From: Thermus thermophilus
GTDB lineage: Bacteria > Deinococcota > Deinococci > Deinococcales > Thermaceae
Direction of reading: 5' to 3'
DNA: 64,000 nt
Assembly (NCBI RefSeq): GCF_019974155.1
Contig: NZ_AP025158.1
Coordinates: forward strand, 620,001 to 684,000
Part shown: piece by piece, positions 1 through 64,000 of the stretch
How the letters are laid out: each line of letters begins with the position of its first letter
Position numbering within the stretch: the first letter of the stretch is position 1
The notes under the pieces: model-generated
Told to the model about the DNA's origin: nothing
The model's input: only the letters and a program-made list of their open reading frames with translations
Databases searched by the model: none
Translations under genes and position numbers: made by a program

Positions 1-388
1 GCCCATTGACCCCTTGCCCTCCCTCTCCCGGCTCATGAACAACGGCGTGGGCAAGGGCAAGACCCGGGAGGACCACAAGCAGGTCTCCGACCAGCTCTAC
101 TCCGCCTACGCCAACGGGGTGGACATAAGGAAGCTCGTGGCCATCATCGGCGAGGACGCCCTCACGGAGAACGACCGCCGCTACCTCCAGTTCGCCGACG
201 CCTTTGAGAAGCACTTCATCAACCAGGGGCAGCAGAACCGCTCCATTGAGGAGAGCCTGCAGATCGCCTGGGCCCTCCTCTCCATGCTGCCCCAGGGCGA
301 GCTCAAGCGCATCTCCAAGGACCACATCGGCAAGTACTACGGCCAGAAGCTGGAGGAGATCTGGGGCGCGCCCCAGGCCCTGGACTAG
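1..388 (+). CDS. atpB: V/A-type ATP synthase subunit B, C-terminal part (5' end outside window)
   Basis: Non-catalytic nucleotide-site subunit of the V1 hexamer of the V/A-type rotary ATPase used by Thermus for ATP synthesis at the cytoplasmic face of the membrane. The window opens inside the gene; the reading frame is intact from base 2 to the TAG at 386-388, giving about 128 residues. The segment [19 protein letters not shown] and the ending [12 protein letters not shown] match the C-terminal domain of the B subunit. Subunit D follows after a 10-nt gap, as in the Thermus V-ATPase operon. The identity rests on recognition of this conserved C-terminus and on the neighbour. Confidence 0.95.
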
Positions 389-398
389 GGGAGGGTAG

Positions 399-1070
399 AT
401 GAGCCAGGTGAGCCCCACCCGGATGAACCTTCTGCAAAGGCGGGGGCAGCTCCGCCTGGCGCAGAAGGGGGTGGACCTCCTCAAGAAGAAGCGGGACGCC
501 CTGGTGGCCGAGTTCTTCGGCCTGGTGCGGGAGGCCCTGGAGGCCAGGAAGGCCCTGGACCAGGCGGCCAAGGAGGCCTACGCCGCCCTCCTCCTGGCCC
601 AGGCCTTTGACGGGCCGGAGGTGGTGGCGGGGGCGGCCCTCGGGGTTCCGCCCCTCGAGGGGGTGGAGGCGGAGGTGGAGAACGTCTGGGGGAGCAAGGT
701 GCCGAGGCTCAAGGCCGCCTTCCCCGACGGGGCCCTCCTTTCCCCCGTGGGGACCCCGGCCTACACCCTCGAGGCCAGCCGCGCCTTCCGCCGCTACGCC
801 GAGGCCCTGATCCGGGTGGCCAACACCGAAACCCGCTTGAAGAAGATCGGGGAGGAGATCAAGAAGACCACGCGGCGGGTGAACGCCCTGGAGCAGGTGG
901 TGATCCCGGGGATCCGCGCCCAGATCCGCTTCATCCAGCAGGTCCTGGAGCAAAGGGAGCGGGAGGACACCTTCCGCCTCAAGCGCATCAAGGGCAAGAT
1001 TGAGGCCCGGGAGGCCGAGGAGGAGGGCGGCCGGCCCAACCCGCAGCTGGAGATCGGGGCGGGCCTTTAA
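399..1070 (+). CDS. atpD: V/A-type ATP synthase subunit D (central rotor shaft)
   Basis: Subunit D (223 aa) forms the coiled-coil shaft that turns inside the A3B3 ring and couples V1 to the membrane rotor. The start MSQVSPTRMNLLQRRGQL and the long helical N- and C-terminal arms (Lys/Arg/Glu-rich, roughly residues 10-75 and 130-205) are typical of the family, as is the length. The ATG is preceded by GGGGAGGGTAG, a good ribosome-binding site. It is the last gene of the ATPase operon: a strong intrinsic terminator begins 14 nt after its TAA. Confidence 0.95.
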   Translation: MSQVSPTRMNLLQRRGQLRLAQKGVDLLKKKRDALVAEFFGLVREALEARKALDQAAKEAYAALLLAQAFDGPEVVAGAALGVPPLEGVEAEVENVWGSKVPRLKAAFPDGALLSPVGTPAYTLEASRAFRRYAEALIRVANTETRLKKIGEEIKKTTRRVNALEQVVIPGIRAQIRFIQQVLEQREREDTFRLKRIKGKIEAREAEEEGGRPNPQLEIGAGL

Positions 1071-1083
1071 ACCCCCTAGAGGG

Positions 1084-1118
1084 GCCCGGGGAGCTTCAGG
1101 CCCCCCGGGCTTTTTCTT
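1084..1118 (+). terminator. Intrinsic terminator of the V-ATPase operon
   Basis: Perfect 8-bp stem GCCCGGGG (1084-1091) with CCCCGGGC (1103-1110), an 11-nt loop, and then TTTTTCTT (1111-1118). It lies directly after atpD and is a classical rho-independent terminator. Confidence 0.9.
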
Positions 1119-1163
1119 GACTCGGTGCAAGGTCCTGCGGTAGCTTGGACGTGGAGGGTACAA

Positions 1164-2153
1164 ATGAAGCGGCTTATCGCGCTGGTTCTCCTTTTCGCCT
1201 TGGCCCTGGCCCAGGGCCTCGAGGCCTTCTGGAAGGCGGTGGAGGTGCCCGGTGGGGTCTGCGCCGACGGCTCCCCCTACCGCTTCTACGTGAGCCCCGG
1301 GGACCCAAAGAAGGTGGTCATTGACTTCCAGGGGGGCGGGGCCTGCTGGGACCAGGCCACCTGCAACCCCCAAAGCCCCACCTACCGCAAGCGGGTGGAC
1401 GTGCAGGAGCTCTACCTCGCCCAGGGCATCTACAACCGGATGAGCGTGGCCAACCCCTTCTTCGGCTGGACCCACGTCTTCGTCCCCTACTGCACGGGGG
1501 ACCTCCACGTGGGCCGGGCCACGGTGGACTACGGGGGCTTCAAGGTCCACCACCAGGGGGCGCGGAACGCCCAGGCCGCCTTGGAGTACGTCTTCCGCAA
1601 CCACACGAACCCCGAGCGGGTCTTCGTCACGGGGTGCAGCGCCGGGGCCTACGGGGCGGTGCTTTGGGCGGACAAGGTCCTCGCCACCTACAAAAACGCC
1701 CAGATCGCCGTCTGCGGCGACGCCGGGGTGGGGGTGGTCACGGGGGACTTCCCGGGCTTTGCCGTCTGGAACCCGCGCCTCCCCGAGCTTTCCGGCCTCT
1801 CCTCCCCGCCCAAGGTCGCGGAGGTCTACCGCGCCCTGGCCCAGGCCTACCCCAAGGCGGTCCTCGCCCAGTACACCACCCTCTTGGACGGGACCCAGAT
1901 CTACTTCTACGCCCTCATGAAGAAGGAGGCCGCCCCCAGCGAGGCCACGGCCCGGGAGTGGGCCGCTTCGGCCCAGGAGGCCGTCTTAACCCCGTCCCAG
2001 GCGCCCAACTACACCTTCTACCTCGCCCCGGGAGGCCAGCACTGCATCCTCCCCCGGCCCGAGCTCTACACCTTGAAGGTGGGGGAGGTAAGCTTCCTGG
2101 AGTGGCTCAAGGCCCTTGCCGAGGGGAAGACCCCTCCCCGGGTGCGCCCCTGA
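1164..2153 (+). CDS. Secreted pectinacetylesterase / Notum-family serine hydrolase
   Basis: Predicted exported carboxylesterase (329 aa) of the pectinacetylesterase (PAE, CE13/Notum-like) family. A signal peptide MKRLIALVLLFALALAQG is followed by the family block FQGGGACW (residues 55-62, oxyanion region), the nucleophile elbow GCSAG (Ser159) and a C-terminal GGQHC with the presumed catalytic His. The start is ATG at 1164, with GGAGG eight bases upstream; an upstream in-frame codon at 1125 would only add residues before the signal peptide. TTGACT (1117-1122) and TAGCTT (1141-1146) with an 18-bp spacer are a possible promoter overlapping the atpD terminator tail. The true substrate in Thermus is unknown. 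The 3' end overlaps the opposing gene by 47 bp. Confidence 0.8.
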   Translation: MKRLIALVLLFALALAQGLEAFWKAVEVPGGVCADGSPYRFYVSPGDPKKVVIDFQGGGACWDQATCNPQSPTYRKRVDVQELYLAQGIYNRMSVANPFFGWTHVFVPYCTGDLHVGRATVDYGGFKVHHQGARNAQAALEYVFRNHTNPERVFVTGCSAGAYGAVLWADKVLATYKNAQIAVCGDAGVGVVTGDFPGFAVWNPRLPELSGLSSPPKVAEVYRALAQAYPKAVLAQYTTLLDGTQIYFYALMKKEAAPSEATAREWAASAQEAVLTPSQAPNYTFYLAPGGQHCILPRPELYTLKVGEVSFLEWLKALAEGKTPPRVRP

Positions 2154-2880
2154 GGCCGAAGGCGGCGAACCAGGACTTAAGCTCCGGGTAAAGCTCTAGG
2201 AGAAGGCGGTGGCCCTTCTTGCGGTCCAGGGGGGCCGCCGCCAAAAAGGCCTTAAGGAGGCGGTCTTGGTCCTTCTGCCGAAGCTCCTCCGCCTTCAGGG
2301 TGAAGTGGGCCTGGAACCAGAGGGCGCTTTCCAGGCCGCCCCGCCTCCCCTCGTAGGCGGAGAGGCTCCGCTTTTGGGGCTTCAGCCCCGAGAGGTACCG
2401 GCTCCAGGCGAGAAGGGTTTCCAGGAGGTCTTTTTGGGGCGCAAGGCCCAGGAGGAAGAGGTAGTTGGCGAAGAACTCGTCCAGCCACCGGGCCCCCGTG
2501 CGGAGCCTCCAGGCCACCTGGACGGCGTGGGCGTACTCGTGTCCCAGGTTGAGGTCCAAGAAGGCCGGGATCTCTCCCGGAGGCGGCCCCAGGGGGAGGA
2601 GGACCTCCCTCAGGCGGTGGAGGAGCCTTTCCGGGTAGGCGAGGGGGGCGTAGACGGAAAGCCCTTCGGGCCCCGCGTGCTGGAAGGGGAGGCCGTAGGG
2701 GTAGGGAAGCCTCGCCCGCCAGTCCTTCTCCGAGAGGACGAAGAGGCGCACCGGGGGGAGGGGAGCATAGCGGACGTAGACCTCCCTTAGGGAGAGGAGG
2801 TAGTCCTGGAGGGCCTTGGCCCTTAGGGCCCCGCCCTCGGAGAAGAAGGCGGGGAGGTGGGGGTGGGGGAGGGCCCGCAT
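2107..2880 (-). CDS. Putative gluzincin-type metallopeptidase (HExxH protein)
   Basis: 257-residue protein that I do not recognise as a named family. Residues 114-118 are HEYAH (HExxH) and an acidic residue in DEFFANY (E135) lies about 17 residues after the second His, the spacing of the third zinc ligand in gluzincins. No signal peptide is visible. It is translationally coupled to recG upstream (TGATG, one-base overlap), so it is probably co-transcribed with it. Its 3' end overlaps the convergent pectinacetylesterase-like gene by 47 bp. A zinc-peptidase function is inferred from the motif only; the protein could be a non-peptidase of the same fold. Confidence 0.6.
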   Translation of the reverse strand: MRALPHPHLPAFFSEGGALRAKALQDYLLSLREVYVRYAPLPPVRLFVLSEKDWRARLPYPYGLPFQHAGPEGLSVYAPLAYPERLLHRLREVLLPLGPPPGEIPAFLDLNLGHEYAHAVQVAWRLRTGARWLDEFFANYLFLLGLAPQKDLLETLLAWSRYLSGLKPQKRSLSAYEGRRGGLESALWFQAHFTLKAEELRQKDQDRLLKAFLAAAPLDRKKGHRLLLELYPELKSWFAAFGLRGAPGEGSSPRQGP

Positions 2881-5189
2881 CAGATCACTTCCCGGAAGCC
2901 CACCCGCTCCGCCTGGGCCCTGAGCTCCTCCTTGAGGGCCCGATGCTCGGGGAGGTCCAGGGTGGGGTCCTTCTCCACGATGGCCTTGGCCAGGGCCCGG
3001 GCCTTCTCAATGATCCCCGTGTCCTCGGCGAGGTCGCCGAGCCTGAGCTCGGGGTACCCGGACTGCCGCGTGCCGCGAAGCTCCCCGGGTCCCCTGAGCT
3101 TCAGGTCCATCTCGGCGATGTAAAAGCCGTCCGTGGACTCCTCCAGGATCTTGAGGCGCTTCAGGGTCTTCGGGCCCGCCTCTCCCGCGAGGAAGATGGC
3201 GTAGCCCTGTAGCCCCCCTCGGCCCACCCGGCCCCTTAGCTGGTGGAGCTGGGCGAGGCCGAAGCGCTCGGCGTTTTCCACGATGATGAGGGTGGCCCTG
3301 GGGATGTCCACCCCCACCTCCACCACGGTGGTGGAGACCAATAGGTCGTAGTCCCCCCGCCGGAAGGCCTCCATGACCTCGTCCTTCTCCCGGGCGGGCA
3401 TCCTCCCGTGGAGGAGGGCCAGGCGCACCCCGGGGAGGAGGCCTTTAAGCTCCTCGTAGAGGGTGGTGGCCGCCTTGAGGTCCAGCTCCTCGCTCTCCTC
3501 AATGGCCGGGGCCACCACGAAGACCTGGTGGCCCTTCCTCACCTCCTCCCGGGCGAAGGCGTAGGCCTGGAGGCGGAGGCGGTGGGGGAGGACCTTGGTC
3601 TTCACCGGGGTCCTTCCGGGAGGCATCTCGTCCAGGACGCTCACCTCCAGGTCCCCGTAGAGGGTTAAGGCCAGGGAGCGGGGGATGGGGGTGGCGGACA
3701 TGACGAGGACGTCCGGCGGCGTCTGGGCCAGCTTGAGGAGGGCCCGGCGCTGCAGGACCCCAAAGCGGTGCTCCTCGTCCACCACGGCGAGGCCCAGGTC
3801 CCTAAACCCCACCCCCTCCTGGATGAGGGCGTGGGTGCCCACGGCCACCTGGGCCTCCCCCGAGAGGAGGCGGGCCAGGGCGGCCTCCTTCTCCTTGGCG
3901 GTCATGGAGCCCAGGAGGAGCTCCACCCTCACCCCCAAGGGGAAGAGGTAGCGGGTGAGGTTCTGGTAGTGCTGCCGGGCCAGGATCTCCGTGGGGGCCA
4001 TGAGGGCCCCTTGGGCCCCGTTTTGGGCGGCCAGGAAGAGGGCGAAGGCCGCCACCACCGTCTTCCCCGAGCCCACGTCCCCCTGGAGGAGGCGGGCCAT
4101 CTGGCGGGGGCTTTGCATGTCCTTGGCGATCTCCCCCATGACCCTCTCCTGGGCCCGGGTGAGGGGGAAGGGAAGGGCCTTCTTGAAGGCCTCCACCCAG
4201 GCCGCCTCCACCCGGAAGCTCCGGCCGAGCACCGGCCCTCCCGCCTCCAGGAGGGCCTTGAGTTCCAGGAGGAGGTACTCGTCAAACTTCAGGCGGAGGA
4301 GGGCCCGCTTCAGGGCCTCCTCGTCCTCGGGGAAGTGGATGTGCCTTAGGGCCTCGGCGTAGGGCATGAGGCCCAGGCCCTCCCGGTAGGCCTCCAGGGG
4401 GTCGGGGAGGGGGAGGGCGAGCTCCAGGGCCTTGTGGACGGTGCGGCGGAGGAAGGCCTGGCTGATTCCCTCCTTGGCGGGGTAGATGGGGACGATCCGC
4501 CCGGTGGAGAGGGACTCGGTGCCCTCGTCCTCAAAGTGCTCCACGTAAAGGAGGACCCCGTTTCGCCGCCCCACCCTCCCGGTGACGATGAGGGTGGCCC
4601 CCTCCTCAATCTGGGAGAGGACCCAGGGCTGGTTGAACCAGACCAGGGTGAGGCGCCACCCCCAGGCGTCCTGGGCCTTCACCTGGACGAGCTGCATCCC
4701 CTTCCTGGGAGTCTTGACGAGCTCCTTGGCGAGGACCTTCACCGCCAGGGTGGCCTTCTGCCCCTCCTCCAGGTAGCGCACCCCCGGGAGGGCCCGGCGG
4801 TCCTCGTAGCGGCGGGGGTAGTTGTGGAGCACGTCCCGCACCGTGCGCAGGCCGAGCTCGGAAAGCTTCCTCCGGCTTTGCGGGGGGGCGAGGAGGTGGG
4901 CGGGGTCGGAGGGGGCAAGCCTCCTGGGGGAGGCCTGCGCCTGGCCCTGAGGGGGGTTCTGGTCTTCCAGGAGGCGGAGGGCTTCTTGCAAGACCCGCTT
5001 CCGCTCCTCCGGGGGCCTTTCCCCGTAGCCTCGGAAGAGCTCCAGGAGCTTGGGGAAGGGGCGGGCGAGGTTCTGCACCAAGGCCTCGAGGCCCCCCACC
5101 ACCACCCGGTCCCTGGCCCCGTCCTGGAGCTCCCGGAGAAGGGGCCTGAGGAGCCTGGCCTTGAGCTCCTCTTGCGTCACGCCTTCCAT
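2880..5189 (-). CDS. recG: ATP-dependent DNA helicase RecG
   Basis: RecG (769 aa) remodels stalled forks and branch-migrates Holliday junctions. An N-terminal extension precedes the OB-fold wedge domain (about residues 150-240). Helicase motifs are clear: GDVGSGKT (motif I), DEEH with RFGV (motif II), SATPIPR (motif III), and QLRGRVGRG (motif VI) in the second RecA lobe, followed by the C-terminal TRG-like region. The ATG is only 15 nt from the GTG of the divergent M16 gene, so both promoters must overlap coding or start regions. The HExxH gene follows immediately. Confidence 0.96.
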   Translation of the reverse strand: MEGVTQEELKARLLRPLLRELQDGARDRVVVGGLEALVQNLARPFPKLLELFRGYGERPPEERKRVLQEALRLLEDQNPPQGQAQASPRRLAPSDPAHLLAPPQSRRKLSELGLRTVRDVLHNYPRRYEDRRALPGVRYLEEGQKATLAVKVLAKELVKTPRKGMQLVQVKAQDAWGWRLTLVWFNQPWVLSQIEEGATLIVTGRVGRRNGVLLYVEHFEDEGTESLSTGRIVPIYPAKEGISQAFLRRTVHKALELALPLPDPLEAYREGLGLMPYAEALRHIHFPEDEEALKRALLRLKFDEYLLLELKALLEAGGPVLGRSFRVEAAWVEAFKKALPFPLTRAQERVMGEIAKDMQSPRQMARLLQGDVGSGKTVVAAFALFLAAQNGAQGALMAPTEILARQHYQNLTRYLFPLGVRVELLLGSMTAKEKEAALARLLSGEAQVAVGTHALIQEGVGFRDLGLAVVDEEHRFGVLQRRALLKLAQTPPDVLVMSATPIPRSLALTLYGDLEVSVLDEMPPGRTPVKTKVLPHRLRLQAYAFAREEVRKGHQVFVVAPAIEESEELDLKAATTLYEELKGLLPGVRLALLHGRMPAREKDEVMEAFRRGDYDLLVSTTVVEVGVDIPRATLIIVENAERFGLAQLHQLRGRVGRGGLQGYAIFLAGEAGPKTLKRLKILEESTDGFYIAEMDLKLRGPGELRGTRQSGYPELRLGDLAEDTGIIEKARALAKAIVEKDPTLDLPEHRALKEELRAQAERVGFREVI

Positions 5190-5204
5190 GATACCCTTAG
5201 GCCT

Positions 5205-6416
5205 GTGAGCCGCGTGGAGCGCCTACCCAACGGCCTGGTGGTGGCCCTGGAGGAGCGGGACTTTCCCGGGGTCGCCTTCCAGCTTCTGGTCCCCGCCGGG
5301 GCGGTGAACGACCCCGAGGGGATGGAGGGGGCGGCCGCCCTCCTCGAGGGGTGGCTCTGGAAGGGGGCGGGGGACCTGGACGCCAGGGCCCTGGCCCAGG
5401 CCTTAGACGCCCTGGGGGTGCGGCGGAATAGCGGGGCGGGCCTGGAGTACACCGCCTTCGCCGCCGCCTTCCTCCCCGAGGTCCTGGAGGAGGTCTTCCG
5501 CCTCTACGCCCTCCTCCTCACGAGGCCCCGCCTCCCCGAGGAGGGCCTGGAGGCGGTGCGGTCCGTGGCCCTCCAGGCCCTCCTCTCCCTGGAGGACCAG
5601 CCCGCAAGGAAGCTCCTTTCTGAGCTTCGCCGGAAGGTCTTCCGCTCCCCCCACGGGCGCGAGCCCCTGGGCCGGGAGGAGGCCCTGAAGGGGGCGAGGG
5701 CCGAGGCCCTGAAGGCGGACTACCGGAGGCGCTACACCCCCAAAGGGGCCATCCTCGCCGTGGCGGGAGGGGTTTCCTGGGAGCGGCTTCGCGCCGCCCT
5801 CGAGCCCTTCCTCGCCTGGGAGGGGGAGGAGGCCTATTACCCTGCCCCGGAGCTTTCCGAGCCCCACCGCTTCGTCCTCAGGAGGCCCACGGCCCAGGTG
5901 CAGATCGGCCTTGCCTACCCCGACGTGGGCCCCGAGGACCCGGGCTTCTACGCCGCAAGGCTTGCCCTGGAGGTCCTCTCCGGGGGGATGAGTAGCCGCC
6001 TCTTCACCGAGGTGCGGGAGAAGCGGGGCCTGGTCTACGCCGTGAGCGCCTTCCCCGCGGGGGTCAAGGGCCGGGGCCTCCTCATGGCCTACGCCGGGAC
6101 CACCAAGGAGCGGGCGGGGGAGACCCTGGAGGTGCTTCGCGCCGAGGTGGAGCGCCTGGCCGAGGGGGTGACGGAGGAGGAGCTTTCCCGGGCCAAGGTG
6201 GGCCTGAAGACCGCCTTGGTGATGGCGGACGAGTCCATCAGGAGCCGCGCCGCCTCCATGGCCCGGGACCTCTACATGCTGGGGAGGGTGCGCCCCCTTT
6301 CCGAGATTGAGGCCGCCATTGAGGGGACGGGCCTCGAGGCGGTGAACGCGTTCCTCAAGGCCCACCCCTACCGGGACCCCTGGGTGGGGCTTTTGGGGGA
6401 GGTGGAGGATGTTTAG
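5205..6416 (+). CDS. M16 peptidase family, catalytically silent partner subunit
   Basis: 403-residue M16 (pitrilysin/processing-peptidase) homologue starting at GTG 5205, with TACCCT (5192-5197) as a leaderless -10 seven nt before it. The fold signature is present (RLPNGLVVALEE start, LSGGMSSRLFTEVREKRGLVYAVSAF in the second domain), but the zinc site HxxEH is replaced by AALLEGW near residue 47, so it cannot bind catalytic zinc. The next gene overlaps by 8 bp and is an intact M16 enzyme, which suggests an obligate heterodimer, as known for a Thermus M16 pair. It keeps the glycine-rich Arg/Tyr region that helps bind substrate in non-catalytic M16 subunits. Confidence 0.9.
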   Translation: MSRVERLPNGLVVALEERDFPGVAFQLLVPAGAVNDPEGMEGAAALLEGWLWKGAGDLDARALAQALDALGVRRNSGAGLEYTAFAAAFLPEVLEEVFRLYALLLTRPRLPEEGLEAVRSVALQALLSLEDQPARKLLSELRRKVFRSPHGREPLGREEALKGARAEALKADYRRRYTPKGAILAVAGGVSWERLRAALEPFLAWEGEEAYYPAPELSEPHRFVLRRPTAQVQIGLAYPDVGPEDPGFYAARLALEVLSGGMSSRLFTEVREKRGLVYAVSAFPAGVKGRGLLMAYAGTTKERAGETLEVLRAEVERLAEGVTEEELSRAKVGLKTALVMADESIRSRAASMARDLYMLGRVRPLSEIEAAIEGTGLEAVNAFLKAHPYRDPWVGLLGEVEDV

Positions 6417-7629
6417 GGAAGCCGAGCTCAAAAACGGCCTTCGGGTCATCGCCGAGGTGGTGCCGGGGGCGCGGAGCGTGGCCCTGGGCTACTTCGTGAA
6501 GACGGGGGCCCGGGACGAGACCAAGGAGGAGAGCGGGGTGAGCCACTTCCTGGAGCACATGGTCTTCAAGGGCCCCGAGGACATGGACGCCCTCGCCGTG
6601 AACCGGGCCTTTGACCGGATGGGGGCCCAGTACAACGCCTTCACCTCCGAGGAGGCCACCGTCTACTACGGGGCGGTCCTCCCCGAGTTCGCCTACGACC
6701 TCCTCGGCCTCTTTTCCAAGCTCCTCCGCCCCGCCCTCCGGGAGGAGGACTTCCAGACGGAAAAGCGGGTGATCCTGGAGGAGATCGCCCGCTACCAGGA
6801 CCGCCCGGGCTTCATGGCCTACGAGTGGGCCCGCGCCCGCTTCTTCCAGGGGCACCCCTTGGGGAATAGCGTCCTGGGGACGCGGGAGAGCATCACCGCC
6901 CTCACCCGGGAAGGGATGGCGGCCTACCACAGGAGGCGCTACCTGCCCAAAAACATGGTCCTCGCCGCCACGGGGCGGGTGGACTTTGACCGCCTCCTCG
7001 CCGAGGCCGAGCGCCTCACCGAGGCCTGGCCCGAGGGCGAGGCGGAAAGGGCCTACCCGCCCTTAGTCCCCGCCTTCGGGGTGGAGGAGCGCCCCTACGA
7101 GAAGGCCCGGGCCCTCTACCTGGTGGCCCTTTTCCCGGGGGTCGCCTACCAGGAGGAGGCCCGCTTCCCCGGCCAGGTCCTCGCCCACCTCCTGGGGGAG
7201 GAGGGCTCGGGCCGGCTCCACTTCGCCCTGGTGGACAAAGGCCTCGCCGAGGTGGCCTCCTTCGGCCTCGAGGAGGCCGACCGGGCCGGGACCTTCCACG
7301 CCTACCTTCAGGCGGACCCCGCCCGCAAGGGGGAGGTCCTGGCCGTCCTCCAGGAGGAGCTTGCCCGCCTGGGGCGGGAGGGCGTGGGGGAGGAGGAGGT
7401 GGAACGGGCCAAGACCCCCCTCGCCACGGGCCTCGTCTTCGCCGGGGAGACCCCCATGCAGCGGCTTTTCCACCTGGGGATGGAGTACCTCTACACCGGG
7501 CGCTACCTCTCCTTGGAGGAGGTGAAGGCCAGGGTCCAAAGGGTCACCTCCCGGGAGGTGAACGCCCTTCTGGAGCGGGGCTTCCTGGAGGAGGGGCTTT
7601 ACTACCTGGTCCTCCCCCATGGAGCCTAG
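6409..7629 (+). CDS. M16 peptidase family, catalytic zinc subunit
   Basis: 406-residue zinc peptidase. The inverted zinc motif HFLEH (around residues 45-49, in [13 protein letters not shown]) and the downstream acidic ligand region ([14 protein letters not shown]-like, here [17 protein letters not shown]) are intact. The second domain has lost the glycine-rich SSRLF/REKRGL loop, which is supplied by the upstream partner. This gives the complementary architecture of mitochondrial processing peptidase alpha/beta. The start ATG lies inside the last codons of the partner gene (8-bp overlap), ensuring coupled translation. The EamA gene overlaps its 3' end by 11 bp. The physiological substrate is unknown. 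Confidence 0.93.
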
Positions 7630-8473
7630 GGCCTTAGGGGCGGCCCTCCTCACCCTCCTCTTTTGGGCGAGCGCCTTCGCCGCGATCCGGGCAGGGCTTG
7701 GGGGCCTAAAGCCCGGTCACCTCGTCCTCCTGCGCTTCCTGGTGGCGGGGGCCCTTCTCCTCCTCTACGCCCGCCTCCGGGGGCTTTCGCCCCCCAGGCG
7801 GGAGGACCTGCCCCGGCTCTTCCTCCTCGGGTTCTTGGGCATCACCGTCTACCACACCGCCTTGGTCTACGGGGAGCTTACGGTGAGCGCGGGGGCCGCA
7901 AGCCTTCTCATCGCCACGGGGCCCGTCTTCACCGCGCTCCTCTCCCACCTCCTCCTGGGGGAAAGGCTTGGGAGGCGGGGGGTTTTGGGCTTCGGCCTCG
8001 CCTTTTTGGGCTCCGCCCTCATCGCCTTCGGGGAGGGGGGCGGGGTGGGGCTTAGCCCCGGGGCGCTTCTCGTCCTCCTCGCCGCCCTCTCCACCTCCTT
8101 CTACTTCGTCCTGCAAAAGCCCCTCTTCGGCCGCTACGGGAGCGAGGAGATGACCGTCTACACCCTGCTTCTCGGCACCCTGCCCCTTTTCGTCTTCCTC
8201 CCGGGGCTTCCCGAGGCCTTGAGGGAGGCGCCGAGGCCCGCCCTCCTCGCCGCGCTTTACCTCGGGGTCTTCCCCGGGGCTTTGGCCTACCTCACCTGGA
8301 CCTACGCCCTCTCCCGCACCCCGGCCTCCCGCCTCGCCTCCTTCCTCTACCTCTCGCCCCCCTTGGCCGTCCTCATCGCCTACCTGTGGCTTGGGGAGGT
8401 GCCCTCCCCCCTTTCCCTCCTGGGCGGGGGGGTCGCCCTCCTCGGGGTCCTCCTGGTGAACCTCAGGGCGTAG
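7619..8473 (+). CDS. EamA/DMT-family membrane transporter
   Basis: 284-residue inner-membrane protein with ten predicted hydrophobic helices in two EamA repeats, for example [18 protein letters not shown] at the N-terminus and [18 protein letters not shown] in the second repeat. The length and the GLEAxP/LGExP-type end of each repeat are typical of drug/metabolite exporters. The substrate cannot be told from sequence. Its start overlaps the end of the M16 catalytic subunit, so it belongs to that operon. Confidence 0.88.
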
Positions 8474-8493
8474 AATGGGCCGGGGTGAGCGCC

Positions 8494-9366
8494 ATGGAGG
8501 TCAAGCGGATCGGCGTGGTGGGCGCGGGGCAGATGGGAAGCGGCATCGCCCAGGTGGCGGCAAGCGCAGGCTACGAGGTGGTCCTGGTGGACGTGGCCGA
8601 GGGCTTCCTGGAAAGGGGCCTCGCCGCCATAAGGCGCTCTTTGGGCAAGTTCCTGGAGAAGGGGAAGATCACCCAGGAGGCCCACGACGAGGCCCTGGGG
8701 CGGATCCGGACGAGCCTGAGCCTCGAGGCCCTAAAGGACGCCGACCTCATCGTGGAGGCCATCGTGGAGGACGAGGGGGAGAAGCGGCGGCTCTTTGAGC
8801 GCCTGGGGGCCCTGGCCAAGCCCGAGGCCATCCTCGCCAGCAACACCAGCTCCATCCCCATCACCGCCCTCGCCCGCTCCTCGGGGCGGCCGGAGCGCTT
8901 CATCGGCATGCACTTTTTCAACCCCGTGCCCCTCATGCCCCTCGTGGAGGTGATCCGGGGGGAGCTCACCTCTGAGGAAACCCGGGACGTGGTGGTGGAG
9001 GTGGCGAGGCGCATGGGGAAGACCCCCCTCGAGGTCCAGGACTACCCCGGCTTCGTCTCCAACCGCCTCCTTATGCCCATGATCAACGAGGCCATAGAGG
9101 CCCTCCGCGAGGGGGTGGCCACCAAGGAGGCCATTGACGGCATCATGCGCCTGGGGATGAACCACCCCATGGGGCCCTTGGAGCTTGCCGACTTCATCGG
9201 CCTGGACACCTGCCTCGCCATCATGGAGGTGCTCCACCGGGGCTTTGGGGACGACAAGTACCGGCCTTCCCCCCTCCTTCGCCGCATGGTCCAGGCGGGG
9301 CTTTTGGGCCGCAAGACGGGGCGGGGCTTTTACACCTACGACGAGAAGGGGAACAAGGTGGGCTGA
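8494..9366 (+). CDS. hbd: 3-hydroxybutyryl-CoA dehydrogenase
   Basis: NAD(P)-dependent 3-hydroxyacyl-CoA dehydrogenase, 290 aa. The N-terminal Rossmann motif is GAGQMGSG, the catalytic block is [17 protein letters not shown] (His of the His-Glu pair), the mid-section [18 protein letters not shown] is conserved, and the ending GRGFYTYDE is typical. The single-domain length fits the butyryl-CoA-type enzyme rather than a multifunctional beta-oxidation protein. I chose ATG 8494 because the Rossmann strand starts there; GTG 8485 would add three residues. It follows the EamA gene by 20 nt. Confidence 0.93.
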
Positions 9367-9425
9367 GCGCCCTGCGCGGGGGCCCCGAAAGGGCTTCGCT
9401 CTGGAAACTCTTCCAAGCCAGGGGG

Positions 9426-9431
9426 TATACT
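9426..9431 (+). promoter_or_regulatory. -10 element of leaderless malQ promoter
   Basis: TATACT at 9426-9431 is followed by the malQ ATG at 9438, six nt later, so transcription should begin at or next to the start codon. The -35 region (about 9402-9407, TGGAAA) is weak. No Shine-Dalgarno sequence precedes the ATG. Confidence 0.7.
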
Positions 9432-9437
9432 GGGGCC

Positions 9438-10940
9438 ATGGAGCTTCCCCGCGCGTTCGGCCTCCTCCTCCACCCCACGAGCCTCCCCGGCCCCTACGGC
9501 GTGGGCGTCCTGGGCCAGGAGGCCCGGGACTTCCTGCGCTTCCTCAAGGAGGCGGGGGGGCAGTACTGGCAGGTCCTCCCCTTGGGCCCCACGGGCTACG
9601 GCGACTCCCCCTACCAGTCCTTCAGCGCCTTCGCCGGAAACCCCTACCTGGTAGACCTCAGGCCCCTCGCAAAGCGGGGCTACGTGCGCCTGGAAGACCC
9701 CGGCTTCCCCCAAGGCCGGGTGGACTACGGCCTCCTCTACGCCTGGAAGTGGCCCGCGCTTAAGGAGGCCTTCCGGGGCTTCCAGGAAAAGGCCCCCCCG
9801 GAGGAGCGGGAGGACTTCGCCGCCTTCCGGGAAAAGGAGGCCTGGTGGCTTGAGGACTACGCCCTCTTCATGGCCCTAAAGGGGGCGCACGGGGGGCTTC
9901 CCTGGAACCGGTGGCCCCTTCCCCTGAGGAAGCGGGAAGAGCAGGCCCTGAGGGAGGCGAAAAGCGCCCTGGCCGAGGAGGTGGCCTTCCACGCCTTCAC
10001 CCAGTGGCTCTTCTTCCGCCAGTGGGGGGCCCTGAAGGCGGAGGCCGAGGCGTTGGGCATCCGGATCCTCGGGGACATGCCCATCTTCGTGGCCGAGGAC
10101 TCCGCCGAGGTCTGGGCCCACCCCGAGTGGTTTCACCTGGACGAGGAGGGCCGCCCCACGGTGGTGGCCGGGGTGCCCCCCGACTACTTCTCGGAGACGG
10201 GCCAGCGCTGGGGCAACCCCCTCTACCGCTGGGACGTCCTGGAGCGGGAGGGGTTTTCCTTCTGGATCCGCCGCCTGGAAAAGGCCCTGGAGCTCTTCCA
10301 CCTGGTGCGCATAGACCACTTCCGCGGCTTTGAGGCCTACTGGGAGATCCCCGCAAGCTGCCCCACGGCGGTGGAGGGGCGTTGGGTCAAGGCCCCGGGG
10401 GAGAAGCTTTTCCAGAAGATCCAGGAAACTTTCGGCCAGGTGCCCATCCTGGCCGAGGACCTGGGGGTCATCACCCCTGAGGTGGAGGCCTTGCGCGACC
10501 GCTTCGGCCTTCCCGGGATGAAGGTCCTCCAGTTCGCCTTTGACGACGGGATGGAAAACCCCTTCCTCCCCCACAACTACCCTTCCCACGGCCGGGTGGT
10601 GGTCTACACCGGCACCCACGATAACGACACCACCCTGGGCTGGTACCGCACGGCCACCCCCCACGAGAAGGCCTTCATGGCGCGCTATTTGGCGGACTGG
10701 GGGATTTTCTTCCGGGAAGAGGAGGAGGTGCCCTGGGCCCTGATGCGCCTGGGGATGAAGTCCGTGGCCCGGCTCGCCGTCTACCCGGTGCAGGACGTCC
10801 TGGCCTTGGGCAGCGAGGCCCGGATGAACTACCCGGGAAGGCCCTCGGGCAACTGGGCCTGGCGGCTCCTTCCGGGAGAGCTTTCCCCGGAGCACGGGGA
10901 AAGGCTTAGGGCCATGGCCGAGGCCACGGAACGGCTCTAG
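9438..10940 (+). CDS. malQ: 4-alpha-glucanotransferase (amylomaltase)
   Basis: GH77 amylomaltase, 500 aa, which transfers alpha-1,4-glucan chains between maltodextrins and can make large cycloamyloses. Family hallmarks are all present: FGLLLHPTSLPGPYG start, the QVLPLGPTGYGDSPYQSFSAFAGNPYL block, the nucleophile Asp in VRIDHFRGFEAYWE, the acid/base Glu in ILAEDLGVITPEVE, and the third acid in YTGTHDNDTTLGW. Length and sequence match the well-studied Thermus enzyme. It appears to be leaderless (see the -10 at 9426). The stop codon is shared tail-to-tail with dnaG through a CTAG. Confidence 0.97.
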   Translation: MELPRAFGLLLHPTSLPGPYGVGVLGQEARDFLRFLKEAGGQYWQVLPLGPTGYGDSPYQSFSAFAGNPYLVDLRPLAKRGYVRLEDPGFPQGRVDYGLLYAWKWPALKEAFRGFQEKAPPEEREDFAAFREKEAWWLEDYALFMALKGAHGGLPWNRWPLPLRKREEQALREAKSALAEEVAFHAFTQWLFFRQWGALKAEAEALGIRILGDMPIFVAEDSAEVWAHPEWFHLDEEGRPTVVAGVPPDYFSETGQRWGNPLYRWDVLEREGFSFWIRRLEKALELFHLVRIDHFRGFEAYWEIPASCPTAVEGRWVKAPGEKLFQKIQETFGQVPILAEDLGVITPEVEALRDRFGLPGMKVLQFAFDDGMENPFLPHNYPSHGRVVVYTGTHDNDTTLGWYRTATPHEKAFMARYLADWGIFFREEEEVPWALMRLGMKSVARLAVYPVQDVLALGSEARMNYPGRPSGNWAWRLLPGELSPEHGERLRAMAEATERL

Positions 10941-12709
10941 GCGAACCAGCCCGAAGGAGGGGGGCGCCGCTTGTAGAGGCGGCGCTCCGCCTCTATGGCC
11001 GCCCGGATCTCCTGGTACTCCTTGAGGAGGCGCTCCAGGGTGGGGGGGTCGGGGTTTTGGGCGAGGGCCGCCTTGACCTTGGCGAGCCGCTCCTGGAGGT
11101 AGGCTTCCCGCAAACGGGCCAGGGTGTGGTCCAGCTTCTCCTGGAGCCTGGGGTCCTCCCCCCGGGGCGCGAGGAGCAGGCGCTCAAAGAGCCTTCCTCC
11201 TTCCTCCCGCTGGCTTAGGACGCGGCGGAGGTGGTCCCGCCGGGGCTCCCTCCGGGCCAGGGCGAGGAAGTCCCCGAGGAAGGAACCCTCCGGGGGCCAG
11301 ACCTGGGTCTCCACGTGGTCCACGAGCTCCAGGAAGCGTTCCTCCGGGGCGGAGAGGAGGAGGGCGATGGCGTCCAGCTCCAAAAGGAGGGTCTTGTTGC
11401 CAGGGGTGGGGGGTGGGGGCGGTGGGGGAGGGGCGGGCCGCCCCCGGGTCCTAAGGCTCGCCAGGTAGTCCTCGAGGCTCTTGGGGGAAAGGCCCAGGCG
11501 CTCCACCACCAGGGCCTTGAGCCGTTCGGCCACGGGGTCAAAGGGCTCCGGGGAGAGCATCCTGGGGGTGAGGGCCTCGAGGACCTTCCGCTTGTGCTCG
11601 GGCCGGGAGAGGTCCAGGCCCCGGCTCGCCTCCTCAAAGCGAAAGGCCACCTCCGGGAGGGCCTCCTCCAGGGCCTTCTGGAAGAGGGCCCTTCCCTCGG
11701 GGTGGAGGAGGAGCTCCCCCGGGTCCTTGGCGGGGAGGCGGACGGCGTAGAAGAGGAACCTGGGGGCGAGCTCCAGGTTCAGGCTCTGCAAGGTGGCCTT
11801 CTGCCCGGCCTCGTCGGCGTCAAAGGCCAGGTAGACCTCCAAGACCCCCGCCTTCTTGAGGAGGAGGGCCTGCCCCTCGGAGAGGCCCGAGCCCAGCACG
11901 GCCACCGTCTCCGGGAAGCCCAGCTGGTGCAGGGCGATGGCGTCAAAGAGCCCCTCCACCACGATGGCCCGGCCTTCCCTCAAGGCGGGCCGGGCCTCGG
12001 GGTAGGCGAAGAGGACCTCCTGCTTGCGGAAAAGGGGGGTTTCGGGGGTGTTCAGGTACTTGGGCCCGTCCTCCCCCAGGGCCCTCCCGGTGAAGGCCAC
12101 GATGCGCCCGAAGGCGTCCTTGATGGGGAAGGTGATGCGGTGGCGGAAGCGGTCAAAGATGCGCCCCTGCCGCTCCGCCAGCACCCCGGCCCGCACGCCC
12201 TCCTCCGGGGCCACCCCGTGCCGGGCGAGGAAGGCCACGAGCCCGTCCCCCTTGGGCGGGGCGTAACCCAGGCCGAAGCGGGCCACGCTCTCCTCCGTGA
12301 GGCCCCTCTTCCTCAGGTAGGCCAGGGCCTCGGGGTGGGCGTTGAGGTGCTCCAGGAAGTAGGTTTGGGCCAGGGCCAGGACCTCGAGGAGCTCCCGGCG
12401 CCTTTCCGGGGCCTTCCGCCGGGGAAGCTCCACCCCCGCCTCCTCCGCGAGCCTTTCCAAGGCCTCGGGGAAGTCCAGCCCCTCCGCCCTTTGGACGAAG
12501 GCGAAGAGGTCGCCCCCGGCCTTGCACCCGAAGCAGTAGAAGAGGCCCTTCTCCTCGTCCACGTAGAAGGAGGGGGTCTTCTCCTGGTGGAAGGGGCAGA
12601 GGCCCTTCCAGCGGCCGCGGCCCGCCGGCTTCAGGGCCACGTAGCGGGAGACCACCTCCCGCAAGGAGAGGCGGGACTTGATCAGCTCCACCGCCTGGCC
12701 CGCGTCCAT
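10937..12709 (-). CDS. dnaG: DNA primase
   Basis: DnaG (590 aa) synthesises RNA primers at the fork. The N-terminal CHC2 zinc finger has C38, H41, C59 and C62. The TOPRIM core follows with VVEGLFDAIALHQ (motif Glu) and YLAFDADEAGQKA (DxD-like acidic cluster) around residues 250-310. A proline-rich linker (PPPPPPPTPG, about residue 432) separates the catalytic core from the C-terminal helicase-binding domain. It starts at ATG 12709, 28 nt inside the 3' end of the upstream cyclase-AAA gene. The usual rpsU-dnaG-rpoD arrangement is absent here. Confidence 0.96.
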   Translation of the reverse strand: MDAGQAVELIKSRLSLREVVSRYVALKPAGRGRWKGLCPFHQEKTPSFYVDEEKGLFYCFGCKAGGDLFAFVQRAEGLDFPEALERLAEEAGVELPRRKAPERRRELLEVLALAQTYFLEHLNAHPEALAYLRKRGLTEESVARFGLGYAPPKGDGLVAFLARHGVAPEEGVRAGVLAERQGRIFDRFRHRITFPIKDAFGRIVAFTGRALGEDGPKYLNTPETPLFRKQEVLFAYPEARPALREGRAIVVEGLFDAIALHQLGFPETVAVLGSGLSEGQALLLKKAGVLEVYLAFDADEAGQKATLQSLNLELAPRFLFYAVRLPAKDPGELLLHPEGRALFQKALEEALPEVAFRFEEASRGLDLSRPEHKRKVLEALTPRMLSPEPFDPVAERLKALVVERLGLSPKSLEDYLASLRTRGRPAPPPPPPPPTPGNKTLLLELDAIALLLSAPEERFLELVDHVETQVWPPEGSFLGDFLALARREPRRDHLRRVLSQREEGGRLFERLLLAPRGEDPRLQEKLDHTLARLREAYLQERLAKVKAALAQNPDPPTLERLLKEYQEIRAAIEAERRLYKRRPPPSGWFA

Positions 12710-15291
12710 GCCGCCCCCCTACGCCAAAGCCTCCTGACCCACCTCCCCAGGATACCGTACCCCTCCAGGTCCTCGGCGGCTTCCTGGCCCTGGAGGGCGG
12801 CCTTCCAGGCGCGGGTGAGGGGGAGGGAGGGGGTGAAGCCCAAAAGGTGGTCCACCCGCTCCCCCGTTTCCAGAAGGAGCTGGGCTCGGAGGAGGCGGGC
12901 CACCTCCAGGTGGACGAGGAAGCCCGTTTTGTGGGTGTGGTAGAGGAGGTGTTGGGAGAGGGCCTGGGCTTTCCGCGGCGCCTTGGGCCAGAGGTAGAGG
13001 GCCAGGGAGGAGAGGGCGAGGTGGTGGAGGTAAGGGTTGGGCAGGCGCCGGGCCTCCTTGAGGACCTCCTTGAAGAGGGGCACCGGGTCCTCCCCCCGCC
13101 GCCAGCGGCGGTGGGCCAGGGCCAGAAGGGCGAGGCCCCGGCCGTCCGGGTGGGCCAGGGCCTCCCGGAAGAGGGCCTCGGGGAAGCGGTCCTTTAGGGT
13201 CCAGGCGCCGAGGAGGGCGGCGGCCATCCAGGGGTGGGGGGTCTTGGCGTAAAGCCCTTCCCCCTCCTCCAGGGCCTGGGCCAGCCTCCCCGTCTCCAGG
13301 AGGAGGCGGAGGCGGGCGGCGCCGAAGCGGGCCCGGGCCTCGAGGCCCTCGGGGAGGGGGCCCTCGAGGAGGGGCTCGGCCTCCGCGTGCCGCCCCAGGT
13401 CCATGAGGAGGCCCGCCTTGAGGCTTTGGTGCTCCAGGACGGGGTCCGGGGGAAGCGCGGGGTGGGGGGGTTCGGCGAGGACCGCCAGGGCCTCCCGGGG
13501 CCGGAAGGCCCGCCAGAGGAGGCCCGCGAGGAGAAGCCGGGCCTCGGCCTGCTCCAGGGGGTAAGGCTTGAGGGCGGGGAGGAGGGCGAGGAGGGCCTCC
13601 GCCTCGGGGCGGGCGCGGAGCTCGCGGTAGCGGGCAAGCACAGCGTCCTCCCGCCTTGGCCCCGAGGCCGCTTCTTCCGCCCGGCCCAGGGAGGCGAGGG
13701 CGTCCTGGGCCTCCGCGGCCAAGGAGGCCCGCCAGCCGGGCGGGGCGAGCCCTTCCGCCTTTTGGTAGAGGGGGAGGGCCCGGTCGGGGTGGCCCTCCCG
13801 CCACAGGGCCTGGGCCTGGACGCGGAGGAGGTGGGCGGCCTCCCGGGCCTCGCCCGCCTCGGCCAGGTGGTGGGCGGCCTCCTCCAGGCGCCCCTGGGCG
13901 GCGAGAAGCCTGGCGGCGAGCCGGCGCCACTGGGTTCGCTCCTCCTCGGGGACGAGGCGCCGCGCGGCCTCGGCGAGGGGGGGCGGGACGCGCCCGTGGA
14001 CCAGAAGGCCCTCCGCCACGAGCCGTTCCCGGGAGAAGGGCCCGGCGATGGCCTCCACCACCTCGGGGGGCACCTCCCCCAGGACCCCCATGGCGAGGAG
14101 GGCGGTGCGCTCGGGGACGGGGAGGGCGTCCAAGGCGGGCTGGAGGGCGAGGAGGGGCGGGGCCTCGAGGCCCTCCAGGCCGAGGCGGGCGGGGAAGAGG
14201 GGCCTGCGGCTTTCCGCGAGCACCAGGAGGTTTTCCGGCATCTGCCCCAGGAAGCGCTCCAGGGTGCGGTCCGGGTAGTGGAGGTCCTGGAGGAGGAGGA
14301 GAAGGGGCGTCTTTAGCCCCATTAGGGCCTCCCGCCAGGCGGCGAGGATGGCCTCGTCCAGCGCGCGCTTCTCCCACGGGGGCCTGGGGGCGAGGCCGAG
14401 GCTGTAGGCCAAAGCTTCGGCCAGGCCCTCGGGGAGGTTCCGGAGGAGGGCCTCCGGGGCGCCGAAGGCCTCGGTCACCGCCCGGTAGAGGGTGGCCCGG
14501 AGGGGCATCTCGGGCCCCATGCGCTGAAGCCGCACCGTGGGGAAGGGAAGGCCCCGGGCCCGCCTTTCGCGGAAGACCTCGAGGAGAAAGCTCTTCCCGC
14601 TTCCCGCAGGCCCGTGGACCACCAGGCGCCTTTCCGTAAAAAGGCGCGCCTCCAGGGTCTGGAGGAGGGGCCTGCGGTGGGGCGGGAGGTCCAGGGCAAG
14701 CCGGACCAGGCGGTAGACAGGCACCTGGCCCATCCCCTTGACCTCCCGGCTTCCCAGAAGCGCCCCCTCCGCCCCGGGGGCGAGGCGCAGGGTGGTGGCC
14801 TCGGTGAGGACCTCCCCGGGGGCGGCGAGCTTGGAGAGGCGCTCGGCCAGGTTCACCGGGGGGCCGAGGAGGGTGGGCTCCCCGGCGTACCCGCTGCCCA
14901 AGGGCCCCCAGAGGGCCTCCCCGCTCGCCACCCCGGCCCGGGCGGGGAAGGGGGAGTGCCGGACCATGTCCCAGGCGGCGGCCAGGGCCCGCCAAGGCTC
15001 GAGGCCCTGGCTCCTGGGGGCCCCGAAGAAGACCAGGACCCCGTCCCCCAGGAAGCGGTGGACGAACCCCCCCCGGGCCCGGGCCCGGCCTGCGGCCTCC
15101 TCGAGGGCCTCCCTTAGGCGCCGGTAGGCCGGGGAAAGCCCCTGGCGGAAGGCCTCGGTGGAGTTCGCCAGGTCAAAGAAGACCACGCTCACGAACCGGG
15201 TCTCCCGGGGAAGCTTCGCCCCGAGGAGCTGGCCGCAGGCCAGGCAGTACCGGGCCTCGGGGGGGTTCTTCTGGCCGCAGGCGCAGCGCAC
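12682..15291 (-). CDS. Zinc-ribbon / class III nucleotide cyclase / AAA ATPase / TPR signalling protein
   Basis: 869-residue multidomain protein starting at GTG. Order: zinc ribbon (C3, C5, C16, C19); class III cyclase homology domain (about 30-195) with both metal aspartates (D40 in FFDLANST, D83 in LGDGVLVFFG) and the transition-state pair N147/R151 in PPVNLAER; AAA/STAND ATPase with Walker A GPAGSGKS (227-234); then a long Ala/Leu/Arg helical region resembling degenerate TPRs to the C-terminus. The architecture is that of large regulatory STAND-type proteins. Cyclase activity is plausible from the residues but unproven, and no DNA-binding domain is evident. Its end overlaps dnaG by 28 bp. 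Confidence 0.85.
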   Translation of the reverse strand: MRCACGQKNPPEARYCLACGQLLGAKLPRETRFVSVVFFDLANSTEAFRQGLSPAYRRLREALEEAAGRARARGGFVHRFLGDGVLVFFGAPRSQGLEPWRALAAAWDMVRHSPFPARAGVASGEALWGPLGSGYAGEPTLLGPPVNLAERLSKLAAPGEVLTEATTLRLAPGAEGALLGSREVKGMGQVPVYRLVRLALDLPPHRRPLLQTLEARLFTERRLVVHGPAGSGKSFLLEVFRERRARGLPFPTVRLQRMGPEMPLRATLYRAVTEAFGAPEALLRNLPEGLAEALAYSLGLAPRPPWEKRALDEAILAAWREALMGLKTPLLLLLQDLHYPDRTLERFLGQMPENLLVLAESRRPLFPARLGLEGLEAPPLLALQPALDALPVPERTALLAMGVLGEVPPEVVEAIAGPFSRERLVAEGLLVHGRVPPPLAEAARRLVPEEERTQWRRLAARLLAAQGRLEEAAHHLAEAGEAREAAHLLRVQAQALWREGHPDRALPLYQKAEGLAPPGWRASLAAEAQDALASLGRAEEAASGPRREDAVLARYRELRARPEAEALLALLPALKPYPLEQAEARLLLAGLLWRAFRPREALAVLAEPPHPALPPDPVLEHQSLKAGLLMDLGRHAEAEPLLEGPLPEGLEARARFGAARLRLLLETGRLAQALEEGEGLYAKTPHPWMAAALLGAWTLKDRFPEALFREALAHPDGRGLALLALAHRRWRRGEDPVPLFKEVLKEARRLPNPYLHHLALSSLALYLWPKAPRKAQALSQHLLYHTHKTGFLVHLEVARLLRAQLLLETGERVDHLLGFTPSLPLTRAWKAALQGQEAAEDLEGYGILGRWVRRLWRRGAAWTRARRWS

Positions 15292-15293
15292 GC

Positions 15294-15695
15294 TTACTCC
15301 CGGAAGAGCATCAGGGGGGGCCAGAGGAGGACCTCGGCCTCCTCGGGCATGGGGCCTTCCCAGTGGACCACCACGGGAAGCCCCCGGGCCAAAAGGAGGT
15401 AAAACCCCTCCTCCAGAGGACGCGCCGGGCCCACGAGGCGGTAGGCCGCCCCTTCCCGGAAGACGCCCTCCTTCCCCTGGGCCCGGGCGACCTTTCGGGC
15501 GAGGCCGTGGAAGAGGACCCGCGCTTCCCCCACCGGGGCCGGGGGCGCGCCCCGGTCCATGGCGTAGACGAACCCCGCCGGGGTCTGGACCTCGAGGAGC
15601 GGGCTCCCCCAGGGCTCGGGGTAGAGCCTCACCTCCACCCGGTGGGCGGCGAAGCGGGCCAGGAACTCCTCCGGGCTTTCCTCCACAGGCCTCAT
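15294..15695 (-). CDS. Uncharacterised 133-aa protein
   Basis: Small soluble protein (MRPVEESPEEFLARFAAHRV start) that I do not recognise. It is mixed alpha/beta in appearance, with hydrophobic strand-like segments GFYLLLARGLPVVVHW and EVLLWPPLMLF near the end, and no Cys or obvious catalytic motif. Start ATG 15695 is placed five nt after the helicase stop (TGAGGGGCATG, with GAGGGG as ribosome-binding site). The cyclase-AAA gene starts two nt after its stop. The spacing argues for a helicase - small protein - cyclase - dnaG operon. Confidence 0.75.
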   Translation of the reverse strand: MRPVEESPEEFLARFAAHRVEVRLYPEPWGSPLLEVQTPAGFVYAMDRGAPPAPVGEARVLFHGLARKVARAQGKEGVFREGAAYRLVGPARPLEEGFYLLLARGLPVVVHWEGPMPEEAEVLLWPPLMLFRE

Positions 15696-15700
15696 GCCCC

Positions 15701-17887
15701 TCAGTCTAAGGGGTGGGCCAAGGCCAGGGCGAGGGCCAGGGCCGCCTTCTTGTCCAGGTACTGGTTGCCGTTGCCGCACTTGGGGGAGAGGACGCACCGA
15801 GGGCAGCCCTCCTCGCAGGGGCAGGAGCGGAGGAGGTCCAGGGTGGCCTTGAGCCACTCGGGGAAGCGCCGGGCCGCCCGGCGGGCGTACCCTACCCCCC
15901 CGGGGTAGCCGTCGTAGATGAAGACCGTGGGCCCGCCCGGGGAGGGGAGGGGCCTGGGGTAGAAGGGGTAGGAGATCCCGCCCACGTCCTGCCGCTCCGC
16001 CAGGACGAAGAGGGGCAAGAGGCCGATCATGGCGTGCTCCAGGGCGTGGATCCCTCCGGGGATCTGGAAGGCGGGGACGGCCTCGGGCGGGTGGAACCAG
16101 AGCGCCTCCGTGGGGAAGGAGACCTCCGGCATCTCCAGGGGCACCTCCTCCAGGACGCTCCCCGTGTAGAAGCGCTTCTTCACGTACCCCACCACCCGCT
16201 CCCTCAGGACCACCCGGCCCACCCACACCCCGGGGCCCACCTCCTCCCCGGAGAGGACCTCGAGGTCCGTCTCCGCCCGGGGCTCGGTGTAGTAGTCCTC
16301 CAGGGCGGGAAGGAGCCAGACCTCGCGCCGGGCCAGGTCCACGTTGCGCACCAGGTAGCTCTCCCCCTGGTGCAGGTAGATGGCCCCGGGGTGGGCCTCC
16401 CAGTAGGCCTGCCGCTCGTCCAGGTAGCCCAACACCTCCCCGTCCGGGCCCCGCAGGGTGAAGGTGGCGCCGAGGCCCCTCAGGGTGATCTCCCGGTGGG
16501 GGTTGGGCTTCGGGGTGAAGAACCGCCCGTTCCGCTCCTTTAAGGTGGCCCGGGCCTCGGGGCAGAGGAGCTCCTCCGCCGATAGGGGCTTTTCCCGGGC
16601 CGCCGCGTGGAGGTGCAGGGGGCAGAGGACGGGGTTTTGCGGGTCCGCCACCGCCTCCTCGGGCGGGCTTTCCAGGAGGAGGGCGGGGCGGTGGAGGAAG
16701 TACTCGTCCATGGGGTCCTCCCGGGGGATGTAGACCAAGAGGGCCCGCCGTTCCCCCCGGCCCGCCCGGCCCGCCCGCTGCCAGAAGGCGGCGGTGGAAC
16801 CCGGGTAGCCCACCAGGACCACGGCGTCCAGCTCCCCGATGTCCACTCCAAGCTCCAGGGCGCTGGTGGAGACCAGGACCCGCACCCGCCCCTCCTTGAG
16901 GTCCGCCTCCAGGCGGCGGCGCTCCCGGGCCGTGTACCCCGCCCGGTAAGGCCGCACCAGGGGGTGGGCGGCGTAGCGGGCGATGAGCTCCGCCGACTTG
17001 CGGGCCCCGGCGAAGACGAGCCCCTTGAGCCCTGCCTCCGCCAGGCGCCGGGCCAGGTAGGCCGCCTCGAGGAGGGGGCTCCGCCTGCGCTCCCCCCTCC
17101 GGTCCAAGGGCTTGGGGAGGAGGACGAGGAGTTCCCGCTCCGTCCGGGCCACCTGGGCTTTGAGCTCCTCAAAGGGGAGGCCCGTGAGGGCTTCCGCGTG
17201 CTCCCGGGCGTTGGCGATGGTGGCGCTTGCGGCGAGGACCTGGGGGGAGGCCCCGTAGTGCCGGGCCAGGCGGAGGAGGCGCCTCAGGATCAGGGCCACG
17301 TGGGTGCCGAACACCCCCCGGTAGGCGTGGAGCTCGTCCAGAACCACGTAGCGGAGCCGGGCGAGGAAGGGGGCCCAGTCCGGGTGGCGGGGCAGGAGGC
17401 CGTAGTGGAGCATGTCGGGGTTGGAGAGGAGGACGAGGCCCCGCTCCCGGGCCTGCCGCCGGGTGGCGGAGGGGGTGTCCCCGTCGTAGGGGAAGACGCC
17501 CTCCACCCCCAGGACCTGGGCCATGGCCCGGAGGCGGCGGAGCTGGTCGTGGGCCAAGGCCTTGGTGGGGAAGAGGAGGAGGCTCGTGGCCCCCTCGAGG
17601 GCGGCCTGCAACACCGGGGCCTGGTAGACCAGGCTTTTCCCGGCGGCGGTGGGGTAGGCGAGGACCACGTTGGCCCCCGCCTCCACCTGCTTTAGGGCCC
17701 TTTTTTGGTGGAGGTAGGGCGTGAGGCCCAGGGCCTGGAGGACCCCGGCGAAGGCCCCCTCGTAGGGCGCGGGCCTTGGGGGGGCCTTGGGGAGGAGGCG
17801 GGCGAAGACCACCCTCCCCTTGAACTCCTCCTCCGCCTCCAGCCACTCCCGGTAGCTGGAATAGCCCCGAAGCGGCTCGGGCAGCAC
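15701..17887 (-). CDS. DEAD/DEAH-box helicase with C-terminal four-cysteine domain (MrfA/YprA-like)
   Basis: 728-residue superfamily 2 helicase. Motif I is YPTAAGKS, motif II is DELH, motif III is SATIAN, motif V/VI region is [17 protein letters not shown] and QRAGRAGRG. The C-terminal DUF1998-type domain ends with the zinc cluster [20 protein letters not shown], as in MrfA/YprA, a 3'-5' helicase linked to mitomycin C lesion repair in Bacillus. The repair role is by family analogy only. The GTG start at 17887 lies six nt after CATAAT (17899-17894, minus strand), so the mRNA should be leaderless from a promoter shared with the divergent UPF0145 gene. Confidence 0.88.
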
Positions 17888-17892
17888 CCCCT

Positions 17893-17899
17893 TATTATG
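17893..17899. promoter_or_regulatory. Near-symmetric bidirectional -10 driving two leaderless genes
   Basis: The heptamer TATTATG reads TATTAT on the plus strand (17893-17898) and CATAAT on the minus strand (17899-17894), each a five-of-six match to TATAAT with the key -11A and -7T. The two start codons (ATG 17905 plus, GTG 17887 minus) each lie exactly six nt beyond their own hexamer, so both mRNAs would be leaderless. No clear -35 is seen on either side. Confidence 0.7.
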
Positions 17900-17904
17900 G
17901 GGGC

Positions 17905-18228
17905 ATGATCCTCACCACGACCTCGGAGGTGCAGGGAAGGCGGATAGAGCGGTACCTGGGCATCGTCTTCGGGGAGGCCATCGTGGGGGCCAACGTCCTG
18001 AGGGACCTCCTGGCCCAGATCCGGGACCTCGTGGGTGGGCGCAGCGGGGCGTACGAGGCGGAGCTCCGCCGGGCGCGGGAGACCGCCCTCGCCGAGATGG
18101 CCGAGGCCGCCCGCCGCCTGGGGGCGGACGCGGTGGTGGGCGTGGACCTGGACTACGAGGTCCTGGGTTCGGGGAACTCCATGCTCATGGTGACGGCGAG
18201 CGGCACCGCCGTGAAGCTCGCCCCTTAG
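17905..18228 (+). CDS. UPF0145 / YbjQ-family protein
   Basis: 107-residue cytosolic protein of the UPF0145 (DUF74, YbjQ) family. The pattern [22 protein letters not shown] at the N-terminus, the central helix with [25 protein letters not shown], and a C-terminal TASGTAV strand are diagnostic. Family members form pentameric rings; their function is unknown, though a heavy-metal-binding role has been suggested. It is leaderless from the shared -10 at 17893. It meets the HMA-like gene tail-to-tail with overlapping stop codons. Confidence 0.88.
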
Positions 18229-18434
18229 AGCATCCCCGCCAGGAAGCCCTCTTCCCGGATGGTGCGGATCAGGTCCATGACGGTGAGGGTCTGGGGGTCG
18301 TACTCCACCAGGACCTGGGCGGGCCCCGTGGCCTGGGCCTGGCTCACCCCTTCCAGGCCCCTCAGGGCCTTTAGGATCCGCTCCATCCCCTCGGGGGTGG
18401 GCTCCCCCCGGATGCCGATGAGCACGCGGTTCAT
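18225..18434 (-). CDS. HMA-like small protein without the metal-binding cysteines
   Basis: 69-residue protein with the betaalphabetabetaalphabeta pattern of heavy-metal-associated (HMA) domains: [32 protein letters not shown], then [24 protein letters not shown]. The CxxC metal loop is replaced by GEPTPE, so it should not bind Cu(I) in the usual way. Start ATG 18434 has AGGAGGGGT directly upstream. It sits seven nt downstream of the DUF1999 gene stop, in the same direction. The assignment is by fold pattern only. Confidence 0.65.
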
Positions 18435-18441
18435 ACCCCTC

Positions 18442-18867
18442 CTATTCTAGGACGCCCCGGGTCTCGCCCCGCGCGCCCCGGCTCCCCAGAACCCGCACCG
18501 CGAGGACCAGGGGGCCGAGGGCGAAGCCCTCCGCCTTCAGGGCCTCCTCCAGCTCCTTGCGTTCGGGGTCCAGGTGGAGGGCCACCTCGTAGACCCCGGC
18601 GTCGTAGGCGCTCTTCACCACCGCCCGGAGGAGGCCCCTTAGGGCCTCCACGCTCCTTCCCTCAATCCGGGTGACGAGGACCGTGGTGGCCTCCCCTTGC
18701 CACACCGCCTGGGCCAGGGCGAAGCCCATGGGCTCCTCCCCCTCCTCGGCGAGAAAGGAGTGGCCCGTGCGGGCGAAGTGGCGGAGGGCGCCGAGGCTTA
18801 CGGGCCTCCCTCCCGCCACCAGGTTGAGCCGCTCTAGGTCCTCCTCGGTGAAGGGGCGGAAGCGCAT
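18442..18867 (-). CDS. DUF1999 / GNAT-fold acetyltransferase-like protein
   Basis: 141-residue protein beginning MRFRPFTEEDLERLNLVAG, with the GNAT-like order of an N-terminal alpha/beta segment, a central strand VLVTRIEG and a following helix SVEALRGLLRAVVKSAYDAG at the acetyl-CoA site, and a C-terminal strand LALHLDPE-like. I recognise it as the Thermus DUF1999 family, for which a structure from HB8 exists. The substrate is unknown. GATAAT (18879-18874, minus) ends six nt before the ATG, so the gene is probably leaderless. That -10 overlaps the TAA stop of the vWA gene upstream. Confidence 0.75.
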   Translation of the reverse strand: MRFRPFTEEDLERLNLVAGGRPVSLGALRHFARTGHSFLAEEGEEPMGFALAQAVWQGEATTVLVTRIEGRSVEALRGLLRAVVKSAYDAGVYEVALHLDPERKELEEALKAEGFALGPLVLAVRVLGSRGARGETRGVLE

Positions 18868-18874
18868 GGCCCCA

Positions 18875-20185
18875 TTATCTCCGAAAGCGCAGGGCCTCGA
18901 GGAGAAGCACCAGGGCGGCGAGGAGGGCGAGGAAGCGGCCCGCTCCCCCCGGGCTTCGGGGGAGGAAGCCCGCCTCGGGGGTGGGGAGGAGGGTCTCCTC
19001 GGGGGCGAGGAGGCCGGTGCGCGCCTCCCGGTAGGGCTTGAGGAAGTTGTAGACGAGAAGGGGAAAGAAGGGGCGGTCCTGTACGGCCACAAGGGGCGGG
19101 AGGTAGAGCCCCCCTTCCGCGGCGTAGAGGAGCCCCACCCCTCCTTCCCCCTCGGCCAGGGGCTGCCAAGGGCCTTTGGGGGGCGGGGGCGGGGGGAGGC
19201 TCTCCCCAAGGAGGGCCACCCCCTCCAGGAGGGGGTGGGGGGCGGTGAGGAGGACGGGAAGGGGGCTTCCCCCTTCGGGGGCGAGGTAGAGGGTGGGGCC
19301 TTCGGGGGCGCCTTGGGGCGTGGCGAGGCGCACCCGGACCTCGCTTCCAGGGAAGGCGTCCAGGAGGCGGAAAAGCCTTTCCAGGGCGGGAAGCCTCGGG
19401 TAGTCCACCCCGAGGCGCCTTAGGCCGAAGGCGGCCTCGTCGTCCAGGGGAAGGGCGTCTTCTCCTAGGAGCCGGGCGGAGAAGGCTTGGGGGAGGCCCT
19501 GAAGGCGGGCGTAGCCCCGGGGGGGGACTTCTATCCGGAAAGTCTTCCCCCCCACCTCCACCTGGGCCAGGAGGGGGCGGCCTGCGCCGTTGCCCAGGGC
19601 CAAAAACCCCGCCGCCACCGCCACGATCCCCAGGTTCTCCCTAGGGCTTCCCACGCCCACGTACCCCTCCACCCCGGGGGGCGGGGGGCCGTCCGTGGCC
19701 ACCACCACCGGGGCCTTAAGGAGCCGCCGCCCCAGGGCGATGGCCGCCTCCAGGTCCCCTTTCCGGTCCTTGGCCTCCAGGGCGAGGAGCTTCTCCTTTA
19801 GGGCGATCCCGGGGGCGGGGCCGAAGGCTTCGGGCCTCTCCCCGGCCCGCACCAAGACCGCTTCCGGAGACCTTTCCAAAAGGGGGAGGACCCTCTCCTT
19901 GGCGAGGTCCAGCCGGGTTCCCTTCCCCTCCCTTGCGGCCATGCTGGCCGAGGCGTCCACCACCAGGACCAAGGGGCCTGGGGCGAGGGGGGGGTCCTCG
20001 AGGGCGAGGACCATGAGGGCCGCCCCCAGGAGGAGGAGGAGAAGCCTCAGGTCAAGCCGGGGCCGGAAGCGCCTCGCCCGCCCCCTCTTCCAAAGCCACA
20101 CCCCGGCCCAGGGCCTCGCCCTTGGGGCCCGCCTCCGGTAGAGGAGGTAGACCAGAAGGAGGACGGGAAGGAGGAGCCAGAGCAC
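18875..20185 (-). CDS. BatA-like membrane protein with von Willebrand factor A domain
   Basis: 436-residue protein starting at GTG 20185. Two N-terminal membrane segments (about 1-16 and 45-63, the latter LDLRLLLLLLGAALMVLALED), then a vWA domain with MIDAS motif DASAS (77-81), a Pro/Gly-rich middle part and a C-terminal membrane helix FLALLAALVLLLEALRF. This layout matches BatA/aerotolerance-type proteins that often partner MoxR ATPases, but neither moxR nor other bat genes are nearby. It is divergent from tsaD, with 35 bp between the start codons. Confidence 0.78.
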   Translation of the reverse strand: MLWLLLPVLLLVYLLYRRRAPRARPWAGVWLWKRGRARRFRPRLDLRLLLLLLGAALMVLALEDPPLAPGPLVLVVDASASMAAREGKGTRLDLAKERVLPLLERSPEAVLVRAGERPEAFGPAPGIALKEKLLALEAKDRKGDLEAAIALGRRLLKAPVVVATDGPPPPGVEGYVGVGSPRENLGIVAVAAGFLALGNGAGRPLLAQVEVGGKTFRIEVPPRGYARLQGLPQAFSARLLGEDALPLDDEAAFGLRRLGVDYPRLPALERLFRLLDAFPGSEVRVRLATPQGAPEGPTLYLAPEGGSPLPVLLTAPHPLLEGVALLGESLPPPPPPKGPWQPLAEGEGGVGLLYAAEGGLYLPPLVAVQDRPFFPLLVYNFLKPYREARTGLLAPEETLLPTPEAGFLPRSPGGAGRFLALLAALVLLLEALRFRR

Positions 20186-20220
20186 CCTGCCCTAAGGCTA
20201 CCCCTGTTAGAGTAGAGGCG

Positions 20221-21192
20221 GTGTGGGTCTTGGGGATTGACACCTCCTGCGACGACACGGGGGTGGGCTTGGTGGAAGACGGCCAGGTGCGGGTGAACCT
20301 GGTGGCGAGCCAGGTGCGCCTGCACGAGGCCTTTGGCGGCGTGGTGCCGGAGCTTGCGAGCCGCGAGCACCTAAAGGCCCTCCCCCTCCTCGTGGAAAGG
20401 GCCCTGGCCGAGGCGGGCCTTAGGCCAAAGGACCTGGACCTCGTGGCCGCCACCCGGGGGCCCGGCCTCATCGGGGCCCTCCTCGTGGGGTACGCCTTCG
20501 CCAAGGGGATGGCCTTCGCCCTGGACCGGCCCTTCTACGCCATCCACCACCTGGAGGGCCACATCGCCGCCGCCTGGCCCGAAGGGCTAACCCCCCCCTT
20601 CCTCGCCCTGGTGGCCTCGGGGGGGCACACCCACCTCTACGAGGTCCTGGACCTCGGCCGCTACCGCCTCCTCGGGGCCACCCGGGACGACGCCGCCGGG
20701 GAGGCCTTTGACAAGGTGGCGAGGCTCTTGGGCCTCGGCTTTCCCGGGGGGCCCGAGGTGGAGCGCCTGGCGGAGGAGGCCGAGGAGGCCATTTCCTTCC
20801 CCGTGCCCTTGAGGGGCCAGGAGGGGTACGACTTCAGCTTCTCCGGGCTCAAGACCAAGGCCCTGCAGCTGGTGGAGAAGGGCCTTCCCAAGCCCGCCCT
20901 CGCCAAGGGCTTCCAGGAGGCGGCCATCGCCCACCTCGCCGAGGTGGTCCTAAAGGCGGCGAAGGACACGGGCCACCGGGTCCTCCTGGTGGCCGGGGGG
21001 GTGGCGGCGAACCGGGCGCTCCAGGAGCGCTTTAAGGAGGCGGGCCTAGAGGTGCATTTCCCGCCCCGGGGCCTTTCCCAGGACAACGGGGCCATGATCG
21101 CCCTCGCCGCCTGGCGCCGCCACCAGAGGGGTTTCCCCCCAAGCCCCCTCTCCTTGGGGGCCACGGCCTACTGGCCCTTGGAGGAGGCCTGA
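20221..21192 (+). CDS. tsaD: tRNA N6-threonylcarbamoyladenosine synthase subunit TsaD
   Basis: TsaD (Gcp/Kae1 family), 323 aa, transfers threonylcarbamoyl from TC-AMP to A37 of ANN-reading tRNAs. N-terminal ASKHA phosphate motif GIDTSCDDTGVGLV, metal-binding HLEGHIAA (HxxxH), LVASGGHTHLY and the C-terminal FPPRGLSQDNGAMIALA with its Asp are all intact. The GTG at 20221 is chosen because the first beta strand VWVLGIDTS begins there; TAGAGT (20208-20213) lies seven nt before it, which suggests a leaderless message. Confidence 0.95.
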   Translation: MWVLGIDTSCDDTGVGLVEDGQVRVNLVASQVRLHEAFGGVVPELASREHLKALPLLVERALAEAGLRPKDLDLVAATRGPGLIGALLVGYAFAKGMAFALDRPFYAIHHLEGHIAAAWPEGLTPPFLALVASGGHTHLYEVLDLGRYRLLGATRDDAAGEAFDKVARLLGLGFPGGPEVERLAEEAEEAISFPVPLRGQEGYDFSFSGLKTKALQLVEKGLPKPALAKGFQEAAIAHLAEVVLKAAKDTGHRVLLVAGGVAANRALQERFKEAGLEVHFPPRGLSQDNGAMIALAAWRRHQRGFPPSPLSLGATAYWPLEEA

Positions 21193-21294
21193 GGCCGCCC
21201 CGTGCGGGTGGGGGGAAAGGGAAGCGGCCCCTTCGCCTCCCGTGCCGGCCTTGGCCTGCGTGGGGGTGTAAAGGGGTTTCTCATCCCCAAGGGG

Positions 21295-21300
21295 TACAAT
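21295..21300 (+). promoter_or_regulatory. -10 element upstream of secA
   Basis: TACAAT at 21295-21300, ten nt before the secA ATG (21311). The expected start site leaves a leader of only a few nt ending TTAGG next to the ATG. The -35 region is not obvious. The 100-bp stretch between tsaD and this element (21193-21290) holds only weak GC inverted repeats (GGCCGC with GCGGCC, about 21193-21230), possibly a tsaD terminator. Confidence 0.55.
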
Positions 21301-21310
21301 CGGCCTTAGG

Positions 21311-24304
21311 ATGTTGGGCCTCATACGGAAGCTTTTTGACAACAACGAGCGCGAGATCGCCCGCTACTACAAGCAGGTGGTGGAGCCGGTGAACCGCCTC
21401 GAGGCCGAGGTGGAGAAGCTCCCCGACCTCGCCGCCGCCTACCGGGAGCTCAAGGAGAAGCACGAGAAGGGGGCCTCCCTGGACGAGCTCCTCCCCATGG
21501 CCTTCGCCCTCACCCGGGAGTCGGCCAAGCGCTACCTGGGCATGCGCCACTTTGACGTCCAGCTCATCGGCGGGGCCGTCCTCCACGAGGGCAAGATCGC
21601 CGAGATGAAGACGGGCGAGGGCAAGACCTTGGTGGCCACCTTGGCCGTGGCCCTAAACGCCCTCACGGGGAAGGGCGTCCACGTGGTCACGGTGAACGAC
21701 TACCTGGCCCGGCGCGACGCCGAGTGGATGGGGCCCGTCTACCGGGGCCTGGGCCTCTCCGTGGGGGTGATCCAGCACGCCTCCACCCCGGCGGAGCGCC
21801 GCAAGGCCTACCTCGCCGACGTCACCTACGTGACCAACTCCGAGCTCGGCTTTGACTACCTGCGGGACAACATGGCCATAAGCCCCGACCAGCTCGTCCT
21901 CCGCCACGACCACCCCCTCCACTACGCCATCATTGACGAGGTGGACTCCATCCTCATTGACGAGGCCCGCACCCCCCTCATCATCTCTGGCCCCGCGGAG
22001 AAGGCCACCGACCTCTACTACAAGATGGCGGAGATCGCCAAGAAGCTGGAAAGGGGCCTGCCCGCCGAGCCCGGGGTGCGCAAGGAGCCCACGGGGGACT
22101 ACACCATTGAGGAGAAGAACCGTTCCGTCCACCTCACCCTCCAGGGCATCGCCAAGGCGGAGAAGCTCCTCGGCATTGAGGGCCTCTTCAGCCCGGAGAA
22201 CATGGAGCTCGCCCACATGCTCATCCAGGCCATCCGGGCGAAGGAGCTCTACCACCGGGACCGGGACTACATCGTCCAGGACGGCCAGGTCATCATCGTG
22301 GACGAGTTCACGGGCCGCCTCATGCCGGGCCGCCGCTACGGGGAGGGCCTCCACCAGGCCATTGAGGCCAAGGAGGGGGTCCGGATTGAGCGGGAGAACC
22401 AGACCCTGGCCACCATCACCTACCAGAACTTCTTCCGCCTCTACGAGAAGCGGGCGGGGATGACGGGCACCGCCAAGACCGAGGAGAAGGAGTTCCAGGA
22501 GATCTACGGGATGGACGTGGTCGTGGTGCCCACCAACCGCCCGGTGATCCGCAAGGACTTCCCCGACGTGGTCTACCGGACGGAAAAGGGGAAGTTCTAC
22601 GCCGTGGTGGAGGAGATCGCCGAGAAGTACGAGCGGGGCCAGCCCGTCCTCGTGGGCACCATCAGCATTGAGAAGTCCGAACGCCTCTCCCAGATGCTCA
22701 AGGAGCCCAGGCTCTATCTCCCCAGGCTGGAGATGCGCCTGGAGCTCTTCAAGAAGGCGAGCCAGAAGCAGCAGGGCCCCGAGTGGGAGAAGCTCAGGAA
22801 GCTTCTGGAAAGGCCCGCCCAGCTCAAGGACGAGGACCTCGCCCCCTTTGAGGCCCTCATCCCGCCCAAGGGGAACCTCAGGACGGCCTGGGAGGGCCTG
22901 AAGCGGGCGGTGCACACCCTTGCCGTCCTCCGCCAGGGGATCCCCCACCAGGTTCTCAACGCCAAGCACCACGCCAGGGAAGCGGAGATCGTGGCTCAGG
23001 CGGGGCGGAGCAAGACGGTCACCATCGCCACCAACATGGCGGGGCGGGGCACGGACATCAAGCTCGGGGGCAACCCCGAGTACCTGGCCGCCGCCCTCCT
23101 GGAGAAGGAGGGCTTTGACCGGTACGAGTGGAAGGTGGAGCTCTTCATCAAGAAGATGGTGGCGGGGAAGGAGGAGGAGGCCAGGGCCCTCGCCCAGGAG
23201 CTCGGGATCCGGGAGGAGCTTCTGGAAAGGATCCGCGAGATTCGGGAGGAGTGCAAGCGGGACGAGGAGCGGGTCCGGGCCTTGGGCGGGCTTTTCATCA
23301 TCGGCACCGAGCGGCACGAGTCCCGCCGCATAGACAACCAGCTCCGCGGCCGCGCCGGGCGCCAGGGGGACCCCGGGGGAAGCCGCTTTTATGTCTCCTT
23401 TGACGACGACCTCATGCGCCTCTTCGCCTCCGACCGGGTCATCGCCATGCTGGACCGCATGGGCTTTGACGATTCCGAGCCCATAGAGCACCCCATGGTG
23501 ACCCGCTCCATTGAGCGGGCCCAGAAGCGGGTGGAGGACCGGAACTTCGCCATCAGGAAGCAGCTTCTCCAGTTTGACGACGTCTTAAGCCGCCAGCGGG
23601 AGGTGATCTACGCCCAGCGCCGCCTGATCCTCCTCGGCAAGGACGAGGAGGTGAAGGAGGCCGCCATCGGCATGGTGGAGGAGACGGTGGCCTCTCTGGC
23701 GGAGAACTTCCTGAACCCCGAGGTCCACCCCGAGGACTGGGACCTCGAGGGCCTCAAGGCCACCCTCCTGGACACCGTGCCCCAGCTTCAGGGCTTCCCC
23801 TTTGCGGAGCTTAGGGGCTTGAAGGCCGAGGAGGCGGTGGAGAGGCTCGTGGAGGCCGCCCTCAAGGCCTACGAGGCCCGCGAGGCCGAGCTTTCCCCGC
23901 CCCTCATGCGGGCCGTGGAGCGCTTCGTCATCCTCAACGTGGTGGACAACGCCTGGAAGGAGCACCTCCACAACCTGGACGTCCTCCGCCAGGGGATCTT
24001 CCTTCGGGGCTACGGCCAGAAGGACCCCTTCCAGGAGTACAAGATTGAGGCCACCCGCCTCTTCAACGAGATGGTGGCCTTCATCAAGAGCGAGGTGGCC
24101 AAGTTCCTCTTCCGCCTCAAGGTGGAGGCCGAGCCCGTGCGGCCCGTGCGGGAGGCGCCTTACGTGCCCGTGCCCGAGGCCAAGCCGGAGCCTTCCGAGG
24201 TCTTCGGGGTGGAAAGGAAGCGCGCCACCCCTCCGCCCCAGCCGGGCCTCTCCCGGGCGGAGCGCCGGCGGCTCATGCGCCAGGAGAAGAAGCGGAAGAG
24301 GTGA
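21311..24304 (+). CDS. secA: Preprotein translocase motor ATPase SecA
   Basis: SecA (997 aa) drives post-translational export through SecYEG. NBD1 has Walker [12 protein letters not shown] and Walker [22 protein letters not shown]; the preprotein cross-linking domain follows; NBD2 has [22 protein letters not shown] and the arginine finger region [13 protein letters not shown]. The helical scaffold/wing region ends with a basic tail and lacks the C-terminal zinc finger found in E. coli SecA. An insertion of about 70 residues after [15 protein letters not shown] (about 455-545) between NBD2 motifs makes it longer than most bacterial SecAs, as in the known Thermus protein. Confidence 0.97.
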
Positions 24305-24308
24305 GGCC

Positions 24309-24338
24309 GCCCCATGCTGGCCCGGGCCAGCATGGGGC
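24309..24338. terminator. 30-bp perfect palindrome between convergent secA and acyl-CoA synthetase
   Basis: The sequence from 24309 (GCCCCATGCTGGCCC) to 24338 is its own reverse complement over all 30 bases. It begins five nt after the secA stop and ends 29 nt before the opposing gene's stop. There is no T tract on either side. The position suggests a bidirectional terminator or mRNA 3'-end stabiliser. Confidence 0.7.
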
Positions 24339-24367
24339 CCCGGAAAAGCGGCCCAACGGGGCGAAGC

Positions 24368-26251
24368 CTACTCCTCGAGGGTGGAGAGGTCCCCGGGGTC
24401 CTTGCCCAGCTCCTTGGCCTTGAGGAGCCGCCTCAGGATCTTCCCCGAGCGGGTCTTGGGGAGCTTGTCCAGGAAGACCACCTCGCTCGGCGTGGCGATG
24501 GGGCCAAGCTCCCGGCGCACGTGCTGGACGAGGGCCTCCTTCAGCTCCTCCGAGGGGGTTTGCCCAAGCCTAAGGACCACGAAGGCCTTGATGGCCTCCC
24601 CCTTCAGGGGGTCGGGGACGCCGATGACCGCGGCCTCGGCCACGGCGGGATGGGAGACCAGGGCGCTTTCCACATCGGCGGTGCCGATGCGGTGCCCGGC
24701 CACGTTCAAGACGTCGTCCGCCCGGCCCAGGACGCTGAAGTACCCCTCCTCGTCCCGGCTCGCCACGTCCCCGCTGGCGTAGACCCCGCCTGGGATCTCC
24801 CGCCAGTACTGGAGGTAGCGCTCGTGGTTCCCCCAGACGGTGCGCATCATGTGGGGGAAGGGCCGCTTGAGGACGAGAAGCCCGCCCTGCCCCGGGGGCA
24901 CGGGCCTCCCCTCCTCGTCCACCACCGCCGCCTCCACCCCGGGGAGGGCCACCCCGGCGAAGCCGGGCTTGGCGGGGAGGACGAGGGGCGTCCCTATGGT
25001 GGGGCCGCCGAGCTCCGTCTGCCACCAGTTGTCCGCCACGAACCCCCGCCTGCCCCCCTCCACCAGGTGCTCGTAGGCCCACTTCATGGCCTCGGGGTTC
25101 AAGGGTTCCCCGGCCACGGCCAAAAGGCGCAAGGAGCTAAGGTCGTACTTCCTGGGCCACTCGGGGCCGTACCTCATGAACATGCGCACCGCCGTGGGGG
25201 CGGTGAACATCACGTTCACCCGGTACCGCTCCACCGCCTGCCAGAAGGCCCCGGGGTCGGGGTGGTCGGGGGCCCCTTCCCGAAGGACGGAGGTCACCCC
25301 TTCCAGGAGGGGGGCGTAGACGATGTAGGAGTGGCCCACGATCCAGCCGATGTCGCTCGTGGCCCAGAAGACGTCCTCGTCCTTCACGTCAAAGAAGGTG
25401 CGCAGGTGGTAAGTGGTGCCCACCATGTACCCCCCGTGGACGTGGACCACGCCCTTGGGCTTCCCCGTGGAGCCCGAGGTGTAGAGGATGAAGAGGGGGT
25501 GCTCGGCGTCCACCATCTCCGCCCGGGCCTCCGGGGGGCTTTCCCAGAGGAGCTCGTGGAAGTCGTGGTGCCCCTCGGGGAGCTCCGCCTTGTAGGCCCG
25601 CTGGAACCAGACCACCTTGAGGGGGAGGTCGCGGATGGCCTCCTCGGCGATGCTCCTGAGGTCCACCCCCTTGCCCCGGCGGTAGCTCACGTCCCCGGCG
25701 ATGAGGAGCTTGGCCCCGGCGTCCAGGATGCGCTCCCTCAGGGCCGAGACCCCAAGCCCGGCGTAGACCACGCTGTGGATGGCCCCGAGGTAGGCCGTGG
25801 CCAGCATGGCCATGACGCCCTCCAGGGTGAGGGGCATGTAGATCACCACCCGGTCCCCCTTTTCCACCCCGAGGCGCCTAAGCCCCGTGGCCAGGCGGCG
25901 CACCCGGTCCAAAAGCTCCCCGTAGGTGAGCTTCTCCTCCCGGCCGTCCTCGGCGAGGTAGAGGAGGGCCACCTTGTTCCTTAGGCCCCTTTCCACGTTC
26001 CGCTCCAGGGCGTTGTAGACGGCGTTGGTGGTGCCGCCCAGGAACCAGCGGTGCTCGGGGAGGTTCCACTCCAGGACCTTCTCAAAGGGCTTTTCCCAGT
26101 AGAACCTCCGGGCCCACGCGCCCCAGAAGCCCTCGGGGTCCTCGAGGCTTTTCCGGTACTCCGCCGCGTAGTCCCGGAGGTTCGCCCTCTCCCTCAAGTC
26201 CTCAGGTGCCCAAAGCCGTTCCTGAACCTTAAGGAGCTTTTCCAGCGCCAT
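24368..26251 (-). CDS. Acetyl/propionyl-CoA synthetase (AMP-forming), second paralogue
   Basis: 627-residue AMP-forming acyl-CoA synthetase. The ATP loop [12 protein letters not shown], the acetate-pocket motif NWWQTELGG with the conserved Trp, the hinge [13 protein letters not shown] and the acetylatable catalytic Lys in KTRSGK near the C-terminus are all intact, so it should activate acetate or propionate. It starts 23 nt inside the end of the IclR-synthetase fusion gene, with a strong AGGAGG site before the ATG, and is surely co-transcribed with it. It is clearly diverged from the acs at 28898, so it is not a recent duplicate. Confidence 0.9.
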   Translation of the reverse strand: MALEKLLKVQERLWAPEDLRERANLRDYAAEYRKSLEDPEGFWGAWARRFYWEKPFEKVLEWNLPEHRWFLGGTTNAVYNALERNVERGLRNKVALLYLAEDGREEKLTYGELLDRVRRLATGLRRLGVEKGDRVVIYMPLTLEGVMAMLATAYLGAIHSVVYAGLGVSALRERILDAGAKLLIAGDVSYRRGKGVDLRSIAEEAIRDLPLKVVWFQRAYKAELPEGHHDFHELLWESPPEARAEMVDAEHPLFILYTSGSTGKPKGVVHVHGGYMVGTTYHLRTFFDVKDEDVFWATSDIGWIVGHSYIVYAPLLEGVTSVLREGAPDHPDPGAFWQAVERYRVNVMFTAPTAVRMFMRYGPEWPRKYDLSSLRLLAVAGEPLNPEAMKWAYEHLVEGGRRGFVADNWWQTELGGPTIGTPLVLPAKPGFAGVALPGVEAAVVDEEGRPVPPGQGGLLVLKRPFPHMMRTVWGNHERYLQYWREIPGGVYASGDVASRDEEGYFSVLGRADDVLNVAGHRIGTADVESALVSHPAVAEAAVIGVPDPLKGEAIKAFVVLRLGQTPSEELKEALVQHVRRELGPIATPSEVVFLDKLPKTRSGKILRRLLKAKELGKDPGDLSTLEE

Positions 26252-28766
26252 AGTCCTCCTCCAGTCCCGAGGTGTCCCCCGGGTCTAGGCCGAGAAGTTC
26301 CGCCTTAAGGAGCCGCCTCAGGATCTTTCCCGAGCGGGTCCGGGGAAGGCGTTCCCGGAAGAAGACCCTGGGGGGCGGAACAGGGCCCAGGTGCCGCAGG
26401 ACGTGGGCCTTGAGCTTTTCCGCCAGGAGGGGCTTGAGCTCCTCGGGGAACTCCCGGGCCTGCGGCACCACGAAGACGGCGATCTCCTCCCCCGCCTCCC
26501 CCGGCACCCCCACCGCGGCCGCCTCCGCCACCTGGGGGTGGGTGAGGAGGACGGCCTCCACCTCCGCGGGGCCGATCCGGGCCTCGCCCACCTTGATGAC
26601 CTCCTCGGTGCGGCCCAGGATGCGGAAGTACCCTTCTTCATCCATCTCCGCGAGGTCCCCCGTCCAGTAGAGGCCTCCCCGCCAGGGGGAGTGCCCCCCC
26701 CGGAGGTCCACCATGTGGGCGGGCCCCGTGGCGCCGAGGACCAGGTGCCCCTTGGTCCCGGGGGGGAGGGGCCGTCCCTCCTCGTCCACCACCCGGGCCT
26801 CCACCCCGGGGAGGGGGAGGCCCACGTAGCCGGGCTTGGCCGGGAGGGCGGGGGGCGTGGCCAAGGCGGGGGCCCCGAGTTCCGTCTGCCACCAGTTGTC
26901 CACGGGCCAGGCCAGGTGCTCCCGGGTCCAGCGCCAGATCTCGGGGCTCAGCACCTCGCCCACGCTCGCCGCCAGGCGGAGCCCCGTGGGCCGGGCCTCC
27001 CCATGGCGCCTCAGGGTCCGGAGCACCGCAGGGGAGGTGAGGAGGACGTCCACCCCGAGGTGGGCCAGGCGCTCGTAAAAGGCCCCGGGGCTCGGATGGT
27101 CGGGCCGGTCCTCCACGAGGAGGGAGGTGCCGCCAAGAAGCAAGGGGGCGTAGAGGCCGAAGGAGTGGCCCACGATCCAGAAGAGGTCGGCGGTGGTGTG
27201 GAAGACCTCCCCCGGTTTCAGGTCAAAGACGTGCCGGAGGGCCCAGGCGACCCCCACCATGTACCCCCCGTGGCCGTGGACCACGCCCTTGGGCTTTCCC
27301 GTGGAGCCCGAGGTGGGAAGGAGGAAGAGGGGATGGGCTGCGGGCACGGGCTCGGGCTCGGCGGGCCGGGCCTCGTAAAGCCGCTCCAGAAACTCGGGGC
27401 TTCCCCGGACGTGCCAGAGGACCTTAAGGTCCAGGCCTTGGATTGCGGCCTCCACCACCTCCCGCACCCGCACGGGCTGGCCCCGGTAGAAGTAGGCGTC
27501 CGCCGCCACGAGGAGCCGGGGCCTCAGGTCCTCGAGGCGCCGCCTCAGGGCCTCCGGGCCCAGGCCCAGGGGCAGGGCCGCGTGCACCGCCCCGATCCGG
27601 GCGCAGGCCAAGGCGGTGAGGGCGGCCTCGAGGCCCGTGGGCAGGTAGAGGGCCACCCTGTCCCCCCGCCCCACCCCCAGGGTCCGGAAAAGCCCGGCGA
27701 GCCTGCTTGAGAGCTCCCGGACCTCCTTGTAGGTCCACTTCCCAAGCCGCCCTTCCCCGTCCAGGGTGAGGAGGGCGAGTTGCTGGGCCTTTTCCGGGAG
27801 GTGCCGGTCCAGGGCGTTTAGGGCCACGTTGGTGAGGCCGCCCGCGAACCAGGTCCGGTCCTCCCGGCGGAAGACCGCCTTCCAGGGCCTCTCCCAGGCG
27901 AAATCCCGGGCGAAGCCTTCCCAGAAGGCCTCGGGGTCCTCGAGGCTCGCCCGGTGGGCGGCCCGGGGGTCGGGCAGGTTGGCGGCGCGGCGGAGGGCCT
28001 CGGGGGGGTCTATCCGCTCCACCCTTCCCGGCTCGGGGAGGGCGGGCGGGGGGGTGGGGGCCTCCTCCTCGGGCAGGACCTGGGCGGAGACCCGGGCCAC
28101 CTCGGCCAGGGCCCGGGCCAGGCGGCCGAAGGCGAAGGGGAAGCGGCGCGAGGGCACCTTGACCCCCAGGGCCCCGAGGAGGCGCCCCTCCGGGCTCAGG
28201 AGGGGGACGGCCACCCCGGAGACCCCGAGGGCGTACTCCTCCATCTCCACCGCAAGCCCCGAGGCCCGGACGCGCTTCAGCTCCTCCTCCAGGGCCAGGG
28301 GGTCGGTGAGGGTGTAGGGGGTCTTGGGGGTGAGGGGGGGCAGGGGGAAGTCCCCGAAGGCGAGGAGCACCTTCCCCAGGGCCAGGGCGTGCCACTCCGG
28401 GGGCAGGGCCTCCCCCAGGGGGTGGAGCTGGCCCTGCCGCCCCCGGGTCTTGAGCCGCACCCCCTGGGGGGTGAGGAGGGCGAGGTAGCACCGCTCCCGG
28501 GTGCGCAGGTAGAGTTCCTCCAAGGCCTCCTCCAAGGGCGTGGGCTCCAAGGGGACGGGCTTTTGCCGCGCGAGCCGGAAGCCCCCTTCCTCCTTCACCA
28601 CGAAGCCCTCCTCCATCAGGCTGTGGAGGAGGGCGTAGGCGGAGGAGAGGCTCTTTCCCAGGAGGCGGGCCACCTCCTTCGCCCCCACCCCTTCCGGGTG
28701 GTCCGCCAGGTAGGCCAAGAGGCGCAGGGCCTGCTGCACGGTGGAAAGCCCCCGCTTGCGCGCCAT
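26229..28766 (-). CDS. IclR-type transcriptional regulator fused to AMP-forming acyl-CoA synthetase
   Basis: 845-residue single open frame joining two normally separate proteins. Residues 1-65 are an IclR winged helix (STVQQALRLLAYLADHPEG, then ARLLGKSLSSAYALLHSLMEEGF); 75-230 are the IclR effector-binding domain (LALGKVLLAFGD, EYALGVSGVAVPLLSPEG); 231-255 are a Pro/Glu linker; 256-845 are a full acyl-CoA synthetase with [10 protein letters not shown] (485-494), WWQTE (625-629) and the acetylatable K814 in RTRSGK. The hinge has GRTEEVIKVGEAR instead of GRxDDVxNVAGHR, so activity may be altered. It is divergent from acs and upstream of a second synthetase. A role as a substrate-sensing autoregulator is inference. 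Confidence 0.9.
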   Translation of the reverse strand: MARKRGLSTVQQALRLLAYLADHPEGVGAKEVARLLGKSLSSAYALLHSLMEEGFVVKEEGGFRLARQKPVPLEPTPLEEALEELYLRTRERCYLALLTPQGVRLKTRGRQGQLHPLGEALPPEWHALALGKVLLAFGDFPLPPLTPKTPYTLTDPLALEEELKRVRASGLAVEMEEYALGVSGVAVPLLSPEGRLLGALGVKVPSRRFPFAFGRLARALAEVARVSAQVLPEEEAPTPPPALPEPGRVERIDPPEALRRAANLPDPRAAHRASLEDPEAFWEGFARDFAWERPWKAVFRREDRTWFAGGLTNVALNALDRHLPEKAQQLALLTLDGEGRLGKWTYKEVRELSSRLAGLFRTLGVGRGDRVALYLPTGLEAALTALACARIGAVHAALPLGLGPEALRRRLEDLRPRLLVAADAYFYRGQPVRVREVVEAAIQGLDLKVLWHVRGSPEFLERLYEARPAEPEPVPAAHPLFLLPTSGSTGKPKGVVHGHGGYMVGVAWALRHVFDLKPGEVFHTTADLFWIVGHSFGLYAPLLLGGTSLLVEDRPDHPSPGAFYERLAHLGVDVLLTSPAVLRTLRRHGEARPTGLRLAASVGEVLSPEIWRWTREHLAWPVDNWWQTELGAPALATPPALPAKPGYVGLPLPGVEARVVDEEGRPLPPGTKGHLVLGATGPAHMVDLRGGHSPWRGGLYWTGDLAEMDEEGYFRILGRTEEVIKVGEARIGPAEVEAVLLTHPQVAEAAAVGVPGEAGEEIAVFVVPQAREFPEELKPLLAEKLKAHVLRHLGPVPPPRVFFRERLPRTRSGKILRRLLKAELLGLDPGDTSGLEEDYGAGKAP

Positions 28767-28800
28767 GGGTTGAGCTTATCTTCCCACCCCTCCAGGCGCC

Positions 28801-28855
28801 GGGTCAAGAAACGCCCTCTTTGGGGCATGGCGCAAAAACCCCGCTTTCTTGACCC
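28801..28855. promoter_or_regulatory. 11-bp inverted repeat flanking the divergent acs / IclR-synthetase promoters
   Basis: GGGTCAAGAAA (28801-28811) and its exact complement TTTCTTGACCC (28845-28855) are separated by 33 nt. The right copy contains TTGACC (28849-28854), which with TACCCT (28872-28877, 17-bp spacer) forms the likely acs promoter. The left copy holds TTGACC on the minus strand facing the fusion gene, where the -10 is poor (GATAAG at 28780-28775, 21-bp spacer). It is a candidate operator for the IclR-type fusion. Confidence 0.55.
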
Positions 28856-28897
28856 CGCCTGGTCCCGCGCCTACCCTTCAAGGTAAGGGAGGGAGGC

Positions 28898-30844
28898 ATG
28901 GACAGGCTGGAGTCGGTGCTCAAGGAGGAGCGGGTCTTTTACCCCAGCGAGGAGTTCCGCAAGCAGGCCCACATCAAGAGCGAGGAGGAGTACCAGCGCC
29001 TTTACGAGGAGAGCGTCCGCGACCCCGAGGGATTCTGGGGACGGGTGGCCTCGGAGCTCCACTGGTTTGAACCCTGGCGGAAGGTCCTGGAAGGGGACCT
29101 GCCCCACCCCAAGTGGTTCGTGGGGGGGAGGACCAACCTCTCCTACAACGCCCTGGACCGGCACGTGAAGACCTGGCGGCGCAACAAGGCGGCCATCGTT
29201 TGGGAGGGGGAGCCGGGGGAGGAGAGGGTCCTCACCTACCATGACCTCTGGCGCGAGGTGCAGAAGTTCGCCAACGTCCTCAAGCGCCTGGGGGTGAAGA
29301 AGGGGGACCGGGTCACCATCTACCTCCCCATGATCCCCGAGGCGGCCATCGCCATGCTCGCCTGCACCCGGATCGGGGCCGTCCACTCCGTGGTCTTCGG
29401 CGGCTTCTCCGCCGGGGCGCTCGCGGACCGGATCAAGGACGCCGAGGCCAAGGTCCTCATCACCGCCGACGGGGGCTTCCGCCGGGGCGGGATCGTCCCC
29501 CTCAAGCAGAACGCCGACGAGGCCCTAAAGGACGCCACGAGCGTGGAGCACGTGGTGGTGGTGCGTCGCACCGGGGAGGAGGTGCCCTGGACTCCGGGCC
29601 GGGACCACTGGTGGCACGAGCTCATGGAGGCCGCCTCCGACCGGTGCGATCCCGAGCCCATGGAGGCGGAGGAGCCCCTCTTCATCCTCTACACCTCGGG
29701 CTCCACGGGGAAGCCCAAGGGGGTCTTGCACACCACGGGCGGCTACATGACCTACGTCTACTACACCACCAAGCTCGTCTTTGACCTCAAGGACGAGGAC
29801 GTCTACTGGTGCACCGCCGACGTGGGCTGGATCACGGGCCACTCCTACGTGGTCTACGGGCCCCTCCTCAACGGGGCCACCACGGTGATGTACGAGGGGG
29901 CCCCCAACTGGCCCGAGCCCGACCGCTTCTGGCGGATCGTGGACAAGTACGGGGTGACCGTCTTCTACACCGCCCCCACCGCCATCCGCAGCTTCATGAA
30001 GTGGGGCGAGGGCTGGCCGGGCAAGCACCGCCTGGACTCCCTGAGGCTCCTCGGCACCGTGGGGGAGCCCATCAACCCCGAGGCCTGGCTCTGGTACTAC
30101 CACGTGATCGGCAAGGGCCGCTGCCCCATCGTGGACACTTGGTGGCAGACGGAGACGGGGGGCATCATGATCACCACCCTGCCCGGGGCCCACGCCATGA
30201 AGCCGGGGCACGCCGGGAAGCCCTTCTTCGGCGTGGTGCCCGAGATTTTGGACGGCGAGCACCGCCCCGTGGAGAACCCCGACGAGGGAGGCCACCTCTG
30301 CATCACCCGCCCCTGGCCCAGCATGCTCCGCACCGTCTGGGGCGACCCGGAGCGCTTCCTAAAGCAGTACTTCAGCCAGCACCCCGGGGTCTACTTCACC
30401 GGGGACGGGGCCCGGCGGGACAAGGACGGCTACTACCTGATCCTGGGCCGGGTGGACGACGTCTTGAACGTGGCCGGGCACCGCCTGGGCACCATGGAGA
30501 TTGAGTCGGCCCTGGTCTCCCACCCCGCGGTGGCCGAGGCGGCGGTGGTGGGGAGGCCCGATCCCGTGAAGGGGGAGGCCATCGTGGCCTTCGTGACCCT
30601 GAAGGAGGGGCACACCCCCTCGGACGCCCTCAAGGACGAGCTCAGGGCCCACGTGGCCAAGGTCATCGGCCCCATCGCCCGCCCGGACGAGGTCCGCTTC
30701 ACCGACGCCCTGCCCAAGACCCGCTCGGGCAAGATCATGCGCCGCCTTCTCCGGCAGATCGCCGCCGGGGAGAAGGAGATCAAGGGGGACACCTCCACCC
30801 TCGAGGACCGCTCCGTGGTGGAGCGGCTGAAGGAGGGGGCCTAA
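28898..30844 (+). CDS. acs: Acetyl-CoA synthetase
   Basis: AMP-forming acetate-CoA ligase, 648 aa, the usual length. It carries the N-terminal ACS domain, [12 protein letters not shown] (ATP loop), TWWQTETGG (acetate pocket Trp), [29 protein letters not shown] (hinge) and the C-terminal [11 protein letters not shown] with the regulatory acetylation Lys. GGGAGGGAGGC precedes the ATG. The promoter is TTGACC-17 bp-TACCCT within the 131-bp region shared with the IclR-synthetase fusion. A strong hairpin follows the stop. Confidence 0.96.
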
Positions 30845-30847
30845 GTA

Positions 30848-30875
30848 CCCCACCGCGGCGAAAGCCGCGGTGGGG
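30848..30875 (+). terminator. Hairpin terminator of acs
   Basis: Perfect 12-bp stem CCCCACCGCGGC (30848-30859) with GCCGCGGTGGGG (30864-30875) closed by a GAAA (GNRA) tetraloop, starting three nt after the acs stop. No T tract follows, so efficiency may depend on stem strength. Confidence 0.75.
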
Positions 30876-30959
30876 GCCCCAAAAGGACCTTCCCAAGCCT
30901 TATTTCGGGCAACCCGTGTCGCGAAATCAACGTGCAGCCACTTAGTACGGGCACCGCGC

Positions 30960-30988
30960 CCCGGCGGGGTGGCCTTCACCCCGCCGGG
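30960..30988. terminator. Hairpin at the 3' end of the mutase operon
   Basis: 12-bp perfect stem CCCGGCGGGGTG (30960-30971) with CACCCCGCCGGG (30977-30988) and a 5-nt loop. It spans the stop codon of the NTF2-like gene on the minus strand, so its stem is partly coding. Between it and the acs hairpin (30876-30959) I see no gene. Confidence 0.65.
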
Positions 30989-31362
30989 CTCTTGTGCACG
31001 TGCACCACCTTCCACCCTTCGGGGAAGCGCACCGCCACCCGGCTCTCGTTCACCGCCCGGTGCCTTAGCCCCCCTTCCTCCTCCACGGTGAGGAGGAGGG
31101 TGTAGCTGAAGATGGCCACGTCCCCATAGCGCTGGAGGCGCTTTTCCAGGAGGTCCAGGCGGTAGGGCCGGCCCCTCGTGGCCCAGTTCTTCTCCACCAT
31201 GAAGCGGTGGAAGGGGAGGCCGTCCAGGCGGTGGGGGGTCACGAACCACTCGTAGAGGGAAAGCTCCTCGTGGGTGGTGGCCTCGTACGTGGCCCAGTCG
31301 CCCTCGTAGATGCTCCTCAGGTGCCTCTCCAGGAACTCCCAGAGCTCGGCCTCGCCTTCCAT
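30976..31362 (-). CDS. NTF2/SnoaL-like protein
   Basis: 128-residue protein of the SnoaL/DUF4440 (nuclear transport factor 2-like) cone fold: MEGEAELWEFLERHLRSIYEGDWATYEATTHEELSLYE at the N-terminus, a central FMVEKNW, and paired C-terminal strands ending RFPEGWKVVHVHKS, the classic end of this fold. ATG 31362 is chosen because GGAGGGCC sits right before it and only eight nt separate it from the mutase stop. It is the last gene of the methylmalonyl-CoA mutase operon; whether it has a ligand or enzymatic role is unknown. Confidence 0.8.
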   Translation of the reverse strand: MEGEAELWEFLERHLRSIYEGDWATYEATTHEELSLYEWFVTPHRLDGLPFHRFMVEKNWATRGRPYRLDLLEKRLQRYGDVAIFSYTLLLTVEEEGGLRHRAVNESRVAVRFPEGWKVVHVHKSPAG

Positions 31363-31370
31363 GGCCCTCC

Positions 31371-32915
31371 TCACCGGGGGGGCTGGTACTCGCCCCACTC
31401 CTCCCGCAAGACCCCGCAGACCTCCCCCAGGGTGGCCCGGCGGCGGAAGGCCTCCAGGACGTAGGGGAAGAGGTTCTCCTGGCCTTTTGCCGCCTCCCTT
31501 AGCCTTTCCAGACCAATGCGGACGCTTTCCCCGTCCCGCTTGGCCTTGAAGGCGGCGAGCTCCCGCTTGCGCCTCTCGTGAAGCTCGGGGTCAATCCGCT
31601 GCACGGGGACGGGCTCGTTCAGGGGGCTATTGGGGTCAAAGAAGCGGTTCACCCCCACGATTACCCTCTTGCCCTCCTCCACTTCCTTCTGGAACTGCCA
31701 GGCGGACTCCTCAATGGCCCTCTGGAAGTAGCCCGCCTCCACCGCGGCCACTGCGCCCCCAAGGGCGTCAATCTCCCGCAGGATCGCCTCCGCCTCCCGT
31801 TCCAGCTTGTCCGTGAGGTGCTCCACGTAGAAGCTTCCCCCTAGAGGGTCTATGGCCCGGGTGACCCCGCTTTCATAGGCCAGGATCTGCTGGGTGCGGA
31901 GGGCGAGGAGGGCGCTTTTTTCCGTGGGCAGGCCCAGGGCCTCGTCGTAGGCGTTGGTGTGGAGGCTCTGCGTCCCCCCGAGGACCGCCGCCAGGGCCTG
32001 GTAGGCGGTGCGCACCACGTTGTTCAGGGGCTCCTGGGCCGTGAGGGTGGAGCCCCCGGTCTGGGTGTGGAAGCGGAGCATCCAGCTTTTCGGGTCCTTG
32101 GCCCCGAACTCCTCCCGCATGATCCTCGCCCAAAGGCGCCTGGCCGCCCGGAACTTGGCGGCCTCCTCAAAGATGTCCCCGTGGGCGGCGAAGAAGAAGG
32201 AAAGCCTGGGAGCGAAGCGGTCCACGTCCAGGCCCCGCTCCAAGGCGGCCCGCACGTAGGCCTTGGCGTCCGCCAGGGTGAAGGCGATCTCCTGGGCGGC
32301 GGTGGCCCCCGCCTCGCGGATGTGGTAGCCGGAGATGCTGATGGTGTTCCACTTGGGGACGTGCTCGGCGCAGAACGCAAAGATGTCGGTCACGAGGCGC
32401 ATGGAGGGGCCGGGGGGGTAGATGTAGGTGCCGCGGGCGAAGTACTCCTTCAGGATGTCGTTCTGCACCGTCCCCGAGACCTTGTCCCAGGGCACCCCCT
32501 GGGCCTCGGCCACGAGGAGGTAGAGGGCGAGGAGCATCATGGCCGGGGCGTTGATGGTCATGCTGGTGGAGACCTGGTCCAGGGGGATGCCGTCAAAGAG
32601 CCTCTGCATGTCCTCCAGGGTGGCGATGGACACCCCCACCCGCCCCACCTCCCCCACGCTCATGGGGTGGTCGGGGTCCAGGCCGAGCTGGGTGGGGAGG
32701 TCAAAGGCCACGGATAACCCCGTCTGGCCCTGGGCGAGGAGGTAGCGGTAGCGGGCGTTGGACTCCTCGGCGGTGGAGAAGCCCGCGTACTGGCGCATGG
32801 TCCAGAGCCTTTCCAGGTACATCCGGGGGTAGATCCCCCGGGTGAAGGGGTACTCTCCGGGCCGGCCGAGCTTCTCCCGGTAGCCCTCGGGGAGGGACTC
32901 AAAGAGGCCTTCCAT
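31371..32915 (-). CDS. mcmA: Methylmalonyl-CoA mutase, large (catalytic) subunit
   Basis: 514-residue catalytic TIM-barrel subunit of a B12-dependent acyl-CoA mutase (succinyl-CoA to methylmalonyl-CoA). Recognisable blocks: [53 protein letters not shown] (including Tyr/His of the active site), [15 protein letters not shown] and [17 protein letters not shown]. The cobalamin-binding DxHxxG domain is missing, as expected when it is encoded by a separate small-subunit gene; that gene is not in this window. ICM-type mutases look similar, so the exact substrate is probable rather than certain. It sits between a 45-aa membrane protein gene and the NTF2-like gene. Confidence 0.9.
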
Positions 32916-32924
32916 GCCTTAGTT

Positions 32925-33062
32925 TTACCGCAGGAGGCCGAGGAGGAGGGTGAAGAGGAGGAGGGCCCCGAGGACGGCGAGGAGGGGAGGGAGGAGGAGG
33001 CTGTAGGCGGCCAGCACCAGGGCCAGGAAGTCCTTCCAGTCGGGCTTGGGTTCGCCCCGCAT
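32925..33062 (-). CDS. Small single-pass membrane protein (45 aa) upstream of mcmA
   Basis: Short open frame from ATG 33062 (preceded by GGAGGG) to TAA 32925, nine nt before the mutase ATG. It encodes a hydrophilic N-terminus MRGEPKPDWKDF, followed by about 30 almost purely Leu/Ala/Val/Phe residues and a terminal Arg, so it is a likely membrane-spanning hairpin or single helix. The codon pattern (CTC/CTG/GCC) is that of real Thermus genes. TATAGC (33077-33072, minus) may be its -10. I do not recognise a family; function unknown. Confidence 0.6.
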   Translation of the reverse strand: MRGEPKPDWKDFLALVLAAYSLLLPPLLAVLGALLLFTLLLGLLR

Positions 33063-33143
33063 CCCTCCAAGGCTATACCGGGAAGGCCTTAGGGGACAAG
33101 GGCGTGGCTTTCAGGGAGGGAAGCGTTTTGGTACCATCGGGGC

Positions 33144-33449
33144 ATGGGCCTTTCCAAGGGCGCGCGCAAGGTGCTGAAGGTCCTGGCCCGGAGGGGGGCC
33201 TCGGAGGTGCTCTGGGCCTTGGGCAAGGGGTCGGCGCGGTTCTCCGACCTCGAGGCCGTCCTCCATCTTTCCCCCCGGACCCTGGCCGAGAGGCTCAGGG
33301 AGCTCCACCTCATGGGGTTTGTGGACCGAAGGGCCTACGCGGAGGTGCCGCCTCGGGTAGAATACAGCCTCACGCCTAGGGGCAAGCGGGTCTTGGAGTT
33401 TCTGATGGAGCTGGACCGCGTGGTGGAAACCCTGGAGGAGGTACGGTGA
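33144..33449 (+). CDS. Winged-helix transcriptional regulator, HxlR-like
   Basis: 101-residue protein with the HxlR/MarR-like winged helix: ASEVLWALGKGSARFSDLEAVLHLSPRTLAERLRELHLMGFVDRRAY, then PPRVEYSLTPRGKRVLEFL, the diagnostic wing and helix of the HxlR family (YxLTxxG). It lacks the N-terminal Cys used by redox sensors. TACCAT (33132-33137) lies six nt before the ATG, implying a leaderless mRNA. Its last codons overlap the minD GTG by four bp, so the regulator and the division-site genes are co-translated; its targets are unknown. Confidence 0.82.
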   Translation: MGLSKGARKVLKVLARRGASEVLWALGKGSARFSDLEAVLHLSPRTLAERLRELHLMGFVDRRAYAEVPPRVEYSLTPRGKRVLEFLMELDRVVETLEEVR

Positions 33450-34249
33450 AGGCGCGAGCCATCGTGGTGACTTCCGGCAAGGGCGGGGTGGGGAAGACCA
33501 CCACCACCGCCAACCTCGGCGCCGCCTTGGCCAAGCTTGGGGAAAAGGTGGCCGTGGTGGACGTGGACGTGGGCCTCCGCAACCTGGACGTGGTCATGGG
33601 CCTCGAGGGCCGGGTGGTCTTTGACCTCATTGACGTCCTCGAGGGCCGGGCCAGGCTCCGGCAGGCCCTCATCCGGGACAAGCGGGTGGAGAACCTCTTT
33701 CTCCTTCCCGCCTCCCAGACGAGGGACAAGGAGGCCCTGGACCCCGAGCGGTTCAAGGAGGTGGTGCGGGCCCTCCTGGAGGAGGAGGGGTTTGACCGGG
33801 TGCTCATTGACTCCCCGGCCGGGATAGAGAAGGGCTTCCAGACGGCGGCCGCTCCGGCGGAGGGAGCCTTGGTGGTGGTGAACCCCGAGGTCAGTAGCGT
33901 TCGCGACGCCGACCGGATCATCGGCCTCTTGGAGGCCCGGGAGGTGCGGGAGAACTTCCTCGTCATCAACCGCCTGCGCCCCAGGATGGTGGCCCGGGGG
34001 GACATGCTCTCCGTGGAGGACGTGGTGGAGATCCTGGGCCTGAGGCCCATCGGCATCATCCCCGAGGACGAGCAGGTGATCGTCTCCACCAACCAGGGAG
34101 AGCCCTTGGTCCTGAAGGGGACGGGCCCGGCTGCCCAGGCCTATATGGACACGGCGCGGCGCCTCCGGGGGGAGGAGGTGCCCTTCCGCGCCCTCGAGGA
34201 CGCCCAGGGGCTTCTCGGGGTGCTGAAGCGCCTCTTTGGGGGTCGGTGA
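33446..34249 (+). CDS. minD: Septum-site ATPase MinD
   Basis: ParA/MinD deviant-Walker ATPase, 267 aa, which positions the division septum at the membrane. SGKGGVGKTTTTANLGAAL (deviant Walker A), VAVVDVDVGLRNLDVVMGLEGRVVFDL, VLIDSPAGIEKGFQ (Walker B) and NRLRPRMVARGDMLSVEDV are typical of MinD rather than ParA. The amphipathic membrane-targeting helix is the C-terminal GVLKRLFGGR segment. It starts at GTG within the end of the wHTH gene and its stop overlaps minE. Confidence 0.95.
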   Translation: MKARAIVVTSGKGGVGKTTTTANLGAALAKLGEKVAVVDVDVGLRNLDVVMGLEGRVVFDLIDVLEGRARLRQALIRDKRVENLFLLPASQTRDKEALDPERFKEVVRALLEEEGFDRVLIDSPAGIEKGFQTAAAPAEGALVVVNPEVSSVRDADRIIGLLEAREVRENFLVINRLRPRMVARGDMLSVEDVVEILGLRPIGIIPEDEQVIVSTNQGEPLVLKGTGPAAQAYMDTARRLRGEEVPFRALEDAQGLLGVLKRLFGGR

Positions 34250-34470
34250 TGTGGTGGCGCAGGGGGAGCAAGGAGAAGGCCAAGGAAAGGCTCAAGCTCG
34301 TGCTGGCCTACGACCGGGCGCGGCTTTCCCCGGGGATGGTGGAAAGCCTCAAGCGGGACCTCTTGGAGGTCCTCCGCCGCTACTTCCCCGCCCAGGAGGA
34401 GGGGCTTTCCGTGGCCCTGGAGGAGCGGGGGGAGAAGATGGTCCTGGTGGCGGACATCCCCTTGCGTTAG
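34249..34470 (+). CDS. minE: Division topological specificity factor MinE
   Basis: 73-residue MinE, which stimulates the MinD ATPase. The N-terminal MWWRRGSKEKAKERLKLVLAYDRARLSPG carries the MinD-contact helix (KERLKLVLAYDRA), and the rest is the dimeric topological domain (LKRDLLEVLRRYFP, then VALEERGEKMVLVADIPL). I start it at ATG 34249, which overlaps the minD TGA (TGATG); GTG 34246 would add one residue. No minC is present in this cluster. Confidence 0.9.
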   Translation: MWWRRGSKEKAKERLKLVLAYDRARLSPGMVESLKRDLLEVLRRYFPAQEEGLSVALEERGEKMVLVADIPLR

Positions 34471-34481
34471 CGGGGTAGGCC

Positions 34482-35561
34482 TTGGCGCCCGCGCGGCCTA
34501 ACTGGCTGGCCTACGACTGGGGCCTCGTCTTCCTGGTGGCCTCCGTCGTCGCTTTGGGCTTCGTCAACCTGGGGAGCGCCGCCCCCGACCCGGCCCTCCT
34601 CTACCGCCAGAGCGTGGCCCTGGGGCTTGGGCTTCTCCTCGCCTTCCTCTTGCAGTTCCTCTCCCGCCGCCGCCTCTTCGGCCTGGCCTATCCCCTTTAC
34701 GGGGCCTCCCTCCTTCTCCTGGCCTTGGTCCTCGTGGTGGGCCGGGAGATCAACGGGGCCAGGGCCTGGTTCGTGCTGGGGCCCTTGCAGTTCCAGCCCT
34801 TGGAGCTCGCCAAGCTCGGCCTCCTCCTCGCCCTGGCCAAGGCCCTCGAGGCCAGGCCCATCGCCCGGGTCTGGGACTACGCCCTCCCCGCCCTCCTCAC
34901 CCTCCCCGTGGTGGGCCTCCTCCTCCTCCAGCCGGACCTGGGCGGGGCGCTGGTGGTGCTCTTCGGCGCCTTCGTGGTGGTCTTCGTCCGCGGGCTTCCC
35001 TGGCGCCACCTCCTCGTGGGCCTGCTCGCCCTGGCCCTTCTCGTGCCCACCGCGGTGTGGCCCAACCTCAAGCCCTACCAGAGGGAACGCGTCCTCATCG
35101 TCCTGGACCCTTACCGGGACCCTTTGGGCCAGGGCTTCCAGGTCATCCAGTCCACCATCGCCATCGGCTCGGGGGGGCTTTTCGGCAAGGGCTACGGCCA
35201 GGGCACCCAGGCCCAGCTGGGCTTCATCCCCTTCCGGCACACGGACTTCGTCTTCTCCGTGTGGGCCGAGGAGTGGGGGTTCGTGGGCGTCGTGGGGCTT
35301 TTGGGGCTTTACGGCCTCCTTCTCGCCCGCCTCTTCGCCCTGGCCCTCGCCTGCCCGAGGCTTTCCGACCGGCTTTTCCTCTCGGGGTTCACGGGGATGC
35401 TGGGCTTCCAGGTGGTGGTGAACCTGGGGGTGGCCCTGGGGGTGATGCCCGTCACCGGCCTTACCCTCCCCCTCTTCTCCTACGGCGGCTCCAGCCTCAT
35501 CGCCACCCTGGCGGGCTTTGGCCTCGCCCTCCTCGTGCACCGGGACCGCTACCGGGACTGA
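34482..35561 (+). CDS. rodA: Peptidoglycan glycosyltransferase RodA
   Basis: SEDS-family lipid II polymerase (359 aa), ten membrane helices, working with class B PBPs in lateral wall growth. SEDS hallmarks: GREINGARAWFVLGPLQFQPLELAKLGLLLALA, LLQPDLGGALVV, the catalytic-Asp loop with GFIPFRHTDFVFSVWAEEWGFVG, and LPLFSYGGSSLIATLAGFG. The Thermus RodA has been used for structural work and this sequence fits that length. The start is TTG 34482, eleven nt after minE; no better in-frame start is seen. It probably belongs to the wHTH-minD-minE operon. Confidence 0.94.
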   Translation: MAPARPNWLAYDWGLVFLVASVVALGFVNLGSAAPDPALLYRQSVALGLGLLLAFLLQFLSRRRLFGLAYPLYGASLLLLALVLVVGREINGARAWFVLGPLQFQPLELAKLGLLLALAKALEARPIARVWDYALPALLTLPVVGLLLLQPDLGGALVVLFGAFVVVFVRGLPWRHLLVGLLALALLVPTAVWPNLKPYQRERVLIVLDPYRDPLGQGFQVIQSTIAIGSGGLFGKGYGQGTQAQLGFIPFRHTDFVFSVWAEEWGFVGVVGLLGLYGLLLARLFALALACPRLSDRLFLSGFTGMLGFQVVVNLGVALGVMPVTGLTLPLFSYGGSSLIATLAGFGLALLVHRDRYRD

Positions 35562-35587
35562 GCTTTCTCGGGGCGCCGGGCCTGGGG

Positions 35588-35616
35588 TTGCCCCCCGGGG
35601 CAGCACGCCCTAAACT
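35588..35616 (+). promoter_or_regulatory. Promoter of the potABCD operon (leaderless)
   Basis: TTGCCC (35588-35593), a 17-bp spacer and TAAACT (35611-35616). The potA GTG at 35624 begins seven nt after the -10, so translation should start at the mRNA 5' end. The element lies 27-55 nt after the rodA stop. Confidence 0.7.
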
Positions 35617-35623
35617 GGGCGCC

Positions 35624-36691
35624 GTGGCCGAGGTGCTGGTGCGGCTCCAGGGGGTGCGGAAGCGCTACGGAACCACCGTGGCCCTGGACGGGGTGGACCT
35701 CGAGGTCCATAGGGGGGAGTTCTTCAGCCTCCTTGGCCCCTCGGGCTGCGGCAAGACCACCCTTTTGCGGCTCCTCGCCGGGTTTGAGACCCCGGACGCG
35801 GGCCGGATAGAGATCGGCGGCCGGGACATGGCCCGGGTCCCTCCCTACGAGCGCCCGGTGAACACCGTCTTCCAGAACTACGCCCTCTTCCCCCACATGA
35901 CCGTGGAGGCGAACATCGCCTTCGGCCTCAGGATGAAAGGCCTTCCCCCGGAGGCCATCCGGAAGAAGGTGGCCTGGGCGTTGGAGCTCGTGGACCTCCT
36001 GGGCCTGGAGAAGCGCTACCCCAGGGAGCTTTCCGGGGGGCAGAAGCAGCGGGTGGCCCTGGCCCGGGCCCTGGTCCTGGAGCCCCAGGTCCTCCTCCTG
36101 GACGAGCCCCTCTCCGCCCTGGACGCCAGGCTCCGCCAGGACCTCAGGGTGGAGCTCATGCAGCTCCAGAGGCGGCTTGGCACCACCTTCATCTTCGTCA
36201 CCCACGACCAGGAGGAGGCCTTGGTCATGTCCGACCGCATCGCCGTGATGCGCTCGGGCCGCATTGAGCAGGTGGGGCTTCCCGACGAGGTCTACGAGCG
36301 CCCCAAGACCCGCTTCGTGGCGGCCTTTCTCGGCCGCTCCAACTTCCTCCCCGCAAGGCCCCACCCCTTGGGGGCCGAGACCCCTTTGGGGCCTTTGCGC
36401 CTTAGGGCCCCTTTGGCACGGGAGGCCCTTTTGGCGATCCGCCCGGAGAAGATCCGGCTCTACCCGGCCTATGGGGAGGTTCCCGCCCGGGAGAACCTGG
36501 TGCGGGCGGTGGTGGAGGAGATCGTCTACACGGGGGCGGAGAACCAGTACTACCTGAGGGCGGGGGAGGTGAGGCTTCTGGCCTATACCCTGAACCAGGA
36601 CCTGCAGGAGCCTGGGGCCGAGGAGTTCGGGTACGGGGAAGAGGTCCTCTGCTACCTCCCCCCGGAGAACCTGGTGGTGGTCCATGAATGA
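35624..36691 (+). CDS. potA: Spermidine/putrescine ABC transporter ATP-binding protein
   Basis: 355-residue ABC ATPase. Walker A GPSGCGKTT, Q-loop FQNYALFPHM, signature LSGGQKQRVALARAL, Walker B VLLLDEPLSALD and H-loop THDQEEAL are intact. The C-terminal TOBE-type domain (IRPEKIRLYP, then VEEIVYTGAENQYYL) is that of PotA-like polyamine importers. GTG 35624 fits the leaderless promoter just upstream. potB overlaps its end by eight bp. Long-chain and branched polyamines are characteristic of Thermus, so polyamine or its precursor is the likely cargo, but the substrate is inferred from the family. Confidence 0.92.
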   Translation: MAEVLVRLQGVRKRYGTTVALDGVDLEVHRGEFFSLLGPSGCGKTTLLRLLAGFETPDAGRIEIGGRDMARVPPYERPVNTVFQNYALFPHMTVEANIAFGLRMKGLPPEAIRKKVAWALELVDLLGLEKRYPRELSGGQKQRVALARALVLEPQVLLLDEPLSALDARLRQDLRVELMQLQRRLGTTFIFVTHDQEEALVMSDRIAVMRSGRIEQVGLPDEVYERPKTRFVAAFLGRSNFLPARPHPLGAETPLGPLRLRAPLAREALLAIRPEKIRLYPAYGEVPARENLVRAVVEEIVYTGAENQYYLRAGEVRLLAYTLNQDLQEPGAEEFGYGEEVLCYLPPENLVVVHE

Positions 36692-37544
36692 GGCGGCGAC
36701 ACCCCTACAGCGGCTTTTCCGCATCCTGGTCACCGTGGGCCCGGGGGCCCTTTGGCTTTTCCTCTTCGTCCTCTTGCCCACCTTTCTCGTCCTCCTCGCC
36801 TCCTTCATGAGCCGAGGGCCTTACGGGGAGCTTTCCGGCCCCTGGGGTTTCCACAACTACCTCCGGCTCCTCGAGGCCCCCTACCTCAAGGCCTTCGCGC
36901 AAAGCCTCTTCCTCGGGGCCCTCACCACCCTGCTCGCCGCCCTCCTGGGCTACCCCCTCGCCTTCTACCTCGCGGGCCACCCCCGGCGGGACCTGCTTCT
37001 CCTCCTTCTCCTCCTGCCCTTCTTCACCAACTTCCTCATCCGGGTCTACGCCTGGCTCGTCCTCTTGCAGAAGGAGGGCCTGGCGAACGCCTTCCTCCAG
37101 GCCTTTGGCCTCGGGCCCCTCGGCCTCTACCCCTCCTTCTCGGCGGTCCTCCTCGCGAGCCTCTACACCTTCCTGCCCTTCTTCGTCCTCCCCGTCTACG
37201 CCAGCGTGGAGCGGATTGACTGGCAGCTTCTGGAGGCGGCCTACGACCTTGGGGCGAGGCCCTTTAGGGCCTTCCTCCACGCCGTCCTTCCCCAGACCTA
37301 CCCCGGGCTTTTCGCGGGAAGCGTCCTCGTCTTCATCCCCGCCATGGGCACCTTCGTGGTGGCCGACCTCTTGGGGGCGGGGCGGGTGGTCCTCATCGGC
37401 AACCTCATCCAGCAGCAGTTCGGCGTCAGTCGGGACTGGGCCTTCGGGGCGGCCTTGAGCGTCTTCCTCATGGCCTTCGTCCTCTTAAGCCTCTACCTCT
37501 ACGCCCGCCTCCAGGGGGAAAGGGGGCTTGAGGACCTGGTATGA
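36684..37544 (+). CDS. potB: Spermidine/putrescine ABC transporter permease PotB
   Basis: 286-residue inner-membrane permease with six hydrophobic helices; the EAA loop reads LLEAAYDLGARPFRAFLHAVLPQTYPGL, contacting PotA. The N-terminal helix WLFLFVLLPTFLVLLASFM is typical of PotB. It overlaps potA by eight bp and potC by four bp (ATGA), so the four pot genes form a tightly coupled operon. Confidence 0.92.
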   Translation: MNEAATPLQRLFRILVTVGPGALWLFLFVLLPTFLVLLASFMSRGPYGELSGPWGFHNYLRLLEAPYLKAFAQSLFLGALTTLLAALLGYPLAFYLAGHPRRDLLLLLLLLPFFTNFLIRVYAWLVLLQKEGLANAFLQAFGLGPLGLYPSFSAVLLASLYTFLPFFVLPVYASVERIDWQLLEAAYDLGARPFRAFLHAVLPQTYPGLFAGSVLVFIPAMGTFVVADLLGAGRVVLIGNLIQQQFGVSRDWAFGAALSVFLMAFVLLSLYLYARLQGERGLEDLV

Positions 37545-38320
37545 GGCGGCTCCTCTCCTTCCACGCCCTGTTGGTCTACCTCTTCCTCTACCTGCCCATC
37601 CTCGTCATCGTGGCCCTCTCCTTCAACGAGAGCCGCAGGGGGGTCCACTTCACCGGCTTCACCCTGGACTGGTACCGGGCCCTCTTCCAGGACCCACGGG
37701 TGCTGGAATACTTCCTGAACACCCTGACCGTGGCCTTCGTTTCCACCCTGGTCTCCACGGTCCTCGGCACCCTCCTCGCCCTGGGCCTCGTGCGCTACCG
37801 CTTCCCCGGCAAGGGGTTGTTGCGCTACCTCCTCTACGTCCCCGTGGTGGTGCCCGACGTGGTCATGGGGATTTCCCTCCTCCTCCTCTTCGCCTTCTCC
37901 CGCGAGCTTTTGGGCTTTCCCCGGCTCTCCCTCCTCACGGTGATCCTGGGGCACATCACCTTCCAGGTGGCCTTCGTGACCCTGGTGGTGCGTTCCCGGC
38001 TCCTCCTTCTGGACCCTGCCCTGGAGGAGGCCGCCCGGGACCTGGGGGCAAGGGGGCTCCAGACCTTCCTCCACGTGACCCTCCCCCTGGCCTGGCCGGG
38101 GGTGGCGGCGGGGGCCCTCCTCGCCCTCACCCTCTCCCTGGACGACTTCGTGGTCACCTTCTTCACCGCGGGGCCTGGGGCCACCACCCTGCCCCTTTAC
38201 ATCTACTCCAGCGTGAAGCTCGGGGTGAGCCCCAAGGTCCACGCCCTTTCCAGCCTGATCGTGGGGCTCAGCGCCTTCTTCCTCGCCCTGGGGTATGCTC
38301 TTAGCCGGAGGAGGTTATGA
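37541..38320 (+). CDS. potC: Spermidine/putrescine ABC transporter permease PotC
   Basis: 259-residue permease, the second half of the PotBC channel. N-terminal helix LLVYLFLYLPILVIVALSFNESRRG with the PotC-type SFNES motif; the EAA loop is LEEAARDLGARGLQTFLHVTLPLAWPGV; LSLDDFVVTFFTAGPG is diagnostic of PotC. It overlaps potB and potD by four bp on each side. Confidence 0.93.
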   Translation: MRRLLSFHALLVYLFLYLPILVIVALSFNESRRGVHFTGFTLDWYRALFQDPRVLEYFLNTLTVAFVSTLVSTVLGTLLALGLVRYRFPGKGLLRYLLYVPVVVPDVVMGISLLLLFAFSRELLGFPRLSLLTVILGHITFQVAFVTLVVRSRLLLLDPALEEAARDLGARGLQTFLHVTLPLAWPGVAAGALLALTLSLDDFVVTFFTAGPGATTLPLYIYSSVKLGVSPKVHALSSLIVGLSAFFLALGYALSRRRL

Positions 38321-39372
38321 GGCGGATCGCGGTGTTGCTCCTGCTCGTCGCCGTGGTGCTCCTCGGGTGGCTTTGGCTTCGGCCCAAGACGCCTTCGGGC
38401 GCGGGCACCCTTTACCTTCTCAACTGGGCCGACTACATCCCCGAGGAGCTGATCCGGAAGTTTGAGGCGGAGACCGGGGCCAAGGTGGTCCTGGACACCT
38501 TTGAGTCCCCCGAGGCCATGCTGGCGAAGCTCAAGGCGGGGGCGGACCAGGAGTTCTCCCTGGTGGTGGCCCCCGACTACTACGTCCTGCAGATGGCCCG
38601 GGACGGCCTCATCGCCCCCTTGGACAAGGGGAGGCTGAAGAACCTCGCCAACCTGGACCCTTTCTTCCTGGACCCTTCCTACGACCCCGGCCTGCAGTAC
38701 TCCGTGCCCTACCTCTGGGGCACCACGGGGATCGCCTACCGGGAGGACCTGGTCACGGGCCCCGTGGACTCCTACGCCGTCTTCTTTGACCCCAAGGCCC
38801 AGATGGGGCCCTTCCTTCTCCTGGACGAGATGCGGGAGACCATCGGGGCGGCCCTGAAGTACCTGGGCTACTCCGTGAACGCCACCGACCCCGAGGCCCT
38901 GGCGAAGGCCAAGGAGCTCCTCCTCGCCGCCAAGGAGCGCTCCGTGGGCTTCGCCGGGGGCCTCGAGGCCCTGAACCGCATCCTGGCGGGGGACGCCGCT
39001 CTAAGCCTCGCCTACTCCGGGGACGTCCTCCAGGCCCGGGGGGAGGACGAGCGCCTCCGCTACACCCTGGCCAAGGAGGGGGGGACGCTCTGGACGGACG
39101 CCATGGTGGTGCTGAAGCGGGGCCCGGCCCAGGAGCTGGCCTACCGCTTCATGGACTTCCTCCTGGAGCCGGAAAACGCCGCGGCCTTAGCGGAGTACAC
39201 CCACTACGCCACCCCCGTGGCCAAGGCCATCCCCCTCCTGCCCGAGGAGATGCGGAACGACCCCGTGGTCTTCCCGCCGGAGGAGGTGCGCTCTAGGCTT
39301 GAGTACCTCAAGGATCTGGGCCCCGACATCGTCCTCTACGACCAGATCTGGACCGAGGTTAAGGCCCACTAA
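38317..39372 (+). CDS. potD: Polyamine ABC transporter substrate-binding protein PotD
   Basis: 351-residue extracytoplasmic binding protein. After a single N-terminal hydrophobic segment (residues 5-23) comes the PotD start LYLLNWADYIPEELIRKFEAETGAKVVLDTFESPEAMLAKL, and later VPYLWGTTGIAYRED and the C-terminal DFLLEPENAAALAEYTHYATP. No lipobox Cys follows the hydrophobic segment, and the region after it (RPKTPSGAG) is only weakly signal-cleavage-like, so it may remain anchored as an N-terminal membrane helix. It is the last gene of potABCD. Confidence 0.92.
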   Translation: MRRIAVLLLLVAVVLLGWLWLRPKTPSGAGTLYLLNWADYIPEELIRKFEAETGAKVVLDTFESPEAMLAKLKAGADQEFSLVVAPDYYVLQMARDGLIAPLDKGRLKNLANLDPFFLDPSYDPGLQYSVPYLWGTTGIAYREDLVTGPVDSYAVFFDPKAQMGPFLLLDEMRETIGAALKYLGYSVNATDPEALAKAKELLLAAKERSVGFAGGLEALNRILAGDAALSLAYSGDVLQARGEDERLRYTLAKEGGTLWTDAMVVLKRGPAQELAYRFMDFLLEPENAAALAEYTHYATPVAKAIPLLPEEMRNDPVVFPPEEVRSRLEYLKDLGPDIVLYDQIWTEVKAH

Positions 39373-39394
39373 ACCCAGGGCCGGGGGCCGGGCG

Positions 39395-39400
39395 TATACT
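39395..39400 (+). promoter_or_regulatory. -10 element of leaderless cytochrome c gene
   Basis: TATACT at 39395-39400, six nt before the cytochrome c ATG at 39407, in the 34-nt gap after potD. It gives the gene its own start independent of the pot operon. The -35 region is GC-rich and not recognisable. Confidence 0.65.
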
Positions 39401-39406
39401 GGGCCC

Positions 39407-39793
39407 ATGAAGAAGGCCCTGGTCCTGGCCCTCCTCCTGGGCCTTTTCGCCCAGGGGCAGGCGGTTCAAGGGGAAGCCCTCTGGAAGCGCCTCTGCGCCC
39501 AGTGCCACGGGGAGAGGGCTCAGGGGGCGCGGCCTTACCCGGGCCTCGAGGCGGCGGCCCCCCTCTTTAGGACCCCTGAGGGCCGGCGCTACCTCGTCCT
39601 CGTGGTCCTTTACGGGAAGAAGGGGGAGGCGGGCCTCATGCCGGGCTTCCCCCAGCTTGGGGACGAGGAGCTCGCCGCCCTCCTGAACCACCTCATGGCC
39701 CTCCTCAAGGTGCGGGCCGAGCCCTTCCGTCCGGAGGACGTCAAAAGAGAGCGGGGCCAGAACCTGGCCCCGGACCGGATCCAAAGGCCCTAG
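39407..39793 (+). CDS. Exported c-type cytochrome (monoheme)
   Basis: 128-residue protein with signal peptide [19 protein letters not shown], then the heme-attachment motif CAQCH at about residue 30 and a Met axial-ligand candidate in [25 protein letters not shown], the standard order for class I cytochrome c. A charged tail ([12 protein letters not shown]) follows. Its redox partner is not indicated by neighbours. It meets ilvD tail-to-tail with both stops in one CTAG. It is probably leaderless. Confidence 0.9.
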
Positions 39794-41457
39794 AGGGGGT
39801 CTTCCAGCACCGCCCCCTCGTCCGCCTGGCGCACCAGGGCGGCGTAGCGGGCGAAGAGGCCGTGGGTGAAGGCGGGGGGGCGGGGCCGCCAGCGGGCCTT
39901 CCGCCTTTCCAGCTCCTCCTCGGGAAGGAGGACCTCGAGGCGGCGGCCTTCCACGTCAATCCGGATGCGGTCGCCCTCTTCCAGGAGGGCGATGGGCCCG
40001 CCCACGAAGGCCTCGGGGGCGATGTGGCCGATCATGAGGCCCCGGGTGCCTCCGGAGAAACGCCCGTCCGTGAGGAGGGCCACCTCCGGCCCCAGACCCT
40101 CCCCCACGATGGCGCTCGTCACCGAGAGCATCTCAGGCATCCCCGGCGCCCCCTTGGGGCCCACGTAGCGGATGACCACCACGTCCCCGGGCCGGATCTC
40201 CCCCTTGAGGACCTTCTCCATGGCCGCCTCCTCGGAGTCAAAGACCCGGGCCGGGCCCTCAAAGTAGGTGCGCTCCGTCCCCGCCAGCTTGAGGACGGCC
40301 CCCTTGGGGGCGAGGTTCCCTTTGAGCACCACGAGCCCCCCGTGGGGCTTGAGGGCCTTCTCCACGGGGAAGACCACCTTCTGCCCCTCCGCCTCCCGGT
40401 AGGCCCTTTCCACCTCCTCCGCCAGGGTGCGGCCCGTGAGGGTCTTCTCCTCTCCGTAAAGAAGCCCCGCCTCCAAAAGCCGCTTGAAGACGAGGGCCGT
40501 GCCCCCGGCCTCGTAGAGCTCCCAGGCGGTGTAGGTGCCCCAGGGGCGGAGGTCGGCGATCACCGGGGTCTTGCGGGAGATCTGGTCAAAGTCGTCCAGG
40601 CTGAGCTCCACCCCCGCCTCCTTGGCCAGGGCGAGGAGGTGGAGGACGGCGTTGGTGCTCCCCCCCGTGGCGGCCACGGCGGCGATGGCGTTGAGGAAGC
40701 TTTTCCGGGTGAGGAAGTCCTTGGGCTTCCAGTCCTTTTCTATGGCCCAGGCGAGGATCTTCCCCGCCTCCTTGGTGGCCCGCTCCTTCTCGGGATGGAC
40801 GGCGGGGATGGCGTTGTAGCCCAAGGGGGAGAGGCCCAAGGCCTCGAGGGCCATGGCCATGGTGTTGGCGGTGTACTGGCCGCCGCAGGCCCCGGGGCCG
40901 GGGATGGCCCGGCGCTCAATCTCCAAAAGCTCCTCCTCGGAGATCTTCCCCGCGGCCCTTTGCCCCACCGCCTCAAAGACCTCCACGATGGTGAGCTTCC
41001 GGCCCCGCCACTCCCCGGGGGCGATGGTCCCCCCGTAGAGGACCATGCCGGGGACGCCGCTACGGATCACCCCCATGGCGGTCCCCGGGATGGTCTTGTC
41101 GCAGGCGGAAAGCCCCACCATGCCGTCGTAGAGGTAGCCTTGGGCGATGAGCTCCACGCTGTCGGCGATGACCTCCCGGCTTACGAGGCTCGCCCGCATG
41201 CCCGGGGTGCCCATGCTGATCCCGTCGGAGATGGCGGGGGCCCCGAACTCAAAGGGGAAAAGCCCCGCCTCCTTGAGCCCGGCCTTGAGGTAAAGGGCCA
41301 GGCTTCGCAGGTGGAAGTTGCAGGGCATCCCGTCGGTGAAGGTGTTCACCACCCCCACGAAGGGCTTTCCGAAGTCCTCGTCCCCCACCCCCACCGCCCG
41401 GAGCATGGCGCGGGCGGGGGCCTGCTTGAGTCCCTTCTTGATCTGGTCCGACCTCAT
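39790..41457 (-). CDS. ilvD: Dihydroxy-acid dehydratase
   Basis: IlvD (555 aa) dehydrates dihydroxy-isovalerate and dihydroxy-methylvalerate in valine/isoleucine synthesis. The Fe-S ligand blocks are [19 protein letters not shown] and [22 protein letters not shown], with [16 protein letters not shown] near the C-terminus. ATG 41457 overlaps the stop of the SDR gene (ATGA) with GGAGGG upstream; an in-frame ATG at 41469 would lie inside that gene. It is the last gene of the leuCDB cluster, linking leucine and Val/Ile synthesis. Confidence 0.95.
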
Positions 41458-42188
41458 GCGTCCCTCCAAGTGGCGATCTTCCCGTGGAAGGCCCTGGCCT
41501 TGGGGAGAAGCCGCACCAGGGCCTTGGCGGCCTCCTCCGGGGTGAGGAGGAGGCCCTCCTCTTTGTAACCTCTAAACACCCGGTGAAGGACGGGAGCGGC
41601 GCTTCCCTGGGCCTCCCGGGCCTGGCGCTGCATCTCCGTCTCCACCACCCCGGGGCGGTAGACGAAGCAGGCGACCTCTGGGGCCTCGGCGGCGAGCTGC
41701 CGGGCCAGGTGCTCCTCCGCCGCCTTGGCCACGGCGTAGGCCCCGATGCCCGGCAGGTTGCTCTCCGCCGCCCCCGAGCCCAGGTACACGGCGAGGCCCT
41801 CCCCTTTGCGCCTGAGGACGGGGTAGGCGAAGCGGGCGAGCTGGTAGCCGGCGAGGAGGTTGGCCTCGAGGACCTCCAGGAAGAGTTCCTCCGCGAGCTC
41901 AAAGAGGAGGGGCCCCGGGTGGAGGACCCCGGCGTTGTGGATGTAGCCCGCGAAGTTTCCCAAGGCCTCGGCCCTTTCCACCAGGGCCTGGGCCACCTCC
42001 GCCTTCCCCGCGCTTCCCGCCACGTGGGCCACCTTGGCCCCCAGGGCCTGGACCTCCTCGGCCACGGCCCTTAAGGGGGCCTCCTTGCGGGCGTTTAACA
42101 CTAGGTCAAAGCCCGCCTTGGCGAGCTCCAGGGCGAGGGCCTTCCCGATGCCCCGGCTCGCCCCGGTGAGGATCAGGGTCTTTCTCAT
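41454..42188 (-). CDS. Short-chain dehydrogenase/reductase
   Basis: 244-residue classical SDR. Cofactor motif [10 protein letters not shown] (TGxxxGxG), NAGV, the catalytic Ser in LGSGAAESN and YAVAK (YxxxK) are all intact; the residue after the second strand is Arg in NARKE, favouring NADP. The substrate is unknown. It is coupled by four-bp overlaps to the Uma2 gene upstream and ilvD downstream, so it is carried in the leucine operon although no branched-chain step obviously needs it. Confidence 0.9.
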
Positions 42189-42718
42189 AGAAGCTCCTCC
42201 GCGGGGACCTCCACGCCCCCGAAGGCAAGCCTGGCCCCGGGGCCCAGGGCCTCCACCTCCCGGTAGCCCCCGCCTTCCGGCTTCCGGTGGACGAGGACCC
42301 GCTTCCCCTCCAGGTCCACCACCCAGACCTCGGGCACCCCGGCTTGGGCGTAGAGGGGGAGCTTCACCTGGAGGTCGTAGCGGAGGGAGGTTTCCGCCAC
42401 CTCCACCACGAGGAGGGCGTCCCGTCCCTGGGGCAGACCCTCCTCGTAAAAGTCGGGCCGGGGCTTAAGGAGGGCGAGGTCGGGGTAAAGCTCCGACTCC
42501 CCCACCACCAGGGGGCTTTGCACGAAGAGGATGGCCTTTTGGGGCACAAGGGGGCCGAAGAGGGCGGTGAGCTTGGCCACCTTGGCGGCGTGGCGCTTCC
42601 CCATGGGGCTCATCTCCACCAGGTCTCCTTCCACGAGCTCCAGCCTCAGGTCCTCCGGGAAGACGCCGGCCTCCACCATGCGGTGGAACTCCTCCAGGGA
42701 GATCTTGTGGCGGGTCAC
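42185..42718 (-). CDS. Uma2-family (PD-(D/E)XK nuclease-like) protein, copy 1
   Basis: 177-residue Uma2/DUF820 protein, a restriction-endonuclease-like fold. The N-terminal part resembles FHRMVEAGVFPEDLRLELVEGDLVEMSP; the catalytic-like residues are Asp in LYPDLALL, Glu in LVVEVAETS, and the Lys region VKLPLYAQAGVPEVWVVDL. Starts at GTG, overlapping the previous Uma2 gene by four bp. It is about half identical to its neighbour by eye, so the pair is a tandem duplication inside the leuB-ilvD operon. Biochemical function of the family is not established. Confidence 0.87.
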   Translation of the reverse strand: MTRHKISLEEFHRMVEAGVFPEDLRLELVEGDLVEMSPMGKRHAAKVAKLTALFGPLVPQKAILFVQSPLVVGESELYPDLALLKPRPDFYEEGLPQGRDALLVVEVAETSLRYDLQVKLPLYAQAGVPEVWVVDLEGKRVLVHRKPEGGGYREVEALGPGARLAFGGVEVPAEELL

Positions 42719-43254
42719 GGCAGGACCTCCTTGACCGGCACCTTAAGGCCCAGGACCGAAAGCTCCCCGTCCTCGAGGGCCTCCCTCTCCCCGTAGCCCT
42801 CCCCTTGGGGCTTGCGGAAGACGTGCACCCTCTCCCGCACCAGGTCCACCACCCAGACCTCGGGGATCCCGGCTTTGGCGTAGAGGGGGAGCTTCACCTT
42901 GAGGTCCTGGTCCAGGCTGGTCTCGGCCACCTCCACCACCAGAAGGGCGTCCCTGGCCTCGGGCACCCTTTCCCGGTAAAAGTCGTCCCGGTAGGCGAGG
43001 AGGGCCAGATCCGGTTGGGGTTCGGTGTCGGGAAAAAGGCGCAAGGGGTCCTGGACTTGAAGGAGGGCCTTCTTCGCCTGTTGTAGAGGAAAAAGCGCGT
43101 TCATAAGCCGCTTTAAAGCGGCCATGTGCCGCTTGCCCACGGGGCTCAACTCCACCACCTCCCCCTGGAGGAGCTCCACCCGGTCGTCCTCCCCCAGGAT
43201 CCCCGCCTCGGCCATGCGGTGGAAGTCCTCGGCGCTGAAGCGGTGCCGGATCAT
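42715..43254 (-). CDS. Uma2-family (PD-(D/E)XK nuclease-like) protein, copy 2
   Basis: 179-residue paralogue of the next gene: FHRMAEAGILGEDDRVELLQGEVVELSPVGKRH start, then PQPDLALLAYRDDF, LLVVEVAETSLDQDLKVKLPLYAKAGIPEVWVVDL, and a C-terminal RVHVFRKPQGEGY. ATG 43254 has GGGGGT upstream and lies nine nt after the leuB stop. The two Uma2 genes are transcribed with leucine genes, but the sequence gives no sign that they act in the pathway. Confidence 0.87.
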   Translation of the reverse strand: MIRHRFSAEDFHRMAEAGILGEDDRVELLQGEVVELSPVGKRHMAALKRLMNALFPLQQAKKALLQVQDPLRLFPDTEPQPDLALLAYRDDFYRERVPEARDALLVVEVAETSLDQDLKVKLPLYAKAGIPEVWVVDLVRERVHVFRKPQGEGYGEREALEDGELSVLGLKVPVKEVLP

Positions 43255-43263
43255 ACCCCCATG

Positions 43264-44903
<1,640 letters not shown>

Positions 44904-44914
44904 GACCTACCTCC

Positions 44915-46330
44915 TTAACGGGCGCCGACGCCAAAGACCTCCCGGGCGTCGGCGATCTCCCCGGCCACGGCCGCCGCCGCCACCATGAGGGGGCTCATGA
45001 GGACGGTGCGGCCCCTGGGGCTTCCCATGCGTCCCTTGTAGTTGCGGTTGGAGCTGCTGGCGCAAAGCTCGTCCCCTTCCAGCCGGTCCGGGTTCATGGC
45101 GAGGCACATGGAGCAGCCGGGCATCCGCCACTCAAACCCCGCCTCGCGGAAGACCTCGGCGATCCCCTCTTCCTCGGCCTTCCTCGCCACCCACTCCGAG
45201 CCCGGCACCACCAGGGCCCGCACCCCCTTCTTCACCTTATGCCCCTTGAGGTAGCGGGCGACCTCCCGGAGGTCGGAAAGCCTCGCGTTGGTGCAGCTTC
45301 CGATGAAGGCCACCTGGATGGGCACCCCCTTGATGGGCTGGCCCGGCTTGAAGCCCATGTAGGCCAACGCCTCCTCTGCCACGGGGCGCTCCTCCTCCGG
45401 CAACTCCTCCAGGAGGGGGATCCTGCCGTCAATGGGGATGGCCTGGCCCGGGGTGATGCCCCAGGTGACGGTGGGGGGGATCTCCTCGGCGCGGAAGGTG
45501 ACCACGTCGTCGTAGGAGGCGTCGGGGTCGGAGCGCCAAGCGAGCCACCTCCTCTTGGCCTCCTCCCACTCGGACCCCTTGGGGACGTAGGGGCGGCCCT
45601 CCAGGTACCGGAAGGTGGTCTCGTCGGGGTTCACGTAGCCGATGCGGGCTCCCCCCTCAATGGACATGTTGCAGAGGGTCATGCGGCTTTCCATGTCCAT
45701 GGCCTCCACGGTGCTTCCCCCGTATTCATAGGCGTAGCCCAGGCCCCCCTTCACCCCCAGGTGGCGGATGATGTGGAGGATCACGTCCTTGGCGTAGACC
45801 CCGGGGGCGAGCCTCCCCTCCACGTTGATCCGCCGCACCTTGAGCTTCTGGGCGGCGAGGGTCTGGGTGGCGAGGACGTCCCGGACCTGGCTCGTGCCGA
45901 TGCCGAAGGCCACGGCCCCGAAGGCCCCGTGGGTGGAGGTGTGGGAGTCCCCGCAGGCGATGGTCATCCCGGGCTGGGTGAGGCCGAGCTGGGGCCCGAT
46001 GACGTGGACGATGCCTTGGTTCCCGCTTCCCAGGTCAAAGAAGGTGATGCCGTGCTCCCTGGTGTTCGCCCTCAGGGCCTCCAGCATGCTCTGGGCCAGG
46101 GGGTCCTGGAAGGGCTCGGTGCGGTCGTGGGTGGGGACGATGTGGTCCACGGTGGCGAAGGTGCGGTGGGGGTAGCGTACCCGAAGGCCCAGGTCCTTGA
46201 GCATGCCGAAGGCCTGGGGGCTCGTGACCTCGTGGAGGAGGTGGAGGTCTATGAAGAGCTGGCTCTGGCCGTTTCGGAGCTTCCTCACCTCGTGGGCTTC
46301 CCAAACCTTGTCGTAGAGCGTCTTTCCCAT
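44915..46330 (-). CDS. leuC: 3-isopropylmalate dehydratase large subunit
   Basis: LeuC (471 aa), the [4Fe-4S] aconitase-family subunit. Cluster ligands lie in [13 protein letters not shown] and [35 protein letters not shown] and [11 protein letters not shown] are also conserved. I start at ATG 46330 ([15 protein letters not shown]), with AAGGGGGG upstream; an in-frame ATG 18 nt earlier would extend into the terminator hairpin. The gene is preceded by a leader peptide and attenuator (46347-46441), so its expression should respond to charging of leucine or valine tRNA. Confidence 0.96.
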
Positions 46331-46346
46331 GAAACCCCCCTTACGC

Positions 46347-46376
46347 AAAACCCCCGGGTCCTTTGGGGCCCGGGGG
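46347..46376 (-). terminator. Attenuator terminator upstream of leuC
   Basis: On the minus strand CCCCCGGG (46376-46369) pairs with CCCGGGGG (46358-46351), with two more inner pairs, followed by TTTT (46350-46347). It lies between the leader peptide and leuC, 17 nt before the leuC ATG. The 5' arm CCGGGCCC (46373-46366) can instead pair with GGGCCCGG of the leader (46406-46399), giving an 8-bp antiterminator. Confidence 0.8.
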
Positions 46377-46393
46377 ATACGCGACGGTCATCC

Positions 46394-46441
46394 CTAGACC
46401 GGGCCCGCCCGGTCTAGGACTAGAGTCACCGCCCGCCGCAT
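46394..46441 (-). CDS. leuL: leu operon leader peptide
   Basis: 15-codon open frame from ATG 46441 (AGGGGC upstream) to TAG 46394: MRRAVTLVLDRAGPV. The middle reads ACT-CTA-GTC-CTA, with two rare CTA leucine codons and valine, followed by a self-complementary stretch CTAGACCGGGC/GCCCGGTCTAG that includes the stop. Position (between promoter and terminator) and composition fit a classic attenuation leader. TACCCT (46455-46450) lies eight nt before the ATG, so the leader peptide itself is nearly leaderless. No experimental support can be claimed from sequence alone. Confidence 0.78.
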   Translation of the reverse strand: MRRAVTLVLDRAGPV

Positions 46442-46449
46442 TGCCCCTA

Positions 46450-46479
46450 AGGGTAAGCCCTCGAGGCCTATGGGGTCAA
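46450..46479 (-). promoter_or_regulatory. leu operon promoter
   Basis: Minus strand TTGACC (46479-46474), 18-bp spacer, TACCCT (46455-46450). Its -35 lies in the 12-bp palindrome GTCAAGCTTGAC (46475-46486), whose other half starts the -35 of the divergent tRNA-Leu promoter. Confidence 0.7.
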
Positions 46480-46481
46480 GC

Positions 46482-46510
46482 TTGACGAGCGAAGCCGCCT
46501 CCCCTACAAT
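46482..46510 (+). promoter_or_regulatory. tRNA-Leu(CAG) promoter
   Basis: TTGACG (46482-46487), exactly 17 bp, then TACAAT (46505-46510). The mature tRNA begins 13 nt after the -10, leaving a short 5' leader. The -35 hexamers of this promoter and of the divergent leu promoter are separated by only two bases. Confidence 0.85.
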
Positions 46511-46523
46511 GACCCTTGCGTCT

Positions 46524-46610
46524 GCCGGGGTGGCGGAATTGGTAGACGCGCATGATTCAGGGTCATGTGCCCGCAAGGGCGTGCGGGTTCAAGTCCCGCC
46601 CCCGGCACCA
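46524..46610 (+). tRNA. tRNA-Leu (anticodon CAG)
   Basis: Class II tRNA of 87 nt with encoded CCA. Acceptor stem GCCGGGG/CCCCGGC, D arm GCG...CGC with GG at 46541-46542, anticodon stem CATGA/TCATG around loop TTCAGGG (anticodon CAG at 46558-46560), long variable arm TGCCCGCAAGGGCG, and T arm GCGGG-TTCAAGT-CCCGC (46583-46599). It decodes CUG, a major leucine codon in this genome. It is divergent from the leucine biosynthetic operon. Confidence 0.97.
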
Positions 46611-46612
46611 GG

Positions 46613-46640
46613 AGGCCCCCGCGAGGGGGCCTAAGCTTTT
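46613..46640 (+). terminator. Terminator of tRNA-Leu
   Basis: AGGCCCCC (46613-46620) and GGGGGCCT (46625-46632) form a perfect 8-bp stem with a GCGA tetraloop, then AAGCTTTT. It starts two nt after the tRNA CCA end. Confidence 0.88.
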
Positions 46641-46654
46641 GCTACACTTAGGCC

Positions 46655-47668
46655 ATGAAGCGGGTGCTTTCCGGCATCCAGCCCTCGGGGGAGATCCACA
46701 TCGGCAACTACCTCGGGGCCATCAAGCAGTGGGTGGCCATCGGGGAGAGGCTGGGGCGGGACGCCTTCTTCTGCATCGTGGACTACCACGCCCTCACCAA
46801 CCCCCTCGCCTACGACCCCTCTACCCTCGCCCAGCGCACCTTTGAGGCCGCCCTGGTCAACATCGCCGCGGGGCTTGACCCGGAGAGGGTCACCCTCTTC
46901 GTCCAGTCCCACGTGCCCGAGCACACCGAGCTCGCCTGGGTCTTCACCACCTTAACCCCCCTGGGGGACCTCACCCGCATGACCCAGTTCAAGGACAAGG
47001 CCAGCAAGCAGGAGACCGTCTGGTCTGGCCTCCTCATGTACCCGGTGCTCCAGGCGGCGGACATCCTCATCTACAAGGCGGACACCGTCCCCGTGGGGGA
47101 GGACCAGGTGCAGCACATTGAGCTCACCCGGGAGATCGCCCGCCGCTTCAACCACCTCTTCGGGGAGACCTTCCCCGAGCCCCAGGCCCTCTTAAACCCC
47201 GAGGCCCCCCGGGTCCCCGGGATTGACGGCAAGGCCAAGATGAGCAAGTCCTTGGGCAACACCATCGGCCTCCTGGAGCCCGAGGAGAGCATCTGGCAGA
47301 AGATCCAGCACCTCCCCGACGACCCCCAGAGGATCCGCCTCTCCGACCCCGGGGACCCCGAGCGCACCATCGTCTTCACCTACCTCTCCTACTTCGCCCC
47401 CAAGGAGGTGGTGGAGGCCCTGAAGGAGGAGTACCGGAAGGCGGGGGTGGGGACCTACGTGGTGAAGCGGATCCTCTTTGACCACCTCATGGAGGCCCTG
47501 CGCCCCATCCGGGAAAGGGCCGAGGCCCTGAAGAAGGACCCGGACTACGTGATGGATGCCCTCCTCGAGGGCGCCAAGCGGGCCAGGGCCGTGGCCCAGG
47601 CGACCATGGAGGAGGTGCGGGAGAAGGTGGGCCTTCTCCTGCCCAAGGGGCGCCCGGTCCTCCGGTGA
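46655..47668 (+). CDS. trpS: Tryptophanyl-tRNA synthetase
   Basis: Class I TrpRS (337 aa). HIGH-type motif PSGEIHIGNYLG at the N-terminus, Trp-pocket region with YPVLQAADILIYKADTVPVGEDQVQH, and KMSKS motif KAKMSKSLGN. TACACT (46643-46648) ends six nt before the ATG, a leaderless arrangement, and sits just after the tRNA-Leu terminator. The scpA-like gene starts inside its stop codon (GTGA). Confidence 0.97.
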   Translation: MKRVLSGIQPSGEIHIGNYLGAIKQWVAIGERLGRDAFFCIVDYHALTNPLAYDPSTLAQRTFEAALVNIAAGLDPERVTLFVQSHVPEHTELAWVFTTLTPLGDLTRMTQFKDKASKQETVWSGLLMYPVLQAADILIYKADTVPVGEDQVQHIELTREIARRFNHLFGETFPEPQALLNPEAPRVPGIDGKAKMSKSLGNTIGLLEPEESIWQKIQHLPDDPQRIRLSDPGDPERTIVFTYLSYFAPKEVVEALKEEYRKAGVGTYVVKRILFDHLMEALRPIRERAEALKKDPDYVMDALLEGAKRARAVAQATMEEVREKVGLLLPKGRPVLR

Positions 47669-48321
47669 TCCGCATCGCCTTTCCCGGCTTTGAGGGGACC
47701 CCGGAGGCCCTGAGGGAGGCCCTGAGGCGGGGCCGCCTTTCCCCCAGGGCCATCCCCGTCCTCGCCGTGGTGGAGCAGGCCCTGGCCCAGGTGCCGGAGG
47801 ACCTCCGGGCGAAAAGCGAGCTCCTCCCCCTCCTCGCCGAGCTTCTGGTGCTGAAGCTCTCCCCGGAAAGGGCCCTCCTCCCCAAGGAGGAAGGGGAGGA
47901 GGCCCCCCTGGTCCAGGTCCTCGTGGACCTCTCCGAGATGGTGGCCTTCCTCGAGGCCCGCTTGGAGCGGCGGGCGCGGCTTCTCCCCGTGGCCCCGCCC
48001 CCCCTGCCCAGGCCTGTCCTGAGGCTTTCCCCGAAGTCCCTGGCCGAGGCGGCCAAGGGCTTCCGCAGGGCCGTTCTCCGGCTTCCCCGGGAGGCCTTCG
48101 GGGTGCGGGAGGCCTGGGAGCGGCTCAAGGGAGCGATCCGGGGCCGGGTGGCCTTCCAGAGCCTGCCGCTTGCCACCTGGGGCGAGAAGGCGGTGGGCTT
48201 TGCCGCCCTCCTCGAGGCCTTCCGCCTGGGCCGGGTGCGCCTCTTCCAGGAAGCCCCCTTCGCCCCCCTTTACGTGGAGCCCGTGGGGCTCCTGGAAGGG
48301 GACCTGGAGCGCACCGCCTAG
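47665..48321 (+). CDS. scpA: Segregation and condensation protein A (ScpA-like kleisin)
   Basis: 218-residue kleisin subunit expected to bridge the SMC heads. Support: N-terminal IRIAFPGFEGTPEALREALRRGRLSPRAIPVLAVVEQ, the LLPLLAELLVLKLSPERALLP block (the ScpA 'LLELKSRxLLP' region), a variable charged centre, and the C-terminal winged helix VGFAALLEAFRLGRVRLFQEAPFAPLYVEP, typical of ScpA. It is shorter than many ScpAs (about 240-260 aa). GTG start overlaps trpS. No scpB is visible next to it. Confidence 0.85.
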   Translation: MIRIAFPGFEGTPEALREALRRGRLSPRAIPVLAVVEQALAQVPEDLRAKSELLPLLAELLVLKLSPERALLPKEEGEEAPLVQVLVDLSEMVAFLEARLERRARLLPVAPPPLPRPVLRLSPKSLAEAAKGFRRAVLRLPREAFGVREAWERLKGAIRGRVAFQSLPLATWGEKAVGFAALLEAFRLGRVRLFQEAPFAPLYVEPVGLLEGDLERTA

Positions 48322-48343
48322 GGCGGGCGGGTACAATGCCCTT

Positions 48344-48901
48344 ATGGACGAGGCGGCAAGGCCCCTGGAGCTTCTGGACGCCGAGGCCTACTTGGCCCTG
48401 GAGGAAAAGTCCCCCGTGCGCCACGAGCTCGTGGAGGGCGTGCCCTACGCCATGGCGGGGGCAAGCCTTGCCCACAACCGCACCGTGGGCAACCTCTACG
48501 CCCTCCTTAGGCCTGGCGCCTTGGCCAAGGGCTGCCGCATCTACACCGAGACCGTGAAGCTACGGGTCTCTGCCAGGACCTTCTACTACCCCGACCTCAT
48601 GGTGGTCTGCCAAGGGGTTCCGCCCCACACCCACTACGAGGAGGCCCCCTGCCTGGTGGTGGAGGTGGTGTCCGAGGCCACCGAGGCCATAGACCGAAGG
48701 GAGAAGCTCTGGCGCTACCGGGAGCTTCCGAGCCTCGAGGCCTACCTCCTGGTGGACTCCCGGGAGAGGCGGGTGGAGGGCTACTTCCGCCAGGGGGAGG
48801 GCTGGCTCTACCGCCTGTGGGAGGGGGAAGGGGAGGTGGAGGGGCCTTGCCTGGAAGCCCGGTTCCCTCTAGAGGCGATCTACGAAGGGGTGGGGATTTA
48901 G
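48344..48901 (+). CDS. Uma2-family (PD-(D/E)XK nuclease-like) protein, copy 3
   Basis: 185-residue Uma2/DUF820 protein: YLALEEKSPVRHELVEGVPYAMAGASLAHNRTVGNL start, catalytic-like FYYPDLMVVC and CLVVEVVSEATEAIDRREKLWRYRELPSLEAYLLVDS. TACAAT (48332-48337) lies six nt before the ATG at 48344, so it has its own leaderless promoter after scpA. It resembles the copy at 49150 more than the two in the leu operon. Confidence 0.87.
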   Translation: MDEAARPLELLDAEAYLALEEKSPVRHELVEGVPYAMAGASLAHNRTVGNLYALLRPGALAKGCRIYTETVKLRVSARTFYYPDLMVVCQGVPPHTHYEEAPCLVVEVVSEATEAIDRREKLWRYRELPSLEAYLLVDSRERRVEGYFRQGEGWLYRLWEGEGEVEGPCLEARFPLEAIYEGVGI

Positions 48902-49080
48902 GGGGTGCCCCATATCCATTGGCATAGCCGTGCCCGGAGGTGGTAAAAGCGCCGGGGGCTCAATTCGCCCAACTTTCCCAGCAAGGGGCCCTTGTCCACC
49001 ACGGCAAGACGGCTGAGGCGCACCACGCTACTACGCTTGAGGCCAGTTCCGGGGAAATCGGGATCGGTTTCCAGGATCAC
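48898..49080 (-). pseudogene. Truncated MazF/PemK-like toxin (C-terminal part only)
   Basis: A 60-codon frame from GTG 49080: ILETDPDFPGTGLKRSSVV, then RLSRLAVVDKGPLLGKLGELSPRRF and a helical end. This matches the last third of PemK/MazF-like toxins (GLKxxSVVRxxxLxxxDKxxLxxxLGxLSP). The N-terminal SH3-like barrel with the catalytic Arg/Ser is absent, and TGA closes the preceding frame at 49077-49079. That frame (VKIQAIKQEILALLEQMPE, from about 49132) could be the start of an antitoxin, suggesting one deletion removed the antitoxin end and toxin start. The region 48902-49149 holds nothing else I can name. Confidence 0.55.
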
Positions 49081-49149
49081 TCTGGCATTTGTTCCAGCAG
49101 GGCCAGAATCTCTTGCTTTATCGCCTGTATTTTAACCCCGCCTAGGGCA

Positions 49150-49692
49150 CTAGAGCCCGTAATGGGCCTCGGTGAGGTCCAGGTGCCCCTCTAGGCAGGG
49201 GAGGGGAAGCGTGCCTTCCTCGGCTTCCCGGTACACCCAGCCCTCTCCCTCCCGGTAGTAGCCAAAGGCCCGGGGGGTGCGGGAGTCCACCAAGAGGTAG
49301 GCCTGGAGGGTGGGCAGGGCCAGGTATTTACGGAGCTTTTCCCTCCGGTCCGTGGCCTCCGTGGAGTCCGAGAGCACCTCTATCACCAGGCAGGGCTTTT
49401 CCTTGTAGTATTCCCCGGGGTCTTCCTGGCAGACCACCATGAGGTCCGGGTAGTAGACCGTGGCCGCGTCCACCTTGAGCCGCATGTCGCTGGCGTAGAG
49501 GCGGCAGCCCCGCTTCCGGGCCAGGGGGCCAAGGGCCAGGACCAGGTTCACCACTACCCGGTTGTGCCGGTCGCTGGCCCCGGCCATGGCGTGGGGGAAG
49601 CCCTCCACCAGCTCGTGCTTCACCGGGGCTTCCCGCTCCAGGGCCAGGTACTCCTCCAGGGTGAGGGGCCGCACCGCCTTGGCCGCGCCCAT
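49150..49692 (-). CDS. Uma2-family (PD-(D/E)XK nuclease-like) protein, copy 4
   Basis: 180-residue Uma2/DUF820 protein: LTLEEYLALEREAPVKHELVEGFPHAMAGASDRHNRVVVNL, then VYYPDLMVVCQEDPG, CLVIEVLSDSTEATDRREKLRKYLALPTLQAYLLVDS and a C-terminal EGWVYREAEEGTLPLPCLEG. TAAACT (49704-49699, minus) lies six nt before the ATG at 49692, so it is probably leaderless. The 120-nt gap between this gene and the coiled-coil gene (49693-49812) holds this promoter and nothing else recognisable. Confidence 0.87.
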   Translation of the reverse strand: MGAAKAVRPLTLEEYLALEREAPVKHELVEGFPHAMAGASDRHNRVVVNLVLALGPLARKRGCRLYASDMRLKVDAATVYYPDLMVVCQEDPGEYYKEKPCLVIEVLSDSTEATDRREKLRKYLALPTLQAYLLVDSRTPRAFGYYREGEGWVYREAEEGTLPLPCLEGHLDLTEAHYGL

Positions 49693-49812
49693 GAGTAGAG
49701 TTTACCGCTAGAAAAGGCCCTGCTGCATCAGAACTGGCGGCTCCATCTCGGACGCGCAGGGCCAGGCTTCCCAAGGCGTGAGGCCGCTAGAGGGGGTGCT
49801 CGGCCCGGGGGC

Positions 49813-50325
49813 TTAGCGGAGGAAGGTGAGGACGGCCAGGGCCGCCGCCACGGCGGTGAAGTAGAGCATGAGCTTGTTGAAGGCGGTGTTGATCTCCGCC
49901 TTCACCTCCTGGCGGAGGCCCGCCATCTCCTGCCGTAGGCTTTGGATTTCCCCGCGCAGCTCGGTGGTCTCGGCCTTCACTTCCTGCCGCAGGCCGTTGA
50001 ACTTTTCCTCCATCTCGCGGTGCAGGCCTCCGATCTCCGCCTTCACTTCTTGGCGGAGGCTCTGGATCTCTCCTTTGAGCTCCTGCCGGAGGCTTTGGAT
50101 TTCCCCCCTCACTTCCTGGCGGAGGCCGACGAGCTTTTCCTCCACCTCCCGGCGCAGGCTGTTGAGCTTTTCCTCCACCTCCCGGCGCAGGTCCCCGATC
50201 TCCGCCTTGACCTCCTGGCGGAGGAGGTCCACCCGCCCCTCCAGGGAGGCCACCTGGCCCGGGAGGGTGGCCATGACCCCCTCCACGATCCCCTCCAGCT
50301 TGTAGAGGCGCTCCTCCGTGGTCAT
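49813..50325 (-). CDS. Hendecad-repeat coiled-coil protein with C-terminal membrane anchor
   Basis: 170-residue protein. Residues 35-122 are eight consecutive 11-residue repeats of the form LRQEVKAEIGx/LRREVEEKLxx/LRQELKGEIQS, then two 7-residue units (LRGEIQS, LRQEMAG) and a half repeat, giving one long right-handed coiled coil. Residues 146-170 (NKLMLYFTAVAAALAVLTFLR) are a tail anchor. ATG 50325 is chosen over TTG 50334, because TACCTT (50338-50333, minus) gives a seven-nt leaderless spacing. It recalls DUF1640/CCDC90-type stalks, but I do not assign a family. Function unknown. Confidence 0.8.
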   Translation of the reverse strand: MTTEERLYKLEGIVEGVMATLPGQVASLEGRVDLLRQEVKAEIGDLRREVEEKLNSLRREVEEKLVGLRQEVRGEIQSLRQELKGEIQSLRQEVKAEIGGLHREMEEKFNGLRQEVKAETTELRGEIQSLRQEMAGLRQEVKAEINTAFNKLMLYFTAVAAALAVLTFLR

Positions 50326-50401
50326 TGCCCTCAAGGTAGCACAGGTTGGGAGGACACCTCAAAGGGCGCGCCGCCTAACAAAGCCGATAGAGAACCCAGC
50401 G

Positions 50402-51790
50402 TTACCCTGGCTTGTGGACCTTTCTCCAAGCCAGGGCAGCCAAGACAAAGTGCCAGGGTTCCGTCCCGGGGGTGGGGAACCAAGCCAAGTAATAGAGGGC
50501 AAGGGACAGAAGGCCCGTCGCCATGCCCGTTGCCACGGGCGAACGGCTTCTCAACAAGGGGAGCGTTGGATAGAGCAGGAAAAGAGCCCAGAGAACCCCG
50601 TAAGGAAGGCCGTAGGCCAGGGCTTTGTCCAGGTAGGCGTTGTGGGCCTTGTCCCAGTTGCTTAGTCGTTGGAGGGCCAAAAACTCCTTTTGCCCCTCGC
50701 TTCTATGGTATTTGGGAAGCCCCTCCACGTTGTAACGGAGCAGGTACGTTCTGGAAGTGGGGGGGTCGTCCGCCTCCCAGAGGGGTGTTGCGGAGAGAAA
50801 CCTCTCCGGAGGGGGCCAGTCGTACTCTAGCTGATAGAGGCGCAGAAGCTGCTGGAGGGGTACCCGTTCCTCCACCATGGCCCTTTGGAGCCCCAAGGGG
50901 CCCAGCTCCACGAGGAGCGTCTGAGGGTCTTGGGCGAGGAGGGAGAGGCCAATCCTCCACATCTCCAGCCTGGTTTCAAGGGTGCGCGAGGTGGTCAGGT
51001 CCTTCTTCCCAGCGAGGGTGGTGGGCCAGGCGGCGCTGCTTAGGAACGCCAGGGCCAAAGGGGCGAGGGCAGCCGCCCATAGCCGCCTTTCTCTGTGAAG
51101 TGCCGCCAGCAGGCTAAGCCCTGCTACGAGAGCGATGAGGGCGGTGCGGTTGGCGAGGCCTCCCAAGGCCGTGGCAAGGCCCAAGGCGGCGAGGAGCCAG
51201 TAACCCTTCCCCTGCCTTACCCAAAGCCCCAGGGCCAAGGGCACGAGGGGCAGGGCCAGCCCCGCGGCCATCCCGGGGTTGCCTATGGTCCCCGGGGGGA
51301 GCTGCGGGAGGTAGCCCAGGGGGATGGCCAGAGGGTCCAAGCCGCTCCTCTGCCAAAGCCACAGCACGCCTTGGTAGAGGGCAGAGAGCAAAAGGAAAAC
51401 GGGAAGCGCCCTCTCTAGGCAGGGCTCCTTCTCCAGGAGCCCGAGTAGGCCGAGGGCGAAGAGGAGGAGGGCGCTTTGGTAAAGGGGGCCGTCCATCCGG
51501 TTCAGGGGGCCCAGGAGCCAAAAGCTCCCATCCTGGGTGGAGCCGTAGCTCAGGCTGGAGGAGAGGGCCAGCCAGAAGAGCTGGGCAGCCAGGAGGGCCG
51601 CCGCGAGCCTGGGGGCGGGCCTTCGGAGGCCGTAGGGCGCGAGGAGGACCGCCAGTAGGAGCAGGAGGAGGAGCTTGGGCACGTACCAGACCCCTTCCCT
51701 TTCCGCCCAGAGGGAGGGGGGGGAGAGGGCCCAGGGGTAGGCGGCGACCAGGGCGGCGGGCAACCAACAAAAAAGGGGGCGGAACCTCAT
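50402..51790 (-). CDS. Wzy/O-antigen-ligase-like membrane protein, possible pilin glycosyl ligase
   Basis: 462-residue polytopic protein with about eleven hydrophobic segments and one large periplasmic loop (about residues 265-385), ending in the Wzy_C-type block SNWDKAHNAYLDKALAYGLPYGVLWALFLLYP with the conserved His. It lies directly downstream of the major pilin gene in the same direction (GGAG before the ATG), separated only by a hairpin, as pilin O-oligosaccharyltransferases often are. Glycan transfer onto PilA4 is therefore a reasonable inference; O-antigen or S-layer glycan ligation is the alternative. Confidence 0.8.
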   Translation of the reverse strand: MRFRPLFCWLPAALVAAYPWALSPPSLWAEREGVWYVPKLLLLLLLAVLLAPYGLRRPAPRLAAALLAAQLFWLALSSSLSYGSTQDGSFWLLGPLNRMDGPLYQSALLLFALGLLGLLEKEPCLERALPVFLLLSALYQGVLWLWQRSGLDPLAIPLGYLPQLPPGTIGNPGMAAGLALPLVPLALGLWVRQGKGYWLLAALGLATALGGLANRTALIALVAGLSLLAALHRERRLWAAALAPLALAFLSSAAWPTTLAGKKDLTTSRTLETRLEMWRIGLSLLAQDPQTLLVELGPLGLQRAMVEERVPLQQLLRLYQLEYDWPPPERFLSATPLWEADDPPTSRTYLLRYNVEGLPKYHRSEGQKEFLALQRLSNWDKAHNAYLDKALAYGLPYGVLWALFLLYPTLPLLRSRSPVATGMATGLLSLALYYLAWFPTPGTEPWHFVLAALAWRKVHKPG

Positions 51791-51802
51791 CCCATGGGCT
51801 CC

Positions 51803-51843
51803 AAAGGGAAGGCCCGGGCTACTCCCGGCATGTAGCCCGGGCC
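51803..51843 (-). terminator. Terminator/attenuating hairpin between pilA4 and the ligase gene
   Basis: GGCCCGGGCTAC (51811-51822 on plus) and GTAGCCCGGGCC (51832-51843) form a perfect 12-bp stem with a 9-nt loop. On the minus strand it is followed by TTCCCTTT (51810-51803). It would let abundant pilin mRNA end here with partial read-through into the ligase gene. Confidence 0.8.
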
Positions 51844-51853
51844 TTCATAGGCC

Positions 51854-52216
51854 CTAATAGACGGCGGTGAATGTGTTGCCAGTGGTGGATTTCACAGTGA
51901 TGGTGTAACGCCCGTCAGTAGAGCTGTAGGTGATCTTGCACTCCTCAACGCTAGACGGGTAGGTGTCAGGAGCCCCTTCGGCGGTGAGCCAATCCTGCTC
52001 GTTACAATCAGCGTTGTTCAAGTTGGTTGGAGCGGTGCCAGCGGTGTCCGCCGCCGCCACCCAGGTGGCCACCTGCCGGGCGAAGGCCTGCGCCGAAGAC
52101 TCAATGGCCCGCTTACGGGCGTTCAAGACGTTCGGGATCAGCACCGCAGCCAGGATGGCGATGATGGCGATGACGATCAGGAGCTCAATCAGGGTGAAGC
52201 CTTTCGCGTTCCGCAT
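51854..52216 (-). CDS. pilA4: Type IV major pilin (PilA4-like)
   Basis: 120-residue type IVa pilin. Prepilin peptidase site MRNAKG|FTLIELLIVIAIIAIL with Glu at mature position 5 and the conserved hydrophobic helix through LIPNVLNARKRA. The globular part (about 60-120) has two cysteines (C71, C93) for the D-region disulfide and short beta strands ITYSSTDGRYTITVKS. By memory the globular part differs strongly from the HB8/HB27 PilA4, while the N-terminus is identical. A strong TTAGGAGG precedes the ATG. The 52217-52391 stretch upstream must hold its promoter; GATATA/TATAGG near 52245-52255 (minus) is the only -10-like patch I see. Confidence 0.92.
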   Translation of the reverse strand: MRNAKGFTLIELLIVIAIIAILAAVLIPNVLNARKRAIESSAQAFARQVATWVAAADTAGTAPTNLNNADCNEQDWLTAEGAPDTYPSSVEECKITYSSTDGRYTITVKSTTGNTFTAVY

Positions 52217-52381
52217 ACTTCTTTTCCTCCTAAGGTTTCCCGCGCCTATATCTATCGCGCGGCCATGAGTGCCTGAAGCCGACTTGCCTACCTCTTACCC
52301 AGCCTTGCTTCAACCTTCTTACCCCTTTCTCACCTCCCTTCTGGGGCCATTCTCCCGCTCGCCCCTTGCCCCTGTCAACCC

Positions 52382-53575
52382 CCCCTTTTGGCTGAGCTCT
52401 CATCACTTTCCTCCCCCCAGTTCCTGAAGCAACCTGACCAGCTCCTCCACCACTGCTTCCCTCCAAGGCGGGGGCCCCTGGGCCAGGGCGATCCGGCCCA
52501 GACGGAAGAGGCTTTGCCGCTCGGGATGGGCCAGAAGCCGGGGAAGCCATTCCCTGCCCTGCAAGCGCGCCCCCAGAAGGACCAAGAGCGCCATCCCCAA
52601 GGCCAGAAGCCATAACCACCCCCTGAGGCTCGCCCCCGTCCGCAGCCGATGGCGGTCCAGCCCAAACCCCTGCCCCTTCAGGTCCCTAAACCCCTCTTCA
52701 ATCCACATCCGCCACCCATAGGGCGGCTCCCCCCCAAAAGGGCCCGAATAGGCCAGATACCAGGGATCCCGACCCCCTGGGTACACCAGGAGGGTGACTT
52801 CTACCCCCTCCCCACCGTGTCCGAAAAGGCGGACCTCCTCCCGCAGGGGGTGGACCACACGCCGGTAGCCCTCCTTCAGGGGAAGGCGCTTCCCCCCTTG
52901 GGGTTCCACCTCCCGGTTCTGCCGCAGGCGGATGAGGAAGCCCATGCCCCACCCCTGGAGCTTTCGCATCAGGGAGACCCGGTCAAAGCCGCGGTCCAGG
53001 AGGAAGAGGGGGGTATATCCCAGGTCCTGGACGGCGCGGCCCAGGCGGTGGAGGAACTCCTCCTCCACCCGGTTTTGACTGGGGAAAGGGGAGAGGGGGT
53101 GAAGAGCGAAGGCCACCACCAGGGCCCTTCCCTTGAGGGGAAGGGCGGCCACCAGGGCTTGGTGCCTACCGTCCTCTGTGAAGGTCCAGTCCACGATGAG
53201 GGGGAGGGGGCGGTCTTTGGGGAAACGAGGGACGAGGAGGGGGAGGAGGGCTTCGGTGAGGGCCCAGGGGTCTTGCAGGGTGGGGTGATGGAGGAAGCGC
53301 CAGAGGCGATTGAGGCGGCTTTGGGCCAGGGTGGGGAGGGGGGTTCTGCGGGCGAGGTCGGAGAGGGTGGGGTCCAGGGGGGTAGTGAGGAGGGTGGACA
53401 GGAAGAGGGCGAGGTTGGAGCGGATGGTTTTCCTGAGGGAGGCGAAGACCTTATGGACCCAGAGGGTGATAACTTGGGAAAGGGGGGTGGTGGGCGGCAC
53501 ACCTTACTTACCCCCCTCTTCTCTTCCCTTGTCAAGCCCCAGCCCTCAAAGTGATGAGAGCTCAGCCCCTTTTGG
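52382..53575 (-). mobile_element. IS4-family insertion sequence with terminal repeats and target duplication
   Basis: Element of about 1,174 bp (52392-53565) with perfect 18-bp inverted ends CTGAGCTCTCATCACTTT (52392-52409) and its complement (53548-53565). It is flanked by a 10-bp direct repeat CCCCTTTTGG (52382-52391 and 53566-53575). If the direct repeat is shorter, the two bases GG/CC belong to 20-bp ends. One transposase gene fills it, oriented as the pil genes. The intact ends and duplication indicate a recent insertion between comZ and pilA4. Confidence 0.88.
52403..53500 (-). CDS. IS4-family DDE transposase
   Basis: 365-residue transposase starting at GTG. DDE residues are visible: Asp in LPLIVDWTFTEDGRH, Asp in PLFLLDRGFDRVS, and the IS4 Y-R-E-K type box in WRMWIEEGFRDLKGQGFGLDRHRLR. 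The C-terminal helix region WLWLLALGMALLVLLGARL is also typical. The frame is uninterrupted and the stop falls inside the left inverted repeat, so the copy looks functional. Confidence 0.92.
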   Translation of the reverse strand: MPPTTPLSQVITLWVHKVFASLRKTIRSNLALFLSTLLTTPLDPTLSDLARRTPLPTLAQSRLNRLWRFLHHPTLQDPWALTEALLPLLVPRFPKDRPLPLIVDWTFTEDGRHQALVAALPLKGRALVVAFALHPLSPFPSQNRVEEEFLHRLGRAVQDLGYTPLFLLDRGFDRVSLMRKLQGWGMGFLIRLRQNREVEPQGGKRLPLKEGYRRVVHPLREEVRLFGHGGEGVEVTLLVYPGGRDPWYLAYSGPFGGEPPYGWRMWIEEGFRDLKGQGFGLDRHRLRTGASLRGWLWLLALGMALLVLLGARLQGREWLPRLLAHPERQSLFRLGRIALAQGPPPWREAVVEELVRLLQELGGGK

Positions 53576-53657
53576 GGGGTCATCCTCAGGATGGGGGAAG
53601 GGTGTGAAAGCGGTGTGAAGGCCAGGCCCACCCCACCGCCCGGGGCGGGCCTGGGGA

Positions 53658-55160
53658 TCACCTCCGGCTCAGGACCACGGGCCGGGGGGTGCTGTCGGTC
53701 TGGGTGTTGGGCAGGTCGCTGTTGAGGGCGTTGGAGTTTTGGATGTAGAACTGCCCCCCGCCGTTTCGGATGGTGCCTCCGAGGCTCACCGCTCCGCCGA
53801 TAAAGGCTCCGGTACCGTTGAAGGTGATGGTCCCCCCCGCCCACATGAAGGCGTGGGTGTCCGCCCGGCCGTTGAAGGTGATGTCCCCCTCGCTCACCAC
53901 TAGGAGGGCGCGGTTGTTCAGCAGGTCGGCCCCGCCGTTAAAGTTGAGGGACTGCCTGGAGGCGAGGGTGGAGTCGCCCTTGAAGGCGGCGGCGTTGTTG
54001 AGGTTGACGGTGCCGTTCGCGAAGAACTTGCTGTCCGTGGCCTGCACGTTTCCCAGGTTCAGCCCACCCTGGGCCGCTACCTTGACCCTTTCCAGCGTGG
54101 CGGCGCCGTTCACCTGGAAGGTGCCCCCCACGTAGAAGGTCACGTCGCGGAGCGTGGTGTTGTTGGGAAGGGTGACGTTCCCCTGGACGCAGACCCTGCT
54201 TCCGGAGAAGAGGGGAAGGGCTTGGGCCAGAAGGGCGTTGACGTCATTTCTGGGGGGTGTGACGCCCTTGCTTGCGAGGAAGGCCAGCAGCTCGCCCGCT
54301 TGGCCGGGGTCCAGGGAGGTGAAGGTGTGCTGGCAAAGGCCTTTGGTTTGGGCGTCCTGAAAGGGGCTTGTAACGCGGACCCCTAGGCTCCCCCCTAGGC
54401 TCCCTTGGCTGATCGCGTCCACGTCGGGTCTTTGGATGCGGGTCGCCTGGTCCCAGCGCACGGCTCTGCCCGTGACGGCGTCCAGGCACGTAAGGTTGGG
54501 GTCGGAGGGGATCTGGTACACCGGGCAGACCTGGTACCTGGGCGTGGAGCCGTTGCAGACCACCCTGTTGTTCCCGCTCGCATTGCACTGGGTGCCCGTT
54601 ACCCCTTGTCCCCCCGTGATGGGCGGCGGGTTGACCTGGTTAATCCCGCGGCAGTTACTTCCGTCCTCGTCGCACACCCGGATCTGGCCCGAGAGGTTGG
54701 CGTAGCCTTGGTCGGCGTGGAGCCGGCTTCCCCAGAGGTCCACCCCCCCGTTGATGGTGATGCGCCCGCCGCTAATCCATCCCTGGCCAAACAGGGGGTT
54801 TTGCGCCTGAGTGGGAACGCTCTGGAGGCGCACCATGGCCACGGCGGTGTGCCGGGCGAGGCCCATCTGGCCCTGGCTTTCCACCCGGATCTCGTCCCCC
54901 TGGGGGTTCTGGGGGGTGAGGGTGACCTGGTAGCCTTGGCCCGAGAGGGTTTGGGGTGCGCTTAAGGCCGTTTTGCCGTGGAGGTAGGCCAGGGCGTGGT
55001 CCACGCCCGCCTCCGCCCGCTGGCGGGCCTGGGCCCGGTTCAGGAGGTCACCCCCGGTCTTAAGGTTGCCTAGGGCGCTTTGCACCATGGCCAGGGAGAG
55101 GGCGAGGACCGCCATCATTCCCACGAGGGCCACCACCAGCGCTATGCCTTTTGCGTTCAT
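53658..55160 (-). CDS. comZ: ComZ, DNA-uptake/pilus protein with prepilin-like N-terminus and beta-solenoid
   Basis: 500-residue protein with a class III-like N-terminus MNAKGIALVVALVGMMAVLALSLAMVQSAL resembling PilX/GspK-type minor pilins (no Glu5), followed by a large extracellular region. From about residue 310 on, repeated Asn-rich strands (GGTFQVNGAATLERVKVAAQ, GTVNLNNAAAFKG, GDITFNGRADTHAF, GTITFNGTGAFIGG, GGTIRNGGG) look like a beta-solenoid, as described for Thermus ComZ. Cysteine-rich inserts (CDEDGSNC, CNGSTPRYQVC) lie before it. GGAGG precedes ATG 55160, 13 nt after pilA3. It is required for transformation in Thermus. Confidence 0.9.
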   Translation of the reverse strand: MNAKGIALVVALVGMMAVLALSLAMVQSALGNLKTGGDLLNRAQARQRAEAGVDHALAYLHGKTALSAPQTLSGQGYQVTLTPQNPQGDEIRVESQGQMGLARHTAVAMVRLQSVPTQAQNPLFGQGWISGGRITINGGVDLWGSRLHADQGYANLSGQIRVCDEDGSNCRGINQVNPPPITGGQGVTGTQCNASGNNRVVCNGSTPRYQVCPVYQIPSDPNLTCLDAVTGRAVRWDQATRIQRPDVDAISQGSLGGSLGVRVTSPFQDAQTKGLCQHTFTSLDPGQAGELLAFLASKGVTPPRNDVNALLAQALPLFSGSRVCVQGNVTLPNNTTLRDVTFYVGGTFQVNGAATLERVKVAAQGGLNLGNVQATDSKFFANGTVNLNNAAAFKGDSTLASRQSLNFNGGADLLNNRALLVVSEGDITFNGRADTHAFMWAGGTITFNGTGAFIGGAVSLGGTIRNGGGQFYIQNSNALNSDLPNTQTDSTPRPVVLSRR

Positions 55161-55173
55161 CCCACACCTCCTT

Positions 55174-55884
55174 TCAGCGCGCCAGGTTCGGCGTCTGCAC
55201 GAGCCACAGCTTCTCCGCACGCAGGCGGCCGTCGCCTGCCGCAGGGGGCAGAGCCAGAAGGCCAGGGGAAAGTCCAGGGGGGTAGTCCAGGGTACTCCCC
55301 GGGGTGAAGGTGGGGGCGCCGCCCCGCACGGGGATGGAGGCCAGGAGGTAGAGGGCCAAGGCGCTCACCTTCGGGGTTGCGCCCTCGGCCCTCAGGTTCA
55401 CGGCCTGCGCCTGGCGCTTCCAGGTGCCCCCTTCCAGGTAGGCCACCCGGAAGGCCTCTACCCGGATCTCGTCCCCTCCCAAGACGGGGTTGGTGGGCGA
55501 GGGCGTGCACCCCTCGCCGGTGCAGGCGCCCCAGCGGAGGACCCCCTGGCTCACCCCGTAGCCCGTGCCCCTGACCCGGCCCAGGCTTTCCCCACAGACC
55601 TCCTCCATCCCCGCCTCGCAGAGGAACCAGCCCGTAAGCCCGTCCCCCTCGGGGCTTGGGCTTAGGACCAGGGCCTGGCCCGTGAGGCGGTAGCCCACGG
55701 TGTAGAGCTCCCGGGCCAGGGCAAGGGCGGTGAGGCTAAGCTCGTCGGCGAGCCGCCCCCTCGCCCTTTCCCGCTCCCTGAGGATGGCGCTGGAGTTTTC
55801 CAGGGCCAGCACCACCAGGAAGAGGCCCCCTAGGAGGACAGAGGTCAGCAGGAGTTCTAGGAGCGAGAACCCGTGCCTTCTCAT
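55174..55884 (-). CDS. pilA3: Minor pilin PilA3 (PilW-like)
   Basis: 236-residue prepilin-like protein. Cleavage site MRRHG|FSLLELLLTSVLLGGLFLVV with Glu at mature position 5; the long globular part with three Cys pairs (for example CEAGMEEVC, CTGEGC) and C-terminal VSALALYLLASI fits PilW/GspJ-type minor pilins. ATGA overlap with pilA2. It is part of the pilus-tip or pseudopilus complex for DNA uptake and pilus assembly in Thermus. Confidence 0.9.
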   Translation of the reverse strand: MRRHGFSLLELLLTSVLLGGLFLVVLALENSSAILRERERARGRLADELSLTALALARELYTVGYRLTGQALVLSPSPEGDGLTGWFLCEAGMEEVCGESLGRVRGTGYGVSQGVLRWGACTGEGCTPSPTNPVLGGDEIRVEAFRVAYLEGGTWKRQAQAVNLRAEGATPKVSALALYLLASIPVRGGAPTFTPGSTLDYPPGLSPGLLALPPAAGDGRLRAEKLWLVQTPNLAR

Positions 55885-56252
55885 GGCCGATACACCACCG
55901 TTTCCAGCCGCTTTCCTTCCACCTCAAGAACCACCTGGAAGGCCCGCGCGTCCCCCGAGGTGGGGCAGGTGAGGCCGCCGTCCTGGGCCACGCCACAGGG
56001 GACGGCGGTGCAGGTGCCCTGCCTGCCCCCGAGGGTTAGGGCGCCGTTGCAAAGGGCGGGGACGCCCTGGGGGTCCTGCCTAAGCCTTTCCATGAAGTTT
56101 TCCATCTCCCGGACCACGGTCTGGAGCTCCCGCCCCCGCTGGCCCGCGCGTAGGCTTGCCACCTGCAGGGAGGTGAAGGCCAGCACCACCACGGCGAGGA
56201 GCCCCAAAGCTAAAATTACCTCCAGTAAGGTGAGACCTTTACGGGCACCCAT
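55881..56252 (-). CDS. pilA2: Minor pilin PilA2 (PilV-like)
   Basis: 123-residue prepilin-like protein: MGARKG|LTLLEVILALGLLAVVVLAFTSLQVASL, a PilV/GspI-type N-terminus with Leu at +1 and Glu at +5. Four cysteines in the short C-terminal domain (CNGALTLGGRQGTC, CGVAQDGGLTC). Overlaps pilA1 by 14 bp upstream and pilA3 by four bp downstream, so it is translated in concert with both. Confidence 0.9.
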   Translation of the reverse strand: MGARKGLTLLEVILALGLLAVVVLAFTSLQVASLRAGQRGRELQTVVREMENFMERLRQDPQGVPALCNGALTLGGRQGTCTAVPCGVAQDGGLTCPTSGDARAFQVVLEVEGKRLETVVYRP

Positions 56253-56706
56253 CCCCGCTCACCTCGCGCACCCTTCCTCCCATGGCCACGCACAGGGTGA
56301 GGGTCCGTCCGCCCAGGCGCAGGGCCAGGCGCGCCCCTGTGTTGGGTCTCCCCAGGGCGTTGAAGCGAAGGCCGGGGGAGAAGCCGCTCCTCAGGTCCAG
56401 GGCCGCCCCGTACCCACTCGGGTCAAACCGGCGCAGGACGGCTTCCCCCGCGTCGCACGCCCGGTTTCGGTTTTCGTCCACGCAGCTTACGAGCCCCCGG
56501 CCCTCCGGGACCACCGCCACCCCCGTCCCCCTGCGGATGGCCTCGGTGCGGGCGGCGAGGAGGAAGGTCCTGAGTTCGGCCCCCGCCGCTCCGAGGCGGT
56601 AAGCGGCGCTGTAGTTGGTGTAGGCAAGACCGCCCAGGATGCCCAGGACGGCCAGGACCACGAGAAGTTCCAGCACGCTGAAGCCCTGCCTCGTCCAAGG
56701 AGCCAT
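56239..56706 (-). CDS. pilA1: Minor pilin PilA1 (FimT/GspH-like)
   Basis: 155-residue prepilin-like protein: MAPWTRQG|FSVLELLVVLAVLGILGGLAYTNY, then the GspH/FimT signature helix LRTFLLAARTEAIRRGTGVAVVPE and the DENRNRACDAGE loop with paired C-terminal strands LRFNALGRPNTGARLALRLGG. It starts four nt after the stop of a decayed pilin-like frame on the same strand, which hints that the original operon began further upstream. The current promoter is not evident. Confidence 0.9.
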   Translation of the reverse strand: MAPWTRQGFSVLELLVVLAVLGILGGLAYTNYSAAYRLGAAGAELRTFLLAARTEAIRRGTGVAVVPEGRGLVSCVDENRNRACDAGEAVLRRFDPSGYGAALDLRSGFSPGLRFNALGRPNTGARLALRLGGRTLTLCVAMGGRVREVSGDGCP

Positions 56707-56710
56707 TTCG

Positions 56711-56975
56711 CTAAACCACTTTAGGAGCTCGCCCTCGGGTGCTCATCCCCCGAATGGAGGGTCGCTCCAGGCGGGCCCGGCCCTGTTGGGAGATGGCCAC
56801 CTTGCGGGTGGCGTCCCCTGAGGTGAGGACGAGGGTGGCGGTGATGGGCTTGGCCGGGATGCCCCGGGGGTCAAAGAGGAGGGGCATGTTGCCCAGGGTG
56901 TTCTTCTCCGGGTCCAGGCGCGTAGCGGCGGTTGGCGTTCTGGTCCACGAAGCCTGGGCCCTTGTGGGCCACTCC
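56711..56975 (-). pseudogene. Decayed GspH/FimT-type pilin gene, 5'-truncated and frameshifted
   Basis: Reading the minus strand, one frame gives GFVDQNANRRYAPGP (about 56956-56912), like the DENRNRACDAG loop of PilA1. The adjacent frame then gives LDPEKNTLGNMPLLFDPRG and ITATLVLTSGDATRKVAISQQGRARLE down to TAG 56711, the C-terminal strands of FimT/GspH proteins. A one-base shift around 56915-56930 separates them. The N-terminal helix is missing: upstream lies the divergent reductase gene. This accounts for most of the otherwise gene-free 56707-57012 stretch, together with the leaderless promoter TAAACT (57000-57005). Confidence 0.65.
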
Positions 56976-57012
56976 ACGGGGGAGGCCCGCCCGTTGCCGT
57001 AAACTCAGGGCC

Positions 57013-57993
57013 ATGGTGGACGTCCTCGTGGTGGGCGCGGGCCCCGTGGGGCTTTGCGCCGCCCTTTGGGCCAAGCGCCTCGGCCTTTCCCACCTGGTGC
57101 TGGAGCGGGGCACGGTGGCGGAGACCCTTTACCGCTTTCCCCGGGACATGGTCTTCTTCTCCGAGGCCAAGAACATTGAGATCGGGGGCCATCCCCTGGT
57201 CGCCCAAGGCCCCAAGCCCACCCGGAAGGAGGCCCTCCTCTACTACCAGCGGGTGGCGGAGCGGGAGGGGCTAAGCGTCCTCACCTACACCGAGGCCCTG
57301 GCCATCCGGGGCCGGGAGGGGGGCTTTCAGGTCCTGGCCAAAGACCGCAAGGGGGAGCGGACCTTCTCGGCCCGGTACGTGGTGGTGGCCACGGGCTACT
57401 TCGGAAACCCGAACCGCTTGGGCGTCCCTGGGGAGGACCTCCCCCACGTCCTCCACCGCTACGAGGAGGCCGCCCCCTTCTTCGGGCGGGAGGTGGCGGT
57501 GGTGGGGGGGTCCAACTCCGCGGTGGAGGCCGCCTTGGACCTCTACCGCGGCGGGGCGAGGGTCACCCTCGTCCACCGGGGGAAGTGGGTCCGTCCCAGC
57601 GTGAAGTACTGGCTCCTCCCCGACCTGGAAAACCGGGTCAAGGAGGGGAGCATCCGGGCGGTGATGGAGGCCCGGGTGGAGGCCATCACCCCGGAGGGGC
57701 TTTGGCTTTCCCGCCCAGAAGGGCGGGAGTTCCTGCCCGCCGACTTCGTGCTGGTGCTCATCGGCTACCGGGCGGAAGACCGCCTCCTCAGGGAGGCGGG
57801 GGTGGCCTACGAGGGGGAGAGGCCCTGGCTTTCCCCAGAGGGGGAGACCTCCATCCCCGGCCTCTTCGCCGTGGGCTCCTGCGCCTACGGGCCCGACACC
57901 CGCTCCGTCTTCATAGAGAACGGCCGGGAGCAGGCCCGAATCGCCCTCACCGCCATCGCCGCCCGGGTGCGGGGCTTGACACCAAGGCCTTAG
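57013..57993 (+). CDS. ypdA: YpdA/Bdr-like FAD-dependent (bacillithiol disulfide) reductase
   Basis: 326-residue flavoprotein of the thioredoxin-reductase-like class without a CxxC redox pair. FAD motif VVGAGPVGLCAALWAK at the start, the YpdA-type segment FPRDMVFFSEAKNIEIGG, NADPH motif VVGGSNSAVEAALDLYRGG, and the C-terminal FAD contact GLFAVGSCAYGPDTRSVFIENGREQ. YpdA reduces bacillithiol disulfide, and Deinococcus-Thermus bacteria use bacillithiol, so the role is likely but inferred. TAAACT (57000-57005) lies seven nt before the ATG, a leaderless start. The -35 of the ilv promoter is inside its last codons. Confidence 0.85.
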   Translation: MVDVLVVGAGPVGLCAALWAKRLGLSHLVLERGTVAETLYRFPRDMVFFSEAKNIEIGGHPLVAQGPKPTRKEALLYYQRVAEREGLSVLTYTEALAIRGREGGFQVLAKDRKGERTFSARYVVVATGYFGNPNRLGVPGEDLPHVLHRYEEAAPFFGREVAVVGGSNSAVEAALDLYRGGARVTLVHRGKWVRPSVKYWLLPDLENRVKEGSIRAVMEARVEAITPEGLWLSRPEGREFLPADFVLVLIGYRAEDRLLREAGVAYEGERPWLSPEGETSIPGLFAVGSCAYGPDTRSVFIENGREQARIALTAIAARVRGLTPRP

Positions 57994-58004
57994 GGGGCTA
58001 TCCT
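57976..58004 (+). promoter_or_regulatory. ilvBNC operon promoter
   Basis: Consensus TTGACA (57976-57981), 17-bp spacer, TATCCT (57999-58004). The leader-peptide ATG is at 58015, about ten nt after the -10. The -35 lies within the 3' end of the reductase coding sequence. Confidence 0.85.
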
Positions 58005-58014
58005 TAGCCCCAAG

Positions 58015-58083
58015 ATGCGCGCCGGACTCGTCCTATCCCTAGCCCTGGTCCTAATCGTAGGGCCAGCGGGGGGTAGGGCGTAG
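58015..58083 (+). CDS. ilvL: ilv operon leader peptide
   Basis: 22-codon frame from ATG 58015 to TAG 58081-58083. Codons 5-15 encode LVLSLALVLIV (CTC GTC CTA TCC CTA GCC CTG GTC CTA ATC GTA), ten of eleven hydrophobic and nine of them Leu, Val or Ile, three using the rare CTA. It lies between a consensus promoter and a terminator hairpin, exactly as in attenuation leaders of enteric ilv operons. The codons after the control run (GCG GGG GGT) contain the segment able to form an antiterminator. A signal-peptide-like function is a weaker alternative, given its length. Confidence 0.82.
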   Translation: MRAGLVLSLALVLIVGPAGGRA

Positions 58084-58103
58084 CGTTTTAGGGCGCATCC
58101 CAT

Positions 58104-58137
58104 AACCCCCCGGGCCAACCGGGGGGTTCAAGTTTAA
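58104..58137 (+). terminator. Attenuator terminator upstream of ilvB
   Basis: AACCCCCCGG (58104-58113) and CCGGGGGGTT (58119-58128) form a perfect 10-bp stem with a 5-nt loop, followed by CAAGTTTAA. It ends about ten nt before the ilvB ATG. The 5' arm ACCCCCCG (58105-58112) can alternatively pair with CGGGGGGT (58067-58074) of the leader. Confidence 0.82.
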
Positions 58138-58147
58138 GGAGGGGTCC

Positions 58148-59836
58148 ATGAAGGGAGCGGAGGCACTTTTAAGGGCGCTGGAGCGGGAAGGGGTGGAGGT
58201 GATCTTCGGCCACCCGGGCGGGGCCATCATGCCCACCTACGACGCCCTCTACGATAGCCCCATCCGCCACATCCTGGTGCGGCACGAGCAAGGCGGGGTG
58301 CACGCCGCCACCGCCTACGCCCGCGCCAGCGGCAAGGTGGGGGTGGTCATGGCCACCTCGGGGCCCGGGGCCCTGAACCTGGTCACGGGCCTCGCGGACG
58401 CCATGATGGACTCCACCCCGGTGGTGGCCATCACCGGGAACGTCCCCCGGGCCCTCATCGGCACCGACGCCTTCCAGGAGGCGGACGTCACCGGGGTCAC
58501 CATGCCCATCACCAAGCACAACTACCTGGTCCAGGACGTGAACGAGATCCCCCGGGTGGTGAAGGAGGCCTTCCACATCGCCGCCACCGGCCGCCCCGGC
58601 CCCGTGCTCATTGACATCCCCAAGGACGTCCAGCTGGAGGAGTTCACGGGGAGCTTTGACGTGAAGCTGGACCTCCCCGGGTACAAGCCCACCCTGAAGG
58701 GGCACCCCAAGCAGATAGAGAAGGCCCTGGACGCCCTGGAGAAGGCGGAGCGCCCCGTCCTCATGGTGGGGGGTGGGGCGCAGCACGCCCACGCCGAGCT
58801 CCTCGCCTTCGCCGAGAAGACGGGGCTTCCCGTGATCACCACCCTCATGGGCCTCGGGGCCTTCCCCGGGAACCACCCCCTTTGGCTTGGGATGCCGGGG
58901 ATGCACGGCACCGTGGCCGCCAACCGGGCGATCCACCACGCGGACGTGATCCTCGCCATCGGCCTCCGCTTTGACGACCGGGTCACGGGTAAGGTCTCCC
59001 GCTTCGCCCCCCACGCCCACACCATCATCCACGTGGACATAGACCCGGCGGAGATCGGCAAGGTGGTGCGCACCCACATCCCCATCGTGGGGGACTCGAG
59101 GCTCGTCCTCAAGGAGCTCCTCAAGGGGGCGAAGGCCTTGAGGCTTGCCGCCTGGTGGCGGGAGCTCGAGGAGTGGCGCACCCGCTACCCCTTGCGCTAT
59201 AAGCCCAAGCCCCACCTGCAGAGCCAGGAGGTGATCCGGGCCTTCCACGAGGCCACGGGGGGGCACGCCATCGTCACCACCGGGGTGGGGCAGCACCAGA
59301 TGTTCGCCGCCCAGTTCTTCCCCGTGACCAGGCCCAGGAGCTTCCTCACCAGCGGGGGCCTCGGCACCATGGGGGTGGGGCTTCCCTTCGCCATCGGGGC
59401 CAAGATCGCCCGCCCCGATGAGCTCGTCCTGGATTTTGACGGGGACGGCTCCTTCCAGATGACCCTGCAGGAGCTCGCCACGGTGGTGAAGTACGGGCTG
59501 GACGTGAAGATCGTCATCCTGAACAACGGCTACCTGGGCATGGTGCGCCAGTGGCAGGACCTCTTCCACGCCCGCCGTTACAGCGAGGTCTACCTGGCGG
59601 ACTCCAACCCCGACTTCGCCCGCCTCGCCGAGGCCTACGGCATCAAGGGGGTGAAGGTGGAGCGGAAGGAGGACCTCTGGAAGGGGGTGGAGGCCGTCTT
59701 GAACGCCGATGGCCCCGTGGTGGCCGAGTTCAAGGTCTACCAGGAGGAAGGGGTCTTCCCCATGATCCCCGCCGGGGGCGCCGCCGAGGACATGATCATA
59801 GAGCACCCCGCGGAGCGGGAGGAGGTGGAGGCGTGA
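58148..59836 (+). CDS. ilvB: Acetolactate synthase large subunit
   Basis: ThDP- and FAD-dependent acetohydroxyacid synthase catalytic subunit (562 aa), first common step of Val/Leu/Ile synthesis. N-terminal GAEALLRALEREGVEVIFGHPGGAIMP with the catalytic Glu in RHEQGGVHAATAYARASG; ThDP motif GDGSFQMTLQELATVVKYGLDVKIVILNN; MVRQWQDLF near the active site. AAGGAGGGG precedes ATG 58148, just after the attenuator. It overlaps the small-subunit gene by four bp. Confidence 0.97.
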   Translation: MKGAEALLRALEREGVEVIFGHPGGAIMPTYDALYDSPIRHILVRHEQGGVHAATAYARASGKVGVVMATSGPGALNLVTGLADAMMDSTPVVAITGNVPRALIGTDAFQEADVTGVTMPITKHNYLVQDVNEIPRVVKEAFHIAATGRPGPVLIDIPKDVQLEEFTGSFDVKLDLPGYKPTLKGHPKQIEKALDALEKAERPVLMVGGGAQHAHAELLAFAEKTGLPVITTLMGLGAFPGNHPLWLGMPGMHGTVAANRAIHHADVILAIGLRFDDRVTGKVSRFAPHAHTIIHVDIDPAEIGKVVRTHIPIVGDSRLVLKELLKGAKALRLAAWWRELEEWRTRYPLRYKPKPHLQSQEVIRAFHEATGGHAIVTTGVGQHQMFAAQFFPVTRPRSFLTSGGLGTMGVGLPFAIGAKIARPDELVLDFDGDGSFQMTLQELATVVKYGLDVKIVILNNGYLGMVRQWQDLFHARRYSEVYLADSNPDFARLAEAYGIKGVKVERKEDLWKGVEAVLNADGPVVAEFKVYQEEGVFPMIPAGGAAEDMIIEHPAEREEVEA

Positions 59837-60345
59837 GGCATGTGATCTCCGTCTTGGTGCAGGACCACCCCCGGGTCTTGAACCGCATCACGGGCCTATT
59901 CGCCCGGCGCGGCTTCAACCTGGAAAGCCTCGCCGTGGGCACCACCCACCTGCCGGGGCTTTCCCGGATCTGCCTCGTGGTCTCCGGGGACGACCGCACC
60001 CTGGAGCAGGTGGAGAAGCAGCTGAACCGGCTCATTGAGGTGCTGAAGGTCACGGACCACACCGAGCCCCACGTGGAGAGGGAGCTTTGCCTGGTGAAGG
60101 TCCACGTGGCGGGCCTCGAGGAGCGCCTCGCCGTCAAGGACATCCAGGAGGCCTTCCGGGCGAGGGTGGTGGACGTGGCCCAGAAGAGCCTCATCCTGGA
60201 GCTCACCGGGGACACCCAAAAGGTCAACTCCTTTATTGAGGCCTTAAGGCCCTACGGGATCCTCGAGGTCATGCGCACCGGGGCGGTGGCCATGAGCCGG
60301 GGGGACCGGGTCTTGAAGGTGCGGGAGAAAAAGGAGGCGGTATGA
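59833..60345 (+). CDS. ilvN: Acetolactate synthase small (regulatory) subunit
   Basis: 170-residue regulatory subunit: ACT domain [35 protein letters not shown], which binds valine for feedback inhibition, and a C-terminal domain [45 protein letters not shown] 59833 overlaps the ilvB stop. Length fits the IlvH/IlvN type. Frame and overlaps make ilvB-ilvN-ilvC one coupled unit. Confidence 0.95.
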
Positions 60346-61355
60346 AGATCTACTACGAGCACGACGCGGACCTTGGCTTCATCCTGGGCAAGAAGGTGGC
60401 GGTCTTGGGCTTCGGCTCCCAGGGGCACGCCCACGCCCTGAACCTCAAGGACTCGGGGGTGGACGTGCGGGTGGGCCTGCGAAAGGGCTCTAGGAGCTGG
60501 GAGAAGGCGGAGGCCGCGGGGCTTAGGGTCCTCCCCGTGGCCGAGGCGGTGCGGGAGGCGGACATCGTCATGGTCCTCCTCCCCGACGAGAAGCAGGCCC
60601 AGGTCTACCGGGAGGAGGTGGAGCCTAACCTCAAGGAGGGCGGGGCCTTGGCCTTCGCCCACGGCTTCAACATCCACTTCGGCCAGATCAAGCCCCGCAA
60701 GGACCTGGACGTCTGGATGGTGGCCCCCAAGGGCCCGGGCCACCTGGTGCGCTCGGAGTACGGGAAGGGAAGCGGGGTTCCCGCCCTGGTGGCGGTCCAC
60801 CAGGACGCTTCGGGTGCCGCCTTCCCCACCGCCCTCGCCTACGCCAAGGCCATCGGGGCGGCCCGGGCCGGGGTCATCCACACCACCTTCAAGGACGAGA
60901 CGGAGACGGACCTCTTCGGGGAGCAGGCGGTGCTTTGCGGGGGGCTCACCCGGCTCATCCGGGCGGGGTTTGAGACCCTGGTGGAGGCGGGCTACCCCCC
61001 GGAGATGGCCTACTTTGAGACCGTCCACGAGGTGAAGCTCATCGTGGACCTCATCTACGAGGCGGGGCTTAGGGGTATGCGCTACTCCATCTCCAACACC
61101 GCGGAGTACGGGGACTACACCCGGGGCGACCTCGCCGTGCCCCTGGAGGAGACCAAGCGCCGCATGCGGGAGATCCTGCGCCAGATCCAGACCGGGGAGT
61201 TCGCCCGGGAGTGGATGCTGGAGAACCAGGTGGGTAGCCCCGTCTTGGAGGCCAACCGCAAGCGCTGGGCGGCCCACCCCATTGAGGAGGTGGGCTCGAG
61301 GCTTCGCGCCATGATGCCCTTCCTCAAGGCCAGGGTACTGGAGGAGGTAGGCTAA
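60342..61355 (+). CDS. ilvC: Ketol-acid reductoisomerase
   Basis: Class I KARI (337 aa). NADPH Rossmann motif [19 protein letters not shown], the [12 protein letters not shown] segment with catalytic His-type residues, metal-binding acids in [17 protein letters not shown] and [16 protein letters not shown], and AEYGDYTRG. The short length means the single-knot bacterial form. A UUCG hairpin lies between it and leuA. Confidence 0.97.
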
Positions 61356-61364
61356 GGGACCTTG

Positions 61365-61394
61365 CGGGGCCCCTTCGGGGGCCCCGTGCGTTTT
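61365..61394 (+). terminator. UUCG-capped hairpin between ilvC and leuA
   Basis: CGGGGCCCC (61365-61373) and GGGGCCCCG (61378-61386) form a 9-bp stem closed by a C(UUCG)G tetraloop, then TGCGTTTT (61387-61394). It resembles an intrinsic terminator with a short, offset T run. leuA follows 14 nt later with no obvious promoter of its own, so partial read-through is likely. Confidence 0.7.
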
Positions 61395-61407
61395 CGGGAG
61401 GTGGAAA

Positions 61408-62970
61408 ATGGAAAGGGAACGGCACATCCGGATCTTTGACACCACCCTCAGGGACGGGGAGCAAAGCCCCGGGGTGGCCCTCTCCTTGGACCAGAAGCTG
61501 GAGATCGCCCAGGCCCTCGCCCGGCTCAACGTGGACATCATTGAGGCGGGCTTCCCCGTATCGGGGCCCATGGAGTTTGAGGCGGTGAGGCGCATCGCCA
61601 CCGAGGTCAAGGGCCCCGTCATCGCCGCCCTCGCCCGCACCCACACCCTGGACATTGACCAGGCGGCCAAGGCCCTGGAGAAGGCGGAGAGGCCCAGGAT
61701 CCACGTCTTCACCTCCGCTTCCAAGATCCACCTGCAGTACATGCTGAGGAAGACGGAGGAGGAGGTCCTGGAGATGGCGGATAAAATGGTCCGCTACGCC
61801 AGGAGGTACGTGGACGACGTGGAGTTCTCCGCCCAGGACGTGATGCGGGCGGACTGGGAGTTCGTCAAGAGGCTTTACGAGGTGGCCATTGAGGCCGGGG
61901 CCACCACCATCAACATCCCCGACACCACGGGCTACGGCACGCCCCAGGAGTACGGGGCCCTGATCCGCAGGATCCGCGACGAGGTGGTGCGGGGGCGGGA
62001 CGTGGTCATCTCCACCCACACCCACGACGACCTGGGCCTGGCCACGGCCAACGCCCTGGCGGGCGTGGAGAACGGGGCGGGCCAGATTGAGTGCACCATC
62101 AACGGCATCGGGGAGCGGGCGGGGAACTGCGCCCTGGAGGAGGTGGTGATGGCCCTCTACGTCCGCCGGGACTGGTACAAGGCCTACACGCGGATCAACA
62201 CCCGGGAGATCTACCGGGTAAGCCGCCTGGTGGAGCGCTACACCGGGATGCCCGTCCCCCCCAACAAGGCCATCGTGGGGGACAACGCCTTCGCGCATGA
62301 GTCCGGCATCCACCAGGACGGGGTCATCAAGCACCGGGCCACCTACGAGATCATGGACGCCGAGCTCATCGGGAGGCGGCCCGCTGTGCTCGTCCTCGGC
62401 AAGCACTCGGGCCGGGCGGCTTTTAAGAAGGCCCTCGAGGACCTGGGCTACAAGAACCTCTCCGAGGAGGAGCTGAAGAAGCTCTTCGCCCGCTTCAAGG
62501 AGATCGCCGAGAAGAAAGGCCCCCTCTCCGCCGAGGAGCTCCAGGCCCTGGTGGAAAGCGAAAGGGAGCCCGCCTCCCACTTCTTCCGGCTGGAGCACGT
62601 CCAGTTCTTCTCGGGCTCCGGGCTTTTGCCCACGGCCACGGTCAAGGTGAAGACCCCGGACGGGGAGAGGCTCGCCACCCACACCGGGGACGGGCCCGTA
62701 GACGCCGTGTTCAAGGCCATCCAGGAGGCCATCGGCCTGAGGCCGGAGCTTGAGCTCTACCGGGTGGAGGCCATCACGGGGAGCACCGAGGCCCTGGGCC
62801 AGGTCACGGTGCGCCTCCGGCTCGGGGAGCTCCAGGCCGTGGGGGTGGGGGTCTCCCCGGACATCATTGAGGCGAGCGCCTTGGCCTTTTTGGACGCCGC
62901 GGGGAAGCTCGCCTCGGGCCGGGCCACCCGGCACCCGCCCTCCATTGAGGAGGTGCACCGCGGGGTCTAG
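61408..62970 (+). CDS. leuA: 2-isopropylmalate synthase
   Basis: LeuA (520 aa) condenses acetyl-CoA with 2-ketoisovalerate. TIM-barrel catalytic motifs FDTTLRDGEQSPGVAL and the metal-site HTHDDLGLATANALAGVENGA, then GNCALEEVVMAL; a C-terminal LeuA dimer/allosteric domain (about 380-510) for leucine feedback. GGGAGGTGG precedes the ATG. It is followed three nt later by a second homologue of the same superfamily (cimA-like). Confidence 0.95.
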   Translation: MERERHIRIFDTTLRDGEQSPGVALSLDQKLEIAQALARLNVDIIEAGFPVSGPMEFEAVRRIATEVKGPVIAALARTHTLDIDQAAKALEKAERPRIHVFTSASKIHLQYMLRKTEEEVLEMADKMVRYARRYVDDVEFSAQDVMRADWEFVKRLYEVAIEAGATTINIPDTTGYGTPQEYGALIRRIRDEVVRGRDVVISTHTHDDLGLATANALAGVENGAGQIECTINGIGERAGNCALEEVVMALYVRRDWYKAYTRINTREIYRVSRLVERYTGMPVPPNKAIVGDNAFAHESGIHQDGVIKHRATYEIMDAELIGRRPAVLVLGKHSGRAAFKKALEDLGYKNLSEEELKKLFARFKEIAEKKGPLSAEELQALVESEREPASHFFRLEHVQFFSGSGLLPTATVKVKTPDGERLATHTGDGPVDAVFKAIQEAIGLRPELELYRVEAITGSTEALGQVTVRLRLGELQAVGVGVSPDIIEASALAFLDAAGKLASGRATRHPPSIEEVHRGV

Positions 62971-62973
62971 GCC

Positions 62974-64000
62974 ATGGTGGAGATCCTGGACACCACCCTA
63001 AGGGACGGCACCCAAGGGGAGGGGGTAAGCCTCTCCGTGGACGACAAGGTGGCCATCGCCAAGCGCCTCGCCGCCTTCGGGATCCACCTCATTGAGGGGG
63101 GCTGGCCCGGCTCCAACCCCAAGGACGCCGAGTTCTTCCAGCGCATGAAGGGGGTGGACCTGGGGGCGGCGAGGCTTTGCGCCTTCGGGGCCACCCGCAG
63201 GAAGGGGCTTTCCCCGGAGGAGGACCCCTCGGTCTTGGCCCTCCTCGAGGCCGAGACCCCCGTGGTGGTCCTCTTCGGCAAGAGCTGGACCCTCCACGTC
63301 CTCGAGGCCCTGGAGACCTCCTTGGCGGAGAACCTCCGCATGGTTGAGGAGACGGTGGCCTTCTTCGCCCGGAAGGGCAGGCGGGTGGTCTACGACGCCG
63401 AGCACTTCTTTGACGGCTACAAGGAAGACCCCGCCTACGCCCTCGCCACCCTGGAGGCCGCCCTAAGGGGTGGGGCCGACACCCTGGTCCTTTGCGACAC
63501 CAACGGGGGGAGCCTCCCCGAGGAGGTCTACGCCATCACCAAGGCGGTGGTGGAGCGGTTTCCTGGGGTGAGGATCGGCATCCACCCCCACAACGACGCC
63601 GAGCTCGCCGTGGCCAACGCCCTCGCGGCGGTGCGGGCCGGGGCCACCCATGTGCAGGGCACCATCAACGGCTATGGGGAGCGGTGCGGCAACCTCAACC
63701 TCACGAGCTTCCTCCCCACCCTGGTCTTTAAGTACGGGATCCCCGCCATCCCTCCGGAAAGGCTAAAGGGCCTAAGGGAGCTTTCCCACTTCGTGGACGA
63801 GCGGGCCAACCTCACCCCCAACCGCCGCGCCCCCTACGTGGGGGAGGCGGCCTTCGCCCACAAGGCCGGGGTGCACGTCTCCGCCGTCCTCAAGAACCCC
63901 CGCACCTACGAGCACATCCCCCCGGAGTGGGTGGGGAACCAGAGGCGCTTTCTGGTCTCGGACGTGGCGGGCCGCTCCAACCTCCTCGCCAAGCTCCAGG
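62974..64000 (+). CDS. cimA: Citramalate synthase-like protein (CimA family), 3' end outside window
   Basis: Open frame of 342 codons from ATG 62974 that runs off the window. DTTLRDGTQGEGVSLSVDDKVAIAKRLAAFGIHLIEGGWPGSNPKD is the CimA-type start (LIEGGWPGSNP distinguishes it from LeuA); also CDTNGGSLPEEV, IHPHNDAELAVANALAAV and INGYGERCGNLNL. CimA makes citramalate from acetyl-CoA and pyruvate, giving a threonine-independent route to isoleucine; its place after leuA supports this. The start lies three nt after the leuA stop. Confidence 0.88.
   Translation, partial: MVEILDTTLRDGTQGEGVSLSVDDKVAIAKRLAAFGIHLIEGGWPGSNPKDAEFFQRMKGVDLGAARLCAFGATRRKGLSPEEDPSVLALLEAETPVVVLFGKSWTLHVLEALETSLAENLRMVEETVAFFARKGRRVVYDAEHFFDGYKEDPAYALATLEAALRGGADTLVLCDTNGGSLPEEVYAITKAVVERFPGVRIGIHPHNDAELAVANALAAVRAGATHVQGTINGYGERCGNLNLTSFLPTLVFKYGIPAIPPERLKGLRELSHFVDERANLTPNRRAPYVGEAAFAHKAGVHVSAVLKNPRTYEHIPPEWVGNQRRFLVSDVAGRSNLLAKLQ

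Follow-up and report, generated by a model that had tools for sequence, protein, structure and literature searches.

A candidate operator shared by the divergent acs and IclR–acetyl-CoA synthetase fusion promoters of Thermus

Comparative analysis indicates that one operator of an IclR–acetyl-CoA synthetase (IclR-ACS) fusion protein probably serves two divergent promoters in Thermus thermophilus, those of acs and of the fusion gene, and that these genes, together with an actP-like symporter operon, would constitute a small acetate regulon. The best-supported candidate for the operator is a pseudo-palindrome lying between the arms of a perfect inverted repeat, which is likelier to be the binding site than the arms, with the AAA/TTT ends of the arms as its predicted outer boxes. 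In the proposed arrangement, the 55-bp element would be a compact divergent control region, in which one A/T-flanked palindrome of about 19 bp sits midway between two back-to-back promoters, the outer AAA and TTT boxes follow one helical turn further out, and the −35 hexamers abut these boxes (Table 1). The arms would form an inverted repeat because the same edge, an outer box plus a −35 hexamer, is used in both directions.

The divergent locus and its inverted repeat

In the window, a 64,000-nucleotide stretch of the T. thermophilus genome, ACS2, the fusion (through its ACS half), and acs make up a 6.5-kb divergent locus at 24368–30844 with three coding regions resembling acetyl-CoA synthetase. 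The end of the fusion gene shares 23 bp with ACS2, and the two genes are probably carried on the same transcript. The fusion comprises the Pfam domains HTH_IclR (E = 2.7e-13) and IclR_C (E = 4.4e-14), both above the gathering score, followed by ACAS_N, AMP-binding, and AMP-binding_C. Against the AcsA model (TIGR02188) it scores 448, below the curated cut-off of 724.95; its ACS half retains the TGD, GR, WWQTE, and RSGK motifs, with GHR reading EAR, and in several Thermus genomes I, R, or T stands in place of the P-loop lysine. A literature search of open-licence papers found none on such an IclR-ACS fusion.

Table 1. Coordinates of the features of the divergent locus, numbered within the window
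Feature	Position	Strand	Basis or remark
acs, acetyl-CoA synthetase	28898..30844	+	TIGR02188, 1023.7 bits (cut-off 724.95)
IclR-ACS fusion, 845 aa, proposed cognate regulator	26229..28766	-	Pfam domains
ACS2, second ACS paralogue	24368..26251	-	TIGR02188, 729.4 bits, just above cut-off (724.95)
Left arm, GGGTCAAGAAA	28801..28811	-	Composite: predicted fusion −35 and outer operator box
TTGACC, predicted −35 of fusion	28802-28807	-	Within left arm
AAA, proposed outer operator box	28809-28811		Same register (−18..−16 from central AT) at actP
Central pseudo-palindrome TTTGGGGCATGGCGCAAAA, proposed core operator	28819..28837	.	Conserved TTT-n5-AT-n5-AAA; actP-profile match
Right arm, TTTCTTGACCC	28845..28855	+	Composite: outer operator box and predicted acs −35
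TTT, proposed outer operator box	28845-28847		Within right arm
TTGACC, predicted −35 of acs	28849-28854	+	Within right arm
TACCCT, predicted acs −10	28872..28877	+	17 bp from −35; conserved
GAAGAT, probable fusion −10	28778..28783	-	18 bp from −35
TAAGCT, alternative fusion −10	28773-28778	-	Overlaps GAAGAT; 6 nt before ATG

The fusion protein has matches in all 27 Thermus genomes searched, 26 of which have a readable acs/fusion gap, and its IclR half is also present in further genera of the same family and in a single genome from another one. acs diverges from the fusion gene in 26/26 assembled Thermus loci and in the 22 other loci read (22/22). In T. parvatiensis RL (G017:C1:800649-803179), the fusion gene matches as two overlapping pieces at 97–98% identity; it is therefore either broken there or affected by a sequencing error.

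The geometry of the repeat is as the first-pass annotation had described it: the two arms are complementary at 11 of 11 positions, lie 33 nt apart, and span 55 bp from outer end to outer end and 44 bp from center to center, with an outward-facing TTGACC in each. The bare repeat is only moderately unlikely: Markov-1 copies of the 131-bp intergenic region contain perfect 11-bp inverted repeats with arms at most 60 apart with a probability of P = 0.0055, and repeats of this kind occur at about a dozen further loci of the window, so that the repeat on its own is weak evidence. What raises it above chance is its conservation across genomes.

The reading of the hexamers as outward −35 elements also held up, in that the TTGAC of each arm has a −10-like element suitably spaced from it and behaves like part of a promoter. 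The acs −10 is TATCCT or TATGCT in most relatives, and the fusion −10 position is kept as [GC]AnnAT in most genomes. These promoter calls rest on the conserved −35 and −10-like elements and not on a generic sigma-70 scan, which reported no promoter here. The short leader predicted for the fusion is in line with the leaderless pattern that has been described in this phylum (PMC12340547). An RNA element was rejected as an explanation: no Rfam match was found in 28500–29200, and both predicted start sites are located downstream of the arms.

Conservation of the arms and the central palindrome

The comparison covered 26 Thermus genomes with an assembled acs/fusion region and 22 related genomes. 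Conservation of the element, its fixed geometry, its second target, and its absence from genomes that lack a close fusion homologue can all be read directly from these and the control genomes described below. The divergent gene pair and both arms are kept in 48/48 of these heat-loving bacterial genomes, with GTCAAGAAA and TTTCTTGAC kept in 26/26 Thermus and slightly varied forms in the 22 others; the alignment across Thermus that the first-pass annotation had suggested thus finds the arms kept beyond the −35 hexamers. The repeat owes its length of 11 rather than 9 bp to its outermost base pairs, which are not conserved; most Thermus have TGTC opposite GACC. The distance from GTCAAG to CTTGAC is 45 in 44 of the 48 genomes, 46 in three, and 47 in one.

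Between the arms, Thermus genomes share a third conserved block, which reads TTTGGCAAATGGTGAAAAA in most species and TTTGGGGCATGGCGCAAAAA in the genome analyzed here. The relatives show tGTCAAG(A/T)AA, a TTT-n5-AT-n5-AAA center, and slightly altered forms of TTTCTTGAC. In an alignment of 44 regions, the information content amounts to 1.67 and 1.69 bits per base in the two arms and 0.96 in the center, compared with 0.32–0.37 bits in the gaps and the following flank. The AAA and TTT boxes recur 10 bp apart on either side of the center, an arrangement that would suit a dimer of dimers. When Thermus and Meiothermus-like profiles of the center are aligned, the flipped alignment scores better (18.4 versus 13.3 bits), and in non-Thermus genomes the matches of the actP-trained profile (see below) at the center lie mostly on the minus strand, which is no more than suggestive of a center flipped between the two groups. 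Genome G014 combines the most diverged center with a spacing of 47 and yields no actP-like match at 1e-100; its system is possibly decaying.

A second copy of the module upstream of an actP-like operon

Seven TTTCTTGAC sites occur in the T. thermophilus genome, two of which are the arms. One of the other five lies behind TTTTGCGCATAACCGCAAAA, upstream of the genes for a DUF4212 protein and a sodium:solute symporter of TIGR03648. In most Thermus genomes this actP-like operon (DUF4212, TIGR03647/03648) is preceded by CTTTTGCGCATnnnCGCAAA and then TTTCTTGACA-17-TAAGAT, and the T. thermophilus genome and G017 carry variants of the CTTTTGCGCATnnnCGCAAA/TTTCTTGACA module. The operon sits just downstream of ACS2 in most Thermus; it is about 0.6 Mb from acs in the T. 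thermophilus genome, about 0.4 Mb in G017, and on another contig in G016, and the module is kept in each case. A search of the T. thermophilus genome with the pattern TTTNNGCATNNCNNAAA returned no match because the spacing in that pattern was wrong. Another TTTCTTGACA lies shortly upstream of an apparent tRNA gene (L087, G000:C1:1616385), where no operator-like palindrome accompanies it.

The symporter scores 795.8 bits against TIGR03648 (cut-off 320.75) and 154.1 bits against the ActP model TIGR02711, below its curated cut-off of 1099.25; acetate is therefore only its presumed substrate. Downstream of the operon in T. thermophilus, a gene (L109:7562-9361) encodes a cNMP-binding/CBS/DUF294 protein, a plausible further player in the control of the symporter.

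The comparison with actP separates the components of the arms. AAA at positions −18 to −16 is strongly conserved at actP in Thermus, on a side where no divergent promoter is expected, whereas the outer flank corresponding to GTCAA carries 0.29 bits there as against 1.3–1.5 bits at acs/fusion. AAA/TTT is therefore assigned to the operator, and TTGAC to the promoters. Counted from the central AT, TTGAC lies at 22 nt in acs as in the 29 extracted actP promoters, and at 23 in actP of G071; the figure at actP is partly built in because extraction looked for AT at 22.

An operator profile was trained on actP promoter cores only and used to scan both strands of the acs/fusion gaps. Its best match fell within 1 nt of the acs/fusion center in 35 of 48 genomes (offset 0 in 32, including T. 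thermophilus at 16.8 bits; offset 1 in G005, G049, and G050). The 13 genomes in which it missed the exact center are 12 Meiothermus-like genomes and G014 with its diverged center; in these the best match is weak or lies at another place, frequently close to the start codon of the fusion. In Meiothermus-like loci such as L071 and L074, the start-codon matches lie about 100–127 nt from the center and perhaps only reflect conserved N-terminal codons resembling CGCAAA. In Thermus genomes, the operator pattern at zero or one mismatch occurs only at the actP position; two-mismatch matches occur elsewhere, and a reversed-pattern control yields such matches too.

Eight genomes that lack a close fusion homologue, six from other families and two (G054 and G060) from the same family, showed no palindrome upstream of acs in the profile scan, with best scores of −5.4 to 2.7 versus a median of 17.5. 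This co-occurrence of operator and fusion could also stem from common descent or from another linked regulator.

The predicted regulator and its alternatives

A simpler account would be that each arm is no more than a strong −35 region preceded by the same TTTC, a promoter consensus used twice without a dedicated operator. The fit of each TTGAC to a −10-like element agrees with this, as do two further observations: C precedes TTGAC in 11 of 13 promoter-like sites found in 464 kb of the T. thermophilus genome, a small sample, and three of the eight genomes without a close fusion homologue (G036, G037, and G060) keep a plain CTTGAC upstream of acs, the rest being missing. However, TTT precedes the −35 in just one of the 13 sites, that one being acs, the 45-nt spacing is fixed, the center is conserved, and the same center is present at actP, which makes this account unlikely. 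The first-pass annotation had instead viewed the arms as paired operators of the fusion protein, holding two dimers on one DNA face or forming a loop. The arms are indeed the most conserved segments, their 44-bp distance is near four helical turns, and in the IclR family, sites spaced about three and four turns apart are over-represented (PMC8222616). Yet actP lacks GTCAA on its promoter-less side while keeping the center and the AAA box, and promoters explain the TTGAC part, so that such pairing appears very improbable; the arms as the sole operator are rejected in light of the actP comparison.

The palindrome might also be bound by a different regulator encoded elsewhere, the fusion being merely a linked enzyme. 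Further IclR-like genes are present in the genome, and the site does not fit the published IclR motif classes, group 1 (GKTYCRYW3-4RYGRAMC) and group 2 (TGRAACAN1-2TGTTYCA) (PMC8222616): in the T. thermophilus genome, the best group 1 match is 12 of 17–18 positions, off center and against a shuffled mean of 12.1–12.7, and the group 2 match is at the level expected from shuffled sequence. Against this stand the predicted targets, only the fusion/acs locus and actP, a local scope usual for IclR-family regulators (PMC8222616), and the lack of the site before acs in genomes where a close fusion homologue is missing; binding by such a regulator is judged improbable. The adjacent fusion is most likely the binder, being the simplest candidate: local, divergent, of the IclR type, and present where the operator is. 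The link to the IclR-type fusion made in the first-pass annotation is accordingly kept as probable. With the fusion as binder, a single site would control both acs and the fusion itself with ACS2, and the second copy of the module would extend control to the actP-like symporter operon. We infer that the fusion binds the site and that acetate use is what is controlled.

In several respects this arrangement resembles PcaU, PobR, and HmgR (PMC8222616), which likewise combine HTH_IclR and IclR_C, diverge from their target, use alternating boxes, in keeping with the multi-box sites described for the IclR family, and have a tiny regulon, as is predicted for the fusion. The center of the palindrome (28828) lies 70 nt before acs and 62 nt before the fusion, similar to those systems and within the 20–80 nt before the gene start published for IclR sites (PMC8222616). 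Unlike those regulators, the fusion continues into an acetyl-CoA synthetase, and the spacing of the boxes matches neither the group 1 nor the group 2 consensus. The grouping of acetate activation and related genes under one regulator is reminiscent of CrbS/CrbR (MxtR/ErdR) in Pseudomonas and Vibrio (PMC5715377, PMC8402216), which is a two-component system, whereas a single protein with its own ACS half is proposed here.

The direction of control is finely balanced. Because the distance from operator to −35 is fixed in independent promoters, activation through direct contact with RNA polymerase is slightly favored over repression; a repressor whose effect is lifted by acetate or one of its derivatives would also be compatible with the near-consensus −35 elements. 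More speculatively, the fusion might be a one-chain metabolic sensor, its ACS half binding or making acetyl-adenylate or acetyl-CoA and thereby setting DNA binding of the IclR half at the single operator shared by two promoters. BirA-type enzyme-repressors (biotin ligase) combine an adenylating enzyme and a DNA-binding domain in one chain. As a working analogy, the fusion would likewise join an adenylating-type enzyme to a DNA-binding domain in a single chain, although the protein families are unrelated.

More generally, the analysis predicts an operator, its targets, and a probable regulator of acetate use across the Thermaceae, in which the regulator is joined to an enzyme of its own pathway. 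If binding by the fusion proves true, this would be a small and well-defined system in which to ask if an enzyme domain is able to signal its own substrate to DNA.

Follow-up and report, generated by a model that had tools for sequence, protein, structure and literature searches.

Ribosome-mediated transcription attenuation is a textbook mechanism that is best known from enteric bacteria. For instance, the leu attenuator of Salmonella and Escherichia coli (leuL; RF00512) relies on a leader peptide with rare CUA leucine control codons and on alternative antiterminator and terminator structures ahead of the leu genes. In Thermus thermophilus, Croft et al. (1987) and Tamakoshi et al. (1998) reportedly described a promoter upstream of leuC together with an attenuator-like leader; their leu leader belongs to the same operon as the one analyzed here, and the T. 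thermophilus leu attenuator may already have been published. Our literature search, which had the older key papers outside its reach, found no publication describing a leu attenuator in Thermus. For E. coli, theory singles out CUA as the control codon best suited to leu, and the Salmonella leu attenuator is described as less sensitive after a change from CUA to CUG (Carter et al., 1986), both according to PMC1183508. A further relative in design is the ilvBNC attenuator of Corynebacterium glutamicum, which also precedes a branched-chain amino acid operon and whose leader peptide reportedly needs no ribosome binding site to be formed (Morbach et al., 2000, cited in PMC10272879), but which differs from the Thermus leu element in phylum, gene and leader sequence.

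We analyzed a stretch of 64,000 nucleotides of T. thermophilus DNA (NZ_AP025158.1, positions 620,001 to 684,000), referred to as the window in the following, in which the element before leuC is very probably a ribosome-mediated transcription attenuator for leucine. While it shares the enteric principle, its 15-residue leader contains two CTA codons set apart instead of in a run, its start is predicted to be leaderless, and the leader lacks any Rfam match. The gene string that it precedes, leuCDB...ilvD, differs from the enteric leu operon in lacking leuA:

44915..46330, minus strand: leuC, first gene of the putatively controlled operon (Pfam Aconitase, 1.3e-166)
44903-44298, minus strand: leuD (Pfam Aconitase_C)
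44301-43264, minus strand: leuB (Pfam Iso_dh)
41454..43254, minus strand: two Uma2-family genes and a short-chain dehydrogenase gene, between leuB and ilvD (open reading frames and Pfam)
39790..41469, minus strand: ilvD, final gene of the string (Pfam ILVD_EDD_N, 3.2e-117)

These genes follow each other in the order leuC, leuD, leuB, two Uma2-family genes, short-chain dehydrogenase and ilvD almost without gaps, some of them touching or overlapping. The Uma2-family pair, putative nucleases, occupies 42185-43254 (minus strand) within the leucine gene string; further open reading frames near 48-50 kb resemble Uma2-family genes by eye.

Upstream of leuC, which starts with the ATG at 46330 and is preceded by the Shine-Dalgarno-like sequence TAAGGGGGG, we find the following elements:

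46474..46479, minus strand: -35 box TTGACC of the leu promoter (sequence)
46450..46455, minus strand: -10 box TACCCT of the leu promoter, 18-bp spacer to the -35 box (sequence)
46394..46441, minus strand: leader peptide open reading frame MRRAVTLVLDRAGPV, 15 codons, ATG at 46441, TAG stop at 46396-46394
46418-46408 with 46403-46393, minus strand: hairpin 1:2, 11 bp, -22.7 kcal/mol at 37 °C
46433-46428 with 46388-46383, minus strand: outer stem extending hairpin 1:2 (minimum free energy folds of 26 sequences)
46406-46399 (GGGCCCGG) with 46373-46366 (CCGGGCCC), minus strand: antiterminator 2:3, 8 bp (sequence and folding)
46376-46366 with 46361-46351, followed by TTTT at 46350-46347, minus strand: terminator 3:4 (sequence and folding)
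46482-46487, plus strand: -35 box TTGACG of the divergent tRNA-Leu(CAG) promoter (sigma-70 scan)

A first-pass annotation of this DNA had proposed a leader-peptide attenuator from a 15-residue minus-strand frame with the codons CTA-GTC-CTA, a hairpin at its stop, a terminator with four T shortly before leuC and an 8-bp antiterminator. The frame proved correct to the base, with CTA as codons 7 (46423-46421) and 9 (46417-46415) and GTC between them. The hairpin overlaps the leader stop as described: its 11 bp (46418-46393) span codon 9 and the stop, and within it the CTA of codon 9 pairs with the UAG. Likewise, the TTTT ends 16 nt ahead of the leuC ATG, and the antiterminator is present at the bases named and forms an alternative to the terminator in modelled nascent RNA. 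As a whole, the attenuator reading gains support from the sequence comparisons and folding models below, in which all elements are present, conserved in every Thermus genome examined and recurring across the order. Three features described below go beyond that annotation: the predicted near-absence of a 5' untranslated region, the promoter arrangement with tRNA-Leu and a second putative attenuator before ilvB. The elements escape standard searches: a standard sigma-70 and terminator scan with strict rules missed both the leu promoter, with its TACCCT -10 box, and the terminator before leuC, for which it requires five T where the run comprises only four, and an Rfam scan of the whole window matched tRNA alone, the leader corresponding to no family, including the RF00512 Leu leader. 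A second small open reading frame, which overlaps the terminator (46391-46341), is shared by the window and its two closest relatives alone and was dismissed as a chance occurrence.

The leader ATG lies 8 nt past the end of the leu -10 box, a layout repeated in the Thermus regions, and the transcript is therefore expected to start at the ATG or within about 3 nt of it. We accordingly predict a leaderless or almost leaderless mRNA, in a phylum that is rich in leaderless genes (PMC3160421). The -35 boxes of the leu and tRNA-Leu(CAG) promoters stand back-to-back with a gap of 2 bp (GTCAAGCTTGAC, 46474-46510), so that polymerase can hardly occupy both simultaneously; of the 27 Thermus regions listed, 12 contain the GTCAAGCTTGAC palindrome, which is absent from the other regions. 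A different palindrome, TTTGGTATACCAAA, lies between the -35 and -10 boxes of the leuC promoter in 21 regions of Meiothermus, Calidithermus and their kin (L041-L044, L046, L047, L049, L050, L052-L056 and L061-L068, of the same family), is absent in Thermus and is possibly a repressor operator.

For the start site, the stalling, the termination and the response to leucine, we infer the following course. RNA polymerase would start at the leader ATG or within about 3 nt of it, and a ribosome would load directly onto the 5' end. With ample charged tRNA-Leu, the ribosome would reach the stop codon and either cover GGGCCCGG or be released, upon which hairpin 1:2 would re-form; with GGGCCCGG covered or paired again in 1:2, the 3:4 hairpin and the TTTT would end transcription ahead of leuC. 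When leucine is scarce, the ribosome would stall at the CTA of codon 7 or 9 and mask the 5' arm of 1:2, and the freed GGGCCCGG could then capture the emerging 5' arm of the terminator and permit read-through into leuCDB and probably ilvD. Termination would likewise be favoured by hairpin 1:2 and its outer stem if no ribosome translated the leader.

Folding of the leader is consistent with this course, which follows the classical logic of attenuation. The 101-nt leader folds with z = -3.0 relative to dinucleotide shuffles. Among shuffled spacers, 299 of 5000 (6%) can form an 8-bp Watson-Crick helix with the terminator arm, and 5 of 1000 (0.5%) pair with it as completely as the window does. To model the switch, we folded the nascent RNA up to the 3' arm of the terminator, with the bases covered by the ribosome masked. 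In the 26 Thermus sequences, the antiterminator forms a mean of 7.7 pairs when the first CTA occupies the A site and 6.0 when the second does, as opposed to 0 when the stop codon is there and about 1 when no ribosome is present (values at 37 °C; similar at 70 °C), the lower pairing at the stop being partly trivial because more RNA is masked there. Of 40 regions from outside Thermus, 36 have more than half of the terminator arm captured when the ribosome is placed at the first CTA, whereas placing it at the stop leaves 5 such regions at 37 °C and 1 at 65 °C; the predicted contrast between CTA and stop is absent in L072, L076 and L078. Some of these relatives also form the antiterminator without a ribosome, which leaves the ribosome-free state ambiguous outside Thermus. 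Since much pairing of the arm is expected in GC-rich sequence anyway, we compared arm capture with that of shuffled spacers and obtained 0.93 against a mean of 0.68 in Thermus and 0.77 against 0.58 outside it, a moderate excess in these models. At equilibrium, almost all full-length folds favour the terminator over the antiterminator, and the switch must therefore be kinetic, set by the order of synthesis.

Within Thermus, leuC and the leader element were found in 27 of 27 genomes, and the leader start, a length of 14-15 residues, both CTA codons and the TAG stop are conserved in all of them, the commonest forms being MRRGILLDLGRAGPV and MRRGFLLDLGRAGPA. In the numbering of the 15-residue form, codons 7 and 9 are CTA throughout, while codons 4, 5, 6 and 8 vary. 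The valine codons of the window leader are replaced by isoleucine, phenylalanine or aspartate codons in Thermus relatives, and the conserved signal is therefore leucine. Across 25 distinct Thermus sequences, 99.6% of cells in helix 1:2 are paired, and at one pair, 7 sequences show both partners exchanged between G-C and A-U. The covariation score of this helix was equalled by 1 of 500 shuffles and drops when the arms are slid; because only two of the eleven pairs vary, it lends the helix modest support at the sequence level. The arms of antiterminator 2:3 are nearly invariant across Thermus, which makes covariation uninformative for this helix. The outer stem joins leader codons 3-5 to sequence past the stop and recurs, with altered sequence, in many Thermus folds; given the uncertain alignment in that part, it is described without a pair-by-pair count. 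One genome carries a second copy of leuC that is broken by stop codons (L032; G019:C4, about 1354-2758), and the leader before it is identical to that of the working leuC in the same genome.

The element recurs throughout the order. We compiled 66 non-redundant leuC upstream regions, 26 from Thermus and 40 from other genera; a class-level search covers the same 111 genomes as the order-level one. A promoter followed by an ATG 5-11 nt past the -10 box and an open reading frame 8-45 codons long that includes one or more CTA was found in 65 of the 66 regions, compared with none of 3300 dinucleotide shuffles of them. Given the relatedness of the genomes, these 65 are not independent events, though the leader sequences differ strongly between genera. 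The exception, L039, has an open reading frame with two CTA codons (MRRSAALLLSSERPG) but no promoter by the rule used. In 46 of the 65 leaders, the last CTA stands exactly 7 codons ahead of the stop, which is TAG in 57, and nine leaders have a single leucine codon, which is CTA. A hairpin with a U-containing tract precedes leuC in the relatives as well, the hairpin sequence varying from genus to genus and the U tract being variable. The earlier argument that CTA is rare in this GC-rich genome also holds: with twelve window genes and Thermus leuC as reference, CTA accounts for 12 of 553 leucine codons in the former (about 2%) and 5 of 917 in the latter, compared with 116 of 168 in the leaders (69%), an enrichment of about 30-fold over the window genes.

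Other readings of these features have to be weighed. The hairpins might constitute a leucine-binding riboswitch or a protein-binding leader, next to which the small open reading frame would be incidental. Strong and conserved hairpins would suit such an element, and the promoter palindrome in relatives outside Thermus makes control by a protein possible elsewhere; yet the leader matches no Rfam family, the hairpin sequence is not shared between genera, and the open reading frame is retained in every genome despite the changing RNA sequence, with its start at a near-fixed distance from the promoter and with its marked CTA bias over the window genes. We thus consider this reading very improbable. 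As the CTA of codon 9 pairs exactly with the UAG and most leaders end in TAG, CTA could alternatively have been retained for pairing with the stop in hairpin 1:2 and not as a control codon. The CTA of codon 7, however, lies outside this hairpin and is equally invariant in all Thermus, which points to a rare codon used for control, in agreement with the enteric theory and experiment cited above, and the leaders before ilvB, described below, contain more CTA codons still; pairing is therefore highly unlikely to be the sole reason, although for codon 9 the two roles can be compatible.

Lastly, the terminator is strong and wins over the antiterminator at equilibrium, as would befit an ordinary constitutive terminator upstream of leuC, to which translation of the leader is irrelevant. 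But the promoter lies upstream of it, so that constitutive termination would shut off the very operon it precedes, and both the CTA bias and the conservation of the open reading frame would be left unexplained; we find this scarcely credible.

More tentatively, and with somewhat less than even confidence, we propose that the leaders form a family of leaderless attenuators that spans the order and senses how far the minor tRNA-Leu isoacceptor for CTA is charged, with a single CTA being enough in some species (for example MSQAIRPHRLAPR in a Meiothermus relative), and that it is coupled to tRNA-Leu synthesis via the back-to-back promoters in some Thermus. In the literature searched, we found no description of the order-wide conservation, the CTA rule or the fixed geometry. 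The data suggest that leucine synthesis in this lineage of extreme thermophiles, whose RNA hairpins must switch at 65-70 °C, is probably controlled by coupled transcription-translation attenuation that has long been conserved. If the leaderless start is true, initiation at the RNA 5' end would be the first step of the sensor. Furthermore, the near-exclusive use of CTA provides a natural test of the theory of rare-codon sensitivity, and as Thermus is genetically tractable and its ribosome a standard structural model, the stalled state is open to direct study.

The same genome holds further leaders of this kind. A second putative attenuator of the same design lies before ilvB, 11.8 kb away in the window:

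57976-58127, plus strand: ilvB leader region, with TTGACA (57976), TATCCT and an ATG at 58015, 10 nt after the -10 box; leader peptide MRAGLVLSLALVLIVGPAGGRA with three CTA codons

Its open reading frame is followed by a GC-rich, terminator-like hairpin (CCCCCCGGGCCAACCGGGGGG), and the leader is conserved in 25 of the 25 Thermus regions read, with three or four CTA codons. Likewise, a leader open reading frame encoding MALPSALWWPG (L164, about 2045-1970, minus strand) starts directly past a TATCCT box, with a hairpin and a T run before trpE. The content of each leader matches its own pathway, that of ilvB being rich in branched-chain amino acids and that of trpE containing two adjacent tryptophans. 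Judging from the leu, ilvB and trpE leaders, leaderless attenuators seem to be a general habit of this genome.
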